A stretch of 62,735 nucleotides of DNA from positions 1 to 62,735 of the forward strand of contig MTLP01000025.1 of assembly GCA_002009975.1 (NCBI GenBank), in the 5' to 3' direction. The DNA is from Thermococcus sp. JdFR-02 (GTDB taxonomy: Archaea; Methanobacteriota_B; Thermococci; Thermococcales; Thermococcaceae). Under the pieces are notes generated by a model that worked only from the letters and a program-made list of their open reading frames with translations, had not been told where the DNA came from and ran no database searches. The position numbers and the translations under genes are program-made. The stretch's first letter is position 1; each line of letters begins with the position of its first letter. Shown piece by piece: positions 1-62,735 of this stretch.

Positions 1-1041
1 CCAAACAAACATCCCACCCTCAGGCCTAGTCCACACAACACCACCAGGCATAAACTCCTCCAAACAATCAAGCATAACATCCCTCTTAGGCTTATAGAAC
101 TCAATTATCTTTGGAATATGCTTCTCCAAGAGTCCCTTCTCCATAAACTTCCAAGCAACTACTTGACCAAATGTGTTTGTACATAAGTCTATGCTTTGCT
201 TTGATATTTCGAGCTTTCTTATAAAGTGTGGCTCTCCTGCAATCCAGCCAAGTCTGAAGCCTGGAGCAAGTATCTTTGAGAATGTTCCTAGGTAAATAAC
301 TCTTCCCTCAACATCCCAGCGCTTTATTGGAGGAACTGGCTTTCCAGAATACCTAAGCTCTCCATAGGGGTCATCTTCAACGATAATGAAGTCATACTCA
401 CTCGCTAACTCTAAGAGCCTCTTTCTCCTCTCCTTTGTCATGGTGACTCCTGCTGGATTCTGGAATGTTGGAACTGTGTAGACTATCTTAGGCTTCTTTC
501 CTTGGGCTTTAAGCTCTTTGAGCTTCTCTTCAAGCAAATCCATTCTCATACCCTCGTCATCAAGAGGAATTTGTATAAACTTTGGCTCATAATATTTGAA
601 TGCTTGGAGCGCTGCTAAATAGGTTGGAGCTTCGACGATTATAATATCTCCAGGATCAATAAACGTTCTTCCAATTAAGTCTAAAGCCTGTTGTGAACCA
701 GAAACTATCATGATATCAACCTTTGAAATAGGAACATCATATCTCCTCCTTAACCACTCTGCAATCTCTACCCTCAGAGGTGTAAATCCTTTTGTTGTTC
801 CATATTGGAGAGCTTTATCGCCGTATTCCTCAAGGACTTCTTGTGTTATTTGGTTAATCTCCTCTTTTGGAAATGTTTCTGGATTGGGCAATCCACCAGC
901 CATGGAAATGACGTCTGAAGTCTCAACCAACTTTAAAAGTTCTCTAATTTCAGAAGCCTTCATGCGTAAAGCTTTCTCCGAAAAATAAACCTCATAATCT
1001 AAAGGTTTAGCCCCCAACTTTTTTTGCAATGCTTTCTCCAT
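1..1041 (-). CDS. PLP-dependent class I/II aminotransferase (partial, C-terminus off the left edge)
   Basis: The gene starts at the ATG at 1041 (minus strand) behind a strong GGAGGT ribosome site and runs off the window after 347 visible codons. The translation has the fold-type I aminotransferase layout: the N-terminal MAGGLP segment, SGSQQALDLI for phosphate-cup binding, TVPTFQNPAGVTM, the EDDPYGELRY cofactor motif, and GTFSKILAPGFRLGW, whose lysine (K256) should form the Schiff base with PLP. This pattern matches the LysN/kynurenine-aminotransferase-like subgroup common in Thermococcales, which transfers amino groups from aromatic or branched amino acids, or from 2-aminoadipate, to 2-oxoglutarate. 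Exact substrate cannot be told from sequence. It is divergent from the R15P isomerase gene, with a shared 299-bp regulatory region. Confidence 0.9.
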   Translation of the reverse strand, partial: MEKALQKKLGAKPLDYEVYFSEKALRMKASEIRELLKLVETSDVISMAGGLPNPETFPKEEINQITQEVLEEYGDKALQYGTTKGFTPLRVEIAEWLRRRYDVPISKVDIMIVSGSQQALDLIGRTFIDPGDIIIVEAPTYLAALQAFKYYEPKFIQIPLDDEGMRMDLLEEKLKELKAQGKKPKIVYTVPTFQNPAGVTMTKERRKRLLELASEYDFIIVEDDPYGELRYSGKPVPPIKRWDVEGRVIYLGTFSKILAPGFRLGWIAGEPHFIRKLEISKQSIDLCTNTFGQVVAWKFMEKGLLEKHIPKIIEFYKPKRDVMLDCLEEFMPGGVVWTRPEGGMFVW

Positions 1042-1212
1042 TTTATGACCTCCTAAGCTTTTTGAGTGTGCAATGCTGAACACATCACCGATTTTATACA
1101 TAGAAAACTTTGTAACAATTAAATATAAAGCTTTCGGCATTGGTCGTAATTGCCCTTTATCTTTGTAAAGAAAAATCTTGATAGTTTTTTAAGTACATCA
1201 AGGATAATTTGC

Positions 1213-1226
1213 GTACATCAATGTAC
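1213..1226. promoter_or_regulatory. Palindrome GTACATcaATGTAC in divergent intergenic region
   Basis: Perfect 6-bp inverted repeat with a 2-nt centre, between the aminotransferase and R15P isomerase genes. A half-site-like copy (GTACATCA) lies about 20 bp upstream at 1192-1199, and a looser dyad GTGATCATATGTGGTCAC follows at 1229-1246. Spacing of sites by about two helical turns suits an Lrp/AsnC-type regulator, but which protein binds is inference. Confidence 0.4.
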
Positions 1227-1319
1227 ACGTGATCATATGTGGTCACTAAAATCTTTAAAGGAGGAGATAGAGACTATTAAATTTAGCTGAGAAAGAAGAG
1301 CATATCGCTTGAAACTTGA

Positions 1320-2306
<987 letters not shown>

Positions 2307-2379
2307 TCCCTTCCACCATAGCTTTAAAAGCTCAACTCTTTTATATTTCCTTAGCAAAAATTAAAGAAGGGTGATGTTA

Positions 2380-3627
2380 ATGAAAGCTTACATAAGTGAA
2401 AACGTTCAAGGCGTTTATGCCTTTGATGAGCAGGGAAATCTCATCGCTAAGAGAGAGTTTACTGAAAAGCCAGAAGTAGCTTTAGATAAGCTTTTGAATG
2501 GAGAGATAAATGGTGATCTAATCGAGCTTGTGAAAGAGGTAAGCTCAAAAGGCTATTCTCCACTCATATTTGAGCATCCAGAGATTAGCAAAAAAGTTAG
2601 AGAGCTGGGTTTTGAAACTGATTATGAGTTCCCAAATTTAGCTGGTGAAATACTTAGGGAAAAACCGGGAGAGTTTTTAGGAAAGGATTGGTATGCCCGC
2701 TATTTTGATGTTGGATTAGCCTTAACAAGGATGAGAATCCAAGAGCAAAGTGGTGCAAGAGATAAAATGGTAATGCAAGCAATTGAAGCGTTAGATGACA
2801 TTGATAAGGTTATCAACTTACTCGTTTCACGTTTAAGGGAGTGGTATACCCTTCACTTCCCAGAGCTTGATGAGATTTTACCAAAGCATCCACAGTTTGT
2901 AACTTTTGTCAAAGAGATAGGAAATAGAGAGAATGCAACTGCTGAAAAGCTAAAAGAGCTTAATCTCAGTGAAGAAAAAGCTAAGAAGATTCTAGCGGCA
3001 AAAGAAAAGACCATGGGTGCATGGATGGATGAGAGAGACTTAAGAGTGATTCAAGAGTTTGCTGCAGAGATAGATAAGCTATATAATCTGAGAAGAGAGA
3101 TTGAAGACTACATTGAGAAAGCAATGGATGATGTAGCGCCTAACTTGAAAGGATTGGTTGGCGCAAAGCTTGGAGCGAGATTAATAAGCCTAGCTGGTGG
3201 GTTGAAGGAGTTAGCAATGCTACCATCATCTACAATCCAAGTTCTTGGTGCGGAAAAAGCGTTATTTAGACACTTGAGGAGTGGTGCAAAGCCTCCAAAG
3301 CACGGTATAATCTATCAATACCCAGCGATCAACAAGTCTCCATGGTGGCAAAGAGGTAAGATTGCAAGAGCTTTGGCTGGTAAGTTAGCTATTGCAGCGA
3401 GAGTTGATTATTTCTCAGGTGAATATATAGCTGAAGAGCTTAAGAAAGAAATTGAAGCGAGAATTAAAGAGATCAAAGAGAAGTATCCAAATCCACCAAA
3501 GCGCAAGAGGGAAGAGAAAAGAAAGCCTAAGTGGAAAGGAAAAGAAAAGCGTAAGGAAAAGAAGAAAAAATTCAAGGGAAAGAAAAAAGGAAAAGGCAAA
3601 GGTGGAAAAGGTAGGGAGAGGAGGTGA
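2380..3627 (+). CDS. Nop5 (Nop56/58-like) C/D box RNP core protein
   Basis: Scaffold of the archaeal C/D box sRNP that guides 2'-O-methylation of rRNA and tRNA; it links L7Ae-bound guide RNA to fibrillarin. The protein (415 aa) has the N-terminal fibrillarin-binding domain, a central coiled coil (about 120-240), and the Nop domain with GLVGAKLGARLISLAGGL, ATIQVLGAEKALFRHL-like residues and PKHGIIYQYP near 290-310. It ends in a long lysine/arginine-rich tail of about 55 residues, longer than strictly needed for the fold and typical for the family. Start ATG 2380 follows GGGTGA; the GTG and ATG upstream in frame (2371, 2374) lie inside that ribosome site. Five bases separate it from the fibrillarin gene, so the pair is co-transcribed. 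Confidence 0.95.
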   Translation: MKAYISENVQGVYAFDEQGNLIAKREFTEKPEVALDKLLNGEINGDLIELVKEVSSKGYSPLIFEHPEISKKVRELGFETDYEFPNLAGEILREKPGEFLGKDWYARYFDVGLALTRMRIQEQSGARDKMVMQAIEALDDIDKVINLLVSRLREWYTLHFPELDEILPKHPQFVTFVKEIGNRENATAEKLKELNLSEEKAKKILAAKEKTMGAWMDERDLRVIQEFAAEIDKLYNLRREIEDYIEKAMDDVAPNLKGLVGAKLGARLISLAGGLKELAMLPSSTIQVLGAEKALFRHLRSGAKPPKHGIIYQYPAINKSPWWQRGKIARALAGKLAIAARVDYFSGEYIAEELKKEIEARIKEIKEKYPNPPKRKREEKRKPKWKGKEKRKEKKKKFKGKKKGKGKGGKGRERR

Positions 3628-3632
3628 GTTGA

Positions 3633-4313
3633 ATGAAGATTAAGAAGCATAAATTCCCTGGCGTTTATGTTTTCGTTGATGAAGACGGAAGCGAGAAACT
3701 TGCAACTAAAAACTTAGTCCCCGGGCAAAAGGTTTACGGCGAGCGTATAATTAAGTGGGAAGGGAAGGAGTATAGGGTATGGAACCCAAGACGCTCAAAG
3801 CTTAGTGCTGCCATAATGAATGGATTAAAGAACTTCCCAATAAAACCCGGTAAAACAGTTCTCTATCTGGGAATTGCAAGTGGTACAACTGCTTCACATG
3901 TAAGCGACATAGTTGGCTGGGAAGGGAGGATTTATGGTATTGAGTTCTCACCAAGAGTTCTTAGAGAGCTAGTCCCAATAGTAGACGAAAGAAAGAATAT
4001 AATACCTATTCTTGGAGATGCTACAAAACCAGAGGAATACAGAGCATTAGTCACAAAGGTTGATGTTATATTTGAAGACGTTGCCCAACCAACGCAAGCA
4101 AAGATTTTAGTTGACAATGCAAAAGCGTTCCTTAAGAGTGGCGGTTATGGAATGATAGCAATCAAAAGCAGAAGTATAGATGTTACAAAAGAACCAGAAC
4201 AGGTTTTTAGGGAAGTTGAAAAGGAACTTGGAGAGTATTTTGAAATTGTTGAAAGAATTAGCTTAGAACCATATGAAAAAGACCATGCTTTGATTGTAGT
4301 AAGAAAGCCATAA
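3633..4313 (+). CDS. flpA: Fibrillarin-like rRNA/tRNA 2'-O-methyltransferase
   Basis: SAM-dependent methyltransferase of the C/D box sRNP. The 226-aa protein carries the SAM-binding motif [21 protein letters not shown], the acidic motif [20 protein letters not shown], and the [13 protein letters not shown] segment; the catalytic K-D-K-H set is visible as K46/D-rich core, [10 protein letters not shown] and KDHALIVV. Length is standard for archaeal fibrillarin. ATG 3633 is preceded by an excellent GAGGAGGTGA site that overlaps the end of nop5, indicating coupled expression of partner proteins. Confidence 0.96.
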
Positions 4314-4344
4314 CTTTTCTATTTTTCTACAATTTTACCAACCC

Positions 4345-4359
4345 AAACTTTATTAATGT
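4345..4359 (+). promoter_or_regulatory. BRE/TATA promoter for the PQQ-propeller gene
   Basis: AAACTTTATTAATG, about 35 bp before the start at 4388, fits an archaeal TATA box with purine-rich BRE on its upstream side. It lies just after the T-rich end of the nop5-fibrillarin operon (about 4314-4337). Confidence 0.45.
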
Positions 4360-4387
4360 AAGAAGTGTAATATTTTTGGTGGAATAG

Positions 4388-5962
4388 ATGCGAAAGCACG
4401 TGATGGTGTTCCTTGTTTTTTTATTGCTCTCATCCACTCTAACATATGCTCAAGGAAACGTTATAAAGAAGGAATGGGAATACTCAGCGAGAATCTTTGT
4501 GTTAAACACCAAAATCTATGGAAATAATGTTGTAGTTGGAGAACTTAACAGAGCAGTCTTTATGGATCTTTCAGGAAAGGTTCTTTGGGATTACAGGGTT
4601 GATGGATATCTCATAAGCGTTGCTTTTAATGGAAACTACATTGCCCTTGGAACTTTGGTTGACTCTAACAATGATAGTGAACCGGATATTGGAAGGGTAA
4701 TTTTGCTAGATAACAAAGGAAATAAAATCTGGGAAAAAGATTTTGAGACGTTTATTGGTAGCTTAGCATTCCAAGGACAGAATTTAGTAATTGTAAGCGT
4801 TGAAGAGCTTGACATCTTCACGTTCTTTTATAAAAACACCAAAGTTTCCATGATTGACTTGAATGGAAATCTAATTTGGCAGAAAAAACTTGATGCTGAT
4901 GTCTTCTACGTCGCATCTTATGGAGAAAAAATAGCACTAGGAGGAATCAACACAATATATCTCCTAGATAAAGATGGGAATATCAGGTGGAAGAAGGGAA
5001 TTAAAGGAAACGTGGTTTCCTTAGCAATTAATGGAAAGTACATAGTAGTTGGAAGTGCCGTTGATGTTAATAATGATGGAGCACCAGACAAAGGCATGCT
5101 TTACTTTTTTGACATTGGAGGGGACTTAAAATGGCAAAAGAGCTATAACAATATGATACTCAACGTGGGCTTAACAGAAAGCTATGTACTAGCAAATTCT
5201 ATTGTTTTTAAAGGTGAATACGAGGGATACAGCACATTGGATTTCTATGATTACAATGGAAACCGCATTTGGAGGGATAAATTCAAATATCTAATTACAG
5301 CGTTAGATACCTACGATAATTACATTGTGACAGCAGATACGGGCAACAAAGTTCATCTATTCACTGTGGTTAGTGAGATTAAGATAATCAAGAACATTAC
5401 AAAGAAAGTGGAAAAGAAAGTTGTTGAAGGAACAGAAGTTAAAGGAGAAACTGCTTTTCAAAAAGTTGAAGTTAAAATTGGGAATGAAACTAAAGTTGGT
5501 TATAGAGTCAGTCACAGAGCAGAAATAGAGAAAGTAGGTGCCAAAGGTGTTATTTTTAGGATATTGGTTTACATTTCAAAATCAATTGCAAAAAGCACGG
5601 ATGAGCTTATTTTGCCTTTTGGAGTTATAGTATTGGAGAAAGATCCCTTAATTGCCCTAGATATAAAAGATCCTGAAGAGGGAGAGAACATTGAGGTAAA
5701 CTTCGTCGTACCTAAGGAACTTCCAGAATCTGAGGTGCTCCAAGGTGTGAAGATAGATTATGAAGTTGTCAAAGAAGAAACTAAGGAAGTTAAAGAAGAG
5801 GGTGCAACAGAAACTACAACCTCTGAATCTATTGAGACAAAAACCTCAACCACAACCACCCCAGAGACCGAAGAAAAACCCTTTGATATAAGAATTGTAG
5901 GAGCCATTGGAGCAGTTGTGCTTTTAATACTCCTGCTTTCCCTAAGGGGAAGGAAAAAATGA
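4388..5962 (+). CDS. Secreted, membrane-anchored PQQ-like beta-propeller protein
   Basis: The 524-aa protein has a cleavable signal peptide (KHVMVFLVFLLLSSTLTYAQG), then about seven blades with recurring LDLNGN.I.W-type turns (for example DNKGNKIWEKDF, DLNGNLIWQKKL, DKDGNIRWKKGI), a pattern of PQQ/Trp-docking propellers. Two insertions contain DSNNDSEPDIG and DVNNDGAPDKG, resembling Ca-binding loops. A charged beta-rich segment, a Thr/Glu linker (about 465-495) and one C-terminal transmembrane helix followed by RGRKK place the propeller outside the cell. Function is unknown; sensing, assembly or binding roles are all possible. Its stop overlaps the start of the next gene by 4 bp, so the two form an operon. 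Confidence 0.75.
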   Translation: MRKHVMVFLVFLLLSSTLTYAQGNVIKKEWEYSARIFVLNTKIYGNNVVVGELNRAVFMDLSGKVLWDYRVDGYLISVAFNGNYIALGTLVDSNNDSEPDIGRVILLDNKGNKIWEKDFETFIGSLAFQGQNLVIVSVEELDIFTFFYKNTKVSMIDLNGNLIWQKKLDADVFYVASYGEKIALGGINTIYLLDKDGNIRWKKGIKGNVVSLAINGKYIVVGSAVDVNNDGAPDKGMLYFFDIGGDLKWQKSYNNMILNVGLTESYVLANSIVFKGEYEGYSTLDFYDYNGNRIWRDKFKYLITALDTYDNYIVTADTGNKVHLFTVVSEIKIIKNITKKVEKKVVEGTEVKGETAFQKVEVKIGNETKVGYRVSHRAEIEKVGAKGVIFRILVYISKSIAKSTDELILPFGVIVLEKDPLIALDIKDPEEGENIEVNFVVPKELPESEVLQGVKIDYEVVKEETKEVKEEGATETTTSESIETKTSTTTTPETEEKPFDIRIVGAIGAVVLLILLLSLRGRKK

Positions 5963-7896
5963 AACTAAAATCCTATCTCTCCTATCTTTTCATTATTTTT
6001 GTGTTTGGGGTCCAGTTTTTTGATTTTACAATGGATCTACTTGATGCTTTCCAAATCGAAGTTGGGATTTATACCCTTGACACCCTTGCATTGGTAGTGA
6101 GCATGTTCCTAACATTTCTGCTCTTTGACGACTTTCTAAAAGAGGAGTATCGCCTAGATTCAACGAGCGTTTATATAATAATCGGAATATTTGTGCTCTC
6201 AAATGTAAATATTCTGCTAAAGTTTTTGCTTCCAGAGAAAGTTCTCTATACCTATAGAAACTATTTGAACTTAATTCCAATCTTTCTGATATTCTTAGTT
6301 CTGCCTCTTTACATCTATATTAAATACAAAAATATAAAGAAACCCTTACTTTTGGTAATATTCAGCGTAATTGCCGTTTATCCGATTTCCCAGCTTTATA
6401 CTTTTGTTGTAGATAAATTCGTTGCCCTCATGGCAACTTTTTATCTTCTCTATGCCCTCTTTGAATCTCTTAAAGACTATAAAATTAGCCTAGAAGAACT
6501 TGGTGAGCACTTATTTGACTTCGATGAAACGCTTATTAGGAGTTATATCCTAAAACCCTCCAAAAATGCGGATAAGGTAATGTTCTACTTTTACTTCTTG
6601 CTTTTGTTTTATTTCATCTCAGACTTTGCATTGTTTATAATACCTTCAGTAACAGGCTTTTGGACAGCTTCTGAGTATTTGAAATATATGGGAATTCACG
6701 TTCAACAAGTTTTTCTTTCCCCTTTACAGCTCATAAGCGTGTTCAGTCTTTTGATTATTGTTGTATACCCCATAATGGAGCTTGAATTTCCAAAGATAAA
6801 GGAAAAAAAGGAGATACTGATTGTTCTATATCTTCTGTTGCTAGGCTTTCTCCTAAAGCCTTCAATTTACTTTCAGCCAATACTCTTCTCAAAAGAAGCC
6901 TATGGGGTCATATTGGGAATTTTCTCATATAAATCACAGCCCATGCTAAGTTTAGTAGCAATTGCACTTGTTGGAGCATTATCTATCTTTTTGCTGTTCC
7001 CAAAGGTTAAGAAGAATGCCTTACAAATGATACTTAAAACTGGAGGCACATCCATATTATTGACGTATTCAGCGCTTTATTCCTTCTCCCTCTATGTGAG
7101 CATAAGAAGATACTACATCAATTCAATATACCTCCTAATTGTAGGAGGCTTGCTACTATTCTTTATTTTTTCCACAATTTACCTTGCCTACTCTTTGGCA
7201 AGAGACTTTTCAGAAGCATCCTGGGGAGAGTTGGTATCCCTTCTATATATGAGCATAATTCTACTTTCCTATGTTCCTTCTGCATACACATTACCCTTCT
7301 TTATTCTTTCAGCAATAGTAAGCTCTTTGAGCTATGTGCTAAGAAGAGAACCAAAGATGATACCTCTCATAATTTTAATCTCGTATCTTGTATCTCTCAA
7401 ATACTTTGAAAACTATATTCCCTTTGTGCTCATATTTCTTTGGGCATATGCAGTTGCAACCGAATTCAAAAGAAAACCTTCTCTAAACCTAAGTCCTCTC
7501 TATATAACAGGACTCTCAGTCCTTATTGTAATTCTCTACACCTTCCTCGGCTATTACATTGGAGAGGTAATTCCAGTGGAGCTTAGTTTATTAGGCATGG
7601 TTTACCTCCTAGGTCTCAGTGGAGCTGAGGAGATAGTTTTCAAAAGAATAATCTATGATAACTTAGATTTCAGATATTCTCTTTTCCTTGTTTCTCTGCT
7701 CTTTACTTTTACACATCTACTAAGTCCGGTCGTCTTTTACCACTATCTCCATGCTGGTGTTCTCTTAATATATCTCTTTTATCTGTTCACGTATCAATAT
7801 CTAACCCTCCTGCTTTACAGAGAATCAAGATTCCTTGAACTGCTCATAGTAGTGCATTTCCTAATAAACCTTGGAGTTCTTCTATTGACAACCTAA
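5959..7896 (+). CDS. Large polytopic membrane protein with C-terminal CPBP (CAAX-like) protease domain
   Basis: The 645-aa protein is almost wholly hydrophobic, with well over ten predicted transmembrane helices. The last ~110 residues hold the three CPBP/Abi motifs: EExxxR-like GAEEIVFKR (about 557), FxxxH in FTFTH (about 586) and HxxxN in HFLIN (about 633), which in this family coordinate the metal of an intramembrane protease. The N-terminal ~500 residues have no family I recognise. Because its ATG lies inside the end of the secreted propeller gene, the two are probably made together, and the propeller may be substrate, partner or regulator of the protease. CPBP proteins act in prenyl-protein processing, sorting or bacteriocin immunity elsewhere; the role here is open. 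Confidence 0.7.
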   Translation: MKLKSYLSYLFIIFVFGVQFFDFTMDLLDAFQIEVGIYTLDTLALVVSMFLTFLLFDDFLKEEYRLDSTSVYIIIGIFVLSNVNILLKFLLPEKVLYTYRNYLNLIPIFLIFLVLPLYIYIKYKNIKKPLLLVIFSVIAVYPISQLYTFVVDKFVALMATFYLLYALFESLKDYKISLEELGEHLFDFDETLIRSYILKPSKNADKVMFYFYFLLLFYFISDFALFIIPSVTGFWTASEYLKYMGIHVQQVFLSPLQLISVFSLLIIVVYPIMELEFPKIKEKKEILIVLYLLLLGFLLKPSIYFQPILFSKEAYGVILGIFSYKSQPMLSLVAIALVGALSIFLLFPKVKKNALQMILKTGGTSILLTYSALYSFSLYVSIRRYYINSIYLLIVGGLLLFFIFSTIYLAYSLARDFSEASWGELVSLLYMSIILLSYVPSAYTLPFFILSAIVSSLSYVLRREPKMIPLIILISYLVSLKYFENYIPFVLIFLWAYAVATEFKRKPSLNLSPLYITGLSVLIVILYTFLGYYIGEVIPVELSLLGMVYLLGLSGAEEIVFKRIIYDNLDFRYSLFLVSLLFTFTHLLSPVVFYHYLHAGVLLIYLFYLFTYQYLTLLLYRESRFLELLIVVHFLINLGVLLLTT

Positions 7897-7993
7897 GCAC
7901 ATACTCGCTTTCTTAAGCAACTTTAGAGTGTAAAACTAAAAGTTAAGAAATTACTTTTATATTCAAAAAATAATTTAGAGATGGTGATCCCAC

Positions 7994-8410
7994 ATGCCAA
8001 CTATAAAAGTTTCCGTTTCTGGTGAAAGCCTTTCTCCAAAGAGAATGATAGTCAAAGGAAGGAAGTTTGAATACGTAGTTGACAAAGACGAATCAAGCCC
8101 GTTAGAATACATCTTAGCGGCTTTAGCAGGGTGTATAAACATAGTTGGATTTTTAGTTGCAAAAGAAATGGAAATCAACATAGAAAAGATATTTGTTGAG
8201 ATTAGCGGAAAACTTAATACAGACAAACTAATGGGTAAAAACACTGAAGAAAGAGCGGGATATAAGGAAATTGAAGTTAAAGTAAGGGTTCAAGGCGATG
8301 TTGAAGAGGAAAAACTTGAAGAATGGCTCAAACAAGTTGAAGAAAGATGTCCAATCGGAGATAACATAATGAATGAAACTCCAGTCAAAGTTTCCGTTGA
8401 AAAAGCTTAA
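7994..8410 (+). CDS. OsmC/Ohr family peroxiredoxin-like protein
   Basis: The 138-aa protein has the OsmC fold signature: SPLEYILAALAGCINIVG with C47 and a second conserved cysteine C119 in EERCPIGDN. In this family the two cysteines reduce organic hydroperoxides. Start ATG 7994 follows GGTGAT; a TATA-like ACTTTTATATTC lies 30-40 bp upstream. It ends base-to-base with the convergent DtxR-type regulator gene (8410/8411), so the two transcripts would overlap at their 3' ends. Confidence 0.87.
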   Translation: MPTIKVSVSGESLSPKRMIVKGRKFEYVVDKDESSPLEYILAALAGCINIVGFLVAKEMEINIEKIFVEISGKLNTDKLMGKNTEERAGYKEIEVKVRVQGDVEEEKLEEWLKQVEERCPIGDNIMNETPVKVSVEKA

Positions 8411-8821
8411 CTATTTCTCTATTTTTGGTATTTTCTTTCCATGCGGACAAACCTCAGGGTTATTTAAAATCTTGCAAAGCCTTAAGATGAATTCCTCGCT
8501 TGTTGCATGCTCAAGCCTGCAGGCTTCAAGATGAATTTTGTTCAAATCCTCATAACCCAAAATATCCCTTAAAAAGCATTCGATTATGCGGTGCTTCCAT
8601 ATCAGCTTTTCTGCCAATTTTAAACCTTTATCAGTTAGCTTTACTTCAGAATAAGGCTTGTAATCGATTAGCCTGTTTTTGCTTAATTTTTGGAGCATTT
8701 CGGTTACTGTTGCTGGAGAAACCCCAAGATACTGTGCAATAAGGGAGTTCCTAACCCTAGCTCCATTTTCCTGAAGAATGTAAATGCACTTCAAGTAGTC
8801 TTCAGCTTGAGTACTAATCAT
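8411..8821 (-). CDS. DtxR/MntR family metal-dependent transcriptional regulator
   Basis: The 136-aa protein begins with the family's winged helix (QAEDYLKCIYILQENGARVR, then YLGVSPATVTEMLQKLS as recognition helix) and continues with the metal-binding dimerisation domain (HRIIECFLRDILGY, EACRLEHATSEEF, CPHGKKIP). It lacks the C-terminal SH3/FeoA domain, as MntR-type members do. Fe(II) or Mn(II) would act as corepressor. A perfect dyad TTTAGG-gaca-CCTAAA abuts its own start codon, suggesting autoregulation. Confidence 0.9.
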   Translation of the reverse strand: MISTQAEDYLKCIYILQENGARVRNSLIAQYLGVSPATVTEMLQKLSKNRLIDYKPYSEVKLTDKGLKLAEKLIWKHRIIECFLRDILGYEDLNKIHLEACRLEHATSEEFILRLCKILNNPEVCPHGKKIPKIEK

Positions 8822-8836
8822 TTAGGGACACCTAAA
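8821..8836. promoter_or_regulatory. DtxR-type operator TTTAGGgacaCCTAAA
   Basis: Perfect 6-bp inverted repeat with a 4-nt centre touching the start codon of the DtxR-like gene and covering its ribosome site region. TTAGG/CCTAA half-sites are typical of iron- and manganese-dependent DtxR regulators. Autorepression is inferred from the position. Confidence 0.6.
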
Positions 8837-8869
8837 AGTAAAATAGAAAAAGAGCTTTTAAAATTTAAC

Positions 8870-9541
8870 CTACTCTTTCCTTGTTGGCAAATAGGGCAAT
8901 ATCCAACTGATAAAGCTGTCTAAACTTCTTGTTTGTATATATAGAGTCCCAGTTCCATAAAACTCTGCAATTAATCCTTCTCCACTAAATAGTGTGCTTT
9001 TTAATCCACCAACACGCTTTACTTTGAAATCTAATCCCTCAGTAAATGCAACCAAGTGACCAGTATCGATTATAAATTTTTCATTGTAAAGCTCTTTCTT
9101 GTAGATCGCTCCAAAACTTGAAAGGAACACTAACCCTCTACCAGTCATTTTGAGTAGGAAAAGTCCCTCTCTTGCAAAGAAAGTCTTTGCACCGCCCCAC
9201 TTTGTGTCAATATTTATGTTCTCTGAAGAAGCTAAAAATGCCCCACTTTGAGCATATAATGTTCCATTCAGCTCGAAAACTTCAATATCTCCAGGATAAG
9301 ATGGTGCTAATCCAATAGTTCCATCTCCCCCTTCTGCTCTAAATGTGTTAATAAAAAAGCTTTCTCCTGCTAAGATGGAGCGCTTTAAGGCTCCAAAAAT
9401 TCCGCCTTTAGCTTTGGTCTCTATCTTAATGGTTGGACTCATATGTACCATCGCACCGCTTTCAGCTTGTATTGCTTCTCCGCTCTCAAGCTCTATCTCA
9501 ACCAAACTAAAACTAGGTCTATGATTTATTTCATACCTCAA
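8870..9541 (-). CDS. AIM24/TIGR00266 family beta-helix protein
   Basis: The 224-aa protein matches the AIM24-like family by its opening RYEINHRPSFSLVEIEL, repeated glycine-rich strands (GGIFGALKRSILAGESFF, GRGLVFLSSFGAI) and the closing IQTRSLDSFISWI. Members form beta-barrel trimers of unknown biochemical role. I prefer the TTG at 9541, set behind GGTGGT, which gives the family-typical start; the in-frame TTG at 9553 overlaps that ribosome site. It is divergent from mvaS. Confidence 0.8.
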   Translation of the reverse strand: MRYEINHRPSFSLVEIELESGEAIQAESGAMVHMSPTIKIETKAKGGIFGALKRSILAGESFFINTFRAEGGDGTIGLAPSYPGDIEVFELNGTLYAQSGAFLASSENINIDTKWGGAKTFFAREGLFLLKMTGRGLVFLSSFGAIYKKELYNEKFIIDTGHLVAFTEGLDFKVKRVGGLKSTLFSGEGLIAEFYGTGTLYIQTRSLDSFISWILPYLPTRKE

Positions 9542-9620
9542 GATTACCACCAAAATTAATTACTGTCTTTCTTAGTATAAACATTTATGTGTCGACAAAC
9601 GACGAATAACCCTTTCCTTT

Positions 9621-9640
9621 TTACCGAAAGCCTTTTATAA
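9621..9640 (+). promoter_or_regulatory. BRE/TATA promoter of the mevalonate operon
   Basis: ACCGAAAGCCTTTTATAA is a textbook archaeal BRE (CGAAAG) plus TATA element, about 67 bp before the mvaS start, predicting a leader of roughly 40 nt. Confidence 0.6.
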
Positions 9641-9706
9641 TGCTCTACCCTTTATTTGAAAGAGCTTTTTGAAATTTGCTCTTATTACTTAAAAAGGTGA
9701 TGCAAG

Positions 9707-10759
9707 ATGAAAAGACTGCTAAAACCAATAAAGGATGTCGGCATTGTTGGCTATGGTGCTTACATTCCAATGTACCGTATAAAAGATGAAGAAATTGGAA
9801 GGGTATGGGGAGCTAATGGATTCCCAATTCAAGAAAAATCTGTTCCCGGAATTGATGAAGATGCCGCTACAATAGCTATAGAAGCTGCAAGAAATGCCCT
9901 AAAAAGGGCTAAAATAAATCCCCAAGAGATTAGGGCTATTTGGACTGGAACTGAAAGTAAGCCCTATGCTGTTAAGCCTACCTCAACAATTGTCGCCCAA
10001 GCAATTGGTGCAACTCCTGATTTAGATGCAGCTGATTTTGAGTTTGCATGTAAAGCTGGAACTGAGGCTGTTCAAACAGCAATAGGTTTTGTTGGTTCTA
10101 GAATGGCAAAGTATGCTATGGCAATTGGTGTTGATACCGCTCAAGGAAGACCTGGTGATCATTTAGAATTTACAGCTGCTGCTGGTGGAGCCGCTTACAT
10201 TATAGGCGAGAAAAGTGATGAAACGGTTGCTTATTTTGAGGGAAGCTATTCCTATGTAACAGATACCCCTGACTTTTGGAGAAGACAACACGAGCATTAT
10301 CCAAGACATGGTAATAGATTTACCGGAGAACCAGCATATTTCCGTCATGTGATTAACGCAGCAAAAGGTTTGATGGAAGAATTGGGATATACTCCAAATG
10401 ATTTTGACTATGCTGTATTTCATCAACCAAACGTAAAGTTCCCGCTAACAGCGGCAAAGATTTTAGGATTCCCCATGGAAAAAGTCAAACCCGGTCTTCT
10501 AAGTGGAATTATTGGAAACACATATGCTGGAGCAACCTTGGTAGGAATTAGTGCTGTTTTGGATATTGCAAAGCCTGGTGAGAGAATATTATGGGTGAGC
10601 TTTGGAAGCGGTGCTGGAAGTGATGCCTTTAGCATAGTTGTGCAAGATGCAATCGAAGAAAAGAGGGATTTAGCGCCAAAGACTTGGGACTACATAAACA
10701 GGAAGAAGTACATAGACTATGCTCTATACGCAAAGCACAGAAGAAAATACATAATTTGA
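9707..10759 (+). CDS. Hydroxymethylglutaryl-CoA synthase
   Basis: Condenses acetyl-CoA with acetoacetyl-CoA to HMG-CoA, the committed step towards mevalonate and archaeal lipids. The 350-aa archaeal-type enzyme shows E83 in [13 protein letters not shown], the nucleophile C115 in [14 protein letters not shown]-like context, and the acetyl-CoA-binding histidine in [21 protein letters not shown] near the C-terminus completes the thiolase fold. GGTGAT precedes ATG 9707. It leads an operon with thiolase (10 bp away) and the DUF35 protein; in methanogen homologues these three form one complex that channels acetoacetyl-CoA. Confidence 0.96.
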
Positions 10760-10769
10760 GGTGATTAGA

Positions 10770-11924
10770 ATGAGGAAAGTAGCAATTATTGGTGTTGGTG
10801 CAATTCCTGTTGGAGAACATTGGGGAACAAGCCTAAGGGATATGGCTGTAGAAGCTTTGTTAAACGCTATGGATGATGCAGGTGTTGATAAAGTTGATTC
10901 ACTTTACGTTGGCAATATGGCTTCAGGATCTTTTGTTGAACAAGAAAACTTGGGAACTTTAATAGCTGATTTTGCTGGCTTGGGGCATATACCAGCGGTT
11001 AAAATCGAAGCAGCATGTGCTAGTGGTGGTGCTGCGGTTCAAGAAGGATTTAAAGCAGTGGCTAGTGGTTTAGATGACATTGTAGCAGTTGTTGGTGTTG
11101 AGAAGATGACCGATGCTTGGCCAACTGACGCGACAAGATACTTAGCTTATGCATCCGATGCTGAATATGAACTCTTTAATGGAGCAAGCTTTGTAGCTTT
11201 AAACGCTTTAGTAATGAGGCTTTATATGAAAGAGTTTGGGGCAACAGAAGAAGATTTTGCTCACTTTGCTGTAAATGCTCATAAAAACGGTGCAAATAAC
11301 CCATATGCAATGTTTAAGAAAGTGATTAAAGTGGAGACTGCACTGAGGAGTCCTTACATAGCCGACCCACTAAAGCTCTTCGATGCATCATCAGTGTGTG
11401 ATGGTGCTGCAGCAGTAATTTTAGCACCCTTAGACAAAGCTAAAGAGTTCACAGACACTCCAATTGAAATAGCTGGAATTGGAAGAGCCGTTGACACGAT
11501 AAACCTTGCAAATAGAAGAGAGCTTTTAAGATTAAGAGCAACAATTGAGGCTTCAAGAAGAGCTTACAAGATGGCTGGAGTTGAGCCAAAAGATATTGAC
11601 GTTATTGAAGTCCACGATGCATTTACCATCATGGCAGCAATGGCTTTGGAAGACTTGGGCTTTGTTCCAAAGGGACAAGGTGCGAAAGTTGCAAGCGAGG
11701 GGCAAATAGCAGTTGATGGTGATTATCCAATCCAAACGATGGGTGGATTAAAAGCAAGGGGTCATCCAGTTGGAGCTACAGGTGTTTATCAAACCGTTGA
11801 AGCAGTATGGCAATTGAGAATAGATGCAGGGAAAAACCAAGTGCCTGACCCAGAAATTGCCTTAACTCAAAATATAGGTGGGACTGGATCTAATATCACG
11901 GTCAATATTTTAAGGAGGGTTTGA
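10770..11924 (+). CDS. Acetyl-CoA C-acetyltransferase (thiolase) of the HMG-CoA synthase complex
   Basis: The 384-aa enzyme joins two acetyl-CoA to acetoacetyl-CoA. It shows the nucleophile C83 in KIEAACASGG, the conserved histidine segment EVHDAFTIMAAM and the C-terminal GHPVGATG motif. It lacks the usual second catalytic Cys loop of bacterial thiolases in the form I would expect, consistent with the archaeal SCP2-like branch. ATG 10770 follows GAGGTGAT; the GTG at 10761 lies inside that site. Unfavourable thiolysis equilibrium is overcome by direct transfer to HMG-CoA synthase in the complex (established for Methanothermococcus). Confidence 0.93.
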   Translation: MRKVAIIGVGAIPVGEHWGTSLRDMAVEALLNAMDDAGVDKVDSLYVGNMASGSFVEQENLGTLIADFAGLGHIPAVKIEAACASGGAAVQEGFKAVASGLDDIVAVVGVEKMTDAWPTDATRYLAYASDAEYELFNGASFVALNALVMRLYMKEFGATEEDFAHFAVNAHKNGANNPYAMFKKVIKVETALRSPYIADPLKLFDASSVCDGAAAVILAPLDKAKEFTDTPIEIAGIGRAVDTINLANRRELLRLRATIEASRRAYKMAGVEPKDIDVIEVHDAFTIMAAMALEDLGFVPKGQGAKVASEGQIAVDGDYPIQTMGGLKARGHPVGATGVYQTVEAVWQLRIDAGKNQVPDPEIALTQNIGGTGSNITVNILRRV

Positions 11925-11926
11925 AA

Positions 11927-12343
11927 ATGCCCGCTATGCAAGTTTCACGTTACTGGAGGCATTTTAAAGAAAAGTATCGCTTAGCTGGAACTAAATGTAA
12001 GAAATGCGGTAAGATTCACTTCCCACCAAGGCAAGTTTGTAATGAGTGTGGAAGTAGAGAGATGGAAGAGATACAGTTAAGCGGAAAAGGAAAAGTTGTG
12101 AGCTGGACAATAGTTAGAAATCCTCCAAGCGGCTTTGAATATTACAAACCCTATCCATTAGCTTTAGTTGAGCTTGAGGAAGGGCCAATAGTTCTAGCTC
12201 AATTGACAGATGTGAGCGAAGACGAAATAGACTTTGGAATGGAAGTTGAAATGGTAACAAGAAGGATTAGAGAGTTCAGCGAAGATGGAATAATACTTTA
12301 TGGCTACAAGTTTAGACCAGTGCTAAAAACAAGCAAAGATTAA
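11927..12343 (+). CDS. DUF35 Zn-ribbon/OB-fold scaffold of the thiolase-HMG-CoA synthase complex
   Basis: The 138-aa protein starts with a rubredoxin-like zinc ribbon (CKKCGKIHFPPRQVCNEC) followed by an OB-fold (GKGKVVSWTIVRNPPSGF, PLALVELEEGPIVLAQL). In the known archaeal complex this protein bridges thiolase and HMG-CoA synthase and shares their CoA-binding site. ATG 11927 is 2 bp after the thiolase stop with GGAGGGTT inside that gene's end. Its stop overlaps the convergent GNAT gene by 4 bp. Confidence 0.93.
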   Translation: MPAMQVSRYWRHFKEKYRLAGTKCKKCGKIHFPPRQVCNECGSREMEEIQLSGKGKVVSWTIVRNPPSGFEYYKPYPLALVELEEGPIVLAQLTDVSEDEIDFGMEVEMVTRRIREFSEDGIILYGYKFRPVLKTSKD

Positions 12344-12843
12344 TTCTTTCCTTCTTTTTTAAGCTCTTTGACCATTCTCACCCAAATGCCGCTCTGCCCA
12401 GCAATTTTAAACCCATAATGTTCATAAAATTTTATTGCAGGTATGTTCTTTTCTCCAACCCACAGCTCAATTTTATCATTGTATCTGCCGAGATACTCTA
12501 AGCATTTCTCCATTAATTTTTTTCCTATGCTCCTTCCTTGATATTCCTTATCAATAACAAATTCATGAATAGCTCCAACGATTTTACCCTCATACTTGCT
12601 ATACCAATCTCTATCACAAACAATAAATCCAACAATTTTATCGCCGATTTTAGCTACAAAAAAGCCATCTTTAGCCTTTTTCCAGCACCAATTTAGATAT
12701 CTCCTCGCATATCTTCTACCCTCTCCTCCATATTCTGGCATATCCTCGTAACCTCTCATATAAATTTCCACAAGCTCTTCCAGGATGTCCTGATTCCATT
12801 TTTCAATTTTCTCTATTTTTATCTCCTCCCTCATCTTCATCAT
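12340..12843 (-). CDS. GNAT family N-acetyltransferase
   Basis: The 167-aa protein has the GNAT core: acceptor-side helix, KIVGFIVCDRD strand, and motif A FVIDKEYQGRSIGKKLME with the Q/RxxGxG/A acetyl-CoA pyrophosphate loop, then IPAIKFYEHYGFKIAG (motif B). Substrate is unknown; RimI-like protein or small-molecule acetylation are both possible. There is no clear ribosome site before ATG 12843, but a TATA box about 25 bp upstream suggests a leaderless mRNA starting at or near that codon. Confidence 0.82.
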   Translation of the reverse strand: MMKMREEIKIEKIEKWNQDILEELVEIYMRGYEDMPEYGGEGRRYARRYLNWCWKKAKDGFFVAKIGDKIVGFIVCDRDWYSKYEGKIVGAIHEFVIDKEYQGRSIGKKLMEKCLEYLGRYNDKIELWVGEKNIPAIKFYEHYGFKIAGQSGIWVRMVKELKKEGKN

Positions 12844-12860
12844 AATAAGTTTAATAAGTG

Positions 12861-12875
12861 AATTTATAAAGGATT
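12861..12875 (-). promoter_or_regulatory. TATA box for a probable leaderless GNAT mRNA
   Basis: On the minus strand CCTTTATAAATTC sits about 25 bp upstream of the GNAT start, the usual TATA-to-start-site distance in archaea, so transcription would begin at the initiation codon. Confidence 0.45.
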
Positions 12876-12944
12876 AGCCATTGTCAAGGATAGGCTTTTA
12901 TGGGTTAAGGACTATTTAAAATCAAGAGAGTGAAGGTGGTAGTA

Positions 12945-13481
12945 ATGCCAAAACCAGGGGCAAAAAGAATCTGTGAAATTTGTGGGGCTGAAATAAGAGG
13001 AGAAGGATACACTGTAAAGGTTGAAGGCGCTGAGCTTTTGGTTTGCGGGAGATGTCACTCTAAATATGGTAAGAAAAAGCCTGGGACTTTTAGTATAATG
13101 CCAAGCGGTAGAGAGTCTAGGAGGAGAGTTATTTCAAGACCAAGACCCAAGCCACAGCCAAGAAGAGAAAGACCCCTATACACTGAGGATATTGTTGAAG
13201 ATTATGCCCAAAGGGTTAGAGAAGCAAGAATGAGAAGTGGATTAAGTTTTGAAGAATTAGCGAGAAGGGTAGGCATATCAGAAAACGTCTTAAGAAGGAT
13301 CGAGCATGGGGAATTAACTCCAACGATTAGCATGGCCAAGAAGCTTGAGCGCTTTTTCAAAATTCAGCTCATTGAAAAAATTGAGCATGTTCATGAGCAC
13401 AAGGCAGGTATTCCAAGGGACTACGAACCGACCTTAGGAGATATTGCGAGGATTAAGATCAAGAAAAAGAAGAAAAAATAA
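12945..13481 (+). CDS. Multiprotein bridging factor aMBF1
   Basis: The 178-aa protein has an N-terminal zinc ribbon with two CxxC pairs (CEICGAEIRG and CGRCHSKYGK), a basic proline/arginine-rich linker, and a Cro/C1-type helix-turn-helix (MRSGLSFEELARRVGISENV, then LRRIEHGELTPTISMAKKLE). It ends in a lysine tail. Archaeal MBF1 associates with small ribosomal subunits and may have a transcription role, as in eukaryotes. ATG 12945 follows GAAGGTGGT; the GTG at 12930 overlaps that site. A TATA-like GGCTTTTATGG lies about 45 bp upstream. Confidence 0.93.
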   Translation: MPKPGAKRICEICGAEIRGEGYTVKVEGAELLVCGRCHSKYGKKKPGTFSIMPSGRESRRRVISRPRPKPQPRRERPLYTEDIVEDYAQRVREARMRSGLSFEELARRVGISENVLRRIEHGELTPTISMAKKLERFFKIQLIEKIEHVHEHKAGIPRDYEPTLGDIARIKIKKKKKK

Positions 13482-13498
13482 CAGCATTTTCTTTAGCT

Positions 13499-13891
13499 TC
13501 AAATCTCCATCTCTCCTTCAGCTTCAGTTCTCCTAATTTTCTTTGGAGGATGAAAGCCTTTAAGCTTTTCAAAAGTTCCCCATAAACGAAGAAGTTCCTT
13601 ATGAACCTTAGTATTAGGAGGAATAACGATTATATGAGCGGGAGGGTGAATTTCCCTCAACCTTCCTATTGCTTTTGCTGGAGGTAAATCTATTTGAGCA
13701 ACAACATGAGCATTGTATTTTCTCTTTGGTTTTTCCCCAACAATCTTTTCAAATGCCCAATCAGACAAAGCGGGAGGAATTATTTTTGGATCGCCTCTAA
13801 TTTGTGCTCCACCATATCTAACCAAATCTGCTAAAGCAACCATCGCTTTTTGGAAATTGTCTGTTCTCAATAAAACTATCGTGTTTAACAT
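13499..13891 (-). CDS. DUF356-like conserved archaeal protein
   Basis: The 130-aa protein ([20 protein letters not shown] at the N-terminus, [20 protein letters not shown] in the middle) looks like the DUF356 family found in methanogens and Thermococcales. No catalytic motif is apparent. GATGGTGTA precedes ATG 13891. It is divergent from TBP with under 100 bp between them, so the two share a control region. Confidence 0.65.
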
Positions 13892-13920
13892 TTTCTACAC
13901 CATCACAACATGAGGGCTTA

Positions 13921-13966
13921 GGTTTAAAAAGGTTTGTTGGTGTATATATAAAGGGGTTTTTAAACC
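13921..13966. promoter_or_regulatory. TBP promoter: TATA box framed by a 10-bp perfect inverted repeat
   Basis: GTATATATAAAGG (13942-13954) is a consensus TATA box 33-45 bp before the TBP start. It is framed by GGTTTAAAAA (13921-13930) and its exact reverse complement TTTTTAAACC (13957-13966). The right arm lies between the TATA box and the predicted start site. This could be an operator or a paired set of promoter elements for divergent transcription of the DUF356 gene. Confidence 0.65.
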
Positions 13967-13986
13967 CACTAATTGGAGGTGTAATT

Positions 13987-14559
13987 ATGGTTGATATGAG
14001 CAAGGTAAAGCTAAGGATAGAGAACATCGTTGCCTCAGTTGACTTATTTACTTCCTTGGATTTAGAAAAGGTCATAGAGATTTGTCCCAACTCCAAATAT
14101 AACCCAGAGGAGTTCCCAGGCATAATATGTCGCTTTGATGAACCAAAGGTGGCTCTTCTTGTATTCAGCTCTGGAAAGTTGGTAGTTACCGGTGCTAAAA
14201 GCGTTGAGGATATTGAAAGAGCGGTTTCAAAGCTCGTTCAAATGTTATCAAAGATTGGAACAAAGTTCCAAAGGGCACCTAAAATTGATATTCAAAATAT
14301 GGTCTTTAGTGGTGACATCGGTATGGAGTTTAATCTCGATGCTGTTGCTTTAGCATTACCAAATTGTGAATATGAACCAGAACAGTTTCCAGGTGTTATT
14401 TATAGAGTAAAAGACCCAAGAGCTGTTATTTTGCTCTTTAGCTCTGGTAAAATAGTCTGTAGTGGGGCTAAAAGCGAGCATGATGCTTGGGAAGCTGTTA
14501 GAAAGCTCTTAAGAGAGCTCGAAAAGTATGGATTAATTGAAGAGGAAGAAGAATACTAG
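13987..14559 (+). CDS. tbp: TATA-box binding protein
   Basis: General transcription factor that bends the TATA box and recruits TFB and RNA polymerase. The 190-aa protein is the classic pseudo-dimeric saddle: repeat 1 ([16 protein letters not shown] to GTKFQRAP) and repeat 2 ([18 protein letters not shown] to EKYGL), each with the FSSGK loop ([13 protein letters not shown] and [13 protein letters not shown]). It ends in the acidic EEEEEY tail. GGAGGT at 13975-13980 sets ATG 13987. Confidence 0.98.
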
Positions 14560-14590
14560 CATTTTCTTTACTCTTTTTCTTGTGGTTAAA

Positions 14591-15589
14591 ATGAAATTCG
14601 AAATTTTGTATCATCCCTACTTTGAAAAGCATGAATCAAGAGAATATCATCCAGAAAATCCTCAAAGGCTAAAGTTTATTATTGACGGTTTAAAAGAGAA
14701 GGGACTGTGGAATAATATCGTGAAGCCGCCTCTAGCTAAAGTTGAAGAAGTATTAGAGGTTCACAAAAAGGAATACGTTGAAAGGGTTAGAAAGGCAATT
14801 GAGCTCAACCTTTCTCACTTAGATTCAGATACTTACGTTTCTGACGGAACTTGGAAGTCAGCATTAGCAGCTTTCGGTGCTTCAAGAGACGCTATGAGAA
14901 AGGCTTTAACTAAAAATGGTCTTTATTTTGCCTTAGTTAGACCTCCGGGACATCATGCTGGAAAAAGTGGAATAGCATTTAATGCTCCAACTTTAGGTTT
15001 TTGCATATTCAACAACGTTGCTGGAGCAGCAAAGTTGGCGGAAAAAGAAGGGTATAGAGTTGTCATTATAGATTTTGATGTTCATCACGGAAACGGAACG
15101 CAAGAGATATTTTGGGAAGATCCTAACGTTATTCACATTGATTTCCATGAAAGGAACATTTATCCAGGTTCTGGAGATATTTATGATATTGGTGGAGGTG
15201 AAGCGGAAGGAACAAAGATAAACATTCCCCTAGGGCACTATTCTAAGGATGATGACTACATCTATGCTTGGAATGAAATAGTTGAACCAATCCTTGATGA
15301 AGTAAAGCCAAAGGTTATAGCTGTTTCAGCAGGATTTGATGCATTTAATGGAGATGGCTTAGCAACTATGCAGCTGACGGAGAGATTTTATTACTTTGCA
15401 GGTGCTTCGCTTTCAAAGTTTAGTTTAGCAGTTGTTCTTGAAGGAGGCTACAGTATAGGCTTGAGAAAAGGACTTCCTGCTTTTATTGAAGGTTACATTG
15501 ATGGAAAAAGCGAGATTGAAGAAATTTCTCCAAGTTACGAGACCATCAGAGTGATTGAGAAAATTAGAGAAATTCAAAGCGAGTGGTAG
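14591..15589 (+). CDS. Histone deacetylase-like amidohydrolase (AcuC/HDAC superfamily)
   Basis: The 332-aa zinc amidohydrolase shows RPPGHHAG, the metal-binding DFDVHHGNGTQ, and AVSAGFDAFNGDG, with the hydrolase tyrosine/glycine segment LEGGYSIGL. Archaeal members may remove acetyl groups from proteins such as Alba or from polyamines; histones may also be targets in Thermococcales. ATG 14591 is used because GTGGTT precedes it and the family N-terminus begins there; the open frame extends upstream into tbp but without support. Confidence 0.88.
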   Translation: MKFEILYHPYFEKHESREYHPENPQRLKFIIDGLKEKGLWNNIVKPPLAKVEEVLEVHKKEYVERVRKAIELNLSHLDSDTYVSDGTWKSALAAFGASRDAMRKALTKNGLYFALVRPPGHHAGKSGIAFNAPTLGFCIFNNVAGAAKLAEKEGYRVVIIDFDVHHGNGTQEIFWEDPNVIHIDFHERNIYPGSGDIYDIGGGEAEGTKINIPLGHYSKDDDYIYAWNEIVEPILDEVKPKVIAVSAGFDAFNGDGLATMQLTERFYYFAGASLSKFSLAVVLEGGYSIGLRKGLPAFIEGYIDGKSEIEEISPSYETIRVIEKIREIQSEW

Positions 15590-15707
15590 AAGATTTAGCT
15601 GAATAATACAGGGAACTTTCTTAATGATGTGTTTGATAGTGGACAAGATTGATATATTGCACTTCGTTTATAACTTTAAAATTTAAGGGGGAAACTCAAG
15701 GAGTAGA

Positions 15708-16202
15708 TCAACGATGCTTGTGCTTTTTCTTTTTTAATTCATTTTTCAGCGCTTCTCTGTACTGTTCAAGCGCTTTGATGACCTCGTCAAGGAATGTTAA
15801 ATATTCTTCAAGAGCTTTGGGTGGAAGGTCCTTCACATATCCGAGTGCGTTCAGCTTTTCTCTTATTACCATATGGTACTTTGCAGCCATTAAAAGACCC
15901 CGTAGTGCAATGTAATTCGCATCTCCGAGTTGTTTCCATCCCTTCTCAGTGAGCGAGTACTTCACAATTCGTCTTTTGCCTCGATACTCTTCATGAGGTT
16001 CTATTAGACCTTCCTCTGCCAATTTGCTGAGAAGGGGATAAAGATTCCCATAGCTCGGCTTCCAGACTCCTGAAGTGATGTTTTCTATTTCCTTGATTAT
16101 CTCATAGCCGTGAGCTTTTCCTTTGAGGGCGATTATCAAGAGTATTGTATTTCTTATAGGCACTGTAAACATGCTCCGCATAACGTTCGCTTCAGATGAC
16201 AT
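15708..16202 (-). CDS. PadR family transcriptional regulator
   Basis: The 164-aa protein has the PadR winged helix (TVPIRNTILLIIALKGKAHG, then SYGNLYPLLSKLAEEGLIEP, with the wing KRRIVKYSLTEKG) and a C-terminal helical dimerisation domain ending in a basic tail. GGTGGTAGGT precedes ATG 16202. It is divergent from two 4Fe-4S protein genes, which are its likely targets; a dyad lies in the shared region. Confidence 0.88.
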   Translation of the reverse strand: MSSEANVMRSMFTVPIRNTILLIIALKGKAHGYEIIKEIENITSGVWKPSYGNLYPLLSKLAEEGLIEPHEEYRGKRRIVKYSLTEKGWKQLGDANYIALRGLLMAAKYHMVIREKLNALGYVKDLPPKALEEYLTFLDEVIKALEQYREALKNELKKKKHKHR

Positions 16203-16240
16203 GACCTACCACCAGCCGAAAGGTTTATAGTACAAACTAG

Positions 16241-16259
16241 TATATCGAAATTAGATATA
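16241..16259. promoter_or_regulatory. Candidate PadR operator TATATC-N7-GATATA
   Basis: Perfect 6-bp inverted repeat with 7-nt spacer, midway in the 137-bp region between padR and the Fe-S oxidoreductase genes. It overlaps A/T-rich promoter-like sequence, so binding would block transcription in both directions. Confidence 0.5.
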
Positions 16260-16339
16260 TTGGATTTAGATGTATCCTTAGTGTATTTGAACACTGGGGC
16301 TTAAAAGGTTTGGGGAAGAGCATGGGGGTGATTAAAATT

Positions 16340-17311
16340 ATGAGTGAACAAAAGCTGCTTAATTTTGTGTATAAAATTATGTGGGAACCAGTTAAAAAGA
16401 CTGGAACTATCATACCCTCCGACGAAAATTCTCGTGAATTTGCTTTTCAAAGGCTCTTTCAAAGCGGATCGAAGAGTATTTATCATTATCTTTCACTTAG
16501 AGAGAAGGTTGAACTCTTTCCTCTTATCCTTCACAATATAATTCAAGTAATGAAAAGCACCAGAAGCTTGGATAAGGAGCCAGAGAGGGAGATAATAGAA
16601 CCTGAAGAATTAAAGAAGATTGAAGAATATGCAAAAAGACTTGGCGTTTCCTCATTGGGTTATTGTAAAGTTGAAAGAGATGATATCTTCAAAGGATTTG
16701 GAATCATCTATGATCACGCCATTGTTTTCAGCGTTGAAATGGATAAAAAAGAAATTTCCAAAGCCCCGAGCTTTTCTACCATGAAAATGATTTACAAGAG
16801 TTATGCAACCACAGGCGTTATCGCAAATAAATTGGCAAAGCGATTGAGGGAAATGGGTTTTGGTGCACATGCAGGACCAGGTTTAGGAGGTTTGACAATT
16901 TATCCCGTTTTAGCGGAGAAAGCTGGAATTGGAACATTTGGACGAAATGGGCTGATTATCACTCCTAAGCATGGTCCAAGGATTAGATTGGGTGTTGTAT
17001 ACACGAATATCGTTAATCTGCCGGAAAACAGAGAAAAAGAAGAGTATTCATGGGTAAAAGACTTCTGCATGAAGTGTGGCAAGTGCATCAAAGAGTGTCC
17101 CGCACAGGCAATCTATGAAAAACCGGTTGTGACAAGGGGAAATTATCTTGCTCATATAGACACCATAAAATGTGGCAGCTTTTTTGTCAAAAACTATGGT
17201 TGTGGGATTTGTATAAAGGTGTGTCCTTTTAATTCCATCGACTATGAAACGCTAAAAAAGAGTTGGCTAAGGCTAAAAAAGGACAAAGATGTGCACAACG
17301 GGTCAAATTAG
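16340..17311 (+). CDS. QueG/reductive dehalogenase-like 4Fe-4S oxidoreductase (copy 1)
   Basis: The 323-aa protein carries two 4Fe-4S clusters near the C-terminus (CMKCGKCIKECPAQAIY and YGCGICIKVCPFNSID), preceded by a cobalamin-reductase-like domain with AHAGPGLGGLTIYPVLAEKAG and LGVVYTNI. This arrangement is shared by epoxyqueuosine reductase QueG and reductive dehalogenases. Archaea of this group do not make queuosine this way, so another corrinoid-linked reduction is more likely. ATG 16340 follows GGGGGTGAT. It shares most motifs with the next gene, 20 bp downstream. Confidence 0.75.
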   Translation: MSEQKLLNFVYKIMWEPVKKTGTIIPSDENSREFAFQRLFQSGSKSIYHYLSLREKVELFPLILHNIIQVMKSTRSLDKEPEREIIEPEELKKIEEYAKRLGVSSLGYCKVERDDIFKGFGIIYDHAIVFSVEMDKKEISKAPSFSTMKMIYKSYATTGVIANKLAKRLREMGFGAHAGPGLGGLTIYPVLAEKAGIGTFGRNGLIITPKHGPRIRLGVVYTNIVNLPENREKEEYSWVKDFCMKCGKCIKECPAQAIYEKPVVTRGNYLAHIDTIKCGSFFVKNYGCGICIKVCPFNSIDYETLKKSWLRLKKDKDVHNGSN

Positions 17312-17331
17312 TCGAACTGGAGGCGTGAAAA

Positions 17332-18315
17332 ATGACCAGCTTAAAGGTCAAGCTCGCCAAGAAGTTCGTCTCCTTTGTTCTCTCTGACATGAGAAAGCTC
17401 GTGCCAGAGGAAACATCAATAATAGAACCTTCACCTAATTCCTTCGATGGAAAGACTGTCCCTGAGGTTGTTGCTATCCACGGGCGCCCTGGAATTCATA
17501 TCCTCAAGATGCTCATTGCCCTCCCATACCTCATGAAGACAGCTTACTATGCACGTAAAAGCATTAAAAGCATCAATAAAAATCCCAAAAACCCAAAGAA
17601 AACGGCTGATAAAGAATTTTTCCATGAACTGGAGGAGTATGCTAGAAAGCTTGGCATCGTCGCCGTAGGCTACACTGAAGTGCCAAGAGAGTATATTTTC
17701 AAGAATCGTGTCCTTCTCTTCAAGAACGCCATAGTCCTGCTCATGAATATGGATAAAGGGCGCATGGAGAAAGCACCAAGCGTTACAGCCGGCAGGGAGG
17801 TTTGGAGGACCTACGCTGAGCTCAGCAAAGCAGTCTATAAACTGGCTGAGTTTCTGAGGGAACACGGCTATTCAGCACAACCCGACCCACCGGTCGGAGG
17901 GAGCACAAACTTCCCACTCCTCGCTCAGAAAGCTGGTCTCGGCTACATAGGAAAGCATGGACTTTTAATCTCTGAAAGGAACGGTTCATCACAGAGAATC
18001 GCAGCTGTGTACACAAACATAGAGAATCTTCCATTTACCGATGAAAGGGTGAAGCTCTACTCATGGATCTCAGAGTTCTGCAAAATCTGCAACCGCTGCG
18101 TGGAGGAGTGCCCGGCTCAGGCAATATATCCCGAGCCTCTTGTCCTTAAAGATGGAAAAAAGGTTTACATAGACTATAAAAAGTGTGCTGAAGTATTCTC
18201 AAAGACCCTCGGCTGTGGTGTGTGCATCAAGGAGTGTACCTTCTTCAAGGGCGACTTCTTCAGGATAAGGAAAGCCTACGAGAAGATTGTAGAGAAAAAG
18301 AGAGAGTCAAGTTGA
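17332..18315 (+). CDS. QueG/reductive dehalogenase-like 4Fe-4S oxidoreductase (copy 2)
   Basis: The 327-aa paralogue of the preceding gene has the same order: AQPDPPVGGSTNFPLLAQKA, AAVYTNIENL, then CKICNRCVEECPAQAIY and LGCGVCIKECTFF. In the last cluster a Thr replaces the usual Pro. Codon choice differs from copy 1: many more C- and G-ending codons, as seen in GC-richer Thermococcus species. This suggests recent transfer of copy 2, or that copy 1 has drifted in the AT-rich host. GGAGGCGTG serves as ribosome site. The two may form a heterodimer or have separate substrates. Confidence 0.75.
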   Translation: MTSLKVKLAKKFVSFVLSDMRKLVPEETSIIEPSPNSFDGKTVPEVVAIHGRPGIHILKMLIALPYLMKTAYYARKSIKSINKNPKNPKKTADKEFFHELEEYARKLGIVAVGYTEVPREYIFKNRVLLFKNAIVLLMNMDKGRMEKAPSVTAGREVWRTYAELSKAVYKLAEFLREHGYSAQPDPPVGGSTNFPLLAQKAGLGYIGKHGLLISERNGSSQRIAAVYTNIENLPFTDERVKLYSWISEFCKICNRCVEECPAQAIYPEPLVLKDGKKVYIDYKKCAEVFSKTLGCGVCIKECTFFKGDFFRIRKAYEKIVEKKRESS

Positions 18316-18440
18316 TAATCTTTTACCCAGTCTTCATCAAACCATAGTTTAGGCGCTCCTCTTTTATCTGCCTTTTTATTTCCCACTAATCCTTTGCAAG
18401 CTAGAGAAGTGAATTTTCTTGGATAAATGAGTATTTATTT
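18312..18440 (-). pseudogene. Possible remnant of an unidentified gene
   Basis: In the otherwise empty 18316-18515 gap the minus strand has a stretch that reads like protein (NKKADKRGAPKLWFDEDWVK), without a start codon and running into the 3' end of the opposing Fe-S gene. It may be a fragment of a lost gene at the edge of the defence island. The rest of the gap is A/T-rich with no other feature seen. Confidence 0.25.
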
Positions 18441-18515
18441 CTGTTTTTAAATTTGATGAGAAAGATCTTTGGGTTTAGGATTCACATTTAATAGTAAATA
18501 ACAAAAAAGAGTCAG

Positions 18516-20015
18516 CTAAACGGAGCATGCGGAGGACTTCCCATCATGGTTCAATATTTTAGTAATGACATATCTAATATTCTTCATATCCATATCTAAC
18601 CTAGACTTGAGAGTTTCCACGTCATATGCAACGACGTAGAGCTTTGTCTCATCAAAAAACTCAAACTCAAGATATTTTTTGTTCTTTAATTCCTTGTTGT
18701 AGGTGTCACTCGATGGGAAGATTAAAACTGCAGGGATTTTTGGCTCGATCTTGTTTTTGCGTTTTTCCTTCGAATCATGTTCAAGAATCTTTGAGTAAAC
18801 GTAGAGCTGACGTGCCATGTCTGAACTTGGCATATTTTCTTTGAATTCCCGATATTTTGCATCTAAAACTAACACTGGTGTTTCTCTTCTAATTATGACA
18901 TAATCTGGTTTTTGAGGTAGGCATTTTGTGAGTTTTGAGCATTTTTCTCTTTCTCTAGTGTATCTTCTCAGTTTTAAAAAGGGATATTCTTCCTGATACA
19001 GGAGATCATAGTCTTCTGGAAGGTTCCTGCGAATGATCTTGGCAATAAACCGCTCAAACAGCTCGTTCATATCCACGAAGAAGCCGCTGACTTCTCTGTC
19101 TCTGCCTTCTCCCTTAGGCGGCATAAATAATAGCTTTGCAAGCTCAAATGGATGCTTAAATCTCTCATTGAGTCTCGTAAAGTGGACACGCTCAAAGTGC
19201 TCTCTTGTGAGGCGGATTGGAGTTACGCCATCAAAAACCAGCATTAACTCCTCAAGGAGCTTCTTGTTTGTCTGCCATGCGGTCTTTCCTAGAGCTATCC
19301 TTATAGAAGCGTAAAAGATTCTGTTTAAGAGATTATCTTCAATGAGTTCGTGAACCTCAACGCTGAAGGTATTGAGCTGGTGCGGTAGCTTTCTTATCTG
19401 TTTGCTCAAAAGAAGCTTTCCCCGGAGAAACTTCTCCTCACTGTGGAGTTCAACGTACTCTCTGTGGTAGCCTCTCTGAATTTCGTTCCAAAGGCTTTTT
19501 GCAAAGAGGTAGATGAAAATCTCGTAGAGGTTTGGACGGAGTTTTCTTCCCTGGAGATATGCTAAATCATGGTCTCTTATCTTCAATCCATAAGCAAGGT
19601 TTAGCATTCGAATGAATGCCATGATAGAATCCCATGTACCATCTTTGTTATCGTTTCCATCCGTAGTGTTATTGATCTGAGGTTTGTTTGCTTTTTCGGG
19701 GTTTGGTTTGAAGACCTTGGGTAATACCTGGACAAAGACGTTACCAACGGCGGCAAAGCCGACATAGTGGCGGACTCCAACATAATCTGAATAGCGAATA
19801 TCAAACACTGCCAATTTCTCAGATAGCTCCTTTTTGTTCTGATCGGGATTATCGTTAGACTCCGAGCGGATATTTTTAAACTCCCTGTTTATCTTTCGTA
19901 GAGTTTCATAGATTTCTTTCTCAGATATTTTGTATTTTTGTGCAAGAGTGGAATACTCCGTCTCTTTTGAATCCTGATGCTCATACAGTGTTATCGTGAC
20001 GGTTTGTCTTGGCAT
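18516..20015 (-). CDS. mcrC: McrC-like nuclease subunit of an McrBC restriction system
   Basis: The 499-aa protein has the McrC plan: N-terminal beta-rich domain with YVGVRHYVGFAAVGNVFVQV, a helical middle that binds the McrB ring, and a C-terminal PD-(D/E)XK nuclease (DYVIIRRETPVLVLDAKYR, about 370-390, with D, D and K of the active site). It cuts DNA when stimulated by McrB nucleotide hydrolysis. The frame opens with a GTG at 20024 that overlaps the mcrB stop; ATG 20015 gives a more natural N-terminus, and either start implies translational coupling. It is the last gene of a seven-gene operon. Confidence 0.85.
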   Translation of the reverse strand: MPRQTVTITLYEHQDSKETEYSTLAQKYKISEKEIYETLRKINREFKNIRSESNDNPDQNKKELSEKLAVFDIRYSDYVGVRHYVGFAAVGNVFVQVLPKVFKPNPEKANKPQINNTTDGNDNKDGTWDSIMAFIRMLNLAYGLKIRDHDLAYLQGRKLRPNLYEIFIYLFAKSLWNEIQRGYHREYVELHSEEKFLRGKLLLSKQIRKLPHQLNTFSVEVHELIEDNLLNRIFYASIRIALGKTAWQTNKKLLEELMLVFDGVTPIRLTREHFERVHFTRLNERFKHPFELAKLLFMPPKGEGRDREVSGFFVDMNELFERFIAKIIRRNLPEDYDLLYQEEYPFLKLRRYTREREKCSKLTKCLPQKPDYVIIRRETPVLVLDAKYREFKENMPSSDMARQLYVYSKILEHDSKEKRKNKIEPKIPAVLIFPSSDTYNKELKNKKYLEFEFFDETKLYVVAYDVETLKSRLDMDMKNIRYVITKILNHDGKSSACSV

Positions 20016-20020
20016 GGATA

Positions 20021-22630
20021 TCACTGATTGAGTTCTTGGTTTGATGTGGCTCCATTATCAGATTCTGAAGCTTGTTTTCCATTGGTGATGTTCTCTTTAA
20101 TTCCAGCAACCCGCTTTAATGCTTTGATGAACTCCTCATCTTTTTTCATAAGATCCCAGTTCACTTCATAAATTGTGGTCTCATTGCCATAGGGTAAGTT
20201 TTTCAAGTATTTTTCTGAGTTCTCTAGAACGGTAAAGAAAGCATTACTCCTGTGAATATCACTCTCATTTAACACCCACTTTATCGTGTCCCAGTCGTTG
20301 TAGAAGTACTCCATTAATAGTGGGAGAATCTCGTTGTACCAGACATGCTTAAGTTCCTCAATAGTCTTCACCTTCATGAAGTAGCTATGGCCTATCCTGT
20401 GGTCACGGTCTTTAACGGCGGTTATGCGCGCATTGAGTGCTTCAAGAAGATCTTTGAGAGTTATTTTCTTGCCATCCACCTCAATCTCCTTGCCATCAAG
20501 ACAGGAAGGATCAGGCCCGACTTCAATGAACGCAAAGCGCCTCCTTAGAGCGACATCAAGGAGTGCGATGCTCCTATCGGCGGTGTTCATCGTACCGATG
20601 ATGTAGAGGTTCGGCGGTACTGCAAAAGGTTCGCTTGAGTATGGTAAGGTTACGATAAGTGGATAATCTCCATCGAGACGCTTGTCCTTCTCAAGTAGGG
20701 TTATTAGTTCACCGAAAATCTTGCTGATATTCCCACGGTTGATTTCGTCGATGATGAGGTAGAACTTAACCTCATCTTTCACCAAGCCCTCTGAATTGTA
20801 GAAAATCCCTTTAAGATCCTTTGGCCTAAGTTCTTTTACCTGTTCCCAGAGGTATTTCTTGAGATTCAAATATTCCCTATATTCCTCCGGCGATAAGGGT
20901 TCCTTCTTTCTTAGCAACTTCTCTAACTGTACCAACTTTTCCCGGTCGATATTGATATTGTCCGCGCTTAACAGTCCTCCGACTAGTGCTTTGAGTACCA
21001 TCTTCTTGAATATCCCATCTTCAACCGCATACCAGATTTTGTTTTCGTTATTTTTGTTTTCGTAACTCCTAGGCCTGAACCCCTCAATAAACTCCTCATA
21101 GCTGTAGGACTGGTGGAAGGTGATGAACTCCCAGCGGTTTCCGGGTTTGTCTTCGCCAGTTTCTTTAACAACATACTGTCTCGCAAGCCAAGTCTTTCCA
21201 GTTCCAGGGGGGCCATAGAGGATAACCTGACCCTTTCTATTCAGTTGTGTTGGAATAAGCTCTCTGAACTTTACCGGTATGTCTTTTCTACTATTGGCTA
21301 TATCTCCACACTCTTTCTCGTTTCGATACGCCAAATAGTAAGCCATCTCAAGCATATCATCTACTTGAAGACTTTCTGCAGCTTTATGCATAACTTTTAG
21401 GAATTCTCCTGTCTGCTTTATAGAACTTTTGCCTCTGGGATAGTAGAATTTTGGTTTGAAGTTAAGACCCTGAACAATATCATCACTAACAGTGCCGGCA
21501 TGGAGAGGTAGAAACAGATCCGGCCTAATAATAGCTGCTAAGCTCGTTAGGACTGTCCCTCCCGCAGGCTTGGCACCCCAAGCCTTTTTCCAGCTGTTAC
21601 TCTCTAAGATCTCATCCAAGGATTCAGCGTTCCATACATCATTCAAGAACTTACGTAGATTTGTGTCAGTTAATAGTTGTTTTGTAGCTGACATATCTTT
21701 TGTATACATCAAGGTGTAACCTTCTTGGAATAACTTTCCCCATCTTGAATCTTTTTCTATCTTGTCAACGACTTCATAAAGCCTGGAAATGTCTTCCTCT
21801 GAAATTTCCTCCTTAGCTAATAACTCAAGTAAGAGTGCTCTCGCCTCTTCTAGATACTTTTCTAATTTGTCTTTAATCTGCAACCATGACTGGCGGCAGT
21901 TCGGTATAGTGCTTTCTAGTATTTTCACGATATTTTCTACTCTCCAGTCTGCCTTATCAAAATAGTTAAACATCATGTCGATCTCTGCGTTAATTGGAAC
22001 TTTATCCTCCGAGAGTTCTCCAACAATTCTTGAATACTCTTGTTTCAACTGCTCAAATGCATTCCTGAAATCTTCGTAATCCTCATAATTAAAATCAAAA
22101 TATTTCTCTACAAACCTACGAGCACAAGTGTTGTAAACCGGAGCATTATCTATATGGAGCTTACCATATAGTTCTCCCAGAATATTTCGTAAGTGACCGC
22201 GTAAGTTTTTGAGCTTCTGAGTTTTTTCGGGATAGCTAATCTGCAATAAATTATAAAACTGCTCTACCCACTCGTTTTTAAAGATTGGACTTTGTTTCAT
22301 TTCTATAATGATATTCCTAAATGACTCTAGTTCTTCAGAACTAGCAGTGTTTATGAATGAGTTTATTAACCCGAGTCTATGAGCCCATAAAAGCTTTTTC
22401 TCCTTTTTCATCTCAAATAGTTTTCTTAGTTGTGTCCTAATATTCTCCGGATCTGTGCTTGCTTCGAGCTCATCAACAATTGTTCTTACAGTTTTTCCAG
22501 TTTTAACCCACCAAGAATTATTGGTCAGGTCATAATGCTCGTATTTCTTTCCAGTACGTTCAACAAATTCTTTCCACTGTTTTAGAGTCCTTTCAAGCTC
22601 CTCCCGTTTATCTTTCTTCAATTCCGCCAT
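20021..22630 (-). CDS. mcrB: McrB-like AAA+ GTPase/ATPase of an McrBC restriction system
   Basis: The 869-aa protein has an AAA+ motor with Walker [13 protein letters not shown] (about 472-479), the [16 protein letters not shown] segment, Walker [14 protein letters not shown] (about 622-632), the McrB signature [20 protein letters not shown] (about 680) and the sensor RFAFIEV. The N-terminal ~450 residues are mostly helical, with no recognised target-recognition domain apart from a [20 protein letters not shown] segment next to the motor. ATG 22630 follows GGGGGTGAT. The motor half is clearly richer in G and C than the N-terminal half, suggesting domain exchange. It should form hexamers that translocate on modified or foreign nucleic acid and activate McrC. 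Confidence 0.87.
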
Positions 22631-22634
22631 AACA

Positions 22635-23078
22635 TCACCCCCATATCTCCTTCCCAACTTTATCTAGAATTTTCTTTATCCCCCTCCAATAAATCAAATC
22701 GTCCTCTGTTTGTATTCTCTCTTCATTCACCAGATATGCTCCTCCTGGAGTTTGAACAATCAATTTCTGCTCCAAAAGCTCCTTAAGAGTATCCTCCAAA
22801 GATTTCCAAGGTTTTATTATGTTCGAGAACATCTCCCTATCTACATAATAGAGAACTGCCAAGAATTCTTCGAGATCACCCTTAGTAATCCCTCCGCTCT
22901 TTCCCTTAACATGCTGAAGGTAGTAGATAATATTCAAAAGCAAGAACCTTCTCCGCCCAGCCCTAAGCCAATCCTCCCAGTGTTCAAGATGCTTTTCTGG
23001 ATTTTCTATACAATCCTTAATATACTCAAAAACTCTAGCAAACCTTTCCTCCTTCTCATCTGGAGGTTTATCATCCAT
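22635..23078 (-). CDS. 147-aa helical protein of the McrBC-associated operon, unknown
   Basis: I do not recognise a family. The protein is charged and mainly helical, with a central [20 protein letters not shown] segment that looks like the second half of a winged helix (helix, then wing strand). GGGAGGTTT precedes ATG 23078, 3 bp after the MBL gene stop, and its own stop is 4 bp before mcrB. Position directly before mcrB suggests a specificity or regulatory partner of the McrB ring. Function is unknown. Confidence 0.7.
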
Positions 23079-23081
23079 AAC

Positions 23082-24623
23082 TCAAACCTCCCAGCTTTCT
23101 TCATTCTTCACCAAAACAACTTTTTCTCCAAAAGCCCACTTAAACAACTCAGGCTTTTCAGTATGAACTGGAATAACGTAATCAGGGTCAATTTCTTCAA
23201 TTACCTTCCTCAACTCTTCTCTTGAAACATGCCCCGAAGCATGCAAACCCTTCTCAAAAATAGGCTTTCCACTTTTGTCAACCCTAAATCCATGCACTTC
23301 AAAACCAAAGTACTGCAGCCAGTTCCAAAGCCGCAAAAAGCTGAACTCCTGCTCCTCCCCAAAGGCTTCACTCGAAGAGTAGATGTAAGTCCCGCCATTA
23401 GGCATTATGTCCAGCAAGTGTGGCATGTCATAGAACGAGAAGCAGAGAATGCAGTTCTCTTGATTCTCTCTAATCTCAAAGGGAGAAATGTACTGATCAG
23501 CATAATTATCCCAGACTACAAGCTCTTCCCACTTTTGCCGCGTGGCTTTAAAGTTCCCATAAATCCTCAAGCCTTTAAGCCGATCAACACCATCAACGAG
23601 CTTTAAAGCGTGCAAAAAGTAAGCATCCTTTGCCGTGACCACTAATTCTCTCCCCGTTTTCTCTGCAATTTTCTTGAAGCACTCAAGCCTCTCAAAATTC
23701 CTTGCCGAAAAATCCGCTATTACAAGACCTTTAGACTCTTCAACGATTTTTAGGGCATTTTCATAAACTTCTCGCTCGGAAACGTTTTCATGCTCTTCTC
23801 TACCAACTCTCGTCCCTTCGGTAATTAAAATGCTTACATTCTTTGCTTCCTTAATAAACTTCCTTGTTTCATCACCATTCTTTCCGTGAAGTCTAAAATC
23901 GCCAGTGTAAGCTAAGCTAATATCTCCTTCAACAATGTATGCCGTTGCTCCATAAATTGAGTGATCCACATTGAAAGCCTTAACTTCAAAGCCCAAATCC
24001 TCTTCATTGAGTGTTTTGACTTCGTTTGGAATGACTTTCTTGACTCTTGGGGATTCTTGCCCGGGGCGATAGAAGAGAAAATCATGAAGTGAAGAATTTT
24101 GCTCAAGAAAAATAACTTTTCTTGAAGGATAATGAGAATTTCTGTCGGCTTCAATAACATATCCTTCTGAGTCTTTTAATTTTCTGACTTTATAGTAGGG
24201 AATTTCCATTCCAAAATGACTACCACCACTTGCAGTGTCGTTTAAGGCTTTGAGAATTGCGATTGTTGTTGGGGAGCCAACGATAGGAATATTTTCATTA
24301 AGGAGGGCAATGTTTCCGACGTGATCTAGGTGAGCATGGCTTATGAGGACTGCATTAATTGGGAGCTTTGGGTATTGGGCAATTTCGTTCATGAGATCTT
24401 TGGGAACTAAGTCTTTTCGATAGATGTTGAGTTTTGGAATTAGGTTGAGGTGCCAGAGGTCGTAAATTCCTCTTGCGGTTCTTTCGCTTATGAATTCCTC
24501 ATAATAAAGAGAATACTTTGCAAAATTCATTCCAAAATCGAGGAAGAGTCCTTTTCCATTTTCTTCAATATGAATCTTGGTTCCACCAATAGTATCGGCA
24601 CCATCGTAGATTGTTATGATCAT
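23082..24623 (-). CDS. RNase J-like metallo-beta-lactamase/beta-CASP nuclease in defence operon
   Basis: The 513-aa protein has the MBL HxHxDH motif SHAHLDHVGN (H96, H98, D100, H101), the AYTGDFRLHGK aspartate motif, a beta-CASP insert starting at ITEGTRVGREEHE, and the closing ASGHVSREEL and PVHTE motifs. These are the hallmarks of RNase J/CPSF-type zinc nucleases, which act on RNA or, in some branches, DNA. It is diverged from housekeeping archaeal aRNase J (no KH domain). ATG 24623 overlaps the stop of the 144-aa gene by 4 bp with GGAGGG before it. In this operon it is a candidate effector that cuts RNA. Confidence 0.83.
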   Translation of the reverse strand: MIITIYDGADTIGGTKIHIEENGKGLFLDFGMNFAKYSLYYEEFISERTARGIYDLWHLNLIPKLNIYRKDLVPKDLMNEIAQYPKLPINAVLISHAHLDHVGNIALLNENIPIVGSPTTIAILKALNDTASGGSHFGMEIPYYKVRKLKDSEGYVIEADRNSHYPSRKVIFLEQNSSLHDFLFYRPGQESPRVKKVIPNEVKTLNEEDLGFEVKAFNVDHSIYGATAYIVEGDISLAYTGDFRLHGKNGDETRKFIKEAKNVSILITEGTRVGREEHENVSEREVYENALKIVEESKGLVIADFSARNFERLECFKKIAEKTGRELVVTAKDAYFLHALKLVDGVDRLKGLRIYGNFKATRQKWEELVVWDNYADQYISPFEIRENQENCILCFSFYDMPHLLDIMPNGGTYIYSSSEAFGEEQEFSFLRLWNWLQYFGFEVHGFRVDKSGKPIFEKGLHASGHVSREELRKVIEEIDPDYVIPVHTEKPELFKWAFGEKVVLVKNEESWEV

Positions 24624-25054
24624 TGTAAATTCCCTCCATGTTTTTGATATTTTGTTTTCTTTAGCTCTATGTCTGCTTTTGCAAATACTACTGTATCTCC
24701 AAACTTCCTTAAATAATCCTCGACAAAATCATCTGCAATCTCAAAAATATCCTCATAACCAACTATCTTCCATCTATGCATTACACTAACAGTTATTTCT
24801 GCTATCGCATTCTCCCAATCGATTTGCTTAGAAATTATTTGAAAGCCTTGATCCTTGAGAACTTCGTCGAATTCTTTGCTATCAAGAATTATCAAAAGTT
24901 CACCATCCAAGTCCACTCCTTTATATGCTATTATGCCTGTTACACCTACTCTATCCCTCTCTATTATCTCAAAATCAAACCTATAAGTTGTTACCTCGTC
25001 ATTGTTAACAATCTTGTCTGCTTTAACAAACTTCTTAATTTCTCCAATTTTCAT
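24620..25054 (-). CDS. 144-aa protein of the defence operon, unknown
   Basis: No family recognised. Alternating beta strands and polar loops (TYRFDFEIIERDRVGVTGII, ELLIILDSKEFDEVLKDQGF) suggest a small alpha/beta fold; no Cys, His cluster or nuclease motif stands out. GGTGACAAC precedes ATG 25054, 44 bp after the PD-(D/E)XK gene. Its 4-bp overlap with the RNase J-like gene indicates tight coupling, as for a subunit or inhibitor of that enzyme. Confidence 0.65.
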   Translation of the reverse strand: MKIGEIKKFVKADKIVNNDEVTTYRFDFEIIERDRVGVTGIIAYKGVDLDGELLIILDSKEFDEVLKDQGFQIISKQIDWENAIAEITVSVMHRWKIVGYEDIFEIADDFVEDYLRKFGDTVVFAKADIELKKTKYQKHGGNLQ

Positions 25055-25098
25055 ATGTTGTCACCTATCCAAGTAACTTTAGTAAAAATAATAGTACA

Positions 25099-26064
25099 TC
25101 AATATCTTTTTAACACTCTTACTGCTATTTTGACGCCTGTCTTCTCCTCTAATATCTTTAATTTTGAAACTGCTACGTTGCCATTTTCAGGTCTGTAGAC
25201 ATGCCACGGTCTAATAACATCAGTGGCTCCGGGACTTCTCACGTATGTTCTTTCTACATATGTTGGGACATAAAGATCATCAAAACCGTGCTCCCAAAGA
25301 AATTTGACAACTGCAAACAGTGACATAGCCCAAGCATTTCTTTCGACTGGCACATGGTACCACTTTCCCTTATGATAAATATAGATATCTAATAACCTAG
25401 GTCTTCCCTTTAAGTCTTCTGGAGTTAATTCATCCAAGAGTTTTGCTCCATTAGGGCGTGATAAACTATTGTATGAACTTTTAGTCTTTTCTTTTTCTTT
25501 GTTTTCATCCCTGTCTTCTTTAATAAACTTATGAGTAGACAGGAAAGATTTTTGGATTTTTTGAAGTATTCCACTTAGGTTTTCTTTAGTTAAGTACCTT
25601 AGTCTTTCTATTGCCTCATGTGTATTCATGTTTTCGAGGTCTATCCTGAGAATTATTCTTTCCTCGAGACTTTTTCCACTTTCATATGCTTTAATTATGA
25701 TCCATTGAATTCCATTAGTTAGAATTCCGATATCTACTCCGTTAATTGTGCAGTAATTTATAAGTTGATAAAGGGCTCCAGTGTTAGTGAATATATCTGT
25801 TCCCAAACCTTTTACCTCAATGTAAGCGACAACCTTATTATTGATCCTTAAAGAATAGTCAACCCTATAATATCCAGAAGGGGCTCGTACACGCTCTTCT
25901 GGTAGGACTTCCGGAGTAAAAATGTCCCATTCCAATGCACTTAAAATTGGAAGTACAAGGTGTTGTTTTGTGGCTTCTTCATTAGAATGATAAAGGGTAT
26001 CCCAAGAATGTGCTATATTCAGAACCTTTTTAATTGTCCTCTCCATTGGAATCTTTTCACACAT
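25099..26064 (-). CDS. PD-(D/E)XK nuclease-like protein (HSDR_N-type) with extra C-terminal domain
   Basis: The 321-aa protein opens with a domain like the N-terminus of type I restriction HsdR: E29/E30 on a helix, D69 in GYYRVDYSL, and E83-x-K85 in VAYIEVKGLG, then LYQLINYCTINGVDIGILTNG. These make a complete PD-(D/E)XK site. A polar linker (about 185-205) leads to a ~100-residue C-terminal domain (KGKWYHVPVERNAWAMSLFA, RPWHVYRPENGNVAVSKL) that I do not recognise. ATG 26064 follows GGGGTGAT, 6 bp after the NYN gene. Confidence 0.77.
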   Translation of the reverse strand: MCEKIPMERTIKKVLNIAHSWDTLYHSNEEATKQHLVLPILSALEWDIFTPEVLPEERVRAPSGYYRVDYSLRINNKVVAYIEVKGLGTDIFTNTGALYQLINYCTINGVDIGILTNGIQWIIIKAYESGKSLEERIILRIDLENMNTHEAIERLRYLTKENLSGILQKIQKSFLSTHKFIKEDRDENKEKEKTKSSYNSLSRPNGAKLLDELTPEDLKGRPRLLDIYIYHKGKWYHVPVERNAWAMSLFAVVKFLWEHGFDDLYVPTYVERTYVRSPGATDVIRPWHVYRPENGNVAVSKLKILEEKTGVKIAVRVLKRY

Positions 26065-26070
26065 GATGAA

Positions 26071-26616
26071 TCACCCCTGAACACTAATCTCTTCAACATT
26101 TGAGTAAATATTGTTATCGAATGTAACATTGAGTGCACTGAAGTTGAGCAAGTTGATTACTTGATACCTGTTCTTGAGGATATTTGCTGTGGAGTCCAGA
26201 AAAGCTGCAAAAAGAACTGTTCTACCAAGCTCTCTTGCAGTTTCAGCAAGTGGTAGGAAATCCCTATCACCAGAGACAATTACAACGGTATCAACTGGTC
26301 TTTCGTAGAGCATGCGTATACCTTCTGCAGTCATTGTAGTATCTGTGGTGCTCTTTGGTCCGTTTTCTTTCATAGTAGAATCTGCCAAGACAACTTTGAT
26401 GCCCATTCTCTCTAAGTTGTTAGCAATGTGTGGGTTCTTGAGGAATATGAACGGATTTGCATAAATTCTGGCTATTATGACCTCGTATCCCAGAGATGCG
26501 AGATATTCAAAAAATCCCTTCCAGTCTATGTCCCTATCAAGCTGCACTTTTCTACCAAGGGTGTCTTTGAGGCACATTACAACATTTTCACCATCAATCA
26601 ACACAGCCGCCTTCAC
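26071..26616 (-). CDS. NYN/LabA-like (PIN superfamily) nuclease
   Basis: The 181-aa protein has the acidic residues of NYN domains in order: D8 in VLIDGENV, D92 in KSTTDTTMTAEGIRML, and D117/D119 in VVIVSGDRDFLPLAE. This fold cleaves RNA with Mg ions. I chose GTG 26616 because GGGGGTG lies just upstream and the family N-terminus (KAAVLIDGEN) begins there; the longer frame to 26694 would add residues from the promoter. It is the first gene of the seven-gene operon and lies behind three spaced repeats. Confidence 0.83.
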   Translation of the reverse strand: MKAAVLIDGENVVMCLKDTLGRKVQLDRDIDWKGFFEYLASLGYEVIIARIYANPFIFLKNPHIANNLERMGIKVVLADSTMKENGPKSTTDTTMTAEGIRMLYERPVDTVVIVSGDRDFLPLAETARELGRTVLFAAFLDSTANILKNRYQVINLLNFSALNVTFDNNIYSNVEEISVQG

Positions 26617-26629
26617 ATCTAACACCCCC

Positions 26630-26684
26630 GTAATATTATGCAGGCAGTTTTTGTAATATTGATTTTTCTCATTGTGTAATATTA
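26630..26684. promoter_or_regulatory. Three GTAATATT boxes at exact 23-bp spacing (operator array)
   Basis: GTAATATT occurs at 26630, 26653 and 26676. The core TAATATTA is itself a palindrome in the first and third boxes and has one mismatch in the second. The boxes sit between a likely TATA element on the minus strand (AAATTTAAATATG, about 26690-26702) and the start of the NYN gene, so a bound protein would cover the transcription start of the defence operon. Confidence 0.6.
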
Positions 26685-26765
26685 TTATTATCATATTTAA
26701 ATTTTTCGGTTTTTATCGTGCATGCCCCTTCAAGTACCAGAATGAAGAGACAAAAAGAAGAAAAG

Positions 26766-28256
26766 TTAAAGCTGTTCTTTGAGAATAAGTTCTTCCAAGA
26801 TCTCTTTTACTTTCTTTCCATGGAACAGCTCCAGTATTCTGACAAGAGGCTTTGGAAATGTGGTTGTGAACACTTCAGAGGGCTTTGAAAACGCTGAGAG
26901 TAGATCCTTACCCCCCTCCTGCCTTACAAGCAGATACTCAAGGAATGCATCGGCACCCTTGGCAACACTGAGAATCTCTAGCACTTCCTCATCAATTTCT
27001 CCTTTCTCGACTTTTGCCCTTGCTTCAGCCACCTTTTCGTCACTCAACCCCACAGCTTCATAATATGCTTTTTTAGCAATGCTCCTTAATCTTTCAAGAT
27101 TCCCTTCAGCTTCACTCTTACTTGGCTTCTTTTTGAGAACTATTCTATCCATCTTGAGCTCTCCATCTGAAAACTCCATCCTGAACAAGGGCAGAGGGTA
27201 GTCCTCAAAACAGTAGGGCAGAAATTCAGCATGCATGAATTCTTGACCCTCTTCCGGGTAAATAAACGGCTTGGTACCCTCCCTGAACAGTATCTCTATT
27301 TCCTTTTCAAAATTGTGGCAGAAAATACTCTTGTAATCATCAAGAGTCAAAGCTTCTCCTCGCTCAAGCTTTGCCTTTATTTTTTCAATAACATGAGGAC
27401 ACTCCACGAAGGCATCAAAGAAAATTTTCTTATGGAATTTCAGCACAACTTCCGGCAGGAATTCTTGAATTGCTCTTACTGGATACTCAAATACAACATA
27501 GTGGAAATCGAGAGTATTCACTTCTGGACCTAACCTTAGGAATATTTCATCATTCTCCTTGAAAACACCCACATACGTGTAGAAAAATGCTTCAGGGGTC
27601 TCGAAATCGCTGGCAACAGTTTTCTCAAAAAGCAAGTCCACAATTTCCTCTGGAATATTATCTCGCTTGACATAGGCTTTCACGAGACGCTTTAGGAAAT
27701 AATGGATGTGCTTTAAACCAGAAACACTTATTGGCTCCTCATGCTCGTAAATCAGCATGTACTTCCTGCCCTCTTCATCCTCATTAAACGTTCTCCTCTC
27801 CTGCAATTTCTCTAAACCTTCAAGAGACTCCTTAATCAGCAAGTAAGCCCTTGGAGTTATTATACTTGCTTCATTCAATTCTTCAATGAGGTTCTTAGTT
27901 GCATTGATCAAGAGTCTCCTGAGAATTGCCGAGGGAGAGGTTTCATACTTGAGTGCCAAAGCGTAAAGCTTCACCCATAAGGGGAACGAAATCCTGAGAG
28001 AGAGGAGTTTCGGAGTAAGATTCTTCTCAAGCTCTTTCAGATAATCTTTTTTCGAAGATTCCATTAGCTCTTTTGCCTCAGCGAACTTTCCTTCCCTCAC
28101 GAATTTTGAAATTAGCTGCTGAATTTTGTCTTTTTCAATAAACTTCGGCTCTTTTGTCTCAAAGTTATAGTATGGGACTTTGTCTGTCAAGGCCGCAATG
28201 TACTCCATGTCTTGTAAATTTTTGTAATTTAACATATTAATGTCTCTGTATTTCAT
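26766..28256 (-). CDS. 496-aa protein of unknown function beside the defence operon
   Basis: I do not recognise this protein. It is soluble and acidic, with a region YETSPSAILRRLLINATKNL (about 105-125) that resembles a short helix-turn-helix or ribbon-helix-helix, several long helices and conserved-looking acidic loops (YPEEGQEF). ATG 28256 follows GGGTGA. A bidirectional promoter with a central TATTTAAAG (28289-28297) drives it and the 120-aa gene on the other strand. It may be part of the island. Confidence 0.65.
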   Translation of the reverse strand: MKYRDINMLNYKNLQDMEYIAALTDKVPYYNFETKEPKFIEKDKIQQLISKFVREGKFAEAKELMESSKKDYLKELEKNLTPKLLSLRISFPLWVKLYALALKYETSPSAILRRLLINATKNLIEELNEASIITPRAYLLIKESLEGLEKLQERRTFNEDEEGRKYMLIYEHEEPISVSGLKHIHYFLKRLVKAYVKRDNIPEEIVDLLFEKTVASDFETPEAFFYTYVGVFKENDEIFLRLGPEVNTLDFHYVVFEYPVRAIQEFLPEVVLKFHKKIFFDAFVECPHVIEKIKAKLERGEALTLDDYKSIFCHNFEKEIEILFREGTKPFIYPEEGQEFMHAEFLPYCFEDYPLPLFRMEFSDGELKMDRIVLKKKPSKSEAEGNLERLRSIAKKAYYEAVGLSDEKVAEARAKVEKGEIDEEVLEILSVAKGADAFLEYLLVRQEGGKDLLSAFSKPSEVFTTTFPKPLVRILELFHGKKVKEILEELILKEQL

Positions 28257-28326
28257 AATCTTCACCCAAGTGTAATTTAAGAGAAAAGTATTTAAAGTTT
28301 GTTGGAAATGTTATGTTGGTGGTGTT

Positions 28327-28689
28327 GTGGTTGTAGTTAGGGTTCTTAAACCTTCTGAGATTAAGGTTTCTTATCCAAACTGGGCTGAGATTCTTGATGA
28401 GACTGGTTGGTGGTTTAATAATGGTGAAATTGTTGTAGTTGCTCAGGAAGACAAGTTAGAGGAGCTCAAAACAATTCTGCATGAAGTTTTTGAGTTTTAC
28501 CTCGAAAGATATTTTGAATTTTCTCATGAAACAGCCCACCAATTAGCTCTTACTCTTGAAAAATCTGCTGAAAACATCTGGAGGACGTACTATGAGCTTA
28601 GTAATATCATTAGAAAGGTTCTCGAAAAAGTTGAGGTAAACAGAAGCCTCTACAGTAAAAACTCTGGGAGCATTAGAACTCAAGACTAG
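28327..28689 (+). CDS. 120-aa protein with gluzincin-like HE..H pattern, unknown
   Basis: Starts at GTG 28327 behind GGTGGT. The middle holds LHEVFEFYLERYF and FSHETAHQLALTLEK; this two-helix HExxE...H arrangement recalls small archaeal proteins thought to be minimal metallopeptidase-like domains. Whether it binds metal is unproven. It is divergent from the 496-aa gene with which it shares a promoter region, and could be part of a two-gene module. Confidence 0.6.
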   Translation: MVVVRVLKPSEIKVSYPNWAEILDETGWWFNNGEIVVVAQEDKLEELKTILHEVFEFYLERYFEFSHETAHQLALTLEKSAENIWRTYYELSNIIRKVLEKVEVNRSLYSKNSGSIRTQD

Positions 28690-28725
28690 TGTAAGAATTG
28701 TATTGAATGAGAAAAAACAAAAATT

Positions 28726-29334
28726 TCAAAGCCCCAAAAGCTCCCTTGCGGCTTGGACTCCTAGATCAAAAGCTTTCATGTTGACCTCAACGGCTTTTGG
28801 AGGAACGCTCAATCTTATAACCTCTTTTACATGCTCTGCACTTAATGGAAACTCTGGAGTTTGGGTTAATGCTCCAATTAAAACAGTGTTGGTTGTAATT
28901 GCATGCCCTGCCTTAATTGCTAACTCCTCTGCATCAAATGCAATGAGCTTTGCCTTAAATTCATTTTCTATGATGTTCCTAATCTCCTCCATACTTGGAT
29001 ACTTAGCTAAGCCCATTGAAACTTGGACTGGTGGGATTGGCTTTGAGTTAGCAATAACCAAACCACCCTCTTTTAGATAGTTTATATATCTTAAAGCCTC
29101 AACTGGTTCAAAAGCCATAATTACATCTGCTTTTCCCTCTGGAACCATCGCTCCATAGACATCTTCTCCAAAGCGAACGTAAGCAATAACGCTTCCAAAT
29201 CTTTGGCTCATTCCATGAACTTCTCCAACCCTCACTTTATAACCCGCTCTTAAAGCAGCCCATCCCAAAATTTGTGAAGCTGTTAATACTCCTTGACCAC
29301 CAACACCAGTGATGACAATGTTATAATCTTTCAT
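28726..29334 (-). CDS. iorB: Indolepyruvate ferredoxin oxidoreductase, beta subunit
   Basis: The 202-aa gamma/beta-type subunit begins with [20 protein letters not shown] (glycine-rich cofactor loop) and has the [15 protein letters not shown] segment of 2-oxoacid oxidoreductases. With IorA it decarboxylates aryl pyruvates from aromatic amino acids to aryl-acetyl-CoA, reducing ferredoxin. Its ATG overlaps the iorA stop by 4 bp. Confidence 0.95.
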
Positions 29335-31241
29335 TGCTCTCCCTCCTTTATAGGCTCAAAAGCTCCAAAAGGACAAACTTGCGCACAACCTCCGCAACCC
29401 CAACACATAATTGGATCGACTTGTGCTTTCTTCTTCTCTTCACTCCAATAAATTGCTGGACAGCCATATGCATTTATACAAATCTTACATCCTGTACACT
29501 TCTCCTCATTGACAGTGTAGAGTGGCCACTTCTCTCCTCTTCTCCTCATTTGTCCAATTCTGTGTAAGGCACATATTTGTCTTGAAACCACAACGCTAAC
29601 TCCCTTCACTTTCAAAGCTTCTTTAATTGTCTCATATGTCTTCTTTATGTCATATGGGTCAACTACTGCAACAAAATCAGCACCCATAGCTTTTGCAATC
29701 TCTTCAATTGGAATCCTCTTTCCTGGGCCGTGTGGAGTCTCACCGGTGCTTGGATTTGGTTGGTCACCTGTCATTGCAGTTACAAAGTTATCTAAAACAA
29801 CTATTAGCACGTTTGAGCGGTTGTATATTGCATTAGCCAGAGCTGGCAATCCTGTGTGATAGAACGTTGAATCACCAATTGTAGCAACGATTATTTGCTT
29901 TTCCCCGCTTGCAACACTTAATCCATGGGCAATTCCAATCGAAGCACCCATAGCAACGGTTGTATCAACTGTCTTAAGTGGTGGCAAGACACCTAAGGTA
30001 TAACATCCAATATCGCTTGGGAATATGGCTTTACTTCCAGCAGCTTTCCTAATAGCATAAAAGCTGTTCCTATGTGGACAAGCTGGACAGAGTGAAGGTG
30101 GTCTTGGAGGGGCAATTGTTTTAACCTTCTCATACTTCTCATCAATCTTAGCAAAGTCAACTGGAGTCTCTAATCCCAAGAATTGGGCAATAGCAGTTAC
30201 AGCCCTTCTAGTCGTCATCTCATAAACTCTTGGAACTAATTCTTTCCCCTTGATCTCAATAGTCAAGCCCTTGTCAAAAACCCAGGTTTTAACTTGCTCT
30301 TCAACGACTGGTTCAAGCTCTTCAACAATTAAAACTCTCTCCAAACCTTCAAGGAACTTTTCTAAGAGCTTATATGGAACTGGGAATGGTGTTCCTAATT
30401 TAAGAACTTTTACATCATTTACACCAAGCCAAGCCAAAGCTTCTTTAACATAAGCATAAGCTAAACCCGGAGCAATTATACCAACCTTTGCATCTTCCTT
30501 GCCTTCTATCCAGTTAAATGGACATTCTGCCAATTCTTCCCTTATCTTTTCGATCTTTTCAAGTATTTGTGGATGGAACCTTCTTGCATTTGCTGGAACA
30601 TCAACAAAACGAGATGGATCTTTCTTAAATTCTCCAAATTTTCTCTTTCCTTGCTTAATTTCTTCGGGCAATTCCCCTAGAACCACATCTCCTCTTGCGT
30701 GTGAGCTTCTTGTGGTTGTTCTCAAGAGCACGAAATGTTTAAACTTCTCGCTTAGCTCAAAGGCATATTTCGTCATCTCTTTCGCTTCATGGGGTGAAAT
30801 TGGCTCAAAGACGGGAACATTTGCAAATTTGGCATAAACCCTTGTATCCTGCTCATTCTGTGAAGACCACATACTTGGATCATCAGCAACCATTATAACA
30901 AATCCACCTTCAACTCCCATTCCAACAGCACTTAAAAAAGTATCAGCTGCAACGTTTAAACCAACGTGCTTCATTGCTGTCATAGCTCTAAGACCACTCC
31001 ATGCAGCGGCTAAAGCCGTTTCAAAAGCAACTTTTTCATTTGTTGAATACTCCATATAAACACCAGCTTTTTGAGCAACCATTGCCATTGTGTCTGTTAA
31101 TTCAGAGCTTGGTGTTCCTGGATATGCAGCATAAACCGCTATATTTGCCTCAAGAGCACCCCTTGCAATGGCTTCATTTCCTAAAAGTAAAACTCTTTCA
31201 CCGGGTTTATCCATTAAAACTATATCCCTAACCTTCGCCAT
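29331..31241 (-). CDS. iorA: Indolepyruvate ferredoxin oxidoreductase, alpha subunit
   Basis: The 636-aa subunit binds thiamine diphosphate ([19 protein letters not shown] region) and two 4Fe-4S clusters in a C-terminal ferredoxin domain ([18 protein letters not shown] and [16 protein letters not shown]). The [15 protein letters not shown] motif is typical. ATG 31241 follows GGAGGAGGTTT; the TTG at 31247 is less likely. Order acdA-iorA-iorB matches peptide fermentation: aryl-CoA made by Ior is cleaved by the acyl-CoA synthetase to yield ATP. Confidence 0.96.
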
Positions 31242-31243
31242 AA

Positions 31244-32608
31244 TCAAACCTCCTCCTTAATTTCCTTAAACTTAGTTAATGCATAAGCCGCTATCCCAAC
31301 ATCTTCAGGTCTTTCATATGCTGGGATTCCTTCCCTCTCAAGTAGCTCTTTGGCTTTTTCACTAACATAACCAGCCATAAACAAGGCTAAAACGGGCTTT
31401 TCATTGTTTAATTCTCTCATTGCCCTAATTACTCCTTCAGCATGCTCTGTGATAGTCATTCCTGCAAAAGTAGGGACTACACAAATCGCAATGAGCAGAT
31501 CAACATTTTCATCCTCAAGCAAAAGTTTAGCCGTTTTGTAGTAATCTTCTCCTCTTGCACTTGCTATCATATCAACTGGATTTTTAACGGCAGCCATTGG
31601 AGGTAAAAACTCTCTAAGCTTTTGCATTGTCTCTTCCTTTAGTTGAGCAAGCTTTAATCCATACTTGTCAATCTCATCAGCTGTTAACACTCCCGGACCG
31701 CCAGCATTTGTCATGATTGCAACTCTATTGCCTTTTGGTAATGGTTGAGTAAAAGCCCTTGCCATGCTGAGCATTTCATCAATTGTATTAGCTATCAAAA
31801 GTCCACTTTGATTAAATGCCGCTTCGTAGATTGCATAACTTCCAGCTAAAGATCCCGTGTGAGATGACGCTGCTTTGGCTCCGCTTTCGCTCTTTCCAGC
31901 TTTCAAAACTATTATTGGTTTCTTCTTGCTCACCTTTTTAGCAACTTCCATGAACCTTTTACCGTCTTTGACACCCTCAATGTATAAAGCAATGGCTTTA
32001 CTCTCTTCATCATCAGCTAAATACTCCATCAAGTCTGCAAAATCCACATCTGCCATATTCCCAACGCTTATGAACTTAGAAAAGCCAATATTTTCCTTAA
32101 TTGCTTTGTAGACAATAGCCGCACCCAATGCACCGCTTTGAGAAACGAATGCTATATTCCCTTTCTTTGCAACGGAAATGAAAGTTGCATTTAAGTTCGC
32201 ATGGGTGTTCATTATTCCAACACAGTTTGGACCAATGATTCTCATTCCATATTTGTGTGCTATTTCAACAATTTCTCTCTCTTCTTTCTTTCCTTTTTCT
32301 CCTGTTTCGCCAAAGCCAGCAGTGATGATAACTATGGCTTTAACGCCTTTCTCTCCACAGTCAGCAACTGTTTGCTTTACAAACTTTGGTGGAACGATTA
32401 TTATTGCCAAATCAACTTCATCAGGAATTTCTTTCACGTTCTTGTATGCTTTGACACCCTGAACCTCTTCTTCCTTTATGTTCACTGGATACACATTCCC
32501 ATGATAATTCTTCAAATTCTTAAAAACCTCAAAACCAAGCTTTTTTTCGTCACTTGATGCTCCAATGACAGCTATTGATCTTGGATTAAAAAAGTAATTT
32601 AAGACCAT
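31244..32608 (-). CDS. ADP-forming acyl-CoA synthetase, alpha subunit (aryl-acid type)
   Basis: The 454-aa subunit has the CoA-binding Rossmann domain (NPRSIAVIGASSDEKKLG), the ligase domain with IITAGFGETGEKG and NCVGIMNT, and the phosphorylated-histidine region ASSHTGSLAGS. It makes ATP from acyl-CoA, ADP and phosphate with a beta subunit encoded elsewhere. Linkage to iorAB suggests the isoform acting on phenylacetyl- and indoleacetyl-CoA. ATG 32608 is chosen because GGTGAT precedes it and the mapped TATA would start the mRNA after the in-frame ATG at 32629. Confidence 0.92.
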   Translation of the reverse strand: MVLNYFFNPRSIAVIGASSDEKKLGFEVFKNLKNYHGNVYPVNIKEEEVQGVKAYKNVKEIPDEVDLAIIIVPPKFVKQTVADCGEKGVKAIVIITAGFGETGEKGKKEEREIVEIAHKYGMRIIGPNCVGIMNTHANLNATFISVAKKGNIAFVSQSGALGAAIVYKAIKENIGFSKFISVGNMADVDFADLMEYLADDEESKAIALYIEGVKDGKRFMEVAKKVSKKKPIIVLKAGKSESGAKAASSHTGSLAGSYAIYEAAFNQSGLLIANTIDEMLSMARAFTQPLPKGNRVAIMTNAGGPGVLTADEIDKYGLKLAQLKEETMQKLREFLPPMAAVKNPVDMIASARGEDYYKTAKLLLEDENVDLLIAICVVPTFAGMTITEHAEGVIRAMRELNNEKPVLALFMAGYVSEKAKELLEREGIPAYERPEDVGIAAYALTKFKEIKEEV

Positions 32609-32641
32609 TTGACAATCACCGAATTTCATGTCGGTAAAAGT

Positions 32642-32657
32642 CTATATAAGCTTTCCG
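32642..32657 (-). promoter_or_regulatory. BRE/TATA promoter of acdA-iorAB
   Basis: On the minus strand CGGAAAGCTTATATAG gives a BRE plus TATA box. The expected transcription start near 32622 leaves a leader of about 14 nt with the GGTGAT ribosome site. Confidence 0.6.
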
Positions 32658-32824
32658 AAAATTGACAATTAACCTTTTTTGGGTAAAAATAGGAAATGTA
32701 AAACGTCAATGAGCATTTAAAGACATCAATGCCCCCTACATCTATGTCAAGGATTGTAAGTTCAGAAAGAGTTAAATTTCCAAAGGTTAATATAAGCAGA
32801 TGGAGTGTTTTGGAGGGAGAAAAG

Positions 32825-33499
32825 ATGGTAGGGATTAGATTTTTGGGACACGCAGCTTTTGAGATAAAGGGAAGTAAGAGAATTTTAATTGACCCATTCT
32901 TAACAGGAAACCCCAAAGCCGCCGCAAAGCCAGAAGATTTTGACAAAGTAGATTTGATATTGATCACCCACGCACATGGAGATCACCTTGGAGATGCTGT
33001 AAAAATTGCAAAGAGAGCAGGGGCTAAGATTGTTGCGATGTATGATATATCTACATATTTGGTTGAAAGTAACAAAGGAATAACAACAATTGGAATGAAT
33101 TATGGTCCAACCGAAATTGATGGAGTTAAAATTGTTCAAGTTCCTGCATGGCATTCAAGTAGTGATGGAAAAACAAACATAGGAAATCCCTGCGGTTACA
33201 TAATTGAAATCGATGGTGTTAAGATTTACCACGCCGGGGATACGTACGTTTTTAAAGACATGGAACTCTTTGCTGAGCTTTATGGAATTGATGTGGCTTT
33301 ACTTCCAATAGGTGGGCACTTCACAATGGGACCAAAGGAAGCTGCAAAAGCCGTAGAATTGCTTAAACCAAAATATGTAATCCCAATGCACTATAACACC
33401 TTCCCACCAATTGCTCAAAACCCAGAAGAGTTTAAAGAACTTGTTGGAGATAAAACAGAGGTTGTTATCCTTAACCCAGGAGAAACTTTTGAAATTTAA
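32825..33499 (+). CDS. UPF0173 metallo-beta-lactamase fold hydrolase
   Basis: The 224-aa protein has the MBL motif THAHGDHLGDA, VPAWHSSS, IYHAGDTYVF and PMHYNTFPP, which matches the UPF0173/UlaG-like hydrolases. Substrate is unknown. GGAGGGAGA precedes ATG 32825. A TATA-like GGTTAATATAAGC lies about 35 bp upstream. The open frame extends to 32729 but without a ribosome site. Confidence 0.88.
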   Translation: MVGIRFLGHAAFEIKGSKRILIDPFLTGNPKAAAKPEDFDKVDLILITHAHGDHLGDAVKIAKRAGAKIVAMYDISTYLVESNKGITTIGMNYGPTEIDGVKIVQVPAWHSSSDGKTNIGNPCGYIIEIDGVKIYHAGDTYVFKDMELFAELYGIDVALLPIGGHFTMGPKEAAKAVELLKPKYVIPMHYNTFPPIAQNPEEFKELVGDKTEVVILNPGETFEI

Positions 33500-33544
33500 A
33501 AATCTTTTTAAACTTTCCCCTTTTAGCTTTATTAGGTGGTTGGA

Positions 33545-34546
33545 TTGAAAATTAAAAAATGGATTTCATTTTCATTACTGTTCATTATCTCTGCATCCCT
33601 GTTAATGGCATTTGTAAATAGCCAAGAGGATGTCCGTAGGTATGATTTGATCATTGTAAGAAATGATGACCTTATCGATTACATCGTAGCCATTCCTTAT
33701 GCTTCCAAACTTGGCATTCCAATTGTCCCTGTAAATCCGACCCAATTGGATGAAAAAGCAAAAGCACAGCTTTACTCTTATGTCCAATTCGGATGGAAGA
33801 ATGTTCTTATTATTGGAAACTACGATGCAGTTAGCAAAGAGGTTGAAGATGAGTTATTGGGTATGGGTTTTACACCGACGAGAATTGGTGGAGATGTTAG
33901 AACTGAAACTGCTGAAAAGTTAGCCTTGCATTTTTATTCAAAGGCTGATACAGTTGTTTTGGCAAGTGCATTGGATTATGGTTCAGCTTTAGCTGCGGCA
34001 AGATTTTCAATGACTTACGATTATCCCTTACTCCTAACCCTTGAAAACGACTTATCTGAATATGCTGCAACAGCGTTGGAAACATTAAAGCCAAAACAAG
34101 TGGTTATGATAGGAACCGGGCTTTCTCCTGTTATAGAGAGTAAGTTAGAGAGCTTAGGATACTCAGTTTTTTGGTATGGGAAAAACATACAAAGAATTCC
34201 AATAGAGCCTCCTAAAAAGCCATCCCCCTATAAATATTCGCTAATCGGTGCAGTGATTTCACTTGCAATAGCTGTGCCAATTGTTATCTATTATGGAAAG
34301 AAGAGATGGAGTGCAAATAGGGTTCCAATTGAGGTTCTAACTGAAAAAGAGAGAATAGTCGTTAAAGCCATACTTCAAAAAGGAGGTCAGGTTAAGCAGG
34401 AGGACTTACCAGAACTAACAGGTTATTCAAGACCAACTGTTAGCAGGATAATTCAAGAGCTGGAAAAGAAACAATTAGTTAGCAGAGAAAAGATTGGAAA
34501 GACATTTATTGTAAAGATGATAAAGGAGATCAATTTGAAAGAATAG
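33545..34546 (+). CDS. Membrane protein: outside CWB2-like domain, one helix, inside winged-helix domain
   Basis: The 333-aa protein has a signal/anchor (WISFSLLFIISASLLMAFV), an extracellular region with putative cell-wall-binding-repeat-2 motifs (RIGGDVRTETAEKLALHF, KPKQVVMIGTGLSP), a transmembrane helix (YSLIGAVISLAIAVPIVIYY) and a cytoplasmic MarR/TrmB-like winged helix (YSRPTVSRIIQELEKKQLVS). This suggests direct transmembrane signalling to DNA. TTG 33545 is preferred, set after AGGTGGT. TTTTTAAAC at 33505-33513 is a likely TATA box. Confidence 0.72.
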   Translation: MKIKKWISFSLLFIISASLLMAFVNSQEDVRRYDLIIVRNDDLIDYIVAIPYASKLGIPIVPVNPTQLDEKAKAQLYSYVQFGWKNVLIIGNYDAVSKEVEDELLGMGFTPTRIGGDVRTETAEKLALHFYSKADTVVLASALDYGSALAAARFSMTYDYPLLLTLENDLSEYAATALETLKPKQVVMIGTGLSPVIESKLESLGYSVFWYGKNIQRIPIEPPKKPSPYKYSLIGAVISLAIAVPIVIYYGKKRWSANRVPIEVLTEKERIVVKAILQKGGQVKQEDLPELTGYSRPTVSRIIQELEKKQLVSREKIGKTFIVKMIKEINLKE

Positions 34547-34626
34547 GTCGGGAAGCCCAACCGTTCATCACAACTCAGTTTCCTGGCTTATCCTCATCCC
34601 CAAATTAAGAATAGAGAAAGAAAAAC

Positions 34627-34770
34627 TTAAGCTTTTCTAAAAAGGTGTCCATGAGCCTTGTTCACATGCTTAATATAATCCTTACTCTTCTTAAAGACCA
34701 TTCCACATCGTGGACATCTAAACAGTAACTCTCCATCCCTATCCTTGATTTTTATCGCCTTCAATTTCAT
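34627..34770 (-). CDS. 47-aa C2H2 zinc-finger miniprotein
   Basis: A short gene below usual length cut-offs. ATG 34770 follows GGGAGGAGG. The protein has one classical C2H2 finger, [20 protein letters not shown] followed by AH, with C19, C22, H35 and H40, in a lysine-rich background. Such single-finger proteins are frequent in Thermococcales and are thought to bind nucleic acid. It is 59 bp upstream of the next minus-strand gene's stop in reading order, and is separate from it. Confidence 0.82.
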
Positions 34771-34829
34771 GCCTCCTCCCTCCCCAACTCCACAAAAAAA
34801 TTAGGGGGTTAATTTTTAAGCGTTACTCT

Positions 34830-35567
34830 TCACCACATATCTATGATCTTCTCTTTTGAAAGTCTTATGGTGTAGTGAGTTGGGACAAAGCCTGGAATCA
34901 AAGATTTTGGTATCGTGATAATTTCTTCTAAACCAGCTGAAGATAGTTTTGAGATAAATTCCACAACCTGATCACTAATGCTGATAAGCCATGCTTCAAT
35001 TCTCTCTGGAACAGCATCCCTATTTAACAGGAGAATGTTTGTAGCTTCCTGAGCATGAAATTTCTCTGCAACCATTAACCAGCCTCTAACCAATTTTACA
35101 AGCATATACTCTCCAAAATTTAGGTATGCTCCTTCTAAAGTTGCCAAAAGAGTCACAAGAGGTTTATCTTTTGGAAGTTTTGTAGTTATGCTTTTAAGAA
35201 TCTCTCCAAGCTTTGCATATGCTGTTTCATCTTCCCAATCCTCTATTTGGTAGATATAGGGCTTATTTTCATGGATTCTGTATTTTGACCCGAAAAGGTC
35301 GATTATAAAAAGGTTCCCCTTTTTGCCTTCTTTTTGAATGTCCAATCCAACATAATTACATCTCAATTCAAGTTTAGAAACAGGAAGTGTCATGTTGGCT
35401 ATTAAAACCGTTGCTCCTTGATCAAGCAGCTTTTTAACCATCTTCAGTCCCAACACCCATCCAAGAGAGTTTTTATCGTAGTTAATTAAAAAGAATCCAC
35501 CTTCAATAAGCCCCCCACCCAATGCTTCATCTATGCTCTTAAACCCACTCTGAATAATCTTAGACAA
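34830..35567 (-). CDS. KaiC/RecA-like protein with degenerate P-loop
   Basis: The 245-aa protein opens like KaiC-family ATPases (SGFKSIDEALGGGLIEGGFF) but where Walker A (GxxGxGKT) should stand it has INYDKNSLGWVLGLKMV, lacking the GKT lysine. The Walker B-like strand (LVTLLATLEGAY) is also weak. It is probably a non-hydrolysing signalling or scaffold protein, as known for several archaeal KaiC-like groups. Alternatively it binds a nucleotide in another way. TAGGTGCT-like ribosome site precedes ATG 35567. Confidence 0.65.
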   Translation of the reverse strand: MSKIIQSGFKSIDEALGGGLIEGGFFLINYDKNSLGWVLGLKMVKKLLDQGATVLIANMTLPVSKLELRCNYVGLDIQKEGKKGNLFIIDLFGSKYRIHENKPYIYQIEDWEDETAYAKLGEILKSITTKLPKDKPLVTLLATLEGAYLNFGEYMLVKLVRGWLMVAEKFHAQEATNILLLNRDAVPERIEAWLISISDQVVEFISKLSSAGLEEIITIPKSLIPGFVPTHYTIRLSKEKIIDMW

Positions 35568-35819
35568 CCTTTAGCACCTCCTGTGGATTGCAATATAAAA
35601 AACAAGCATTAATAATTGTTTAAAGTATTCGAATATTTAAACTTTTTTGAGATAACTGCCACAATGAGGAGATTATCCAAAATACACTTTTCTGTTTATA
35701 GCAAATTGATGAAATTCAAGCTCAAACCTCTTTTAGAGTTAAGTTGAGAATATCACGAATTCTCTTTTAATGAAAATGCTTATTTATGAGATGATATGAT
35801 TATTGTTAGAGTGGTAAAA

Positions 35820-36476
35820 ATGTTATATACCGCTCAACAAGCGGTGCTTCATAAGAAGCGTTTTAGAAGGATGATGGCAGTAAATGTTATCCTTTTCATG
35901 CTAACTCTCATCTCCATAGTATTCTTTTACTTGGGTTTAATCATGTTAGTCTTTACACTAAGGGAATATAGGAGATATTCAACTTGGAAAAAGGGCTTTG
36001 AAGGAGAATTTAGTGTTATTGAAGAGTTTAATTACCCAAATAGCTTTATCCTGTCAGATATACGCTTGGTCAGTAAAAAAGGAAACATAGACCACGTAAT
36101 AGTAAATTCAAAAGGTATTTTTGTTCTTGAAACCAAAAATTATTCCGGCGAATATCGGTTAAATGGAGAGACAATTGAAAAGTCCAGAAAACATGGAAAG
36201 AAAGTAAGAAGTTCAAGTGAAGAAGCTAGGAGTGGAGCCTCTGCAGTAACTTCTTTTTTAAAGAGAATTCTTAAGAAAGAATATCCCGTTCAGCCCTTGA
36301 TAGTACTCACAGGTGATGCAAAAATTAAAGGAAAGACTAAATCAGCAGTCCCTATTTTGGAGTTAGATAAGCTAAATGAATATTTTGAACAACTTCCTGA
36401 TAAGCTATCAAGAGAGGAAGTTCTAGAGATAGTGTCTGTTTTGGGAAATCATGCTGAACACATAAAAGAAACATAA
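35820..36476 (+). CDS. Membrane-anchored NERD (nuclease-related) domain protein
   Basis: The 218-aa protein has two close hydrophobic segments near the N-terminus (about 25-55) and a cytosolic NERD domain with GEFSVIEEF, GNIDHVIVNSKGIFVLETKN; the D and ExK of this restriction-like fold are present. It should process or bind DNA at the membrane; the biological role is unknown. ATG 35820 is preferred (GAGTGGT upstream) over ATG 35796. Its 252-bp upstream region is A/T-rich and holds a palindrome TATTCGAATA (35626-35635). Confidence 0.75.
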   Translation: MLYTAQQAVLHKKRFRRMMAVNVILFMLTLISIVFFYLGLIMLVFTLREYRRYSTWKKGFEGEFSVIEEFNYPNSFILSDIRLVSKKGNIDHVIVNSKGIFVLETKNYSGEYRLNGETIEKSRKHGKKVRSSSEEARSGASAVTSFLKRILKKEYPVQPLIVLTGDAKIKGKTKSAVPILELDKLNEYFEQLPDKLSREEVLEIVSVLGNHAEHIKET

Positions 36477-36530
36477 GTTTGAATCTATGCAACAGATGTT
36501 AGCTTGAGGAGTACAAGCAGAAATAGATAA

Positions 36531-36701
36531 AAATTAGGAAAACGCCTAATTAAAGCTGTTAATAAGAGATTTCTTATAGAGATGAAAGTAGACATAAGCT
36601 ATGGCATCTTTGTTAATGGTGTGCAAATAGATTGAACACTTAAACAGTTTTTGACGTTTAGGCTTCTTGGATATGATGACAAAGAAGCTTTATATCATTA
36701 A
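36531..36701 (+). pseudogene. Decayed gene remnant with in-frame stop
   Basis: One frame reads like protein across an internal TGA at 36633: KAVNKRFLIEMKVDISYGIF before the stop, TLKQFLTFRLLGYDDKEALY after it. There is no start codon or ribosome site. I cannot name the family. It occupies most of the 348-bp gap 36477-36824; the remainder is A/T-rich with nothing I can identify. Confidence 0.4.
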
Positions 36702-36824
36702 TGCCTGCCTCAATTTTTCCTTTCATTTCTTGCCAAAGTTGTTAAGGCTATTAAAACAGAAAAAGATGAGTGTCCTACAAAAAGCTTAACTATCTTTTCA
36801 TATTTACTTAAGTAAGGGGACTTC

Positions 36825-38576
36825 ATGAGGAAGAGCCATATAGCATTGATGCTTTTGTTGACAATAATTGTTAGTGGGTGCCTCCAGAGCCAACTTCCTG
36901 AATCACAAACATCCACAACTACTTCACAAAAAGCTATATCCTCTTCATTAACTTCTGAAACTATAAACACGACTACCATACCCCTAACAACTACAACAAC
37001 TCCAATCCATACCATACCAAAAGAAAAAATTAAGGACTTCAAATTAATACTTGACTGGAAAAAAGATGCAAATGCATTGGTTTTATACCTAGAAGTTCAA
37101 AACCAAACAAACTATACAAAAATCGATGGAAAGCTAGAAGTAATAATAAAAGACGAATTTAGGCTTCTCATATATAATGGCACATTAAGTATTCAAAAAT
37201 CCGACTTCCAGCCCTACACCGAAGAATTTACTGGACTCTCAAAAACCTCCACTGTGTATAAGGCTCGCTACATAATAACAGACTTCCAAAAAGGAATATC
37301 CAGCTATGGAGTTATTAACGCAACACTAATTGTTGAGAATATGATGTTAAAACGGACTTTCATAGCTCAGAATCTTCCTAAAATGGATGAACAAGAGAGA
37401 AAGGATTATTTTGAAAACCTTTATCTTAAAAATGCAAAGCCATTAAACATAACTCAAATAGATGGGAATGCTGCACTTGAATTCTATCGTTATGGAATTT
37501 ATATACACCCCGGAAATCTCAAGAAGTACTTAAGAATAGACGCTAAGCTTAGAAATATCGGGAACTACTCAATAGAACTAATAGGGATGGAACCTGCAAA
37601 GCTTACAGTTGATGGATTTCCTGTGGAAGGGTATTATAATGAATTTCAGTACAGCTACTCCAAAAAACTTGAGCCTGGTGAATACATAAAAGAAGCATTT
37701 CTATTTCCAATGGAGGAAATAAGTTTAAACAGCAAGGATTTTGAGTTCAAAGTCCAGAGAATAGAAATAATCCCGGAAAGGAAAGTTACAATTAAATTAT
37801 CTGGACTTAGACCTCTTTTGGATTACAAAACTGTAAACATAAGCAAAGCGGCTCAACAATTCTCTATCGAAGCAACGTTAGTTAAATATGCAGTTTTCGA
37901 ATATGAAACATTTGAAGGCAAAGAAAATGGAATAAAGGTTGTTCTAAGAATTAAAAACATGGGGAGCAAAGATATAACAATTGATCTGAACGGAATTAGC
38001 CTTGGGGGAAGTGTAGGAATAGTCTCAAGCAGCTGGTTTTTAACTGTAAATCCCAATTCAGAAAAGGAAGCATGGTTATTATTCCCCTATGTCCAAGGAA
38101 AGACAGAATTAATAGTACCTCTACATGACTGGATTGAAGGCAAAGAAGAATTTCTTGAAATTCCATTCGAAATAAAAGAAGTGCCGAAACCGAACGAAGT
38201 AGTAGTTAACAAAACAATAGAAGCCTATCCCTTTGTGATTACGTTAGAAAAAGTTGAGAAAACTCCATATCTCGAAATCAGCAAACTAAAAACCCTTGTG
38301 AAAGTTTACTTTAAGCTCAAAAACATTGGAGAAGTGGAACATTTGCTCAACATTGATAATTGGAAGCTAATATCCTCAGAAGGCACCGACAATGGAAACT
38401 TAATTATGAGCAAAATTACTGGAGACATAATCCTCAAACCTGGAAGTTATGTATCAGGTTATGTGGTCTTCGATGACGTTTCTGATGCATCCCAATACAC
38501 CTTAGAAATTAAGATTCCAAAGGATCAAAAGACGCTAAAGTTTGAATTAAAGCTACCAATAAAATTAAAAGAATAA
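36825..38576 (+). CDS. Secreted lipoprotein of unknown function
   Basis: The 583-aa protein has a lipoprotein signal (LMLLLTIIVSGC) and a Ser/Thr-rich linker (about 25-65) likely to be glycosylated. The mature part repeats immunoglobulin-like beta domains, with recurrent segments such as KLRNIGNYSIELIG, RIKNMGSKDITIDLNG and KLKNIGEVEHLLNI, as in DUF4352-like adhesive lipoproteins. It should sit on the outer face of the membrane. No enzyme motif is seen. It is the last intact host gene before the element. Confidence 0.72.
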   Translation: MRKSHIALMLLLTIIVSGCLQSQLPESQTSTTTSQKAISSSLTSETINTTTIPLTTTTTPIHTIPKEKIKDFKLILDWKKDANALVLYLEVQNQTNYTKIDGKLEVIIKDEFRLLIYNGTLSIQKSDFQPYTEEFTGLSKTSTVYKARYIITDFQKGISSYGVINATLIVENMMLKRTFIAQNLPKMDEQERKDYFENLYLKNAKPLNITQIDGNAALEFYRYGIYIHPGNLKKYLRIDAKLRNIGNYSIELIGMEPAKLTVDGFPVEGYYNEFQYSYSKKLEPGEYIKEAFLFPMEEISLNSKDFEFKVQRIEIIPERKVTIKLSGLRPLLDYKTVNISKAAQQFSIEATLVKYAVFEYETFEGKENGIKVVLRIKNMGSKDITIDLNGISLGGSVGIVSSSWFLTVNPNSEKEAWLLFPYVQGKTELIVPLHDWIEGKEEFLEIPFEIKEVPKPNEVVVNKTIEAYPFVITLEKVEKTPYLEISKLKTLVKVYFKLKNIGEVEHLLNIDNWKLISSEGTDNGNLIMSKITGDIILKPGSYVSGYVVFDDVSDASQYTLEIKIPKDQKTLKFELKLPIKLKE

Positions 38577-38581
38577 AGAAC

Positions 38582-38880
38582 TATGAAGTGTCGAGCTATT
38601 GGTTAGGAAATACATCAAAAAGGAGAGCTGCTAACAGGGGATATGGAGATATTGGACGTGGAAGAAGTGCCAACAGCCTTTCACTCTTTGAGTTAATTTT
38701 TATCTTCATGCCTAATTCTTGGGAGGGTAATTCCTTGAACTTAAGGTAACTGAGAGTGCAAATGATGCTTTAACTCTTTTTTCTGAAAATGAGAACAAAG
38801 TAATCAGAATAATAAAAATTTTTAGAGGAGAGTTGGAAGGATTAGGGATGAAACCTGCTGGCGGACCCGGCGGGATTTGA
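38582..38880 (+). pseudogene. Frameshifted gene remnant abutting the att site
   Basis: Two overlapping open frames look coding. One reads IGRGRSANSLSLFELIFIFM to a stop near 38745; the other starts after a stop at 38728-38730 and reads LELKVTESANDALTLFSENE, then KVIRIIKIFRGELEGLGMKP, before it enters the tRNA fragment and stops at 38878-38880. A single frameshift would join them. The family is not recognised. It may be a host gene eroded next to the integration site. Confidence 0.35.
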
Positions 38881-38899
38881 ACCCGCGACCTTCGCCTAT
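38861..38899 (-). other. att site: 3' fragment of a tRNA gene (element left boundary)
   Basis: The minus strand reads as a tRNA 3' half: variable loop AGGTC, T-arm GCGGG-TTCAAAT-CCCGC, acceptor strand CGGGTCC, discriminator G and CCA. Sequence towards the 5' half does not fold into a tRNA, so the gene is partial. The acceptor strand implies a tRNA beginning GGACCCG (tRNA-Arg would fit), but the anticodon is not preserved. Plus-strand translation through it gives DPAGFEPAT, the typical mark of SSV-type integrase genes that span their att site. Confidence 0.8.
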
Positions 38900-38914
38900 G
38901 AAGCCCTAAATGAC

Positions 38915-39778
38915 TTGTGGGACGCGCATAAAGGGCAGTTTAGCGAATGGCTCTCTTATAGAGTAATAGAGAAAACAGCGAAAGACTACATAAAAGCACT
39001 TGACAAATTCATGAAGAAGTACAAATTAGAGACCATTGGTGACTTGGTTTCTGCTCTCCAAAAAGAGCACTATACTCATCACCTCGTTAGCGCCTTGAGG
39101 AACTTTGTGACATTCCTTGAAGAGCGTGAAATCATTAATGAGGATGCAGCCAACAGGATAAGGAAGTACGCCAAGATAAAGAAGAGTGGCGTGGATCAGA
39201 CACACATCACAAATGATGAGTTAAGAGAAGCGTGGAAACAAGTATTAAGTTATGGAGAAAAACGTCGTGAGCTCACATTCAAGCTTTTAGTCTTTTCTGG
39301 TCTTAGGCTTTCTCATGTCCATTACCTCTTAACAACCTTTGACGCTTCTAAGCTCATCTTTGAGGGCAATATTGCAAAGTACCCTCTCCAAGAGGCCGCC
39401 AAAGGCACTAAAAGAGCTTTCTATGCTTACATGCCTGCGGATTTTGCTAAAGAGCTTGAGCCGGTTAAAGCAAGTTATGATGCCATGAGGGAGTGGGTAC
39501 GCTTTGAGGATAAAGCACGTAGAGTTAAAGCAAAGACTATCAGAAAATGGCATTTCAACTTCCTCATTAGGCATGGCGTTTCTTTCGAGGTCGCTGACTT
39601 CATTCAAGGGCGCGCTCCTCGTTCAATAGGAGAAAGACACTATGCAAACCTTGAGATGCTCGCAGACGAGGCTTATTCTCGTATTGTAGATTATTTAGTT
39701 GCAGTTTTGGAAGGTGAACAAATCTCGAAAAGAAAGTTTTTAGGAGTTAGAATTTATAAAGGAGGTGAGAATTTTTGA
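38915..39778 (+). CDS. SSV-type tyrosine integrase, C-terminal part (int(C))
   Basis: Catalyses site-specific recombination into a tRNA gene. The 287-aa segment contains a core-binding-like region, then the catalytic domain: Arg in KLLVFSGLRLSHVHYLL, HFNFLIRHG for the H-x-x-R-like box (KWHFNFLIRHGV), and the tyrosine in RSIGERHYANLEML. The frame remains open upstream to 38852, through the tRNA fragment, where the protein would read DPAGFEPATFAYEALNDLWD. TTG 38915 is only a formal start. The N-terminal part should be at the other end of the element; only after excision would the gene be whole. Confidence 0.88.
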   Translation: MWDAHKGQFSEWLSYRVIEKTAKDYIKALDKFMKKYKLETIGDLVSALQKEHYTHHLVSALRNFVTFLEEREIINEDAANRIRKYAKIKKSGVDQTHITNDELREAWKQVLSYGEKRRELTFKLLVFSGLRLSHVHYLLTTFDASKLIFEGNIAKYPLQEAAKGTKRAFYAYMPADFAKELEPVKASYDAMREWVRFEDKARRVKAKTIRKWHFNFLIRHGVSFEVADFIQGRAPRSIGERHYANLEMLADEAYSRIVDYLVAVLEGEQISKRKFLGVRIYKGGENF

Positions 39779-39987
39779 GTGTGAAGATTAGAATCGTTTC
39801 TTTGAGAATGATTTCGAGAAAAAATGATATCTCCCTATATAAATTGCTACGATTATTTAAGTGGTATAAGTGGAAGTATGGGGATAATCCTGAATACGTG
39901 GTTTGGACTCCAGAGGGGCAGGCCCGCCCGACTGAAAAATTCATTGACTTCTTGAAGGAGATGGGCATAAAAATAAAGGAATATTAA
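39775..39987 (+). CDS. 70-aa protein after integrase, unknown
   Basis: TTG 39775 overlaps the integrase stop by 4 bp, with GGAGGTGAG in front. The basic protein contains SLYKLLRLFKWYKWKYGD and TPEGQARPTEKFIDFLKEMG, compatible with a small DNA-binding or excision accessory role, but this is only position-based. The following 185 bp are T-rich and hold a terminator-like region and the next gene's leader. Confidence 0.6.
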   Translation: MSVKIRIVSLRMISRKNDISLYKLLRLFKWYKWKYGDNPEYVVWTPEGQARPTEKFIDFLKEMGIKIKEY

Positions 39988-40152
39988 TCTCTTTTTTAGA
40001 ATGTTGAGCAAGCTTCTCTCTTCTTTTCTGCGCTCTCATTGCTTCTTTTCAAAACGCTGTTGATTTAGCTTATTCTGACAAAAACAATTTTGTAAAATCT
40101 TGTTTGCTTAATTTGGGTTTTGTTTTTGAGTTTAAATCAGCATTGTAAAAAC

Positions 40153-40166
40153 CTCCGCGGGGGGAG
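40153..40166 (+). promoter_or_regulatory. Short hairpin over the ribosome site of the LamG gene
   Basis: CTCC (40153-40156) and GGAG (40163-40166) can pair around GCGGGG, enclosing the strong GGGGGAG ribosome site seven bases before GTG 40173. This may restrain translation of the first surface-protein gene. Four base pairs are weak alone at high growth temperature. Confidence 0.3.
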
Positions 40167-40172
40167 TTTGAT

Positions 40173-41963
40173 GTGAGGCTCAAGAAGTTTGCAGGATTTT
40201 TTGTGATAGCGCTCTTCTTAGCAAGCATGGCAGGGGTTGCAAGTGCTGAAACTTTAGATTTGCCAAAGTGGGTCATTGTTCCAGAGGACAGTATAAACTT
40301 TACTGACGTGACACTGTTCTGCGGGCTGGATACAATGGATACAACGAACAATGTGACGCCTTGTTACTATCAGGGCTCGATAGTGAATGCTACAATCTAT
40401 TTCAATAGCACGACAGGATATCCAAAGCTCGTGAGCGGGAAAATTCTGAATGCGTTTGAGTTTGACAATAATGCGAACGAGTATGTGAGATTGAGTGGAC
40501 TTGCTCTAAGCCCACAGAACTCAATCTCAGTTGCTTTTGCGGTATATGTTCCAGCAGCCCCGTCTTCTAACAGACCAATATTAGTGACATCCAGTTCGAT
40601 AGGTCCGGTAAATGTTGTTGCGTGGGTGACTACAAGTGGGGAATTGAGAGCACAGACAAATGTGAATAACACAGGCACAGCACAGACTTTTTATGTTGAT
40701 TCTGGAACGAGCATTGTCGGAGAATGGCATTATGTGGCAATAAACATGATTTGGGACAGTTCATCAACAACACTCGAAATTCTCATTGATAAACAAAAAG
40801 TCGCTGAGGCTACATCATCCCTACCACCATTTGAAACTTCACTTGACGTTGTTGATATTGGGAGAGCAGGGGATGTATATGCACTTGCAAAGATACTTGA
40901 TGAAGTACGTATAAGGCTTGATAATCCTTTCACAGAAGACGAAATCAAAGCTTTGTACGAGATTGGTCGTATGAAGCTCTCCGAGCTCGCTAATTTCAGA
41001 CAAATCTTCTCTCCAATGGTTGATTTAACAAAAGAAAAAGCAACATTCTATGCGGGCTTGGAAGTCTCAACAACTGATCCAAATGGCTATGTCCCGGTTC
41101 CAGATGTTGCAACAAATCTGAGCATCACAAGTGCTGAAAAGCTCAAGAGCGATTATACTGGTTATGATTTCTATTATCAAGGCCATTACTGGTACAGGGC
41201 TGATAAGATCCAGTTCAACTTACCAATTCAGTTTGAAACAGTAAGATCAAGTGGGGGCTTTGACAAGATAATCATCCTTGATGAGGACAAAAAGACTTAC
41301 GTTTATGAAAAAGAGTTCAAGGTTACTAACCCAACGGCGACAAAAATCAACGTTATCTATTCTATTGATCCTGTTGATCTTGGCTTCTCCGTATTGCAGT
41401 ATCCAGAGTTCGAGCTCGATGGCATTAGAATGGTTAGTTGGCAGCCTCAAAACTCCACTGACTTGAAGCTCATCCGCACCGATACGCTCGAACCTGGAGA
41501 AATTAGCACTCATTGGATTAAGAGCATTTGGACACTCTCGAAAGAGGAGCTCGAGTTTCCAGCGAAGCTCGAAGACTTTAGAAACATCCTCGACTGGCAG
41601 ACTGCTCAAAAGCTCGCAGAAAATGCCGCAAAGGGCAAGGGCGACACTTACGTGAAAGTCATCAAGATTTCAAGCAATGCTGACGTTTCTAATGTGACAA
41701 TCTACGTGCCCTTGAAGGGCGTCGAGGACGAGAGCGATGTTGTTGAGGCAGTAGCCCTTACCGGCTCAAGAGAAACCTTGCAAGTTGAAGAGCTCGACGA
41801 TGGAACCATTGCCGTGAAAGTACCTGCCGATGCCTTCGTGAGCGGTGAGGCAGAAATCAAAGTCTTCTACAACAAGGAAACCAGCTGGTGGAAGTCTATT
41901 CTTGACAGAATCAAGAGCATGGTGCAATGGATTAAGAGCATTTTTGGATTTGGAGGTGGCTGA
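40173..41963 (+). CDS. LamG-domain secreted surface protein of the element
   Basis: The 596-aa protein begins with a signal peptide (FFVIALFLASMAGVASA). A concanavalin A/LamG-like domain (about 75-265) shows ISVAFAVYVPAAPSSNRPIL, WHYVAINMIWDSSSTTLEIL and LDEVRIRLDNPFTEDEIKAL. It continues in a large beta-rich region and a C-terminal amphipathic helix rich in Trp and Lys (WWKSILDRIKSMVQWIKSIF). LamG-bearing proteins are known in the spindle-shaped virus PAV1 and its relatives, where they are linked to virion surface and host contact. GTG 40173 follows GGGGGAG. First gene of the structural-type operon. Confidence 0.78.
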   Translation: MRLKKFAGFFVIALFLASMAGVASAETLDLPKWVIVPEDSINFTDVTLFCGLDTMDTTNNVTPCYYQGSIVNATIYFNSTTGYPKLVSGKILNAFEFDNNANEYVRLSGLALSPQNSISVAFAVYVPAAPSSNRPILVTSSSIGPVNVVAWVTTSGELRAQTNVNNTGTAQTFYVDSGTSIVGEWHYVAINMIWDSSSTTLEILIDKQKVAEATSSLPPFETSLDVVDIGRAGDVYALAKILDEVRIRLDNPFTEDEIKALYEIGRMKLSELANFRQIFSPMVDLTKEKATFYAGLEVSTTDPNGYVPVPDVATNLSITSAEKLKSDYTGYDFYYQGHYWYRADKIQFNLPIQFETVRSSGGFDKIIILDEDKKTYVYEKEFKVTNPTATKINVIYSIDPVDLGFSVLQYPEFELDGIRMVSWQPQNSTDLKLIRTDTLEPGEISTHWIKSIWTLSKEELEFPAKLEDFRNILDWQTAQKLAENAAKGKGDTYVKVIKISSNADVSNVTIYVPLKGVEDESDVVEAVALTGSRETLQVEELDDGTIAVKVPADAFVSGEAEIKVFYNKETSWWKSILDRIKSMVQWIKSIFGFGGG

Positions 41964-42011
41964 TTTGATTGTTTGCGCCACCGTAATCACGCTATTGGAG
42001 GTTGAGGTGAG

Positions 42012-43346
42012 ATGAAGAGATTTTGGAAAAAAGGCTTTGTTTGGATTTTGGTTTTCTTGGTAGTAGCATCAGCAGTTGCAGTAGTTAGGGCAGCGACCAT
42101 AACAGAGACCGAGTGGGAGAACGCCATCACTGATCCAGGAATTGAGCTAATAGCTGGAACAAACGCCACCCTCAACGTAACAATATTAACCAGCTCTGGA
42201 GATCCCTTCGCTCTTAGCAGCTATACTAATGCTGATCAACTTGAAGTTACAGCGAAATTCATTGATGAATACGGAAACGCCCTTGACATGGATGGAGATG
42301 GCACCGCGGACATCTACACCTTGACAAACACCAGCACTCCAGGATTATGGACAGGCATTATAACTCTAGGCAACGTTACTCCCGGCGAATACACTTTGAA
42401 GATTGAGGCCCTTGCCAAGAACAGCACCACAAACACCATAGTAGATAATGCTACAATGCAGTTGAGTGTTTGGATCGCTGGAGGTCCATATTGGGTTTCA
42501 GTTGCTGATATCAAAGACGGCGATACAGTTGAAATTGGAAGCTTGAGCTTTACAATACGTGGTTTAAGCGAGCTTGGTGCAATCCTGGACCTTGGAAACC
42601 TCTCAACAAAAACAATTACAGACGATGACAGGGATGGCATATTTAGTTGGCAGTATGATGTCACAGGAGATGGCGCAAATGACTGGATAGTCTTCACAAA
42701 GAGCGACGATGACAGCGACAGATACATCATGATGGTCTACTCAAGCGACGCAAATCTCTTAGACAATTTCAACCTTGAAAGCGACTTTGAGGTCAGAGAA
42801 AGCGATGGTAGAGTTAAATTCACAAATAAGGTCTTCAAAGACTTGAATAACTATAAAGCTTATGTTGTATGGGACGAAAGCTTTTGGGCAAAGTTTGGCA
42901 TTAAAGCAGTTGATTACTACATAATCCCACTCAAAGGACGTGAGCACTGGACAGAGGGATGGGGAAACGTCGAAAGAACGGATATTAAAGTGATTAAAAG
43001 AGTTACATATCTCGGAGGACTCTTTGGAAGCGAGGAGGAAGTCTATTCAGGAAACATCTTCAACAAGAATGTGAACATCGATGATCTTATAACTGTCTTT
43101 GGCAAGTGGACTGGAAATGCAGCAAGGATTAGCTCTGGAGTGTGGGAAATACGGAAAGGACTTGGTGATATCACGATTCCAAACAGCTACAGCTTGAAAG
43201 AAAGAGATTTGAAAGCGCTTTCTGTTAGCTCCGAAGATTGGAGAGGATTCAACCCAATCACTAAGCCAAGCGGAAGAGGTTTCTTCAAACCTAACCTTGA
43301 CTGGAAGTCAATCCTCGGTCTCGAGGATGACGAAGAAAGCTCTTAA
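42012..43346 (+). CDS. Secreted 444-aa element protein (copy 1 of a duplicated family)
   Basis: Signal peptide (FVWILVFLVVASAVAVVRA), then a beta-sandwich-rich mature part: SSGDPFALSSY, VTAKFIDEYGN, TPGLWTGIITLG, PGEYTLKIEALAKNST, DDDRDGIFSW and WDESFWAKFGIKAVDYYIIP. DxDxDG-like loops hint at calcium binding; many N-x-S/T sites suggest glycosylation. The same motif order recurs in the protein at 55060-56388. I know no family function. GAGGTGAG precedes ATG 42012. Likely surface or virion component. Confidence 0.75.
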   Translation: MKRFWKKGFVWILVFLVVASAVAVVRAATITETEWENAITDPGIELIAGTNATLNVTILTSSGDPFALSSYTNADQLEVTAKFIDEYGNALDMDGDGTADIYTLTNTSTPGLWTGIITLGNVTPGEYTLKIEALAKNSTTNTIVDNATMQLSVWIAGGPYWVSVADIKDGDTVEIGSLSFTIRGLSELGAILDLGNLSTKTITDDDRDGIFSWQYDVTGDGANDWIVFTKSDDDSDRYIMMVYSSDANLLDNFNLESDFEVRESDGRVKFTNKVFKDLNNYKAYVVWDESFWAKFGIKAVDYYIIPLKGREHWTEGWGNVERTDIKVIKRVTYLGGLFGSEEEVYSGNIFNKNVNIDDLITVFGKWTGNAARISSGVWEIRKGLGDITIPNSYSLKERDLKALSVSSEDWRGFNPITKPSGRGFFKPNLDWKSILGLEDDEESS

Positions 43347-43361
43347 GGGGGCTGATTTAAA

Positions 43362-44936
43362 ATGAAGCCCCTTCCAGCGATTGCATTAGTTTTCATTGTA
43401 CTTTTTTCTACATTTAGTGTTGCAATAGCTGACAGTAACTCAACGAGCTCTGAAACCCCTTCTCTTGATATTCCTTCTTTGACTTTCTCCGACCTCGCGA
43501 ATAAGATTATCATTGAAATCAAGAAGTGGCGCTTTGATCCTCCCACTGGAATGCTAAGAACCAATACTGATATTTATGTGGACGAGCGCTTTTGGGACTG
43601 GATTGAAGGATCAATCCAAGCGAGTGCAAACCTAACTGACACGGCTCTCAAATGGCTTGAAACATTCAATCAAAAGGTGAGGAATGATGAAGAAATTCAA
43701 TGGATTTTCATTACCTGGACAAAACCAAATGACAGGCTTAAGAAAGCACTTGAGGCGCTTGGAGCTGACGTAATTTACATAGATGAGGATATTAACGCAA
43801 TCTCACTTAAAGCTAAACCTTCGCTTATCAAAAATCTAGTGTATTCCAAAGCTTTTGACTTTGACTACAGATTCTACATCAAGGAAATCTGGCCAGACCT
43901 CTATGTGGTGAATTCTCCAGTCTTCATTGAGAATGAGACGACCTTTACTACTGCAAACATCGCGATTACTCCTGAACAAGTCTCTTCGGCAATTTGGAAT
44001 ATTAAGCTCATCAAGGCAGATCTCGCTTGGTCAAAAGAAGGCATTACCGGAAAAGGAGTAACGGTGGCAATATTGGATACTGGAGTTGACTGTGATCATG
44101 TTGCCCTACAAGGAGCTTGTGTGGCATTTGTAAATTTCGTAGATGACGAGCCAGCCGAGGATTTGAACGGACATGGAACCCATGTTGCCGGTATCGTGGC
44201 GGGAAGACCTGTCAAAGTGACCTATGAAGGAAAACAAGTCTATGTGAGTGGGGTAGCTCCAGAGGCGAACATTCTCGCAGTCAAGGTCTTGGGCCAAGAC
44301 GGTGGAGGAACAATGACTCAGATCCTGCAGGGTTTGGATTATGTAGTCGAATGGAAGAAGAAGCACCCAAGCGAGCCCATAGTTGTTTCAATGTCGTTAG
44401 GTTCTCCATTTGGCTCACCAAATGATCCAATGGTCAAGAAGGTTGAGCAGCTCGTAAGAGAGGAACATATTCCCGTTGTCATTGCGGCTGGAAACGAATT
44501 TGTGGTCGTTGATTCTCCAGGAATAGCTTCTGGTGCCATCACCGTAGCAGCAGTCGATAGAGATATGAAAGTAGCAGACTTTTCAGGCAAAGGTCCAGGC
44601 TTGAATGCACTTAAGGACCTTAAGCCTGACATCGCTGCACCTGGAGTCAAAATCCTAAGCGCCAAAGCCGGAACAAAGAATGAGTTCATAGCTATGTCTG
44701 GAACTTCAATGGCAACTCCCCACGTGAGTGGTGTAGTAGCTCTTATTTTGCAAAAGCACGGCGATCTTACTCCTGAGACCATTAAACTCATCCTTGAAAA
44801 GACGGCTTACCCATTGGATGGCATTGATGCCTTGCCGACATGGAGCGGAGCAGGAGTTGTCGATGCCTACGCTGCGGTTAATGCAAATCCACAATCAGGA
44901 GGGCTCATTGACTTCCTAAGGAGGTTGTTCTCATGA
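43362..44936 (+). CDS. Subtilisin-like serine protease (S8) of the element
   Basis: Signal peptide (ALVFIVLFSTFSVAIAD), a propeptide of about 195 residues, and an S8 catalytic domain with the triad D239 (VAILDTGVDCDH), H271 (NGHGTHVAGIVAG) and S449 (MSGTSMATPHVSGVVAL); the oxyanion Asn is in VIAAGNEF. It ends in a short amphipathic tail (LIDFLRRLFS). It is fully equipped for activity outside the cell. In this operon it may process the adjacent secreted proteins or open the S-layer. Its stop overlaps the next ATG. Confidence 0.93.
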   Translation: MKPLPAIALVFIVLFSTFSVAIADSNSTSSETPSLDIPSLTFSDLANKIIIEIKKWRFDPPTGMLRTNTDIYVDERFWDWIEGSIQASANLTDTALKWLETFNQKVRNDEEIQWIFITWTKPNDRLKKALEALGADVIYIDEDINAISLKAKPSLIKNLVYSKAFDFDYRFYIKEIWPDLYVVNSPVFIENETTFTTANIAITPEQVSSAIWNIKLIKADLAWSKEGITGKGVTVAILDTGVDCDHVALQGACVAFVNFVDDEPAEDLNGHGTHVAGIVAGRPVKVTYEGKQVYVSGVAPEANILAVKVLGQDGGGTMTQILQGLDYVVEWKKKHPSEPIVVSMSLGSPFGSPNDPMVKKVEQLVREEHIPVVIAAGNEFVVVDSPGIASGAITVAAVDRDMKVADFSGKGPGLNALKDLKPDIAAPGVKILSAKAGTKNEFIAMSGTSMATPHVSGVVALILQKHGDLTPETIKLILEKTAYPLDGIDALPTWSGAGVVDAYAAVNANPQSGGLIDFLRRLFS

Positions 44937-45082
44937 TCAAGAAGTTCCTTATCTTTCTGCTCATTATTTTGCTCTTTACAGTCATGCTAGTAGGCTTTGA
45001 CGAATTCCTCAAGAACGTTGCCCTCGCCATTACGATCGCTCTGATCCTAAAGCTCGTGGATTACTTTGTGGAGGATGACTAA
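44933..45082 (+). CDS. 49-aa two-helix membrane miniprotein
   Basis: A short gene, ATG 44933 in the ATGA overlap with the protease stop and GAGG upstream. It encodes two hydrophobic segments (KFLIFLLIILLFTVMLVGF and VALAITIALILKLVDYF) with an acidic end. Small two-helix proteins are capsid candidates in spindle-shaped viruses, but regulators of the protease or holin-like roles fit as well. Confidence 0.65.
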   Translation: MIKKFLIFLLIILLFTVMLVGFDEFLKNVALAITIALILKLVDYFVEDD

Positions 45083-45083
45083 C

Positions 45084-45341
45084 ATGTGGGGACTTGAAGA
45101 TAAGCCTCTCATATTGAAGCTCATCATAGCAATCCTCGCTGACATTCTTGATGCAATAAACTTCATTCCAGGTATTAGTGATCTCATAGAGGCTCCATTA
45201 AACGCGTTCATAGCCTATGCATTAACCGACAATCCAAAGGCACTCTTAGTTGGAGGAGCAGATGGTATTCTTCCAGCACCTATCGATTGGTTCCCAAGTG
45301 CCACAGTGATGGTTATTGCGGATGAATTAGGGTGGATTTGA
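45084..45341 (+). CDS. 85-aa membrane protein, unknown
   Basis: ATG 45084 lies 1 bp after the previous stop; GAGGATGA is the likely ribosome site. The protein has an amphipathic N-terminus with ILADILDAINFIPGISDLIE and hydrophobic helices, ending PIDWFPSATVMVIADELGWI. It resembles scaffold-like membrane proteins conserved with DUF-type small proteins of archaeal elements. Function is unknown. Confidence 0.65.
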   Translation: MWGLEDKPLILKLIIAILADILDAINFIPGISDLIEAPLNAFIAYALTDNPKALLVGGADGILPAPIDWFPSATVMVIADELGWI

Positions 45342-45382
45342 AGGCTTTCTTTCTTTTCATTTGCAAAAGCGAGGTGAGAAAA

Positions 45383-45760
45383 GTGGGAATGCTTCCAATA
45401 ATACTATTGACAATCATCCTTGTATTTGGAGCAGCAACAGCACTCTACTCATCAGGAGAGATGGCTTTCTTCCTTAGCTTAATTATAGTCGGCTTGCTCT
45501 TCTTGTGGGATCTCTCAAGCAATCAAGGACAACTAATGATGAGCCCAATCATAGCAATAGGGGACTGGCTTGGAATCCGACTCTGGACGGCATTGCTTAT
45601 CTATCTAATGCTTCTCGGTGGCTACGTCTTTGGAGCAGTAGGAAAAGCAATCGTGATCATCGTCATCTTAGTAATAATCCTCTATGCCCTTGGAGTGCTC
45701 GGCCCACTTGCTGAAGGTGATTTAAGCGCCCTAAAGGGCGTGATTAGGATAGGAGGATGA
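45383..45760 (+). CDS. 125-aa polytopic membrane protein, unknown
   Basis: GTG 45383 follows AGGTGAG at a good distance; the ATG two codons later is a possible start. Four hydrophobic helices (LPIILLTIILVFGAATAL, FFLSLIIVGLLFLWDL, TALLIYLMLLGGYVFG, VIIVILVIILYALGVLG). Its stop overlaps the next ATG, so it belongs to the operon of membrane proteins. Confidence 0.65.
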   Translation: MGMLPIILLTIILVFGAATALYSSGEMAFFLSLIIVGLLFLWDLSSNQGQLMMSPIIAIGDWLGIRLWTALLIYLMLLGGYVFGAVGKAIVIIVILVIILYALGVLGPLAEGDLSALKGVIRIGG

Positions 45761-46470
45761 TAAAAGTGTATAGTGCGAGTTTAGCACAAGCGAGTGCTCA
45801 AGGAGTGATATTAAGCGTATTAATAGTTGCAATAGGTCTCGGAATCTACTTCCTGCTCTCCCACAAACCAGAGGCTTTAGGAGCATCTGTTCTCATGCTC
45901 ATTATCTCCCTTGCAGCAGAGAATTATTATCATGTAGTCTATGCCGCGGGTGCAATGCTCGGAATAGCATTGCTCATGCAAGTAACAGACTTCGATGAAG
46001 GAACATTGAGAAGCTCGTTGTTTTATGCAGGAATAAGCTCATTTGTAGCACTAATATTATTCTACATAATGCCAACGACAATTGACGCTTCTCTAAACTT
46101 AAAATTCTTGCTTCTCGTTGGGATAGCAGCGTTCTTCGTGCTCATTGAAGGTGTGAGAACTGGCTTCGAATATGACATTGAAGCAGTGATTGCAATGATA
46201 GTTGCATTTGCAATAGCATTTGCACTCTTGAACATTGTTGGCATCACTCACTTGAATTGGGGAATTGCCCTAATGACTTTTGGAGTAATCATCGAAGCCA
46301 TTTCAGGCGGATTCTTTGCAGTGACTTCTTTCGTGGCTGGACTAATCATTTGGCTTGACGACGTGGTTAGTTATTCAGCATATAATCAAAATCAAGGGGC
46401 ATTATCTTTGCTTCTCCCGATCGGAGTAGTGCTCATCGTAGTGTATGTTTACTTACTTTGGAGGGATTAG
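45757..46470 (+). CDS. 237-aa polytopic membrane protein, unknown
   Basis: Seven or eight predicted helices with almost no soluble loops, including ILSVLIVAIGLGIYFLLSHK and LLLPIGVVLIVVYVYLLWRD. ATG 45757 overlaps the preceding stop. No transport motif is seen. Could form part of a membrane-bound assembly or egress complex. Confidence 0.65.
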   Translation: MIKVYSASLAQASAQGVILSVLIVAIGLGIYFLLSHKPEALGASVLMLIISLAAENYYHVVYAAGAMLGIALLMQVTDFDEGTLRSSLFYAGISSFVALILFYIMPTTIDASLNLKFLLLVGIAAFFVLIEGVRTGFEYDIEAVIAMIVAFAIAFALLNIVGITHLNWGIALMTFGVIIEAISGGFFAVTSFVAGLIIWLDDVVSYSAYNQNQGALSLLLPIGVVLIVVYVYLLWRD

Positions 46471-46473
46471 AAA

Positions 46474-47133
46474 ATGAGGAAAAAAGCTCTCGCAGTTGTG
46501 ATTATTTTGTTGTTTGTAACAACTCCAGCCGTGGGTGCATGGTCCCTCAAGGATCTGCTCAAAGGTGCAGCGTCTAAGGCTCTCGACCTGTTTAAGAGAG
46601 AAGTCATGCCCATTGATGGCTATGAGAGTGTGCAATTAGGAGAAAGCTTTGTCATTGAAGGAGCTCACTGGTGGAATCCCGACTACTACGTTTACCTTGA
46701 CGAGGCAAAAATCCGCTTCAGCTGGTGGATTCCTCGCGAGGTAACCGTGAAAGCAAGCGTTTACAAGGTTTACTTTGGGATTATTGCGCTCTATCAAGGA
46801 CAAACAGATGATATTTGGTGGGACAAAGCAGAGATTGGCAAAGATGCCTGGATTGGTGCTTTTTGGATTAGTGGTTTTGATTGGAAGCGTAGCGGTTGGA
46901 GCAATGCAACAAAAGCCTACATCGCTTATAATCTTCCAGCAGCAGAGGACATGAGCAAGAATTACAATGTAACTATTCTTCAAAATGGAAGTATTAAGCT
47001 TGAATTTCCAAACGAAACAAAAATTCTCACAATAGAAGAGTTTGAAGGCTTTGGAAACATTACCGTCGTGAATGTGACGTATAAACATCTTATCGGCTCG
47101 CTTTATTTGGTTAGGAAAAGAGGTGATGAGTAA
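46474..47133 (+). CDS. 219-aa secreted protein of the element, unknown
   Basis: Signal peptide (KALAVVIILLFVTTPAVGA), then an amphipathic helix (LKDLLKGAASKALDLFKREV) and a beta-rich domain with many Trp residues (HWWNPDYYVYLDEAKIRFSW, FWISGFDWKRSGW). Several N-x-S/T sites lie near the C-terminus. GGAGGGATT precedes ATG 46474. Surface or virion component by position. Confidence 0.65.
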   Translation: MRKKALAVVIILLFVTTPAVGAWSLKDLLKGAASKALDLFKREVMPIDGYESVQLGESFVIEGAHWWNPDYYVYLDEAKIRFSWWIPREVTVKASVYKVYFGIIALYQGQTDDIWWDKAEIGKDAWIGAFWISGFDWKRSGWSNATKAYIAYNLPAAEDMSKNYNVTILQNGSIKLEFPNETKILTIEEFEGFGNITVVNVTYKHLIGSLYLVRKRGDE

Positions 47134-47432
47134 TGGATCTGCTTGAGTTAGTTGAGTACATTTGGTTTGGTCTGATTGTGATATTGGCTTTCCTTACACT
47201 AAGCGGACAAGTAACGGCATTATTTGCCTTGATTGCCTTCATCGGAGCAATAGCAATCCACTACATTACCAACAAAGGAAATCCCTTCATTGTAAACCTT
47301 GCACCTTTAGGGGCAGGCTTTCGGATGTTTATCGCAGAATTCATTTTGATATTGAGCTTATTGACTGGAAACCTGCTCCTCGCCCTCGTGGCTGGAGCTT
47401 ACATTCCAGTCGAATACTTCGTAGGTGATTAA
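47133..47432 (+). CDS. 99-aa small membrane protein (capsid candidate)
   Basis: Helical hydrophobic segments (FGLIVILAFLTLSGQVTALF, FIAEFILILSLLTGNLLLAL) around a short polar turn NKGNPFIVN. Small proteins made of two hydrophobic hairpins are typical of major capsid proteins of spindle-shaped archaeal viruses, so this is a candidate, without direct proof. AGGTGATG precedes ATG 47133, which overlaps the previous stop. Confidence 0.62.
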   Translation: MDLLELVEYIWFGLIVILAFLTLSGQVTALFALIAFIGAIAIHYITNKGNPFIVNLAPLGAGFRMFIAEFILILSLLTGNLLLALVAGAYIPVEYFVGD

Positions 47433-47434
47433 CC

Positions 47435-47773
47435 ATGTTTGACTTGGACAATATTAAAAATGGAGCAATCCTTGGCATTGCATATCTCTTTATTTACACT
47501 CTACTCTTTGGATTCCCAAAAGGGAGCTTAGACGACGTTGGTTATGCGTTTATCATTCTATTCATGATAGCAGCGTACTTTATACTGACGATTATCTTTG
47601 CATTAGTGGCAATCTTCATGTTCGACATCAGAGGACCAATCGCTTACCTCCTGCTATTCGCACCAATTCCAATTTGGTTAGTTTTGGCATTTGGGCAAGA
47701 GCCATTATCCATTTATGCGTATTGGTTCGTTCCTCCAGCCTGTTTTGTCCTAGCGTCAGTATTTGCCGAGTGA
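47435..47773 (+). CDS. 112-aa small membrane protein
   Basis: Three to four hydrophobic helices (GIAYLFIYTLLFGFPKG, IILFMIAAYFILTIIFALVA, YLLLFAPIPIWLVLAFG). It starts 2 bp after the previous gene with GGTGATT. No motif recognised. Confidence 0.6.
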   Translation: MFDLDNIKNGAILGIAYLFIYTLLFGFPKGSLDDVGYAFIILFMIAAYFILTIIFALVAIFMFDIRGPIAYLLLFAPIPIWLVLAFGQEPLSIYAYWFVPPACFVLASVFAE

Positions 47774-47783
47774 GGTGAGGGCT

Positions 47784-47924
47784 TTGGATAAGGTTAGAAT
47801 GCTCGAGAGAAAGCTTGACGTGATAAAAGAGCTCAAAGTGCGCTTTGCAAGGGAAGAAGCTCAACTATTGAGGAAGATTAAGCAAGCAAAAATGAGGAGG
47901 GCTGGTCATGGAAGTCAATCCTGA
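47784..47924 (+). CDS. 46-aa basic coiled-coil miniprotein
   Basis: Short gene starting at TTG 47784 behind GAGGTGAGG and overlapping the next gene by 17 bp. The product is one charged helix (RMLERKLDVIKELKVRFARE, then RKIKQAKMRR), suited to DNA or scaffold binding. The strong ribosome site and perfect packing between neighbours argue that it is real. Confidence 0.6.
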   Translation: MDKVRMLERKLDVIKELKVRFAREEAQLLRKIKQAKMRRAGHGSQS

Positions 47925-48813
47925 GATACGTGAAGATATTAGAGCCGAGCTTGCGAGAAAGGTCGAGGGAAAAGACAGCCAAAAGGCTAGGATCATTAAG
48001 TTCACACTCCTCGGGATTGGCATCGGTGCAGTAGTAGGTCTCATTATGTTGGCTTTTCCAGGATTTTATGACACGCTCTATAAAATTCACCAAGGTCTAG
48101 CCAAGCCAAGGTATAGTTTCTACATCCTCCTTGGCTCAATAGCATTTATCGAATTTATGCGCATGACTTGGATCGAGAGCGCAAAAGCCAGAAGCAAGAG
48201 ACTAATTCCCTTAACATCGCCAGAAATGGAAATTTGGGTCAAAGAAAAGCCCTTGATTGGCATAAAATTACCCTTCACGGGCAAGGAGGTAAAGAGCCGC
48301 CGTATAAAACCTCACATAGTAGAGACTGAGCTCGGATGGTTGGTTTATCCTAACAAGAGTCTACTGAGCCCGCAGTGGAATGGTGAGGTCCATCATATTC
48401 CAGGTGACACTATTTTCGGCTACGGCAATACAAGAATAATTGCCGCGAAACAGCCCACCAATCCAACTTACTATATGACTGACGAGACAACCGGAGAGAA
48501 AATCCCGGTTTATGTCTGGCAACCAATTAACATTGGTGGCGAGATGTATATGCGCGCTCTCAAGGAAATTGAGTACCTCAAGACAGAGAACAAGATTCTC
48601 CAAGAGTTTGCCAAGAAGGGTTATGAGCTTGCCGAAACCATCAAGGAAATTCCTGAGGAATTCTTCGAAGAGTTGAGCAACCGTGGCTTCGAGAAGGCAA
48701 AGCAGATGCTTGAGATCGTTGGTAAGGGCTTCTTCAGCGAACTTGGCAAGATAAACAAGGAGATGTTTACCGCCATCATTGAAGAGCTGAAGAAATCAAA
48801 AGAGGCTTGGTGA
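47908..48813 (+). CDS. 301-aa membrane protein with cytosolic domain, unknown
   Basis: Two helices near the N-terminus (FTLLGIGIGAVVGLIMLAF and FYILLGSIAFIEFMRMTWI) anchor a ~210-residue soluble region, beta-rich first (GWLVYPNKSLLSPQWNGEVH, GDTIFGYGNTRII) and then a long C-terminal coiled coil (YLKTENKILQEFAKKGYELA). GAGGAGG precedes ATG 47908. Looks like a membrane anchor for an assembly machine; no family recognised. Confidence 0.65.
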   Translation: MEVNPEIREDIRAELARKVEGKDSQKARIIKFTLLGIGIGAVVGLIMLAFPGFYDTLYKIHQGLAKPRYSFYILLGSIAFIEFMRMTWIESAKARSKRLIPLTSPEMEIWVKEKPLIGIKLPFTGKEVKSRRIKPHIVETELGWLVYPNKSLLSPQWNGEVHHIPGDTIFGYGNTRIIAAKQPTNPTYYMTDETTGEKIPVYVWQPINIGGEMYMRALKEIEYLKTENKILQEFAKKGYELAETIKEIPEEFFEELSNRGFEKAKQMLEIVGKGFFSELGKINKEMFTAIIEELKKSKEAW

Positions 48814-48816
48814 ACC

Positions 48817-48829
48817 TTTCATTTTTTCT
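48817..48829 (+). terminator. T-rich terminator after the membrane-protein operon
   Basis: CTTTCATTTTTTC directly follows the stop at 48813. T runs end transcription in Thermococcales, so this should close the 40.1-48.8 kb operon before the structured region. Confidence 0.5.
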
Positions 48830-48836
48830 AAATCTT

Positions 48837-48949
48837 GCCGTGAAAGGGGTTGGACGCAAGTAGGGGTTCCGAAAGCGTCCACCCCCACGGCACCGGCCCA
48901 TGTGGGCCAAAACCGGTCACGAGGTGATTAGGGAAAAAAGCACCCTAAT
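48837..48949 (+). ncRNA. Three consecutive stable hairpins: candidate structured RNA, leader or origin
   Basis: Hairpin 1: GCCGTG (48837-48842) pairs with CACGGC (48886-48891), and GGGGTTGGACGC (48846-48857) with GCGTCCACCCC (48875-48885), with one bulged T and a 17-nt loop. Hairpin 2: ACC(48892-94)/GGT(48915-17) around GGCCC(48895-99)-ATGT-GGGCC(48904-08). Hairpin 3: ATTAGGG (48927-33)/CCCTAAT (48943-49) with a 9-nt loop. The GC-rich stems stand out from the AT-rich surroundings. It precedes the winged-helix/ATPase genes by about 55 bp. Strand and transcription are assumed. Confidence 0.55.
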
Positions 48950-49005
48950 GGCTTGACGGCCACACATCGTGAGAATCATGTATCTCTGAAAAGGAGGGAA
49001 AAACC

Positions 49006-49551
49006 ATGGTGAAAGAGTTAGTTGAGAGTAGAAAAGAATATATTTCACGTTTGAAGGCCGAAGCAGCACAAGAAGTAGAAGCCAAGTATCTCGACCTAGC
49101 ACTTGAGTTGATCGAAGAAGCTCAAAATCTCGAGAAAGACATGTCTAAAATCGCTGGAATCTACAGAGAGCGCAAGCTCAAGATGGCGTTAGAGATCATC
49201 GAGAACTACAAACGAGCCAATGATCTTCTTATCAAGGCTATTCTCACCGGAGAAAGTATGGAGATAGCTCTCAAGAAGCTTGAAAAGGCCGTCAGCTCAC
49301 GTGCGCCGTTAAGGATGAAGATCATTGCGGCATTGTATGGAGAGAAGGATCCAATGACACCTTCTGAGCTTGCTGAAAAGTTCGGGCTTGCAGTTCCGAC
49401 AGTCCATGAAGCACTTCAAGAGCTTCTGAGACTTCAGCTTATTGAGAAAGATGAAAAAGGTCGTTACAAGCTCCGTGATCAGGTTATGGAGAGCATCTTC
49501 AGGCTCCTCTGGAGCGGAGTTAACGAGCTCAAAGCGAGGGGAGAACTATGA
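49006..49551 (+). CDS. Winged-helix regulator with N-terminal coiled coil
   Basis: The 181-aa protein has a long helical N-terminal half (KAEAAQEVEAKYLDLALELI) and a winged helix in the C-terminal half (MTPSELAEKFGLAVPTVHEA, LQELLRLQLIEKDEKGRYKL). AAGGAGGG precedes ATG 49006. Its stop overlaps the ATPase start by 4 bp, so it may control or dock the ATPase rather than act as a free repressor. Confidence 0.78.
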   Translation: MVKELVESRKEYISRLKAEAAQEVEAKYLDLALELIEEAQNLEKDMSKIAGIYRERKLKMALEIIENYKRANDLLIKAILTGESMEIALKKLEKAVSSRAPLRMKIIAALYGEKDPMTPSELAEKFGLAVPTVHEALQELLRLQLIEKDEKGRYKLRDQVMESIFRLLWSGVNELKARGEL

Positions 49552-50801
49552 TGTCCCAATACCTTGACCGCTTTGTTATCGAGCCTGAGGAAATCAAAAT
49601 TGACTGGCCAAAAACTCACGCCGTGGGCATCACCAAAGGTGGAAATTTCGTTTATGTTTCCGCTGACATGATACATCGGTACATCTCTGGCCAGACTAAC
49701 ACGGGAAAGACCACGCTTGCACAGACACTCATGGAAGTAGACTTCCTCCGCGGGCGAAAAATTGTCGAGATAGAGCCCGCCTTGGAAGCAAAGAACGAGA
49801 GAGGCTTCATGAACATGCCCAACAATGACGAAAACATGCTCGAGGTGCTCAACAAGTACTTTCATGTTGAGCCGAGACCATTTAGAGCCATTATCTATTC
49901 TCCTGTCACAAGAAAATACCGTGCTTTCATGAAGAACGATGAAGGGATACGATCAAAGTTCTACAAACCACTGAAGATCACCGAGCCAGATGTTGTGGAC
50001 CTACTCAAATCAATATTTCCTGGAGGATCCATTGAAAGGTTAATCGTGAAAAAGGCTCACAAGCTCTACACCGAAGAAATTGAGCCCAAAAGGAAAAACC
50101 GGACAATTGAAGGGTTCCTCGAGACGTTCCAAGAGGTCGGAAAGAACGCAAATTTCAGCAGCTTTACCCTCATGAAGCTTGAATACATCGCCAGCATCCT
50201 TCATAGCGATGGAAAATACAAGATAGATGAAATACTCCAGAAGAAAGACGAAATAAGCGTCTTTACTTTCTCATTTATTCCTGATCCTCTAGATCGCTAC
50301 ATTTGGGCTATGGCAGTCTTGAACATAATCTACGACCGGTGGGAGGATATCAAACGGAGGGACGACGTTCTAAGTTTCTTCGTTGCCGACGCCCACTTAC
50401 TTGCACCCAAGAAGAAGAAAGATATGATTGACACGCTCGTTAGATACCAGGAGCGTATGAAGCAGAACCTCCAAGTCTATGCAAGAATCTCTCGTGGTAA
50501 GGGGCTGGTGTGGACCCTCGACAGCCAAGAGTACGACGATCTCGACGACGTGGTAGTTGCGCAGTGCCAAGAGAGGTTTGTTAAGCGTATGAGAAGCCGT
50601 GAAGTAGCTGAAAAACTGAAGATCGACTATAAAGAGCTAAAGCGCCTCCATCCCAAGTTCGCATTCTTTGATGACGGCTACATGATAAAGAAAATTCTCA
50701 TTAGGCCTCCAATGTCAAGAAAAGCCCGCTCTGGAGAATTTCTGCCCATCCATTTTGTTAAGGAATACGAGAGGTGGGAGAATGAGGAAGCGAATTATTA
50801 G
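49548..50801 (+). CDS. HerA/FtsK-like P-loop ATPase of the element
   Basis: The 417-aa protein has Walker A ISGQTNTGKTTLAQTL (K54), a Walker B-like strand SFFVADAHLL (D281 region) and LVWTLDSQEYDDLDDVVVAQ as sensor-like part, in the layout of archaeal plasmid and virus ATPases of the HerA/FtsK/VirB4 clade. Related proteins in PAV1, TPV1 and TKV elements are thought to package or move DNA. ATG 49548 and the next codon ATG are alternative starts. It lies beside a winged-helix protein and a coiled-coil membrane protein, suggesting a membrane-bound DNA translocase. Confidence 0.85.
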   Translation: MMSQYLDRFVIEPEEIKIDWPKTHAVGITKGGNFVYVSADMIHRYISGQTNTGKTTLAQTLMEVDFLRGRKIVEIEPALEAKNERGFMNMPNNDENMLEVLNKYFHVEPRPFRAIIYSPVTRKYRAFMKNDEGIRSKFYKPLKITEPDVVDLLKSIFPGGSIERLIVKKAHKLYTEEIEPKRKNRTIEGFLETFQEVGKNANFSSFTLMKLEYIASILHSDGKYKIDEILQKKDEISVFTFSFIPDPLDRYIWAMAVLNIIYDRWEDIKRRDDVLSFFVADAHLLAPKKKKDMIDTLVRYQERMKQNLQVYARISRGKGLVWTLDSQEYDDLDDVVVAQCQERFVKRMRSREVAEKLKIDYKELKRLHPKFAFFDDGYMIKKILIRPPMSRKARSGEFLPIHFVKEYERWENEEANY

Positions 50802-51936
50802 CATATTATTCATATTAATATATATAGGAATATTGGGAGGGGCACTTGCATATAGTCAAACCCTAAAACTCAATGTCGGCGATGAAATATATATTGATGA
50901 CCTGCATATCTTTATAAATAAAAACAAGCTTGATAATCGCACTATAGCCATCGTCGAGTATCAAGATAACATCTATCTCATTTGGGAAGGGCAAAACAGG
51001 ACAATCGGGAATTATTCTATTCAAGTCTTCCCATTCAAAGACTATGTTTACCTCATAGTATCAGCACCATCAAACTTTACCGTACGTTTTCCAGGAGAAG
51101 AAAATCAAACGCTTACCAATCAAACAAGCTCAAATCAGACAATAGCAAACCAAACTAATGCCACCATTACCACTCCTGGAAACATGACCCTCAACCTCAC
51201 CAACATCACTATTCCAGGAATAGCAAACATAACAGGAAACTACACATGCTCAAGCGTCGAAGAATGTCAAGCACTCATTGAGCAGCTGCAGAAAGAGCTC
51301 GAGAAAGTAAAGCAAGAGAAAGCAGAACTTGAGAAACAAATACAATACTTGCAACAGCAGCTCAACATCACACAAACTGAAAAGAAGCAGCTTGAAGAGC
51401 AGATCAAAATCTTACAACAAGCCCTTGAGGAGAGAAACAAAAAAATCAGAGAGCTTGAGCAAATAATTGCCGAGCTCGAAAAAGAAAAATGGTCATGGGA
51501 GACCGCGAAGGAGAAAGCTGAAGAGCAGTATTTGCTTTGGACGCCCTACTTGTTCCCGGTCGTTCTTGGAAGCTTACTCGTCTATTACAGGCGTTACAAG
51601 AAGACTAAGAAATATGCAGAAGTCATGATCGACCAGAAGGCAAGAGAGCTGAAAGAGGAGCTCTTAAGCGAGTATCTCAAGAAAGACATACTAAGAGCAA
51701 AAATTGAGAGCATAGTTGATGATCCAAACCTCCTGGTCATCTTGAGGACTATCATCCCGCAATTGACGGGTAGCCAGGAAATCACGAAGGGAGATATTCT
51801 TGCAGTGGACATTGAAAAAGTCGCCGAGCTCGCAAGAAAGCGCTTCTTATTGAAAGAGAACCGCGTTGAATATCTCAAGAAGAAACTTGCTGAGCTGAAA
51901 GAAGAGATTAAAGAAGAGGTTGGAGGTGAAGAGTGA
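50782..51936 (+). CDS. Coiled-coil membrane protein of the element
   Basis: The 384-aa protein has a signal/anchor (IISILFILIYIGILGGALAY), an external beta domain followed by an Asn/Thr-rich region with many glycosylation sites (QTLTNQTSSNQTIANQTNAT), a long heptad coiled coil (about 165-255), a transmembrane helix (WTPYLFPVVLGSLLVYY) and a charged cytosolic helical tail. ATG 50782 follows GAGGTGGGAG and overlaps the ATPase end by 20 bp. It might link outside contacts to the ATPase inside. Confidence 0.75.
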   Translation: MRKRIISILFILIYIGILGGALAYSQTLKLNVGDEIYIDDLHIFINKNKLDNRTIAIVEYQDNIYLIWEGQNRTIGNYSIQVFPFKDYVYLIVSAPSNFTVRFPGEENQTLTNQTSSNQTIANQTNATITTPGNMTLNLTNITIPGIANITGNYTCSSVEECQALIEQLQKELEKVKQEKAELEKQIQYLQQQLNITQTEKKQLEEQIKILQQALEERNKKIRELEQIIAELEKEKWSWETAKEKAEEQYLLWTPYLFPVVLGSLLVYYRRYKKTKKYAEVMIDQKARELKEELLSEYLKKDILRAKIESIVDDPNLLVILRTIIPQLTGSQEITKGDILAVDIEKVAELARKRFLLKENRVEYLKKKLAELKEEIKEEVGGEE

Positions 51937-52229
51937 TGAGTGTTTTTGATATTTTTCTCAAAGTATTTGTATTAATCGGTATCATAGCAGTTCTGCTACT
52001 ACTTTACGACAACCTCTTTAGACCTTGGAGGGCAATTGAAAGGAGCATCCATGAATTAGAAGAAGAACTCAAGATGCTTGAAAGAGGAGGCTGGAGAGCG
52101 AAGATAACAACATGGCTCAACGAGCCTTGGCTAAAGGGAGACATTGAAAAGCACAAAGAGCTGCTTAGGATGCGCATAGGTGCGAAGAAGAGAGAAGCAA
52201 ATGCCTATTACCTTCTGAGGAGGGAATAA
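51936..52229 (+). CDS. 97-aa membrane-anchored helical protein
   Basis: One N-terminal helix (FLKVFVLIGIIAVLLLLY) and a charged cytosolic coiled region (SIHELEEELKMLERGGWRAK). ATG 51936 shares its first base with the stop of the preceding gene; GGAGGTGAAGAG lies before it. Probable subunit of the same membrane assembly. Confidence 0.65.
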   Translation: MSVFDIFLKVFVLIGIIAVLLLLYDNLFRPWRAIERSIHELEEELKMLERGGWRAKITTWLNEPWLKGDIEKHKELLRMRIGAKKREANAYYLLRRE

Positions 52230-52230
52230 A

Positions 52231-52503
52231 ATGTTTGAGTGGTTCTTTATCATTTCACTTTTCCTTGGCGGCTGGCTCATCTACGAAATGCTAAAAGACA
52301 AAATCCACGGACCTGGAAGGTACTGGATCACCATGAACGTCGAAGGCGATGCAGAAAGAATAGAATACCTCATCAAAAAACTCGCCAAAGACAACAAAAT
52401 CAAGATCAGAAGTTACCGCGTGAGCACGGAGAAACCCACTACAAAAAATCCGAAAAGAATTTTTAGTTTGAAGAAGAAAAAAGAGAATGAGGGACCAAAA
52501 TGA
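52231..52503 (+). CDS. 90-aa membrane-anchored basic protein
   Basis: One N-terminal helix (WFFIISLFLGGWLIYEMLK), then a small domain (ERIEYLIKKLAKDNKIKIRS) and a lysine-rich tail. GGAGGG precedes ATG 52231; its stop overlaps the next ATG. No family recognised. Confidence 0.62.
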   Translation: MFEWFFIISLFLGGWLIYEMLKDKIHGPGRYWITMNVEGDAERIEYLIKKLAKDNKIKIRSYRVSTEKPTTKNPKRIFSLKKKKENEGPK

Positions 52504-53891
52504 AAAAGGCTGTGTGCTTGTTAATCTCCCTCTTAATTTTAAGCATGGTCCCATGGACCGGTGCAAGTGAAATTTCAAAATTCCACATCAAAGTTGGAGA
52601 GCCATTAGAGTTAGATATTCCAGGAGCCCACATTCTTTATGATGGAAGCGAATTCAGCTACTCATCCAGGGATGGATGGTGTGCAGATTTAACAGTGAAA
52701 TTTACAGAAACTGGAAACGTGCACAGCGTTGGTGCATGTGAAGTTGGCTTTGTTGATGCCGATGGAAAGTATAGGTGGTTCCTGAGGAACTTTGAAGAGA
52801 CAGATAACCCGCAAGAAATCAAGCTTGGTCTTTTTGAAGAATGGAATCAAATTGAAGTTAGGGCAATAGATCCAATTCAAGGAGCTGTAACTGTTAAAGA
52901 TACATACAAAGGTAAAACACTTTACTTCAAAATCGGAACAAAAATAGAGATTAAAGATAGGAGTACAAATGCAAGAACAGTTCTTGAGCTTAAGAATATA
53001 GAAACAAGCCTTTTAGGATCTAAAGCCGTGTTTGTTTGGCATGAATATAAAGTCTATGAAGCCGATGTTGTTGTTGAAGAATATCAAGAACAACAACCAA
53101 GCCCATCATCTGCTCCTCCACAAGCGAACCAAACCAATGCAACTACTCCTGGAATGTTGGATCCAACGAAAATTATGACAGCGATGATAGTTGTCGGTGA
53201 GAATGCTGCAGGAGCCGACGTGGCGGCTGGTGCAAAAGTAGCTATAGCGGTTCAGAAATGGGTCGACATTGTGAAGGAAAAATCCGGAGATGTGGTCATT
53301 CCAGGCCTTGGAGGGCTTGGCACCAAGCTGGCAACAATCGCTTCAAAGAACCTAAATGCGGATGCTATGCTTGACACGGAAGTGACTGATCCCGGCAAAA
53401 TCGGATTTGTAGTTTATAGTGTTGGGGGACCAGCAGCAAACAGATATTCTGCAATGCTCAACAGCAGAACAGACCTTCCAGTGCGCTTTGTCAAGGAAAA
53501 CGGCAAATGGTACCTCGTTAGCAAGAGTGGTGAAAAGTGGAGCGGAAGCTACGGAGTTATAATGATAATTCCTGCAGTAAGAGACGTTGACGAATTTAAG
53601 GAAAACTTCATGAAAGGTAACTTCAAGATCATGGACGTGCTCGTTGCAGGACTTGACAGATGGGGAACCTATGCTGCCTGCGACCTTCTGAAAGGAGAAT
53701 TCTTGAAGCCCGTGAAAGACATCCAACCAGATAAAAACTTCATGTCTCTTGTTCAGCTACAAGCGCAGATTCTGACAATGTTCGCTGATCCATTCAGCAT
53801 CTTCGAGGTAGGCTTTGACCCAACAAAGCTGCCGATAACTGCAATAATCGTGGACAAAGATGGAAAAATAGTAAAGGTTGTGATGGGCTAA
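52500..53891 (+). CDS. Secreted protein with S-layer-like C-terminal domain
   Basis: The 463-aa protein has a signal peptide (VCLLISLLILSMVPWTGA), a beta-rich N-terminal half resembling S-layer repeats (YKGKTLYFKIGTKIEI, ETSLLGSKAVFVWHEYKVYE), a Pro/Ser/Thr linker, and a C-terminal domain with IVVGENAAGADVAAGAKVAI and VVYSVGGPAANRYSAMLNSR. The VVGxNAxxxDVxxAxxIA pattern and GGPAxN are those of archaeal S-layer proteins. The element may use it to join or alter the host envelope. The T-rich stretch after it should end the operon. Confidence 0.75.
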   Translation: MKKAVCLLISLLILSMVPWTGASEISKFHIKVGEPLELDIPGAHILYDGSEFSYSSRDGWCADLTVKFTETGNVHSVGACEVGFVDADGKYRWFLRNFEETDNPQEIKLGLFEEWNQIEVRAIDPIQGAVTVKDTYKGKTLYFKIGTKIEIKDRSTNARTVLELKNIETSLLGSKAVFVWHEYKVYEADVVVEEYQEQQPSPSSAPPQANQTNATTPGMLDPTKIMTAMIVVGENAAGADVAAGAKVAIAVQKWVDIVKEKSGDVVIPGLGGLGTKLATIASKNLNADAMLDTEVTDPGKIGFVVYSVGGPAANRYSAMLNSRTDLPVRFVKENGKWYLVSKSGEKWSGSYGVIMIIPAVRDVDEFKENFMKGNFKIMDVLVAGLDRWGTYAACDLLKGEFLKPVKDIQPDKNFMSLVQLQAQILTMFADPFSIFEVGFDPTKLPITAIIVDKDGKIVKVVMG

Positions 53892-53909
53892 TTTTTATTT
53901 TTTGTTCTT
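53892..53909 (+). terminator. T-rich terminator after the S-layer-like gene
   Basis: TTTTTATTTTTTGTTCTT directly follows the stop, as expected for archaeal intrinsic termination. Confidence 0.5.
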
Positions 53910-53935
53910 AACATTGGTATTGAGAGGTGATCATC

Positions 53936-54880
53936 GTGAAGATATGGATTATATTCATGGTATTAATAATTCTATCTATTATAATGGCAGGATTTCAGTA
54001 TTGGAGATGGTTATCCTTAAGAAAATCCTCAGAAAAAGCTTATCCCAAGTACTTATTTCTATTTATTGCACCTATCTCTGCAGTAGTTGCCATGGTATAT
54101 ATTTTTCCAATTTTTTTAGTAGTTGTATCTCAAACCCCCCTACTTTTGGTATTTTTGCCATTGATTCTAGTCATGGCACTTGCTAGAATATCCATACGGT
54201 GCAAGAAGAAAGAAGGCCCATACAAAGCAAAGGATATAGAGTATTACATCTGCGATAACAAGATTTCTAATGCATGGTACGATCCAAAGGAAAACAAAAT
54301 ATTTGTATCGAAAGATCTTGTTTATGTTTTAGAGGAAGATGAGGTATATGCAGTCCTGTTACATGAAAAAGGTCATTCCAAGAACAAAAGATTGAGTATT
54401 TTAAATGCATTCCTCAGAGCTACTTGGATAATTATAGCATTATTCATAGCAGTAACAATAACTAGTTCACATATCCTTTTACCAAATATAGCTATTGGAA
54501 CTAGGTTTGCATTAATTGCTTGGCTTTACAGTCTAGGAGTTGTAATCACGCCACCAATACTTGCGCTTTCATGGATAGAAGAACATGAGGCAGACTTGAA
54601 TGCTTTACAATACGATCCCGACTTAGCAGAAGCATTAATTGCTGCACTAATTAAGTTAGGAGTCTCAAGCCGTCTTTCACCATATCTGAATGTCAGCCTT
54701 TCAGTGAACATAAAACGAATGGATATCCAAGAAGTTCGAATGCGAAACGTGCTCAAAGAGTTCTTTTTCAGTGTTTTGTTCAGTGTTCCCATAACAGTAT
54801 TTGAGTTTATAAAGGAACCAATATACGTAACCCACCCACCTACCTGGTTAAGAGCGTATTGTCTTAAAAAGTATCTTTAA
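53936..54880 (+). CDS. M48 (HtpX-like) membrane metalloprotease
   Basis: The 314-aa protein has helices at the N-terminus, the zinc motif LLHEKGHSK (H143, E144, H147), the third-ligand region WIEEHEADLNAL (around 217-220) and further helices between. This is the M48 layout, with the active site facing the cytosol in HtpX. GTG 53936 follows GAGGTGATC; the in-frame GTG 53927 is inside the site. Housekeeping copies degrade misfolded membrane proteins; here it may process element membrane proteins. Confidence 0.82.
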   Translation: MKIWIIFMVLIILSIIMAGFQYWRWLSLRKSSEKAYPKYLFLFIAPISAVVAMVYIFPIFLVVVSQTPLLLVFLPLILVMALARISIRCKKKEGPYKAKDIEYYICDNKISNAWYDPKENKIFVSKDLVYVLEEDEVYAVLLHEKGHSKNKRLSILNAFLRATWIIIALFIAVTITSSHILLPNIAIGTRFALIAWLYSLGVVITPPILALSWIEEHEADLNALQYDPDLAEALIAALIKLGVSSRLSPYLNVSLSVNIKRMDIQEVRMRNVLKEFFFSVLFSVPITVFEFIKEPIYVTHPPTWLRAYCLKKYL

Positions 54881-54882
54881 CC

Positions 54883-54912
54883 TTTTTATCACTATGTTTT
54901 AGTTTTTTTCTG
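54883..54912 (+). terminator. T-rich termination region after the M48 gene
   Basis: CTTTTTATCACTATGTTTTAG followed by TTTTTTT ends the M48 transcript. The remaining 150 bp up to 55059 are A/T-rich and should contain the promoter of the duplicate secreted-protein gene. Confidence 0.4.
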
Positions 54913-55059
54913 ATACTAATAATAACGAGTCGATTTTCTCTATTTCTTGAAAAACAACGTCTAATCCTTCTTTTCGTGACAGTGTTTATTTAAGTCTTTA
55001 ATTCCAAAATCATTAGAAGACAACTATAAATTCCCTAATAATTTGGAGAGGGGGTGGGA

Positions 55060-56388
55060 ATGAAAACTACAAGAATTCTTGCGGTTTTTCTGATTTTTAT
55101 TTTTATTGCAAGTGGGACTACAACAGCTGGAACTATCAACATAATTTCGAGAGACTACAATGGAAATAGCCTAATAATGATTTCAAATAGCACGTATGAA
55201 AGTGTCATCTCCATTTTGACCAAAAGCGGTGATCCATTCACTTCTTCAGTATTCCCCACTGCTGATATTATCAATGTTACAGCAAAATTCATTGACGAGT
55301 ATGGTAACACCATTGACATGACAGGTGATGGAAACCCTGATGTCTGGACATATGTTGAGGATCCAAATACACCCGGCCTCTGGAAAGCCAATATAACCCT
55401 TGGGGATATTGAACCAGGCATTTATACACTGAGAATAGAAGCTATTGCAAAGAATAGCACTATTGGAGAAATTTTTGATCAAACTAAATTATCTGTAAGT
55501 GTCTTGGTTCTTGGTGGCCCATATGCTCTCCAAATATTCAACGTTGAAGACAACCAAGACCTCAAACTTGGCACACTAAATATTCATGTAGGAACTATAA
55601 GCGATATAGGGAGCATAATCAGCATTGGTAACATTACTGATGCGAGAACAATAAAAGATAGCAATACTGATGGCATATGGGGGGAGAAAATAGACCTCGA
55701 TAACGACAGGATCTCCGATGGATGGCTCACCTTCATCAAAAACGAAGACCACTATGATATGATAATCTTCTCCAAGAACCAAACACTATTAGAAACCCTT
55801 CTTCCAGAGAGAGAATACAGAATTTCAGGAGATGGAACCATCAAATTTTCAAACCTTCCTTTGAGAACCACTAGTAACTATAGAGATTTCACATATTACG
55901 CCTATATGTTTTGGGACGAAAGCTGGTTGGCGAAACTTGGCATAAAGGCTGTTGACTATTATCTCATCCCCTATTCCACCAGCGACAACTGGAAAATTAC
56001 GGCATATTCCTCCGGCAGGATTCTACACGCCATTATGAAAGTCCGCATAATACGAAGAACTACCTACATTTGGTTCATCACCAAAGAAGAGACCATCTTT
56101 GATGGAAACATCTGGACCCGAGACACGAAAACAATTGATGGAATAATAACTCTCAAACCAAAAGCTCTTGTCTGGTCTTGGTACCCATCAAGAGGATTTG
56201 GAATTATCTGGCGGGCCTATTTGGATGCAACCATTCCAAATACGTACTCAATCAGACAACAGAAAGGGTACAGTGTCCAATTCAGAGGCGACAACCCACT
56301 GGATGGCCTCAACACTATAAGCAAACTCCTAAGCAAAGATGAAATAGATTGGTATTCTCTTCTAGGAGGTGAATCTTATGGAAGTTGA
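55060..56388 (+). CDS. Secreted 442-aa element protein (copy 2 of the duplicated family)
   Basis: Signal peptide (RILAVFLIFIFIASGTTTAG), then the same order of motifs as the protein at 42012-43346: KSGDPFTSSVF, VTAKFIDEYGNTIDM, TPGLWKANITLG, PGIYTLRIEAIAKNST, WDESWLAKLGIKAVDYYLIP and TIPNTYS. Length is nearly equal. Overall identity looks moderate, so the duplication is old or one copy came from another element. GGGGGTGGGA precedes ATG 55060. Possibly an alternative surface protein. Confidence 0.75.
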   Translation: MKTTRILAVFLIFIFIASGTTTAGTINIISRDYNGNSLIMISNSTYESVISILTKSGDPFTSSVFPTADIINVTAKFIDEYGNTIDMTGDGNPDVWTYVEDPNTPGLWKANITLGDIEPGIYTLRIEAIAKNSTIGEIFDQTKLSVSVLVLGGPYALQIFNVEDNQDLKLGTLNIHVGTISDIGSIISIGNITDARTIKDSNTDGIWGEKIDLDNDRISDGWLTFIKNEDHYDMIIFSKNQTLLETLLPEREYRISGDGTIKFSNLPLRTTSNYRDFTYYAYMFWDESWLAKLGIKAVDYYLIPYSTSDNWKITAYSSGRILHAIMKVRIIRRTTYIWFITKEETIFDGNIWTRDTKTIDGIITLKPKALVWSWYPSRGFGIIWRAYLDATIPNTYSIRQQKGYSVQFRGDNPLDGLNTISKLLSKDEIDWYSLLGGESYGS

Positions 56389-56809
56389 ACTCGCTAATAC
56401 TGCTTACCAACTCCTATCAAAAGGTTTCCCTTATATTCCTAAAGAGGTTACAGCACAATCCGCAGTACTATCAATAATCTGGTACATATCATTAGCAATA
56501 GCTCTTATTTACGTCTGGAGAGAAGGTTACCTCATGGAGTTCTTACTTTACATCCTCTCACTTTTGGGCAGAGTTGTCGGAGGATTGCTTTTAGCTCTTA
56601 TAGTATTCTTCCTGCTAATATGGATACCTCCAGTAGCCTTCTTTGCTGCATTGGGGGTACTAGTAGCAGTAGTAGTATTGTACCGTGCAAAGCTCGCCGG
56701 TAGTTTGGCAATAGGGTTGTTATGGACGGTCGCATTGTTCATAGGAGCAATAATCGGTCCATTAGTTGATGCATGGTTCTATGTTCACTATGCGGCAGGT
56801 GAATACTAA
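56378..56809 (+). CDS. 143-aa polytopic membrane protein, unknown
   Basis: Four to five hydrophobic helices (VLSIIWYISLAIALIYVW, GGLLLALIVFFLLIWIPPVA, FFAALGVLVAVVVLYRA, LLWTVALFIGAIIGPLVDAW). ATG 56378 follows GGAGGTGAA and overlaps the preceding gene by 11 bp. It pairs with copy 2 of the secreted protein as a partner gene. Confidence 0.65.
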   Translation: MEVELANTAYQLLSKGFPYIPKEVTAQSAVLSIIWYISLAIALIYVWREGYLMEFLLYILSLLGRVVGGLLLALIVFFLLIWIPPVAFFAALGVLVAVVVLYRAKLAGSLAIGLLWTVALFIGAIIGPLVDAWFYVHYAAGEY

Positions 56810-56940
56810 TGCCTTTTCCAAGACAACTGAGAAGAAGCCTTAGACGATATATGATATACATTTCCCTTTACTTTCTATATGGAACTCTCGTAGTGATAGA
56901 GACACTCCAGAAACTTTTAGCTAGATTTTCAAGAAATTAA
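56809..56940 (+). CDS. 43-aa basic membrane miniprotein
   Basis: Short gene whose ATG shares one base with the previous stop. A basic N-terminus (FPRQLRRSLRRYMIYISLYF) leads to one hydrophobic helix. GCAGGTGAA is the ribosome site. It faces the convergent lipoprotein gene, 5 bp away. Confidence 0.55.
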   Translation: MPFPRQLRRSLRRYMIYISLYFLYGTLVVIETLQKLLARFSRN

Positions 56941-56945
56941 AAACA

Positions 56946-57911
56946 CTAGGAACCAAGAATGTTTGTTTTTATTTCTGTTTTTATTGTTCCTTTTGGAATT
57001 TGAACCTTTATTTCACCAACTCCCTTAATGTTAAGTATTAAATACAGCTTCATTTCTACCGTCGTTTCTTCGCCATTCTGCAAGTGGCTTACCCACCAGT
57101 CATCCAACGCATTGTTGTCTATTAAAGTTACAAATTCGAGCTTATCACTACTCTTTGGTGCTATAATCTTGGATTCCTCTATAACACCCTCACCAACCTT
57201 TATATCATTCATAAAGATTTCATACCCAATATTAGTGATCGGAAGTGGTACCAATGTTGGATTTGTGATCTCAACATTGTGGATGATCTCCGTCGAATCT
57301 GATGTAACCTTTCCCCAATGTGAGCGCATACTTACGTAGAAAGTCACTGTCATAAGCTTCAGGTCAAACTCCAATGGGACATCATCCATGACAAAGCTAT
57401 CAACGAGATTCGTTCTAATCTCAGAACTCTGCTCAAAAGGCCAATTAAAATCAAATATTTTCAAATCAAAAGTTATAGTGCCTTTCAATGAAATTTTACT
57501 AACTTCGCCATTCTTTAAATGGCTAACCCACCATTCAGGAATCTTGGCGTTATTCAACTTCGTCGAGATAATGATCGTTGTGTTACTCTTAGCAGCTAAA
57601 CTTGCTGGTCCAATATTCTTTCCCTCACCCATGTCAATTCCATTCATGTAAATGTGAACAGAAATATTCTTTATTGGAATTGGTATGGGGTTTGGATTGG
57701 AGACTACAATCTCGGTAATAATTTCCGAAGTGCTTGGAGTTATTTCTCCCCAACGGTGGGAAACACTAATAATTTGAGGCTTGCTCACCTCAATCTTTTT
57801 CTCAATCTTCTCTTTAACGCTTCCTGATCCAAGGCAGCCACTAAGAACACCTGAGACAATCACAAGAATTAAAAATACCACTGCCAACCTCCTAAGCGAC
57901 CCCAACATCAT
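56946..57911 (-). CDS. Lipoprotein with two LEA14/WHy-like domains
   Basis: The 321-aa protein has a lipobox (LILVIVSGVLSGC) and two repeats of about 130 residues: SHRWGEITPSTSEIITEIVV ... WWVSHLKNGEVSKISLKG and RSHWGKVTSDSTEIIHNVEI ... WWVSHLQNGEETTVEMKL. The repeats match LEA14/WHy-type stress proteins (two Ig-like sheets). It is oriented against the rest of the element and could be a cargo gene acquired from a host. ATG 57911 is set behind GGATGGAG, and ATG 57908 is an equal choice. Confidence 0.78.
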   Translation of the reverse strand: MMLGSLRRLAVVFLILVIVSGVLSGCLGSGSVKEKIEKKIEVSKPQIISVSHRWGEITPSTSEIITEIVVSNPNPIPIPIKNISVHIYMNGIDMGEGKNIGPASLAAKSNTTIIISTKLNNAKIPEWWVSHLKNGEVSKISLKGTITFDLKIFDFNWPFEQSSEIRTNLVDSFVMDDVPLEFDLKLMTVTFYVSMRSHWGKVTSDSTEIIHNVEITNPTLVPLPITNIGYEIFMNDIKVGEGVIEESKIIAPKSSDKLEFVTLIDNNALDDWWVSHLQNGEETTVEMKLYLILNIKGVGEIKVQIPKGTIKTEIKTNILGS

Positions 57912-58025
57912 TACTCCATCCCCCCATATAACCAACCATCAATAAGGATTTTTACTCGAAAAAATATTAAAGTTTCCCGATAGGTTTATTAAGTTGTCCG
58001 ACAATTGAACCTATAGGTGAGACAA

Positions 58026-58271
58026 ATGGCTACCACAATTAAAGTTTCTACAAGACTTCCCTCAAAGATAGTTAAAGAGATCGACAAATTAGTTGAGAGC
58101 GGATTATTTACTAATAGGAGCGACTTTATCAAAGAAGCCGTTAGGCAGTATCTCAGAGAGTTAAAGAAAGAAGAACCTACCGAGGAAGAAAAATGGGTTT
58201 TAAATATGGTTCAGCCAGTGCTAGCCGAGGACTGGAATAGCGAGGAAGACAAATTTTGGGATGACTATTAA
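58026..58271 (+). CDS. Ribbon-helix-helix (CopG-type) antitoxin
   Basis: The 81-aa protein has an N-terminal ribbon-helix-helix (TTIKVSTRLPSKIVKEIDKL, then TNRSDFIKEAVRQYL) and an acidic C-terminal tail (LAEDWNSEEDKFWDDY) able to bind and block a toxin. GGTGAG precedes ATG 58026. With the gene 12 bp downstream it forms a type II toxin-antitoxin module; RHH dimers normally repress their own promoter. Confidence 0.85.
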   Translation: MATTIKVSTRLPSKIVKEIDKLVESGLFTNRSDFIKEAVRQYLRELKKEEPTEEEKWVLNMVQPVLAEDWNSEEDKFWDDY

Positions 58272-58283
58272 GGAGGCTTAAAG

Positions 58284-58643
58284 GTGGAATTCAAGCAGGG
58301 AGAATTAGTTCTTCTACCTTTCCCCTTTGACGATTTAACCAGAGCTAAGAGAAGACCAGCTTTAATTATCTCCTCCACTGAGTTTAATCGAATTAGTAGG
58401 ACTGTTATAGTTGTTGAAATAACTTCCAATCTTCGAAGTGGATTCCAGGAATTAAACGTGTTTATTAAGGATGAAGACATTAAAAGGTACCCACAGACAA
58501 AACCAATAATTCCAAGCATTATAAAACCCTACGTGATCTTTTCAATCAACAAAAAGCTCATCATAAGGAAAATCGGCATGCTAAACGAAGAAAAACTCAA
58601 AGAAGTAATTGACAACCTGCAGAAAATTTTCGCAAAACGTTAA
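58284..58643 (+). CDS. MazF/PemK-like toxin
   Basis: The 119-aa protein has the MazF/PemK pattern: FKQGELVLLPFPFDDLTRAK, RRPALIISSTEFN, the VVEITSNLRSG strand and PSIIKPYVIFSINKKLI. These toxins cut RNA. GTG 58284 follows GGAGGCTTAAAGGTG-type sequence (ribosome site AGGAGG). The module may stabilise the element in its host. Confidence 0.85.
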   Translation: MEFKQGELVLLPFPFDDLTRAKRRPALIISSTEFNRISRTVIVVEITSNLRSGFQELNVFIKDEDIKRYPQTKPIIPSIIKPYVIFSINKKLIIRKIGMLNEEKLKEVIDNLQKIFAKR

Positions 58644-58644
58644 A

Positions 58645-58687
58645 TATTCGCACATACGAATAATAAGAAGTAACCAAAATTGGTTAC
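58645..58687. promoter_or_regulatory. Two palindromes before the AbrB-like gene
   Basis: TATTCG-cacata-CGAATA (58645-58662) and GTAACCAA-AA-TTGGTTAC (58670-58687) are perfect 6-bp and 8-bp inverted repeats, 7 bp apart and 17 bp before the start at 58704. They may serve as operators for the AbrB-like protein itself or for the CopG antitoxin next door. Confidence 0.6.
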
Positions 58688-58703
58688 TACAGGAGGCACG
58701 CCA

Positions 58704-59144
58704 ATGGCAGAGGGCCAAGAACGAATAGTGGAACCATTAGCAAAGTTTCATGCACAGGTCTATAAGAATGGAAGAATTTCTCTTCCAAGCCACGAACGCA
58801 AGTATTTTGGAATAGGTGACCATGACATTGTCGAGTTAATTGTGAGAAAAATCGAAGAGGGCAAAATCATTGGACGTGGATGGTTTCTGGCTCAGCTGAC
58901 TGTAAAAGGGAGATTAACAATTCCTCAAGGATTGAGAGAGGAATTAAATATCAATGATGGAGATTTTGTTGAAGTTCTTCTCCTTGGATTTATTCACGTT
59001 GAGGATGTACTCGGCAAAGAGGGAATAAGAATCATAAGAGCCATTAGGAGCAATGAATATAAGCTCATCTCAGATGAAGATGAGAAGAGGCTTCTTAGCA
59101 TGATAGGTAGGGGTATATATCATATGCTTTATTTTAAGGAATAA
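58704..59144 (+). CDS. Double AbrB/SpoVT-like DNA-binding protein
   Basis: The 146-aa protein has two swapped-hairpin AbrB-like domains: FHAQVYKNGRISLPSHERKY and LAQLTVKGRLTIPQGLREEL with NINDGDFVEVLLLG. The C-terminal part (EDEKRLLSMIGRGIYHMLYF) is helical. AGGAGGC precedes ATG 58704. It likely acts as repressor of element genes. Its 3' end overlaps one arm of the long inverted repeat. Confidence 0.8.
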   Translation: MAEGQERIVEPLAKFHAQVYKNGRISLPSHERKYFGIGDHDIVELIVRKIEEGKIIGRGWFLAQLTVKGRLTIPQGLREELNINDGDFVEVLLLGFIHVEDVLGKEGIRIIRAIRSNEYKLISDEDEKRLLSMIGRGIYHMLYFKE

Positions 59145-59396
59145 ATAAATTAATCATTTATTTATTTCTATTCTATAACAGCTTTTTTAGTTTATTACTG
59201 CCTTGAGAGCAACGCCTTATTTATAAACCCTTTTTTGATTCAAAAACTTGAGAGTTTACTTTTTTTATAAGTAGAAAGTTAGGTAAATGATTCAAAAACG
59301 TATTTATAAATAAAGCAATTCTCTGAAAGCTAAAAAACAAAAACAAAAGAAGAATAAAAGAGTTATTTTTGAATTATTCATTTATTTATTCCTTAA
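59134..59396. other. AT-rich region bounded by a 17-bp inverted repeat: candidate replication origin
   Basis: TTAAGGAATAAATAAAT (59134-59150) is repeated in exact reverse complement at 59380-59396. Between the arms are direct repeats of GATTCAAAAAC (about 59239 and 59291) and of TTTATAAA-containing stretches. The 386-bp gap 59145-59530 has no open frame worth calling. AT-rich repeats beside small regulator genes fit an origin; a large terminator or control region is the alternative. Confidence 0.45.
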
Positions 59397-59489
59397 TATA
59401 GAGTACAGTACTTATTGTCAAACTGTTCTTTACTTGACCTTGCGATGACTAGATGTATCCAACTGTTCTCGAAAGGTTTATTAATTATT

Positions 59490-59504
59490 AACGCATATTG
59501 CGTT
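59490..59504. promoter_or_regulatory. Operator-like dyad AACGCA-tat-TGCGTT
   Basis: Perfect 6-bp inverted repeat with a 3-nt centre, 30 bp before the first MPRP gene, followed by another half-site (TGCGTTAT at 59516-59523) next to that gene's ribosome site. Suggests autoregulation by the RHH-like product. Confidence 0.5.
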
Positions 59505-59533
59505 ATAGGAACAAATGCGTTATGGTGATCATG

Positions 59534-59695
59534 ATGCCACGTCCAAAGAAATACCCGGATGGTGTTGTTATTATATCAATATCAGTCCGACCAAAGGTTC
59601 GTGAGGAGTTTGACAAGAGAAAAGGCAAGCGTTCTCGTGGAGAGTACTTGGAGTGGCTTCTTGAGGTTACTCGTCCGCTTGAACAAAAGACTTGA
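59534..59695 (+). CDS. 53-aa RHH-like DNA-binding protein
   Basis: Starts MPRPKKYPDG; the strand VVIISISVRPKVREEFDKRK and helix SRGEYLEWLLEVTR resemble a ribbon-helix-helix. GGTGAT is 4 nt before ATG 59534 (ATG 59531 is too close). It shares its N-terminal motif with the next gene, and a dyad lies in its promoter. Confidence 0.65.
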   Translation: MPRPKKYPDGVVIISISVRPKVREEFDKRKGKRSRGEYLEWLLEVTRPLEQKT

Positions 59696-59707
59696 TAGGT
59701 GTTTCTA

Positions 59708-60610
59708 ATGCCAAGACCAATAAAACTCAGGAATCCAAGGGCAATCGTTGCACACGTTGAAGCTGAGATTAAAGAAGAATGGAGTAAGCTAAAAGGTAAC
59801 ATGAGTTGGGGAGATTTCTTTACAACTTGGTATTTGAGGCAAAAAGAGGTAATTAACGCCGCTGTGAAAATTGAGGTTCTTGAAAGAGAAAACAAGGAAA
59901 AAGACAAACGCATTGAAGAGCTTGAGGCTCTTGTTGAGAGGCTTCAGCAAGAGGCCGAGAAGTGGCGCCTTAAGTATGAAGCAGCCGTTAAGGGCGTTTC
60001 AATCTCATCAATTAGCAAAGAAGCTGAGAGGTTCAAGCTTATTGCTGAGAAGGTCCAGGAAGGCAAGTCTTGGAAGCAAGTGTGCATTGAGGTTGGTATT
60101 AGGAATGAGGCTAAGATGCGTGAGCTTCTCAAGATTGCTTTTAACATTTATGATGAATATGGTAAGATTGCGGAGACTTTTACTCCTAGGGATTCAGTTC
60201 CTGAGTTTAAGGCTTGGACTCTTCTAAAAGACGGTAAAGGAATGCTTGATTATGTTTTCGTTCCAAAAGGACAAGAGAAAGCGTTTAAGAAGTTAAAAGA
60301 AGCCGAACAGGAAATCAAAGAGAAGAAAGTTACAAAGATTCATGATCCTGCTGCTGAGGTTACTTCTACTCTCAAGGAATGGCACAGGACATATCTTAGT
60401 TACTTGAGAGATGGGAAAGAGAAACAAGCAATGGATTTCTTGCTTGGTGTTCAGGTGAATGGTCTCAAACGCCTTCTAGAGAAGTATGGTGAGGAGACTG
60501 TTAAGGATGTTGTTTATTCTGATCCTCGCTTTGTTGATGTTTTCTCTTCTTTACTCGAATCTCTCCTTCGGGAGTTGAAAAAGAAGGAAGAGGAGGCTGT
60601 TGCGGAATGA
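59708..60610 (+). CDS. 300-aa coiled-coil protein with RHH-like N-terminus
   Basis: The N-terminal MPRPIKLRNPRAIVAHVEAE matches the preceding small protein in motif and size of domain. A long coiled coil follows (about 50-90, KIEVLERENKEKDKRIEELE), then a helical C-terminal region with GKSWKQVCIEVGI, resembling a helix-turn-helix. It may bind the origin-like region to the left, as a replication or partition protein. TAGGTG precedes ATG 59708. Confidence 0.68.
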   Translation: MPRPIKLRNPRAIVAHVEAEIKEEWSKLKGNMSWGDFFTTWYLRQKEVINAAVKIEVLERENKEKDKRIEELEALVERLQQEAEKWRLKYEAAVKGVSISSISKEAERFKLIAEKVQEGKSWKQVCIEVGIRNEAKMRELLKIAFNIYDEYGKIAETFTPRDSVPEFKAWTLLKDGKGMLDYVFVPKGQEKAFKKLKEAEQEIKEKKVTKIHDPAAEVTSTLKEWHRTYLSYLRDGKEKQAMDFLLGVQVNGLKRLLEKYGEETVKDVVYSDPRFVDVFSSLLESLLRELKKKEEEAVAE

Positions 60611-60897
60611 AAGCCCAAATCTCCGAGACGGAGTTTTGGAGTTTTGTTGCCCAAGAAGTAAGGCAAGCCCAAATAAAGGAAGTCAAGGCAGAAGAGCCCA
60701 CCACATTGGAAGAATGGCTTGAGCAAGAGCTGGAAAAAGCCCTCGAGACTAAGGCAAGACTCGAAAGAGAAGCCGCTGTTTTGAAGGCAAAGAAGCAGAA
60801 AGCCGAGCTGGAGAAGGTTGAGAAGGACATTGAGTATTGGACCGGCTATGCGAACGCTTTGGGAGACACCCTCAAAATGCTGAGGGAGGTGTTCTGA
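60607..60897 (+). CDS. 96-aa coiled-coil protein
   Basis: Almost a single helix with heptads (LEQELEKALETKARLEREAA, then KAKKQKAELEKVEKDIEYW). ATG 60607 overlaps the preceding stop by 4 bp. Possible partner of the upstream coiled-coil DNA-binding protein. Confidence 0.62.
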   Translation: MKAQISETEFWSFVAQEVRQAQIKEVKAEEPTTLEEWLEQELEKALETKARLEREAAVLKAKKQKAELEKVEKDIEYWTGYANALGDTLKMLREVF

Positions 60898-61314
60898 ATG
60901 TTGGCCCGTGTAGTTGAGCATGTAACTATACATTTTAAGAAAAAACCCTTTCCACTTGGGAAAGAACTTGAAGAAGCCGTTAAAAAAGTAATGGAAACTG
61001 GAGAACCACAAATTGTGGACAATGGCTGGTCACAATATATCGTCAAGAAGACTGAGCGTGGAATTAGGATTAATGTTAGAGCCCATGTTGCAACATATGA
61101 GGTCCTTACTGAGGAGTACGTATGTGAAAAATACAAAGACATTGTTAAGTTCATGAAAGAAAAAGGAACAGTAAAGAAGAAAGAGCTTGAAAAGAAGTTC
61201 TATTCTTGGCGTGTAGCTGAGTTCTTGGAAGCTGCTAAGGCTCTTGGCATGATAAAGAGCACTTCTCGTGGATACAAACTGATTCTTAACGAAAACGGAA
61301 AGGAGGAGTCTTGA
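60898..61314 (+). CDS. 138-aa protein with C-terminal winged helix
   Basis: An N-terminal alpha/beta part (HVTIHFKKKPFPLGKELEEA) is followed by a winged helix (DIVKFMKEKGTVKKKELEKK, SWRVAEFLEAAKALGMIKST, with the wing SRGYKLI). GGGAGGTG precedes ATG 60898, which directly follows the previous stop. Likely a DNA-binding regulator. Confidence 0.65.
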   Translation: MLARVVEHVTIHFKKKPFPLGKELEEAVKKVMETGEPQIVDNGWSQYIVKKTERGIRINVRAHVATYEVLTEEYVCEKYKDIVKFMKEKGTVKKKELEKKFYSWRVAEFLEAAKALGMIKSTSRGYKLILNENGKEES

Positions 61315-61868
61315 TGGAGGTAGATAGGAAGTTTTTGGCAAGGTATTGGGGTTTAGTCGGCATGTTAAGAGACAACAAAAGCATTGCAATGCTCGGCGAA
61401 GAGATAGTTTCAAGAATGACTAAATTTGGCTATTGGGAGTCACCAACAACTCTTGTTGAAGAAGGCTTGATTTATGAACTCGATGTTCCAGAAAATAGAC
61501 GAAGAAGAATACCGGAGAGAAAAATATACGCTTTGACTGAAAAAGGCGTGAAATGGCTTGAAGAAAACATAGAAAAATACAACAAGATGTTCGAGGAATA
61601 CTCAAAGAGAAATGCTGTTAAGATTCTGAGTAACTTTGAAATATTTGCATGGCGCAACATCAGAGAATTTTTCGAGCATTGGGAGGTAGTGAAAGCCTTA
61701 ACAGTCTCGATGGGTGACTATTTGCTTCTCATTGTGAAGAGTAAGAAGTCAGGGGAAGAGTTAGCCCTCTTCATGAAAAACTATGATGGCTTCAATTGGG
61801 AGCTTAGGACATTTGACATTAATGTAACGGAGGATGTAAAGAGCTGGATAAAGGGGGTTTCACAATGA
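61314..61868 (+). CDS. 184-aa winged-helix-like protein
   Basis: The N-terminal half has a winged helix (TLVEEGLIYELDVPENRRRR, KIYALTEKGVKWLEENIEKY) as in PadR/ArsR-like regulators. The C-terminal ~80 residues (LTVSMGDYLLLIVKSKKSGE) form an unknown alpha/beta domain. AAGGAGGAG precedes ATG 61314, whose first base ends the previous gene. Confidence 0.65.
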   Translation: MEVDRKFLARYWGLVGMLRDNKSIAMLGEEIVSRMTKFGYWESPTTLVEEGLIYELDVPENRRRRIPERKIYALTEKGVKWLEENIEKYNKMFEEYSKRNAVKILSNFEIFAWRNIREFFEHWEVVKALTVSMGDYLLLIVKSKKSGEELALFMKNYDGFNWELRTFDINVTEDVKSWIKGVSQ

Positions 61869-61966
61869 GCTGGCTTGTTTTTCTTATTGGCTTGGCAATT
61901 GGCTTGTTTTTTGGTTTTTGTATAGGGGATGCTCATGGATGGCTTGATGGGAGGATGGGAGCATGA
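61865..61966 (+). CDS. 33-aa single-helix membrane miniprotein
   Basis: Short gene with 4-bp overlaps on both sides, which is its main support. One glycine-rich helix (WLVFLIGLAIGLFFGFCIGD) and a polar end with His and Trp. Function unknown. Confidence 0.5.
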   Translation: MSWLVFLIGLAIGLFFGFCIGDAHGWLDGRMGA

Positions 61967-62295
61967 GTAAGAAGATTGTGATTATTCAGTCAATTTATAG
62001 GCGCCATTCAAAGCACTTCGCAACAACTGAGTGGCATATGGTCTATCTTGGCAAGAGAGAATCAGAAGCACTTGAAAAAGCTGTAGGAAAACCTGTTGCA
62101 GATAAAGATGATATCAAAAGGCTCTACGAGTTAGCCTATGGAGCAGGATACGCTACTTGGAGATACTTGCCTTACTCCGACGGATATCCGTATTTCACGG
62201 ATAGAAAGGCTGTGGAAGAGTTTCTGAGGACATATGGATACGAGCCAATGACTATTGCAAAGGCGAGACGTGTTCTAAAGGTGGTGAAAGCATGA
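61963..62295 (+). CDS. 110-aa protein, unknown
   Basis: Small alpha/beta protein (KKIVIIQSIYRRHSKHFATT, DDIKRLYELAYGAGYATWRY). No family recognised. ATG 61963 is in the ATGA overlap with the miniprotein gene, with GGGAGGATGGGAG ahead; it overlaps the next gene by 4 bp. Confidence 0.6.
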   Translation: MSKKIVIIQSIYRRHSKHFATTEWHMVYLGKRESEALEKAVGKPVADKDDIKRLYELAYGAGYATWRYLPYSDGYPYFTDRKAVEEFLRTYGYEPMTIAKARRVLKVVKA

Positions 62296-62639
62296 GCGAG
62301 GTCAACACTCTCACTATCCAGGAAGAAGAGAACATCATCGCCAGAGCGATGGCAGAGTGGAATGCTCAGCATGTTCAAGTCCTCATTGATGATGACAGCA
62401 TTCCTAAGAATGCCCATTATCTTCCTTTAGAATCTTTAATTGAATTTTTGGAGTCTCAGAAGGTTCCAACAAAGGTAATTGTGAGCGGCGAGAATTACAT
62501 CATCAAACTGAGGAAATACGTGAGTTGGAACGATTTTAGGGACTTTAGGGATGGACTGATTAAGTTTCTCAGGCAAGGGCAGTGGATTGCTCCCGACTAC
62601 CGCAAAGGGAAAGGCTTCATTGTGAAGAGGTGGAGGTGA
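62292..62639 (+). CDS. 115-aa protein, unknown
   Basis: Acidic helical N-terminus (TIQEEENIIARAMAEWNAQH) and a beta/basic C-terminal part ending in FIVKRW. No motif recognised. It belongs to the run of short overlapping genes at the right of the window; GGTGGTGAAAG precedes ATG 62292. Confidence 0.58.
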   Translation: MSEVNTLTIQEEENIIARAMAEWNAQHVQVLIDDDSIPKNAHYLPLESLIEFLESQKVPTKVIVSGENYIIKLRKYVSWNDFRDFRDGLIKFLRQGQWIAPDYRKGKGFIVKRWR

Positions 62640-62643
62640 GAGC

Positions 62644-62735
62644 ATGACATATCGCATTTGGATTGCGGATCGTAATAATACTGCGAATGTCTTCTATGAA
62701 GACTACGAGAGCTACGAGGAAGCGGAAGAGAAGGC
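62644..62735 (+). CDS. Partial gene at the right edge, unknown
   Basis: ATG 62644 follows GTGGAGGTGAG. Thirty codons are visible (TYRIWIADRNNTANVFYEDY), continuing past the window. The start of a small acidic protein of the element; no function can be given. Confidence 0.5.
   Translation, partial: MTYRIWIADRNNTANVFYEDYESYEEAEEK

Follow-up and report, generated by a model that had tools for sequence, protein, structure and literature searches.

A conserved structured RNA, a candidate leader of winged-helix and ATPase genes, in mobile elements of the Thermococcaceae

In Thermococcus sp. JdFR-02 a gap separates a 301-aa gene from the winged-helix (WH)/ATPase gene pair downstream of it; what does this gap encode? 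The window, by which is meant the whole stretch of DNA analysed (62,735 nt, contig MTLP01000025.1), carries an SSV-type archaeal integrase gene at 38915-39778 (Pfam PF16795, E 7.5e-53), which probably marks the start of an integrated element, and then the operon to which these genes belong. A first-pass annotation had described three strong hairpins ahead of the WH and ATPase genes and had offered four explanations: a regulatory leader, a stand-alone RNA, a packaging signal or a replication structure. The genes concerned are as follows.

47908-48813, + strand: 301-aa gene upstream of the RNA; its 3' end recombines together with the RNA-WH-ATPase cassette
49006-49551, + strand: winged-helix gene, 181 aa, with Pfam HTH/winged-helix matches; first cistron after the RNA
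49548-50801, + strand: P-loop ATPase gene with Walker A GQTNTGKTT; overlaps the winged-helix gene

The WH gene has its own ribosome-binding site, GGAGG, just upstream, and homologues in all the RNA-bearing elements. The folded region occupies the largest gap of the operon (192 nt), and in all seven elements compared it has the same position, between the 301-aa gene and the WH/ATPase pair, and the same orientation. Its features in the window are these.

48820-48827, + strand: T-rich run just past the stop codon of the upstream gene
48837-48891, + strand: hairpin 1, 17 bp in three helices (6+5+6) with a 17-nt tip; in order, P1a (6 bp), a 3-nt A-rich bulge, P1b (5 bp), a 1-nt bulge, P1c (6 bp) and the structured tip
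48858-48874, + strand: tip of hairpin 1, 17 nt, AAGTAGGGGTTCCGAAA
48895-48908, + strand: hairpin 2, GGCCC-AUGU-GGGCC, starting 3 nt past hairpin 1
48915-48961, + strand: possible outer helix of hairpin 3, GGUC (48915-48918) with GGCC (48958-48961), from the fold of the window
48921-48927, + strand: GAGGUGA, extended Shine-Dalgarno-like sequence between hairpins 2 and 3
48927-48949, + strand: conserved stem of hairpin 3, AUUAGGG/CCCUAAU with a 9-nt loop, 18 nt past hairpin 2

The three hairpins, including the 17 bp and 17-nt tip of the first, are thus as the first-pass annotation had them. Its spacing of no more than 10 nt applies to hairpin 2 and not to the conserved stem of hairpin 3, which comes that close only with an ACCGG/CCGGT extension of hairpin 2 that is not conserved in the relatives. 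Counterparts of the outer helix can be recognized by eye in several relatives, such as AUGAG/CUCAU in G091. The GC content is 59% in 48835-48952 versus about 35-45% in the surroundings. The folding-energy z-score of the hairpin region is -4.3, and 0 of 200 shuffles folded equally well. When the whole window was scanned on both strands, the 120-nt stretch of the + strand from 48841 had the lowest energy of 2088 but ranked fifth by z-score. Since the z-score is not unique in the window, the energy notwithstanding, a single sequence is insufficient to prove selection, and to this extent palindromes generated by chance or by mutation, without function, would account for the region.

Comparison with relatives decides this point. 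A blastn-level search with the intergenic DNA identifies relatives in four other genomes of the Thermococcaceae, and two further ones, G029 and G024 (which we take to be the genome of Thermococcus kodakarensis KOD1), were reached through an ATPase search; in these two the ATPase is at 48% and the WH protein at about 30-32% identity. One further locus from the contig search, L075, has coordinates matching those of G091. A covariance model built from three sequences recovers the other four, with E = 8e-12 for G024 and 3e-9 for G029 in a 103-kb set. RNAalifold on a plain MAFFT alignment misplaced the distant members, and the covariance-model alignment was used instead; because this alignment is fitted to the structure, each sequence was also folded alone as a check. 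In the alignment of the seven sequences, which represent some five or six independent lineages of one archaeal family, 96.4% of cells are paired, and both sides have changed with pairing kept in 19 of 32 base pairs (40 cells). None of 500 shuffles came near the observed value, and structures slid along the alignment gave at most 2 pairs changed on both sides. The changes fall in hairpin 1 (14 of 17 stem pairs) and hairpin 3 (5 of 8 pairs); the stem of hairpin 2 is unchanged in all seven and, because it does not vary, yields no covariation evidence. Unconstrained folding returns an identical architecture of hairpin 1 in every relative, with the + strand more stable than the - strand in each.

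The alignment check suggested in the first-pass annotation, a search for compensatory changes in related Thermococcales elements, is therefore passed strongly, and the selection on RNA or DNA structure that it had supposed is established for a folded strand. The region of ~115 nt encodes a conserved structured RNA, and its + strand structure has been kept by selection in seven elements. Functionless palindromes are refuted by the covariation and can scarcely be credited at all, in view also of the near-invariant tip of hairpin 1 and the results of the model searches. Neither the window nor four relatives gave a match in Rfam, known archaeal riboswitches included (the best sub-threshold score was 18.7 bits versus 53.7 needed, on the opposite strand), and no tRNA was found. 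With strong covariation and no Rfam counterpart, the region is a candidate RNA family. It does not resemble a kink-turn or L7Ae target, in that Watson-Crick pairs come after the 3-nt bulge and no tandem G-A pairs are seen; nor, with no snoRNA among Rfam matches, a C/D or H/ACA guide RNA.

In the window the tip of hairpin 1 reads AAGUA-GG-GGUU-CC-GAAA, with 2 bp and a GRUU tetraloop on top of a 5x4 internal loop. Across the seven it is AAGUA-GG-GRUU-CC-GAAA or ...GAAC, four copies having GAGUA on the 5' side and one having GGUC in the cap; it is nearly invariant, and the changes at the lower pair of the loop are known variants of the sarcin-ricin motif. All seven copies have the sequence of that motif, namely A3-A11, bulged G4, U5-A10 and A6-G9, with a lower pair of a permitted type. 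Four copies have G-A there, the window has A-A, and G024 and G029 have A-C; each of these combinations has been observed or measured for the motif, of which the version with the A6-G9 pair and bulged G is favoured at high temperature (PMC8450098). Judged by these positions, the tip matches a sarcin-ricin (bulged-G) module. The GGGG run in the loop had been thought able to seek CCCC elsewhere; this idea is rejected, because in every one of the seven relatives two of its G's are paired with the CC of the tip itself, and the run, as part of such a module, is not free for remote pairing. Nine exact matches to the tip sequence in IMG/VR, none with flanking hairpins, are ascribed to chance.

The archaeal eL15 leader of Euryarchaeota also uses a bulged-G module (PMC7247131). 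A leader that senses a host ribosomal protein through the module could therefore be considered, as could a small-molecule riboswitch, since aptamers typically combine variable stems with a non-canonical, nearly invariant tip. Both are very unlikely here: Rfam, with its known archaeal riboswitches, gave no match, a single conserved internal loop leaves little room for a ligand pocket, and the genes downstream encode the WH protein and the ATPase, not a ribosomal protein.

The host elements belong to the pAMT11/TKV1 family of Thermococcales elements, reportedly described by Gonnet et al. in 2011, with which they have in common a syntenic membrane operon, a subtilisin-like protease and the WH and ATPase genes. 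Passages on TKV1 place this proviral element at TK0073-TK0105 (PMC8155482) and present it as a known relative of plasmid pAMT11 (PMC6972569). The RNA copy of G024 fits the position expected of TKV1 in T. kodakarensis:

72,610-72,727, + strand of T. kodakarensis: copy of the RNA at the presumed site of TKV1

The accessible parts of the literature on these elements, the 2011 paper aside, make no mention of such an RNA, and the main text of the T. kodakarensis transcript paper mentions neither TKV nor the genes TK0090-TK0094. Elsewhere in the window, 43250-43390 also folds strongly (z -4.3), with a GGGGGCU...AGCCCC-type hairpin in the neighbourhood of 43362, where the subtilisin-like protease gene starts, and at 58017-58643 a gene for a CdrS-like ribbon-helix-helix protein is followed by a 119-aa gene, a layout resembling a toxin-antitoxin pair.

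Plasmid pAMT11 has only a degenerate version of the RNA found in the seven elements. Hairpin 2 (as a similar GGCCCC...GGGGCC hairpin), an A-run, GGAGGUGA and a hairpin-3-like stem are present, and hairpin 1 is absent. The plasmid retains the ATPase (60% identical), so not every element requires hairpin 1. In the pAMT11 record (L074), a CDS annotated as 'unknown' at 8941-9378 extends across the leader region, its start probably being placed too far upstream, and the WH gene appears as two overlapping ORFs.

This plasmid bears on whether the selected strand acts as DNA, as a single-strand replication origin, a transfer origin or a packaging site on the + strand. Parts of the published accounts report single-stranded intermediates of pAMT11-type plasmids (PMC13107129) and propose related operons as a DNA-transfer apparatus (PMC6972569), and hairpins of single-stranded DNA tolerate G-T pairs too. 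However, no homologue of the pAMT11 Rep was found in those regions of the seven RNA-bearing elements that were read, and pAMT11 has Rep yet lacks hairpin 1, which makes a DNA structure less likely. The origin suggested for pAMT11 in the passages concerned lies upstream of rep, elsewhere than the RNA site (PMC13107129), and neither GAGGUGA nor an RNA-type sarcin-ricin module would be expected of DNA. A single-stranded DNA element is thus a long shot, and the replication structure proposed in the first-pass annotation is disfavoured, the region not lying beside a rep gene.

As to the function of the RNA, the favoured reading, to which we give a probability of about 0.5, slightly better than even, is an intercistronic leader on a polycistronic mRNA that would act in cis on the WH and ATPase cistrons. 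It is favoured because no conserved promoter lies upstream and because the genes of this tight operon are nowhere farther apart than at the RNA. No conserved TATA-like box was found upstream of the RNA among the relatives; the sole candidate of the window, near 48825, is not shared, and archaeal spacing would put the start inside hairpin 1. Because no conserved promoter precedes it, the RNA would be transcribed by read-through from upstream. The T-run at 48820-48827, with a T-rich counterpart in all seven elements, is a candidate weak internal terminator or processing site, or may be merely the 3' end of the upstream cistron; pairing of this run with the ribosome-binding site of the WH gene was no better than in composition-matched shuffles and was dismissed.

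A ribosome-binding-type sequence also points to a leader. GAGGUGA is identical in all seven relatives and persists in pAMT11 despite the loss of hairpin 1; in most copies it complements the 3' end of 16S rRNA over 8 to 9 nt. No start codon follows it at a usable spacing, which counts against the leader; it could serve for docking of the 30S subunit, or hairpin 3 could expose or hide it. The short ORF that opens with the GTG inside it (~10-14 codons in the copies, read by eye, with no ribosome-binding site ahead) was judged not significant. Also against a leader, no terminator follows the RNA, the ribosome-binding site of the WH gene is not consistently hidden by structure, and hairpin 1 is missing from the ATPase-bearing pAMT11. 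A further motif, G(A/G)GTTAG(T/C), lies just past the WH start codon (49018-49040) and is kept in seven of eight elements, pAMT11 included. Its TTA is a rare leucine codon (0-11% of leucine codons in six of seven ATPase genes checked); the exception is G091, also the element without the motif. Since WH protein identity drops as low as 30% despite these kept nucleotides, a constraint on the nucleotide sequence within the gene is suggested.

The distribution of the RNA ties it to the ATPase. The full covariance model finds it in 7 of 94 family genomes and 7 of 115 phylum genomes (E <= 5.3e-19), with nothing else below E 0.06 among the 94, and the RNA-bearing genomes are exactly the seven with full-length relatives of this ATPase. 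Identity along the operon, followed over 47908-50801 against G024, G029, G001 and G048, is uneven: G001 and G024 are 70-90% identical in the 5' part of the upstream gene and 37-66% from the RNA through the ATPase, and G001 and G048 show the reverse (55-61% and 75-98%). This profile shows the RNA travelling in company with the 3' end of the upstream gene and with the WH-ATPase pair; read from these identities, the four are an allelic cassette swapped by recombination apart from the flanking genes.

Such co-inheritance suits a cis leader, which lies directly upstream of the pair and co-oriented with it at all seven loci, and it fits equally well an RNA that serves the ATPase in trans. In the latter case a 115-nt domain would be cut from the operon transcript and would cooperate with the ATPase or the membrane complex, perhaps as the RNA component of a machine that translocates or packages DNA, like the phi29 pRNA. 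Strict co-occurrence with the ATPase favours this, as does the compact fold, with a hairpin 1 that is predicted to stay folded at 85 C. The tip, moreover, is nearly invariant although the WH protein has fallen to about 30% identity, so the tip may be recognized by a partner other than the WH protein. Yet the RNA has no conserved promoter of its own and no terminator was seen, GAGGUGA is left unexplained, and Rfam revealed no similarity to known packaging RNAs. Relatives of the ATPase were absent from IMG/VR, searched with a single sequence and with an alignment, and from phage records, so an RNA-using ATPase lacks independent support; among plasmids, the search returned pAMT11 only. No credible relative of the ATPase was found by sequence among solved structures, and AlphaFold models built on alignments of two sequences were of too low quality to be used for fold searches (overall pLDDT 59 for WH, 32 for the ATPase). 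Taken together, a processed RNA acting in trans is rather unlikely. Its boldest form, in which the excised RNA would be a working part of an ATPase-driven archaeal DNA-transfer or packaging machine, its bulged-G tip docking the ATPase or the ribosome, is speculative and improbable.

The leader acting in cis is the best fit on account of its fixed place, the lack of a conserved promoter of its own, the ribosome-binding-type sequence and its co-inheritance with the cassette. Among the four options of the first-pass annotation the leader comes out ahead, and a stand-alone or packaging RNA is its rival. On these grounds the folded RNA probably controls expression of the WH/ATPase pair. The bulged-G tip, a kind of module to which proteins often bind (PMC7247131), would serve as a protein-binding platform, and protein binding, 30S docking at GAGGUGA or both could set translation or stability of the WH-ATPase portion of the message relative to that of the upstream membrane-protein cistrons. 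Because a copy stands at the TKV1 site of the genetically tractable T. kodakarensis, transcription, folding and the effect on the WH and ATPase genes are directly testable. This candidate RNA family is a feature of the mobile element and not of its host; inherited along with a DNA-translocase-like ATPase, it offers a way into the control of transfer-like operons in these elements.

Among known systems, the sarcin-ricin, bulged-G or loop E module of 23S H95, 5S loop E and other RNAs shares all positions of its 5x4 loop with the tip of hairpin 1, whereas the cap differs from that of 23S, being GG-GRUU-CC here; it is a three-dimensional module and not a family, found here on an intergenic hairpin of a mobile element. 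The phi29 pRNA offers an analogy only, as an RNA genetically linked to a translocating ATPase; the two RNAs have no similarity in Rfam. Archaeal ribosomal-protein leaders are likewise covarying structured leaders with a module of the bulged-G type, but they precede a ribosomal-protein gene, whereas the RNA of the window, unmatched in Rfam, precedes the WH and ATPase genes of a mobile element.
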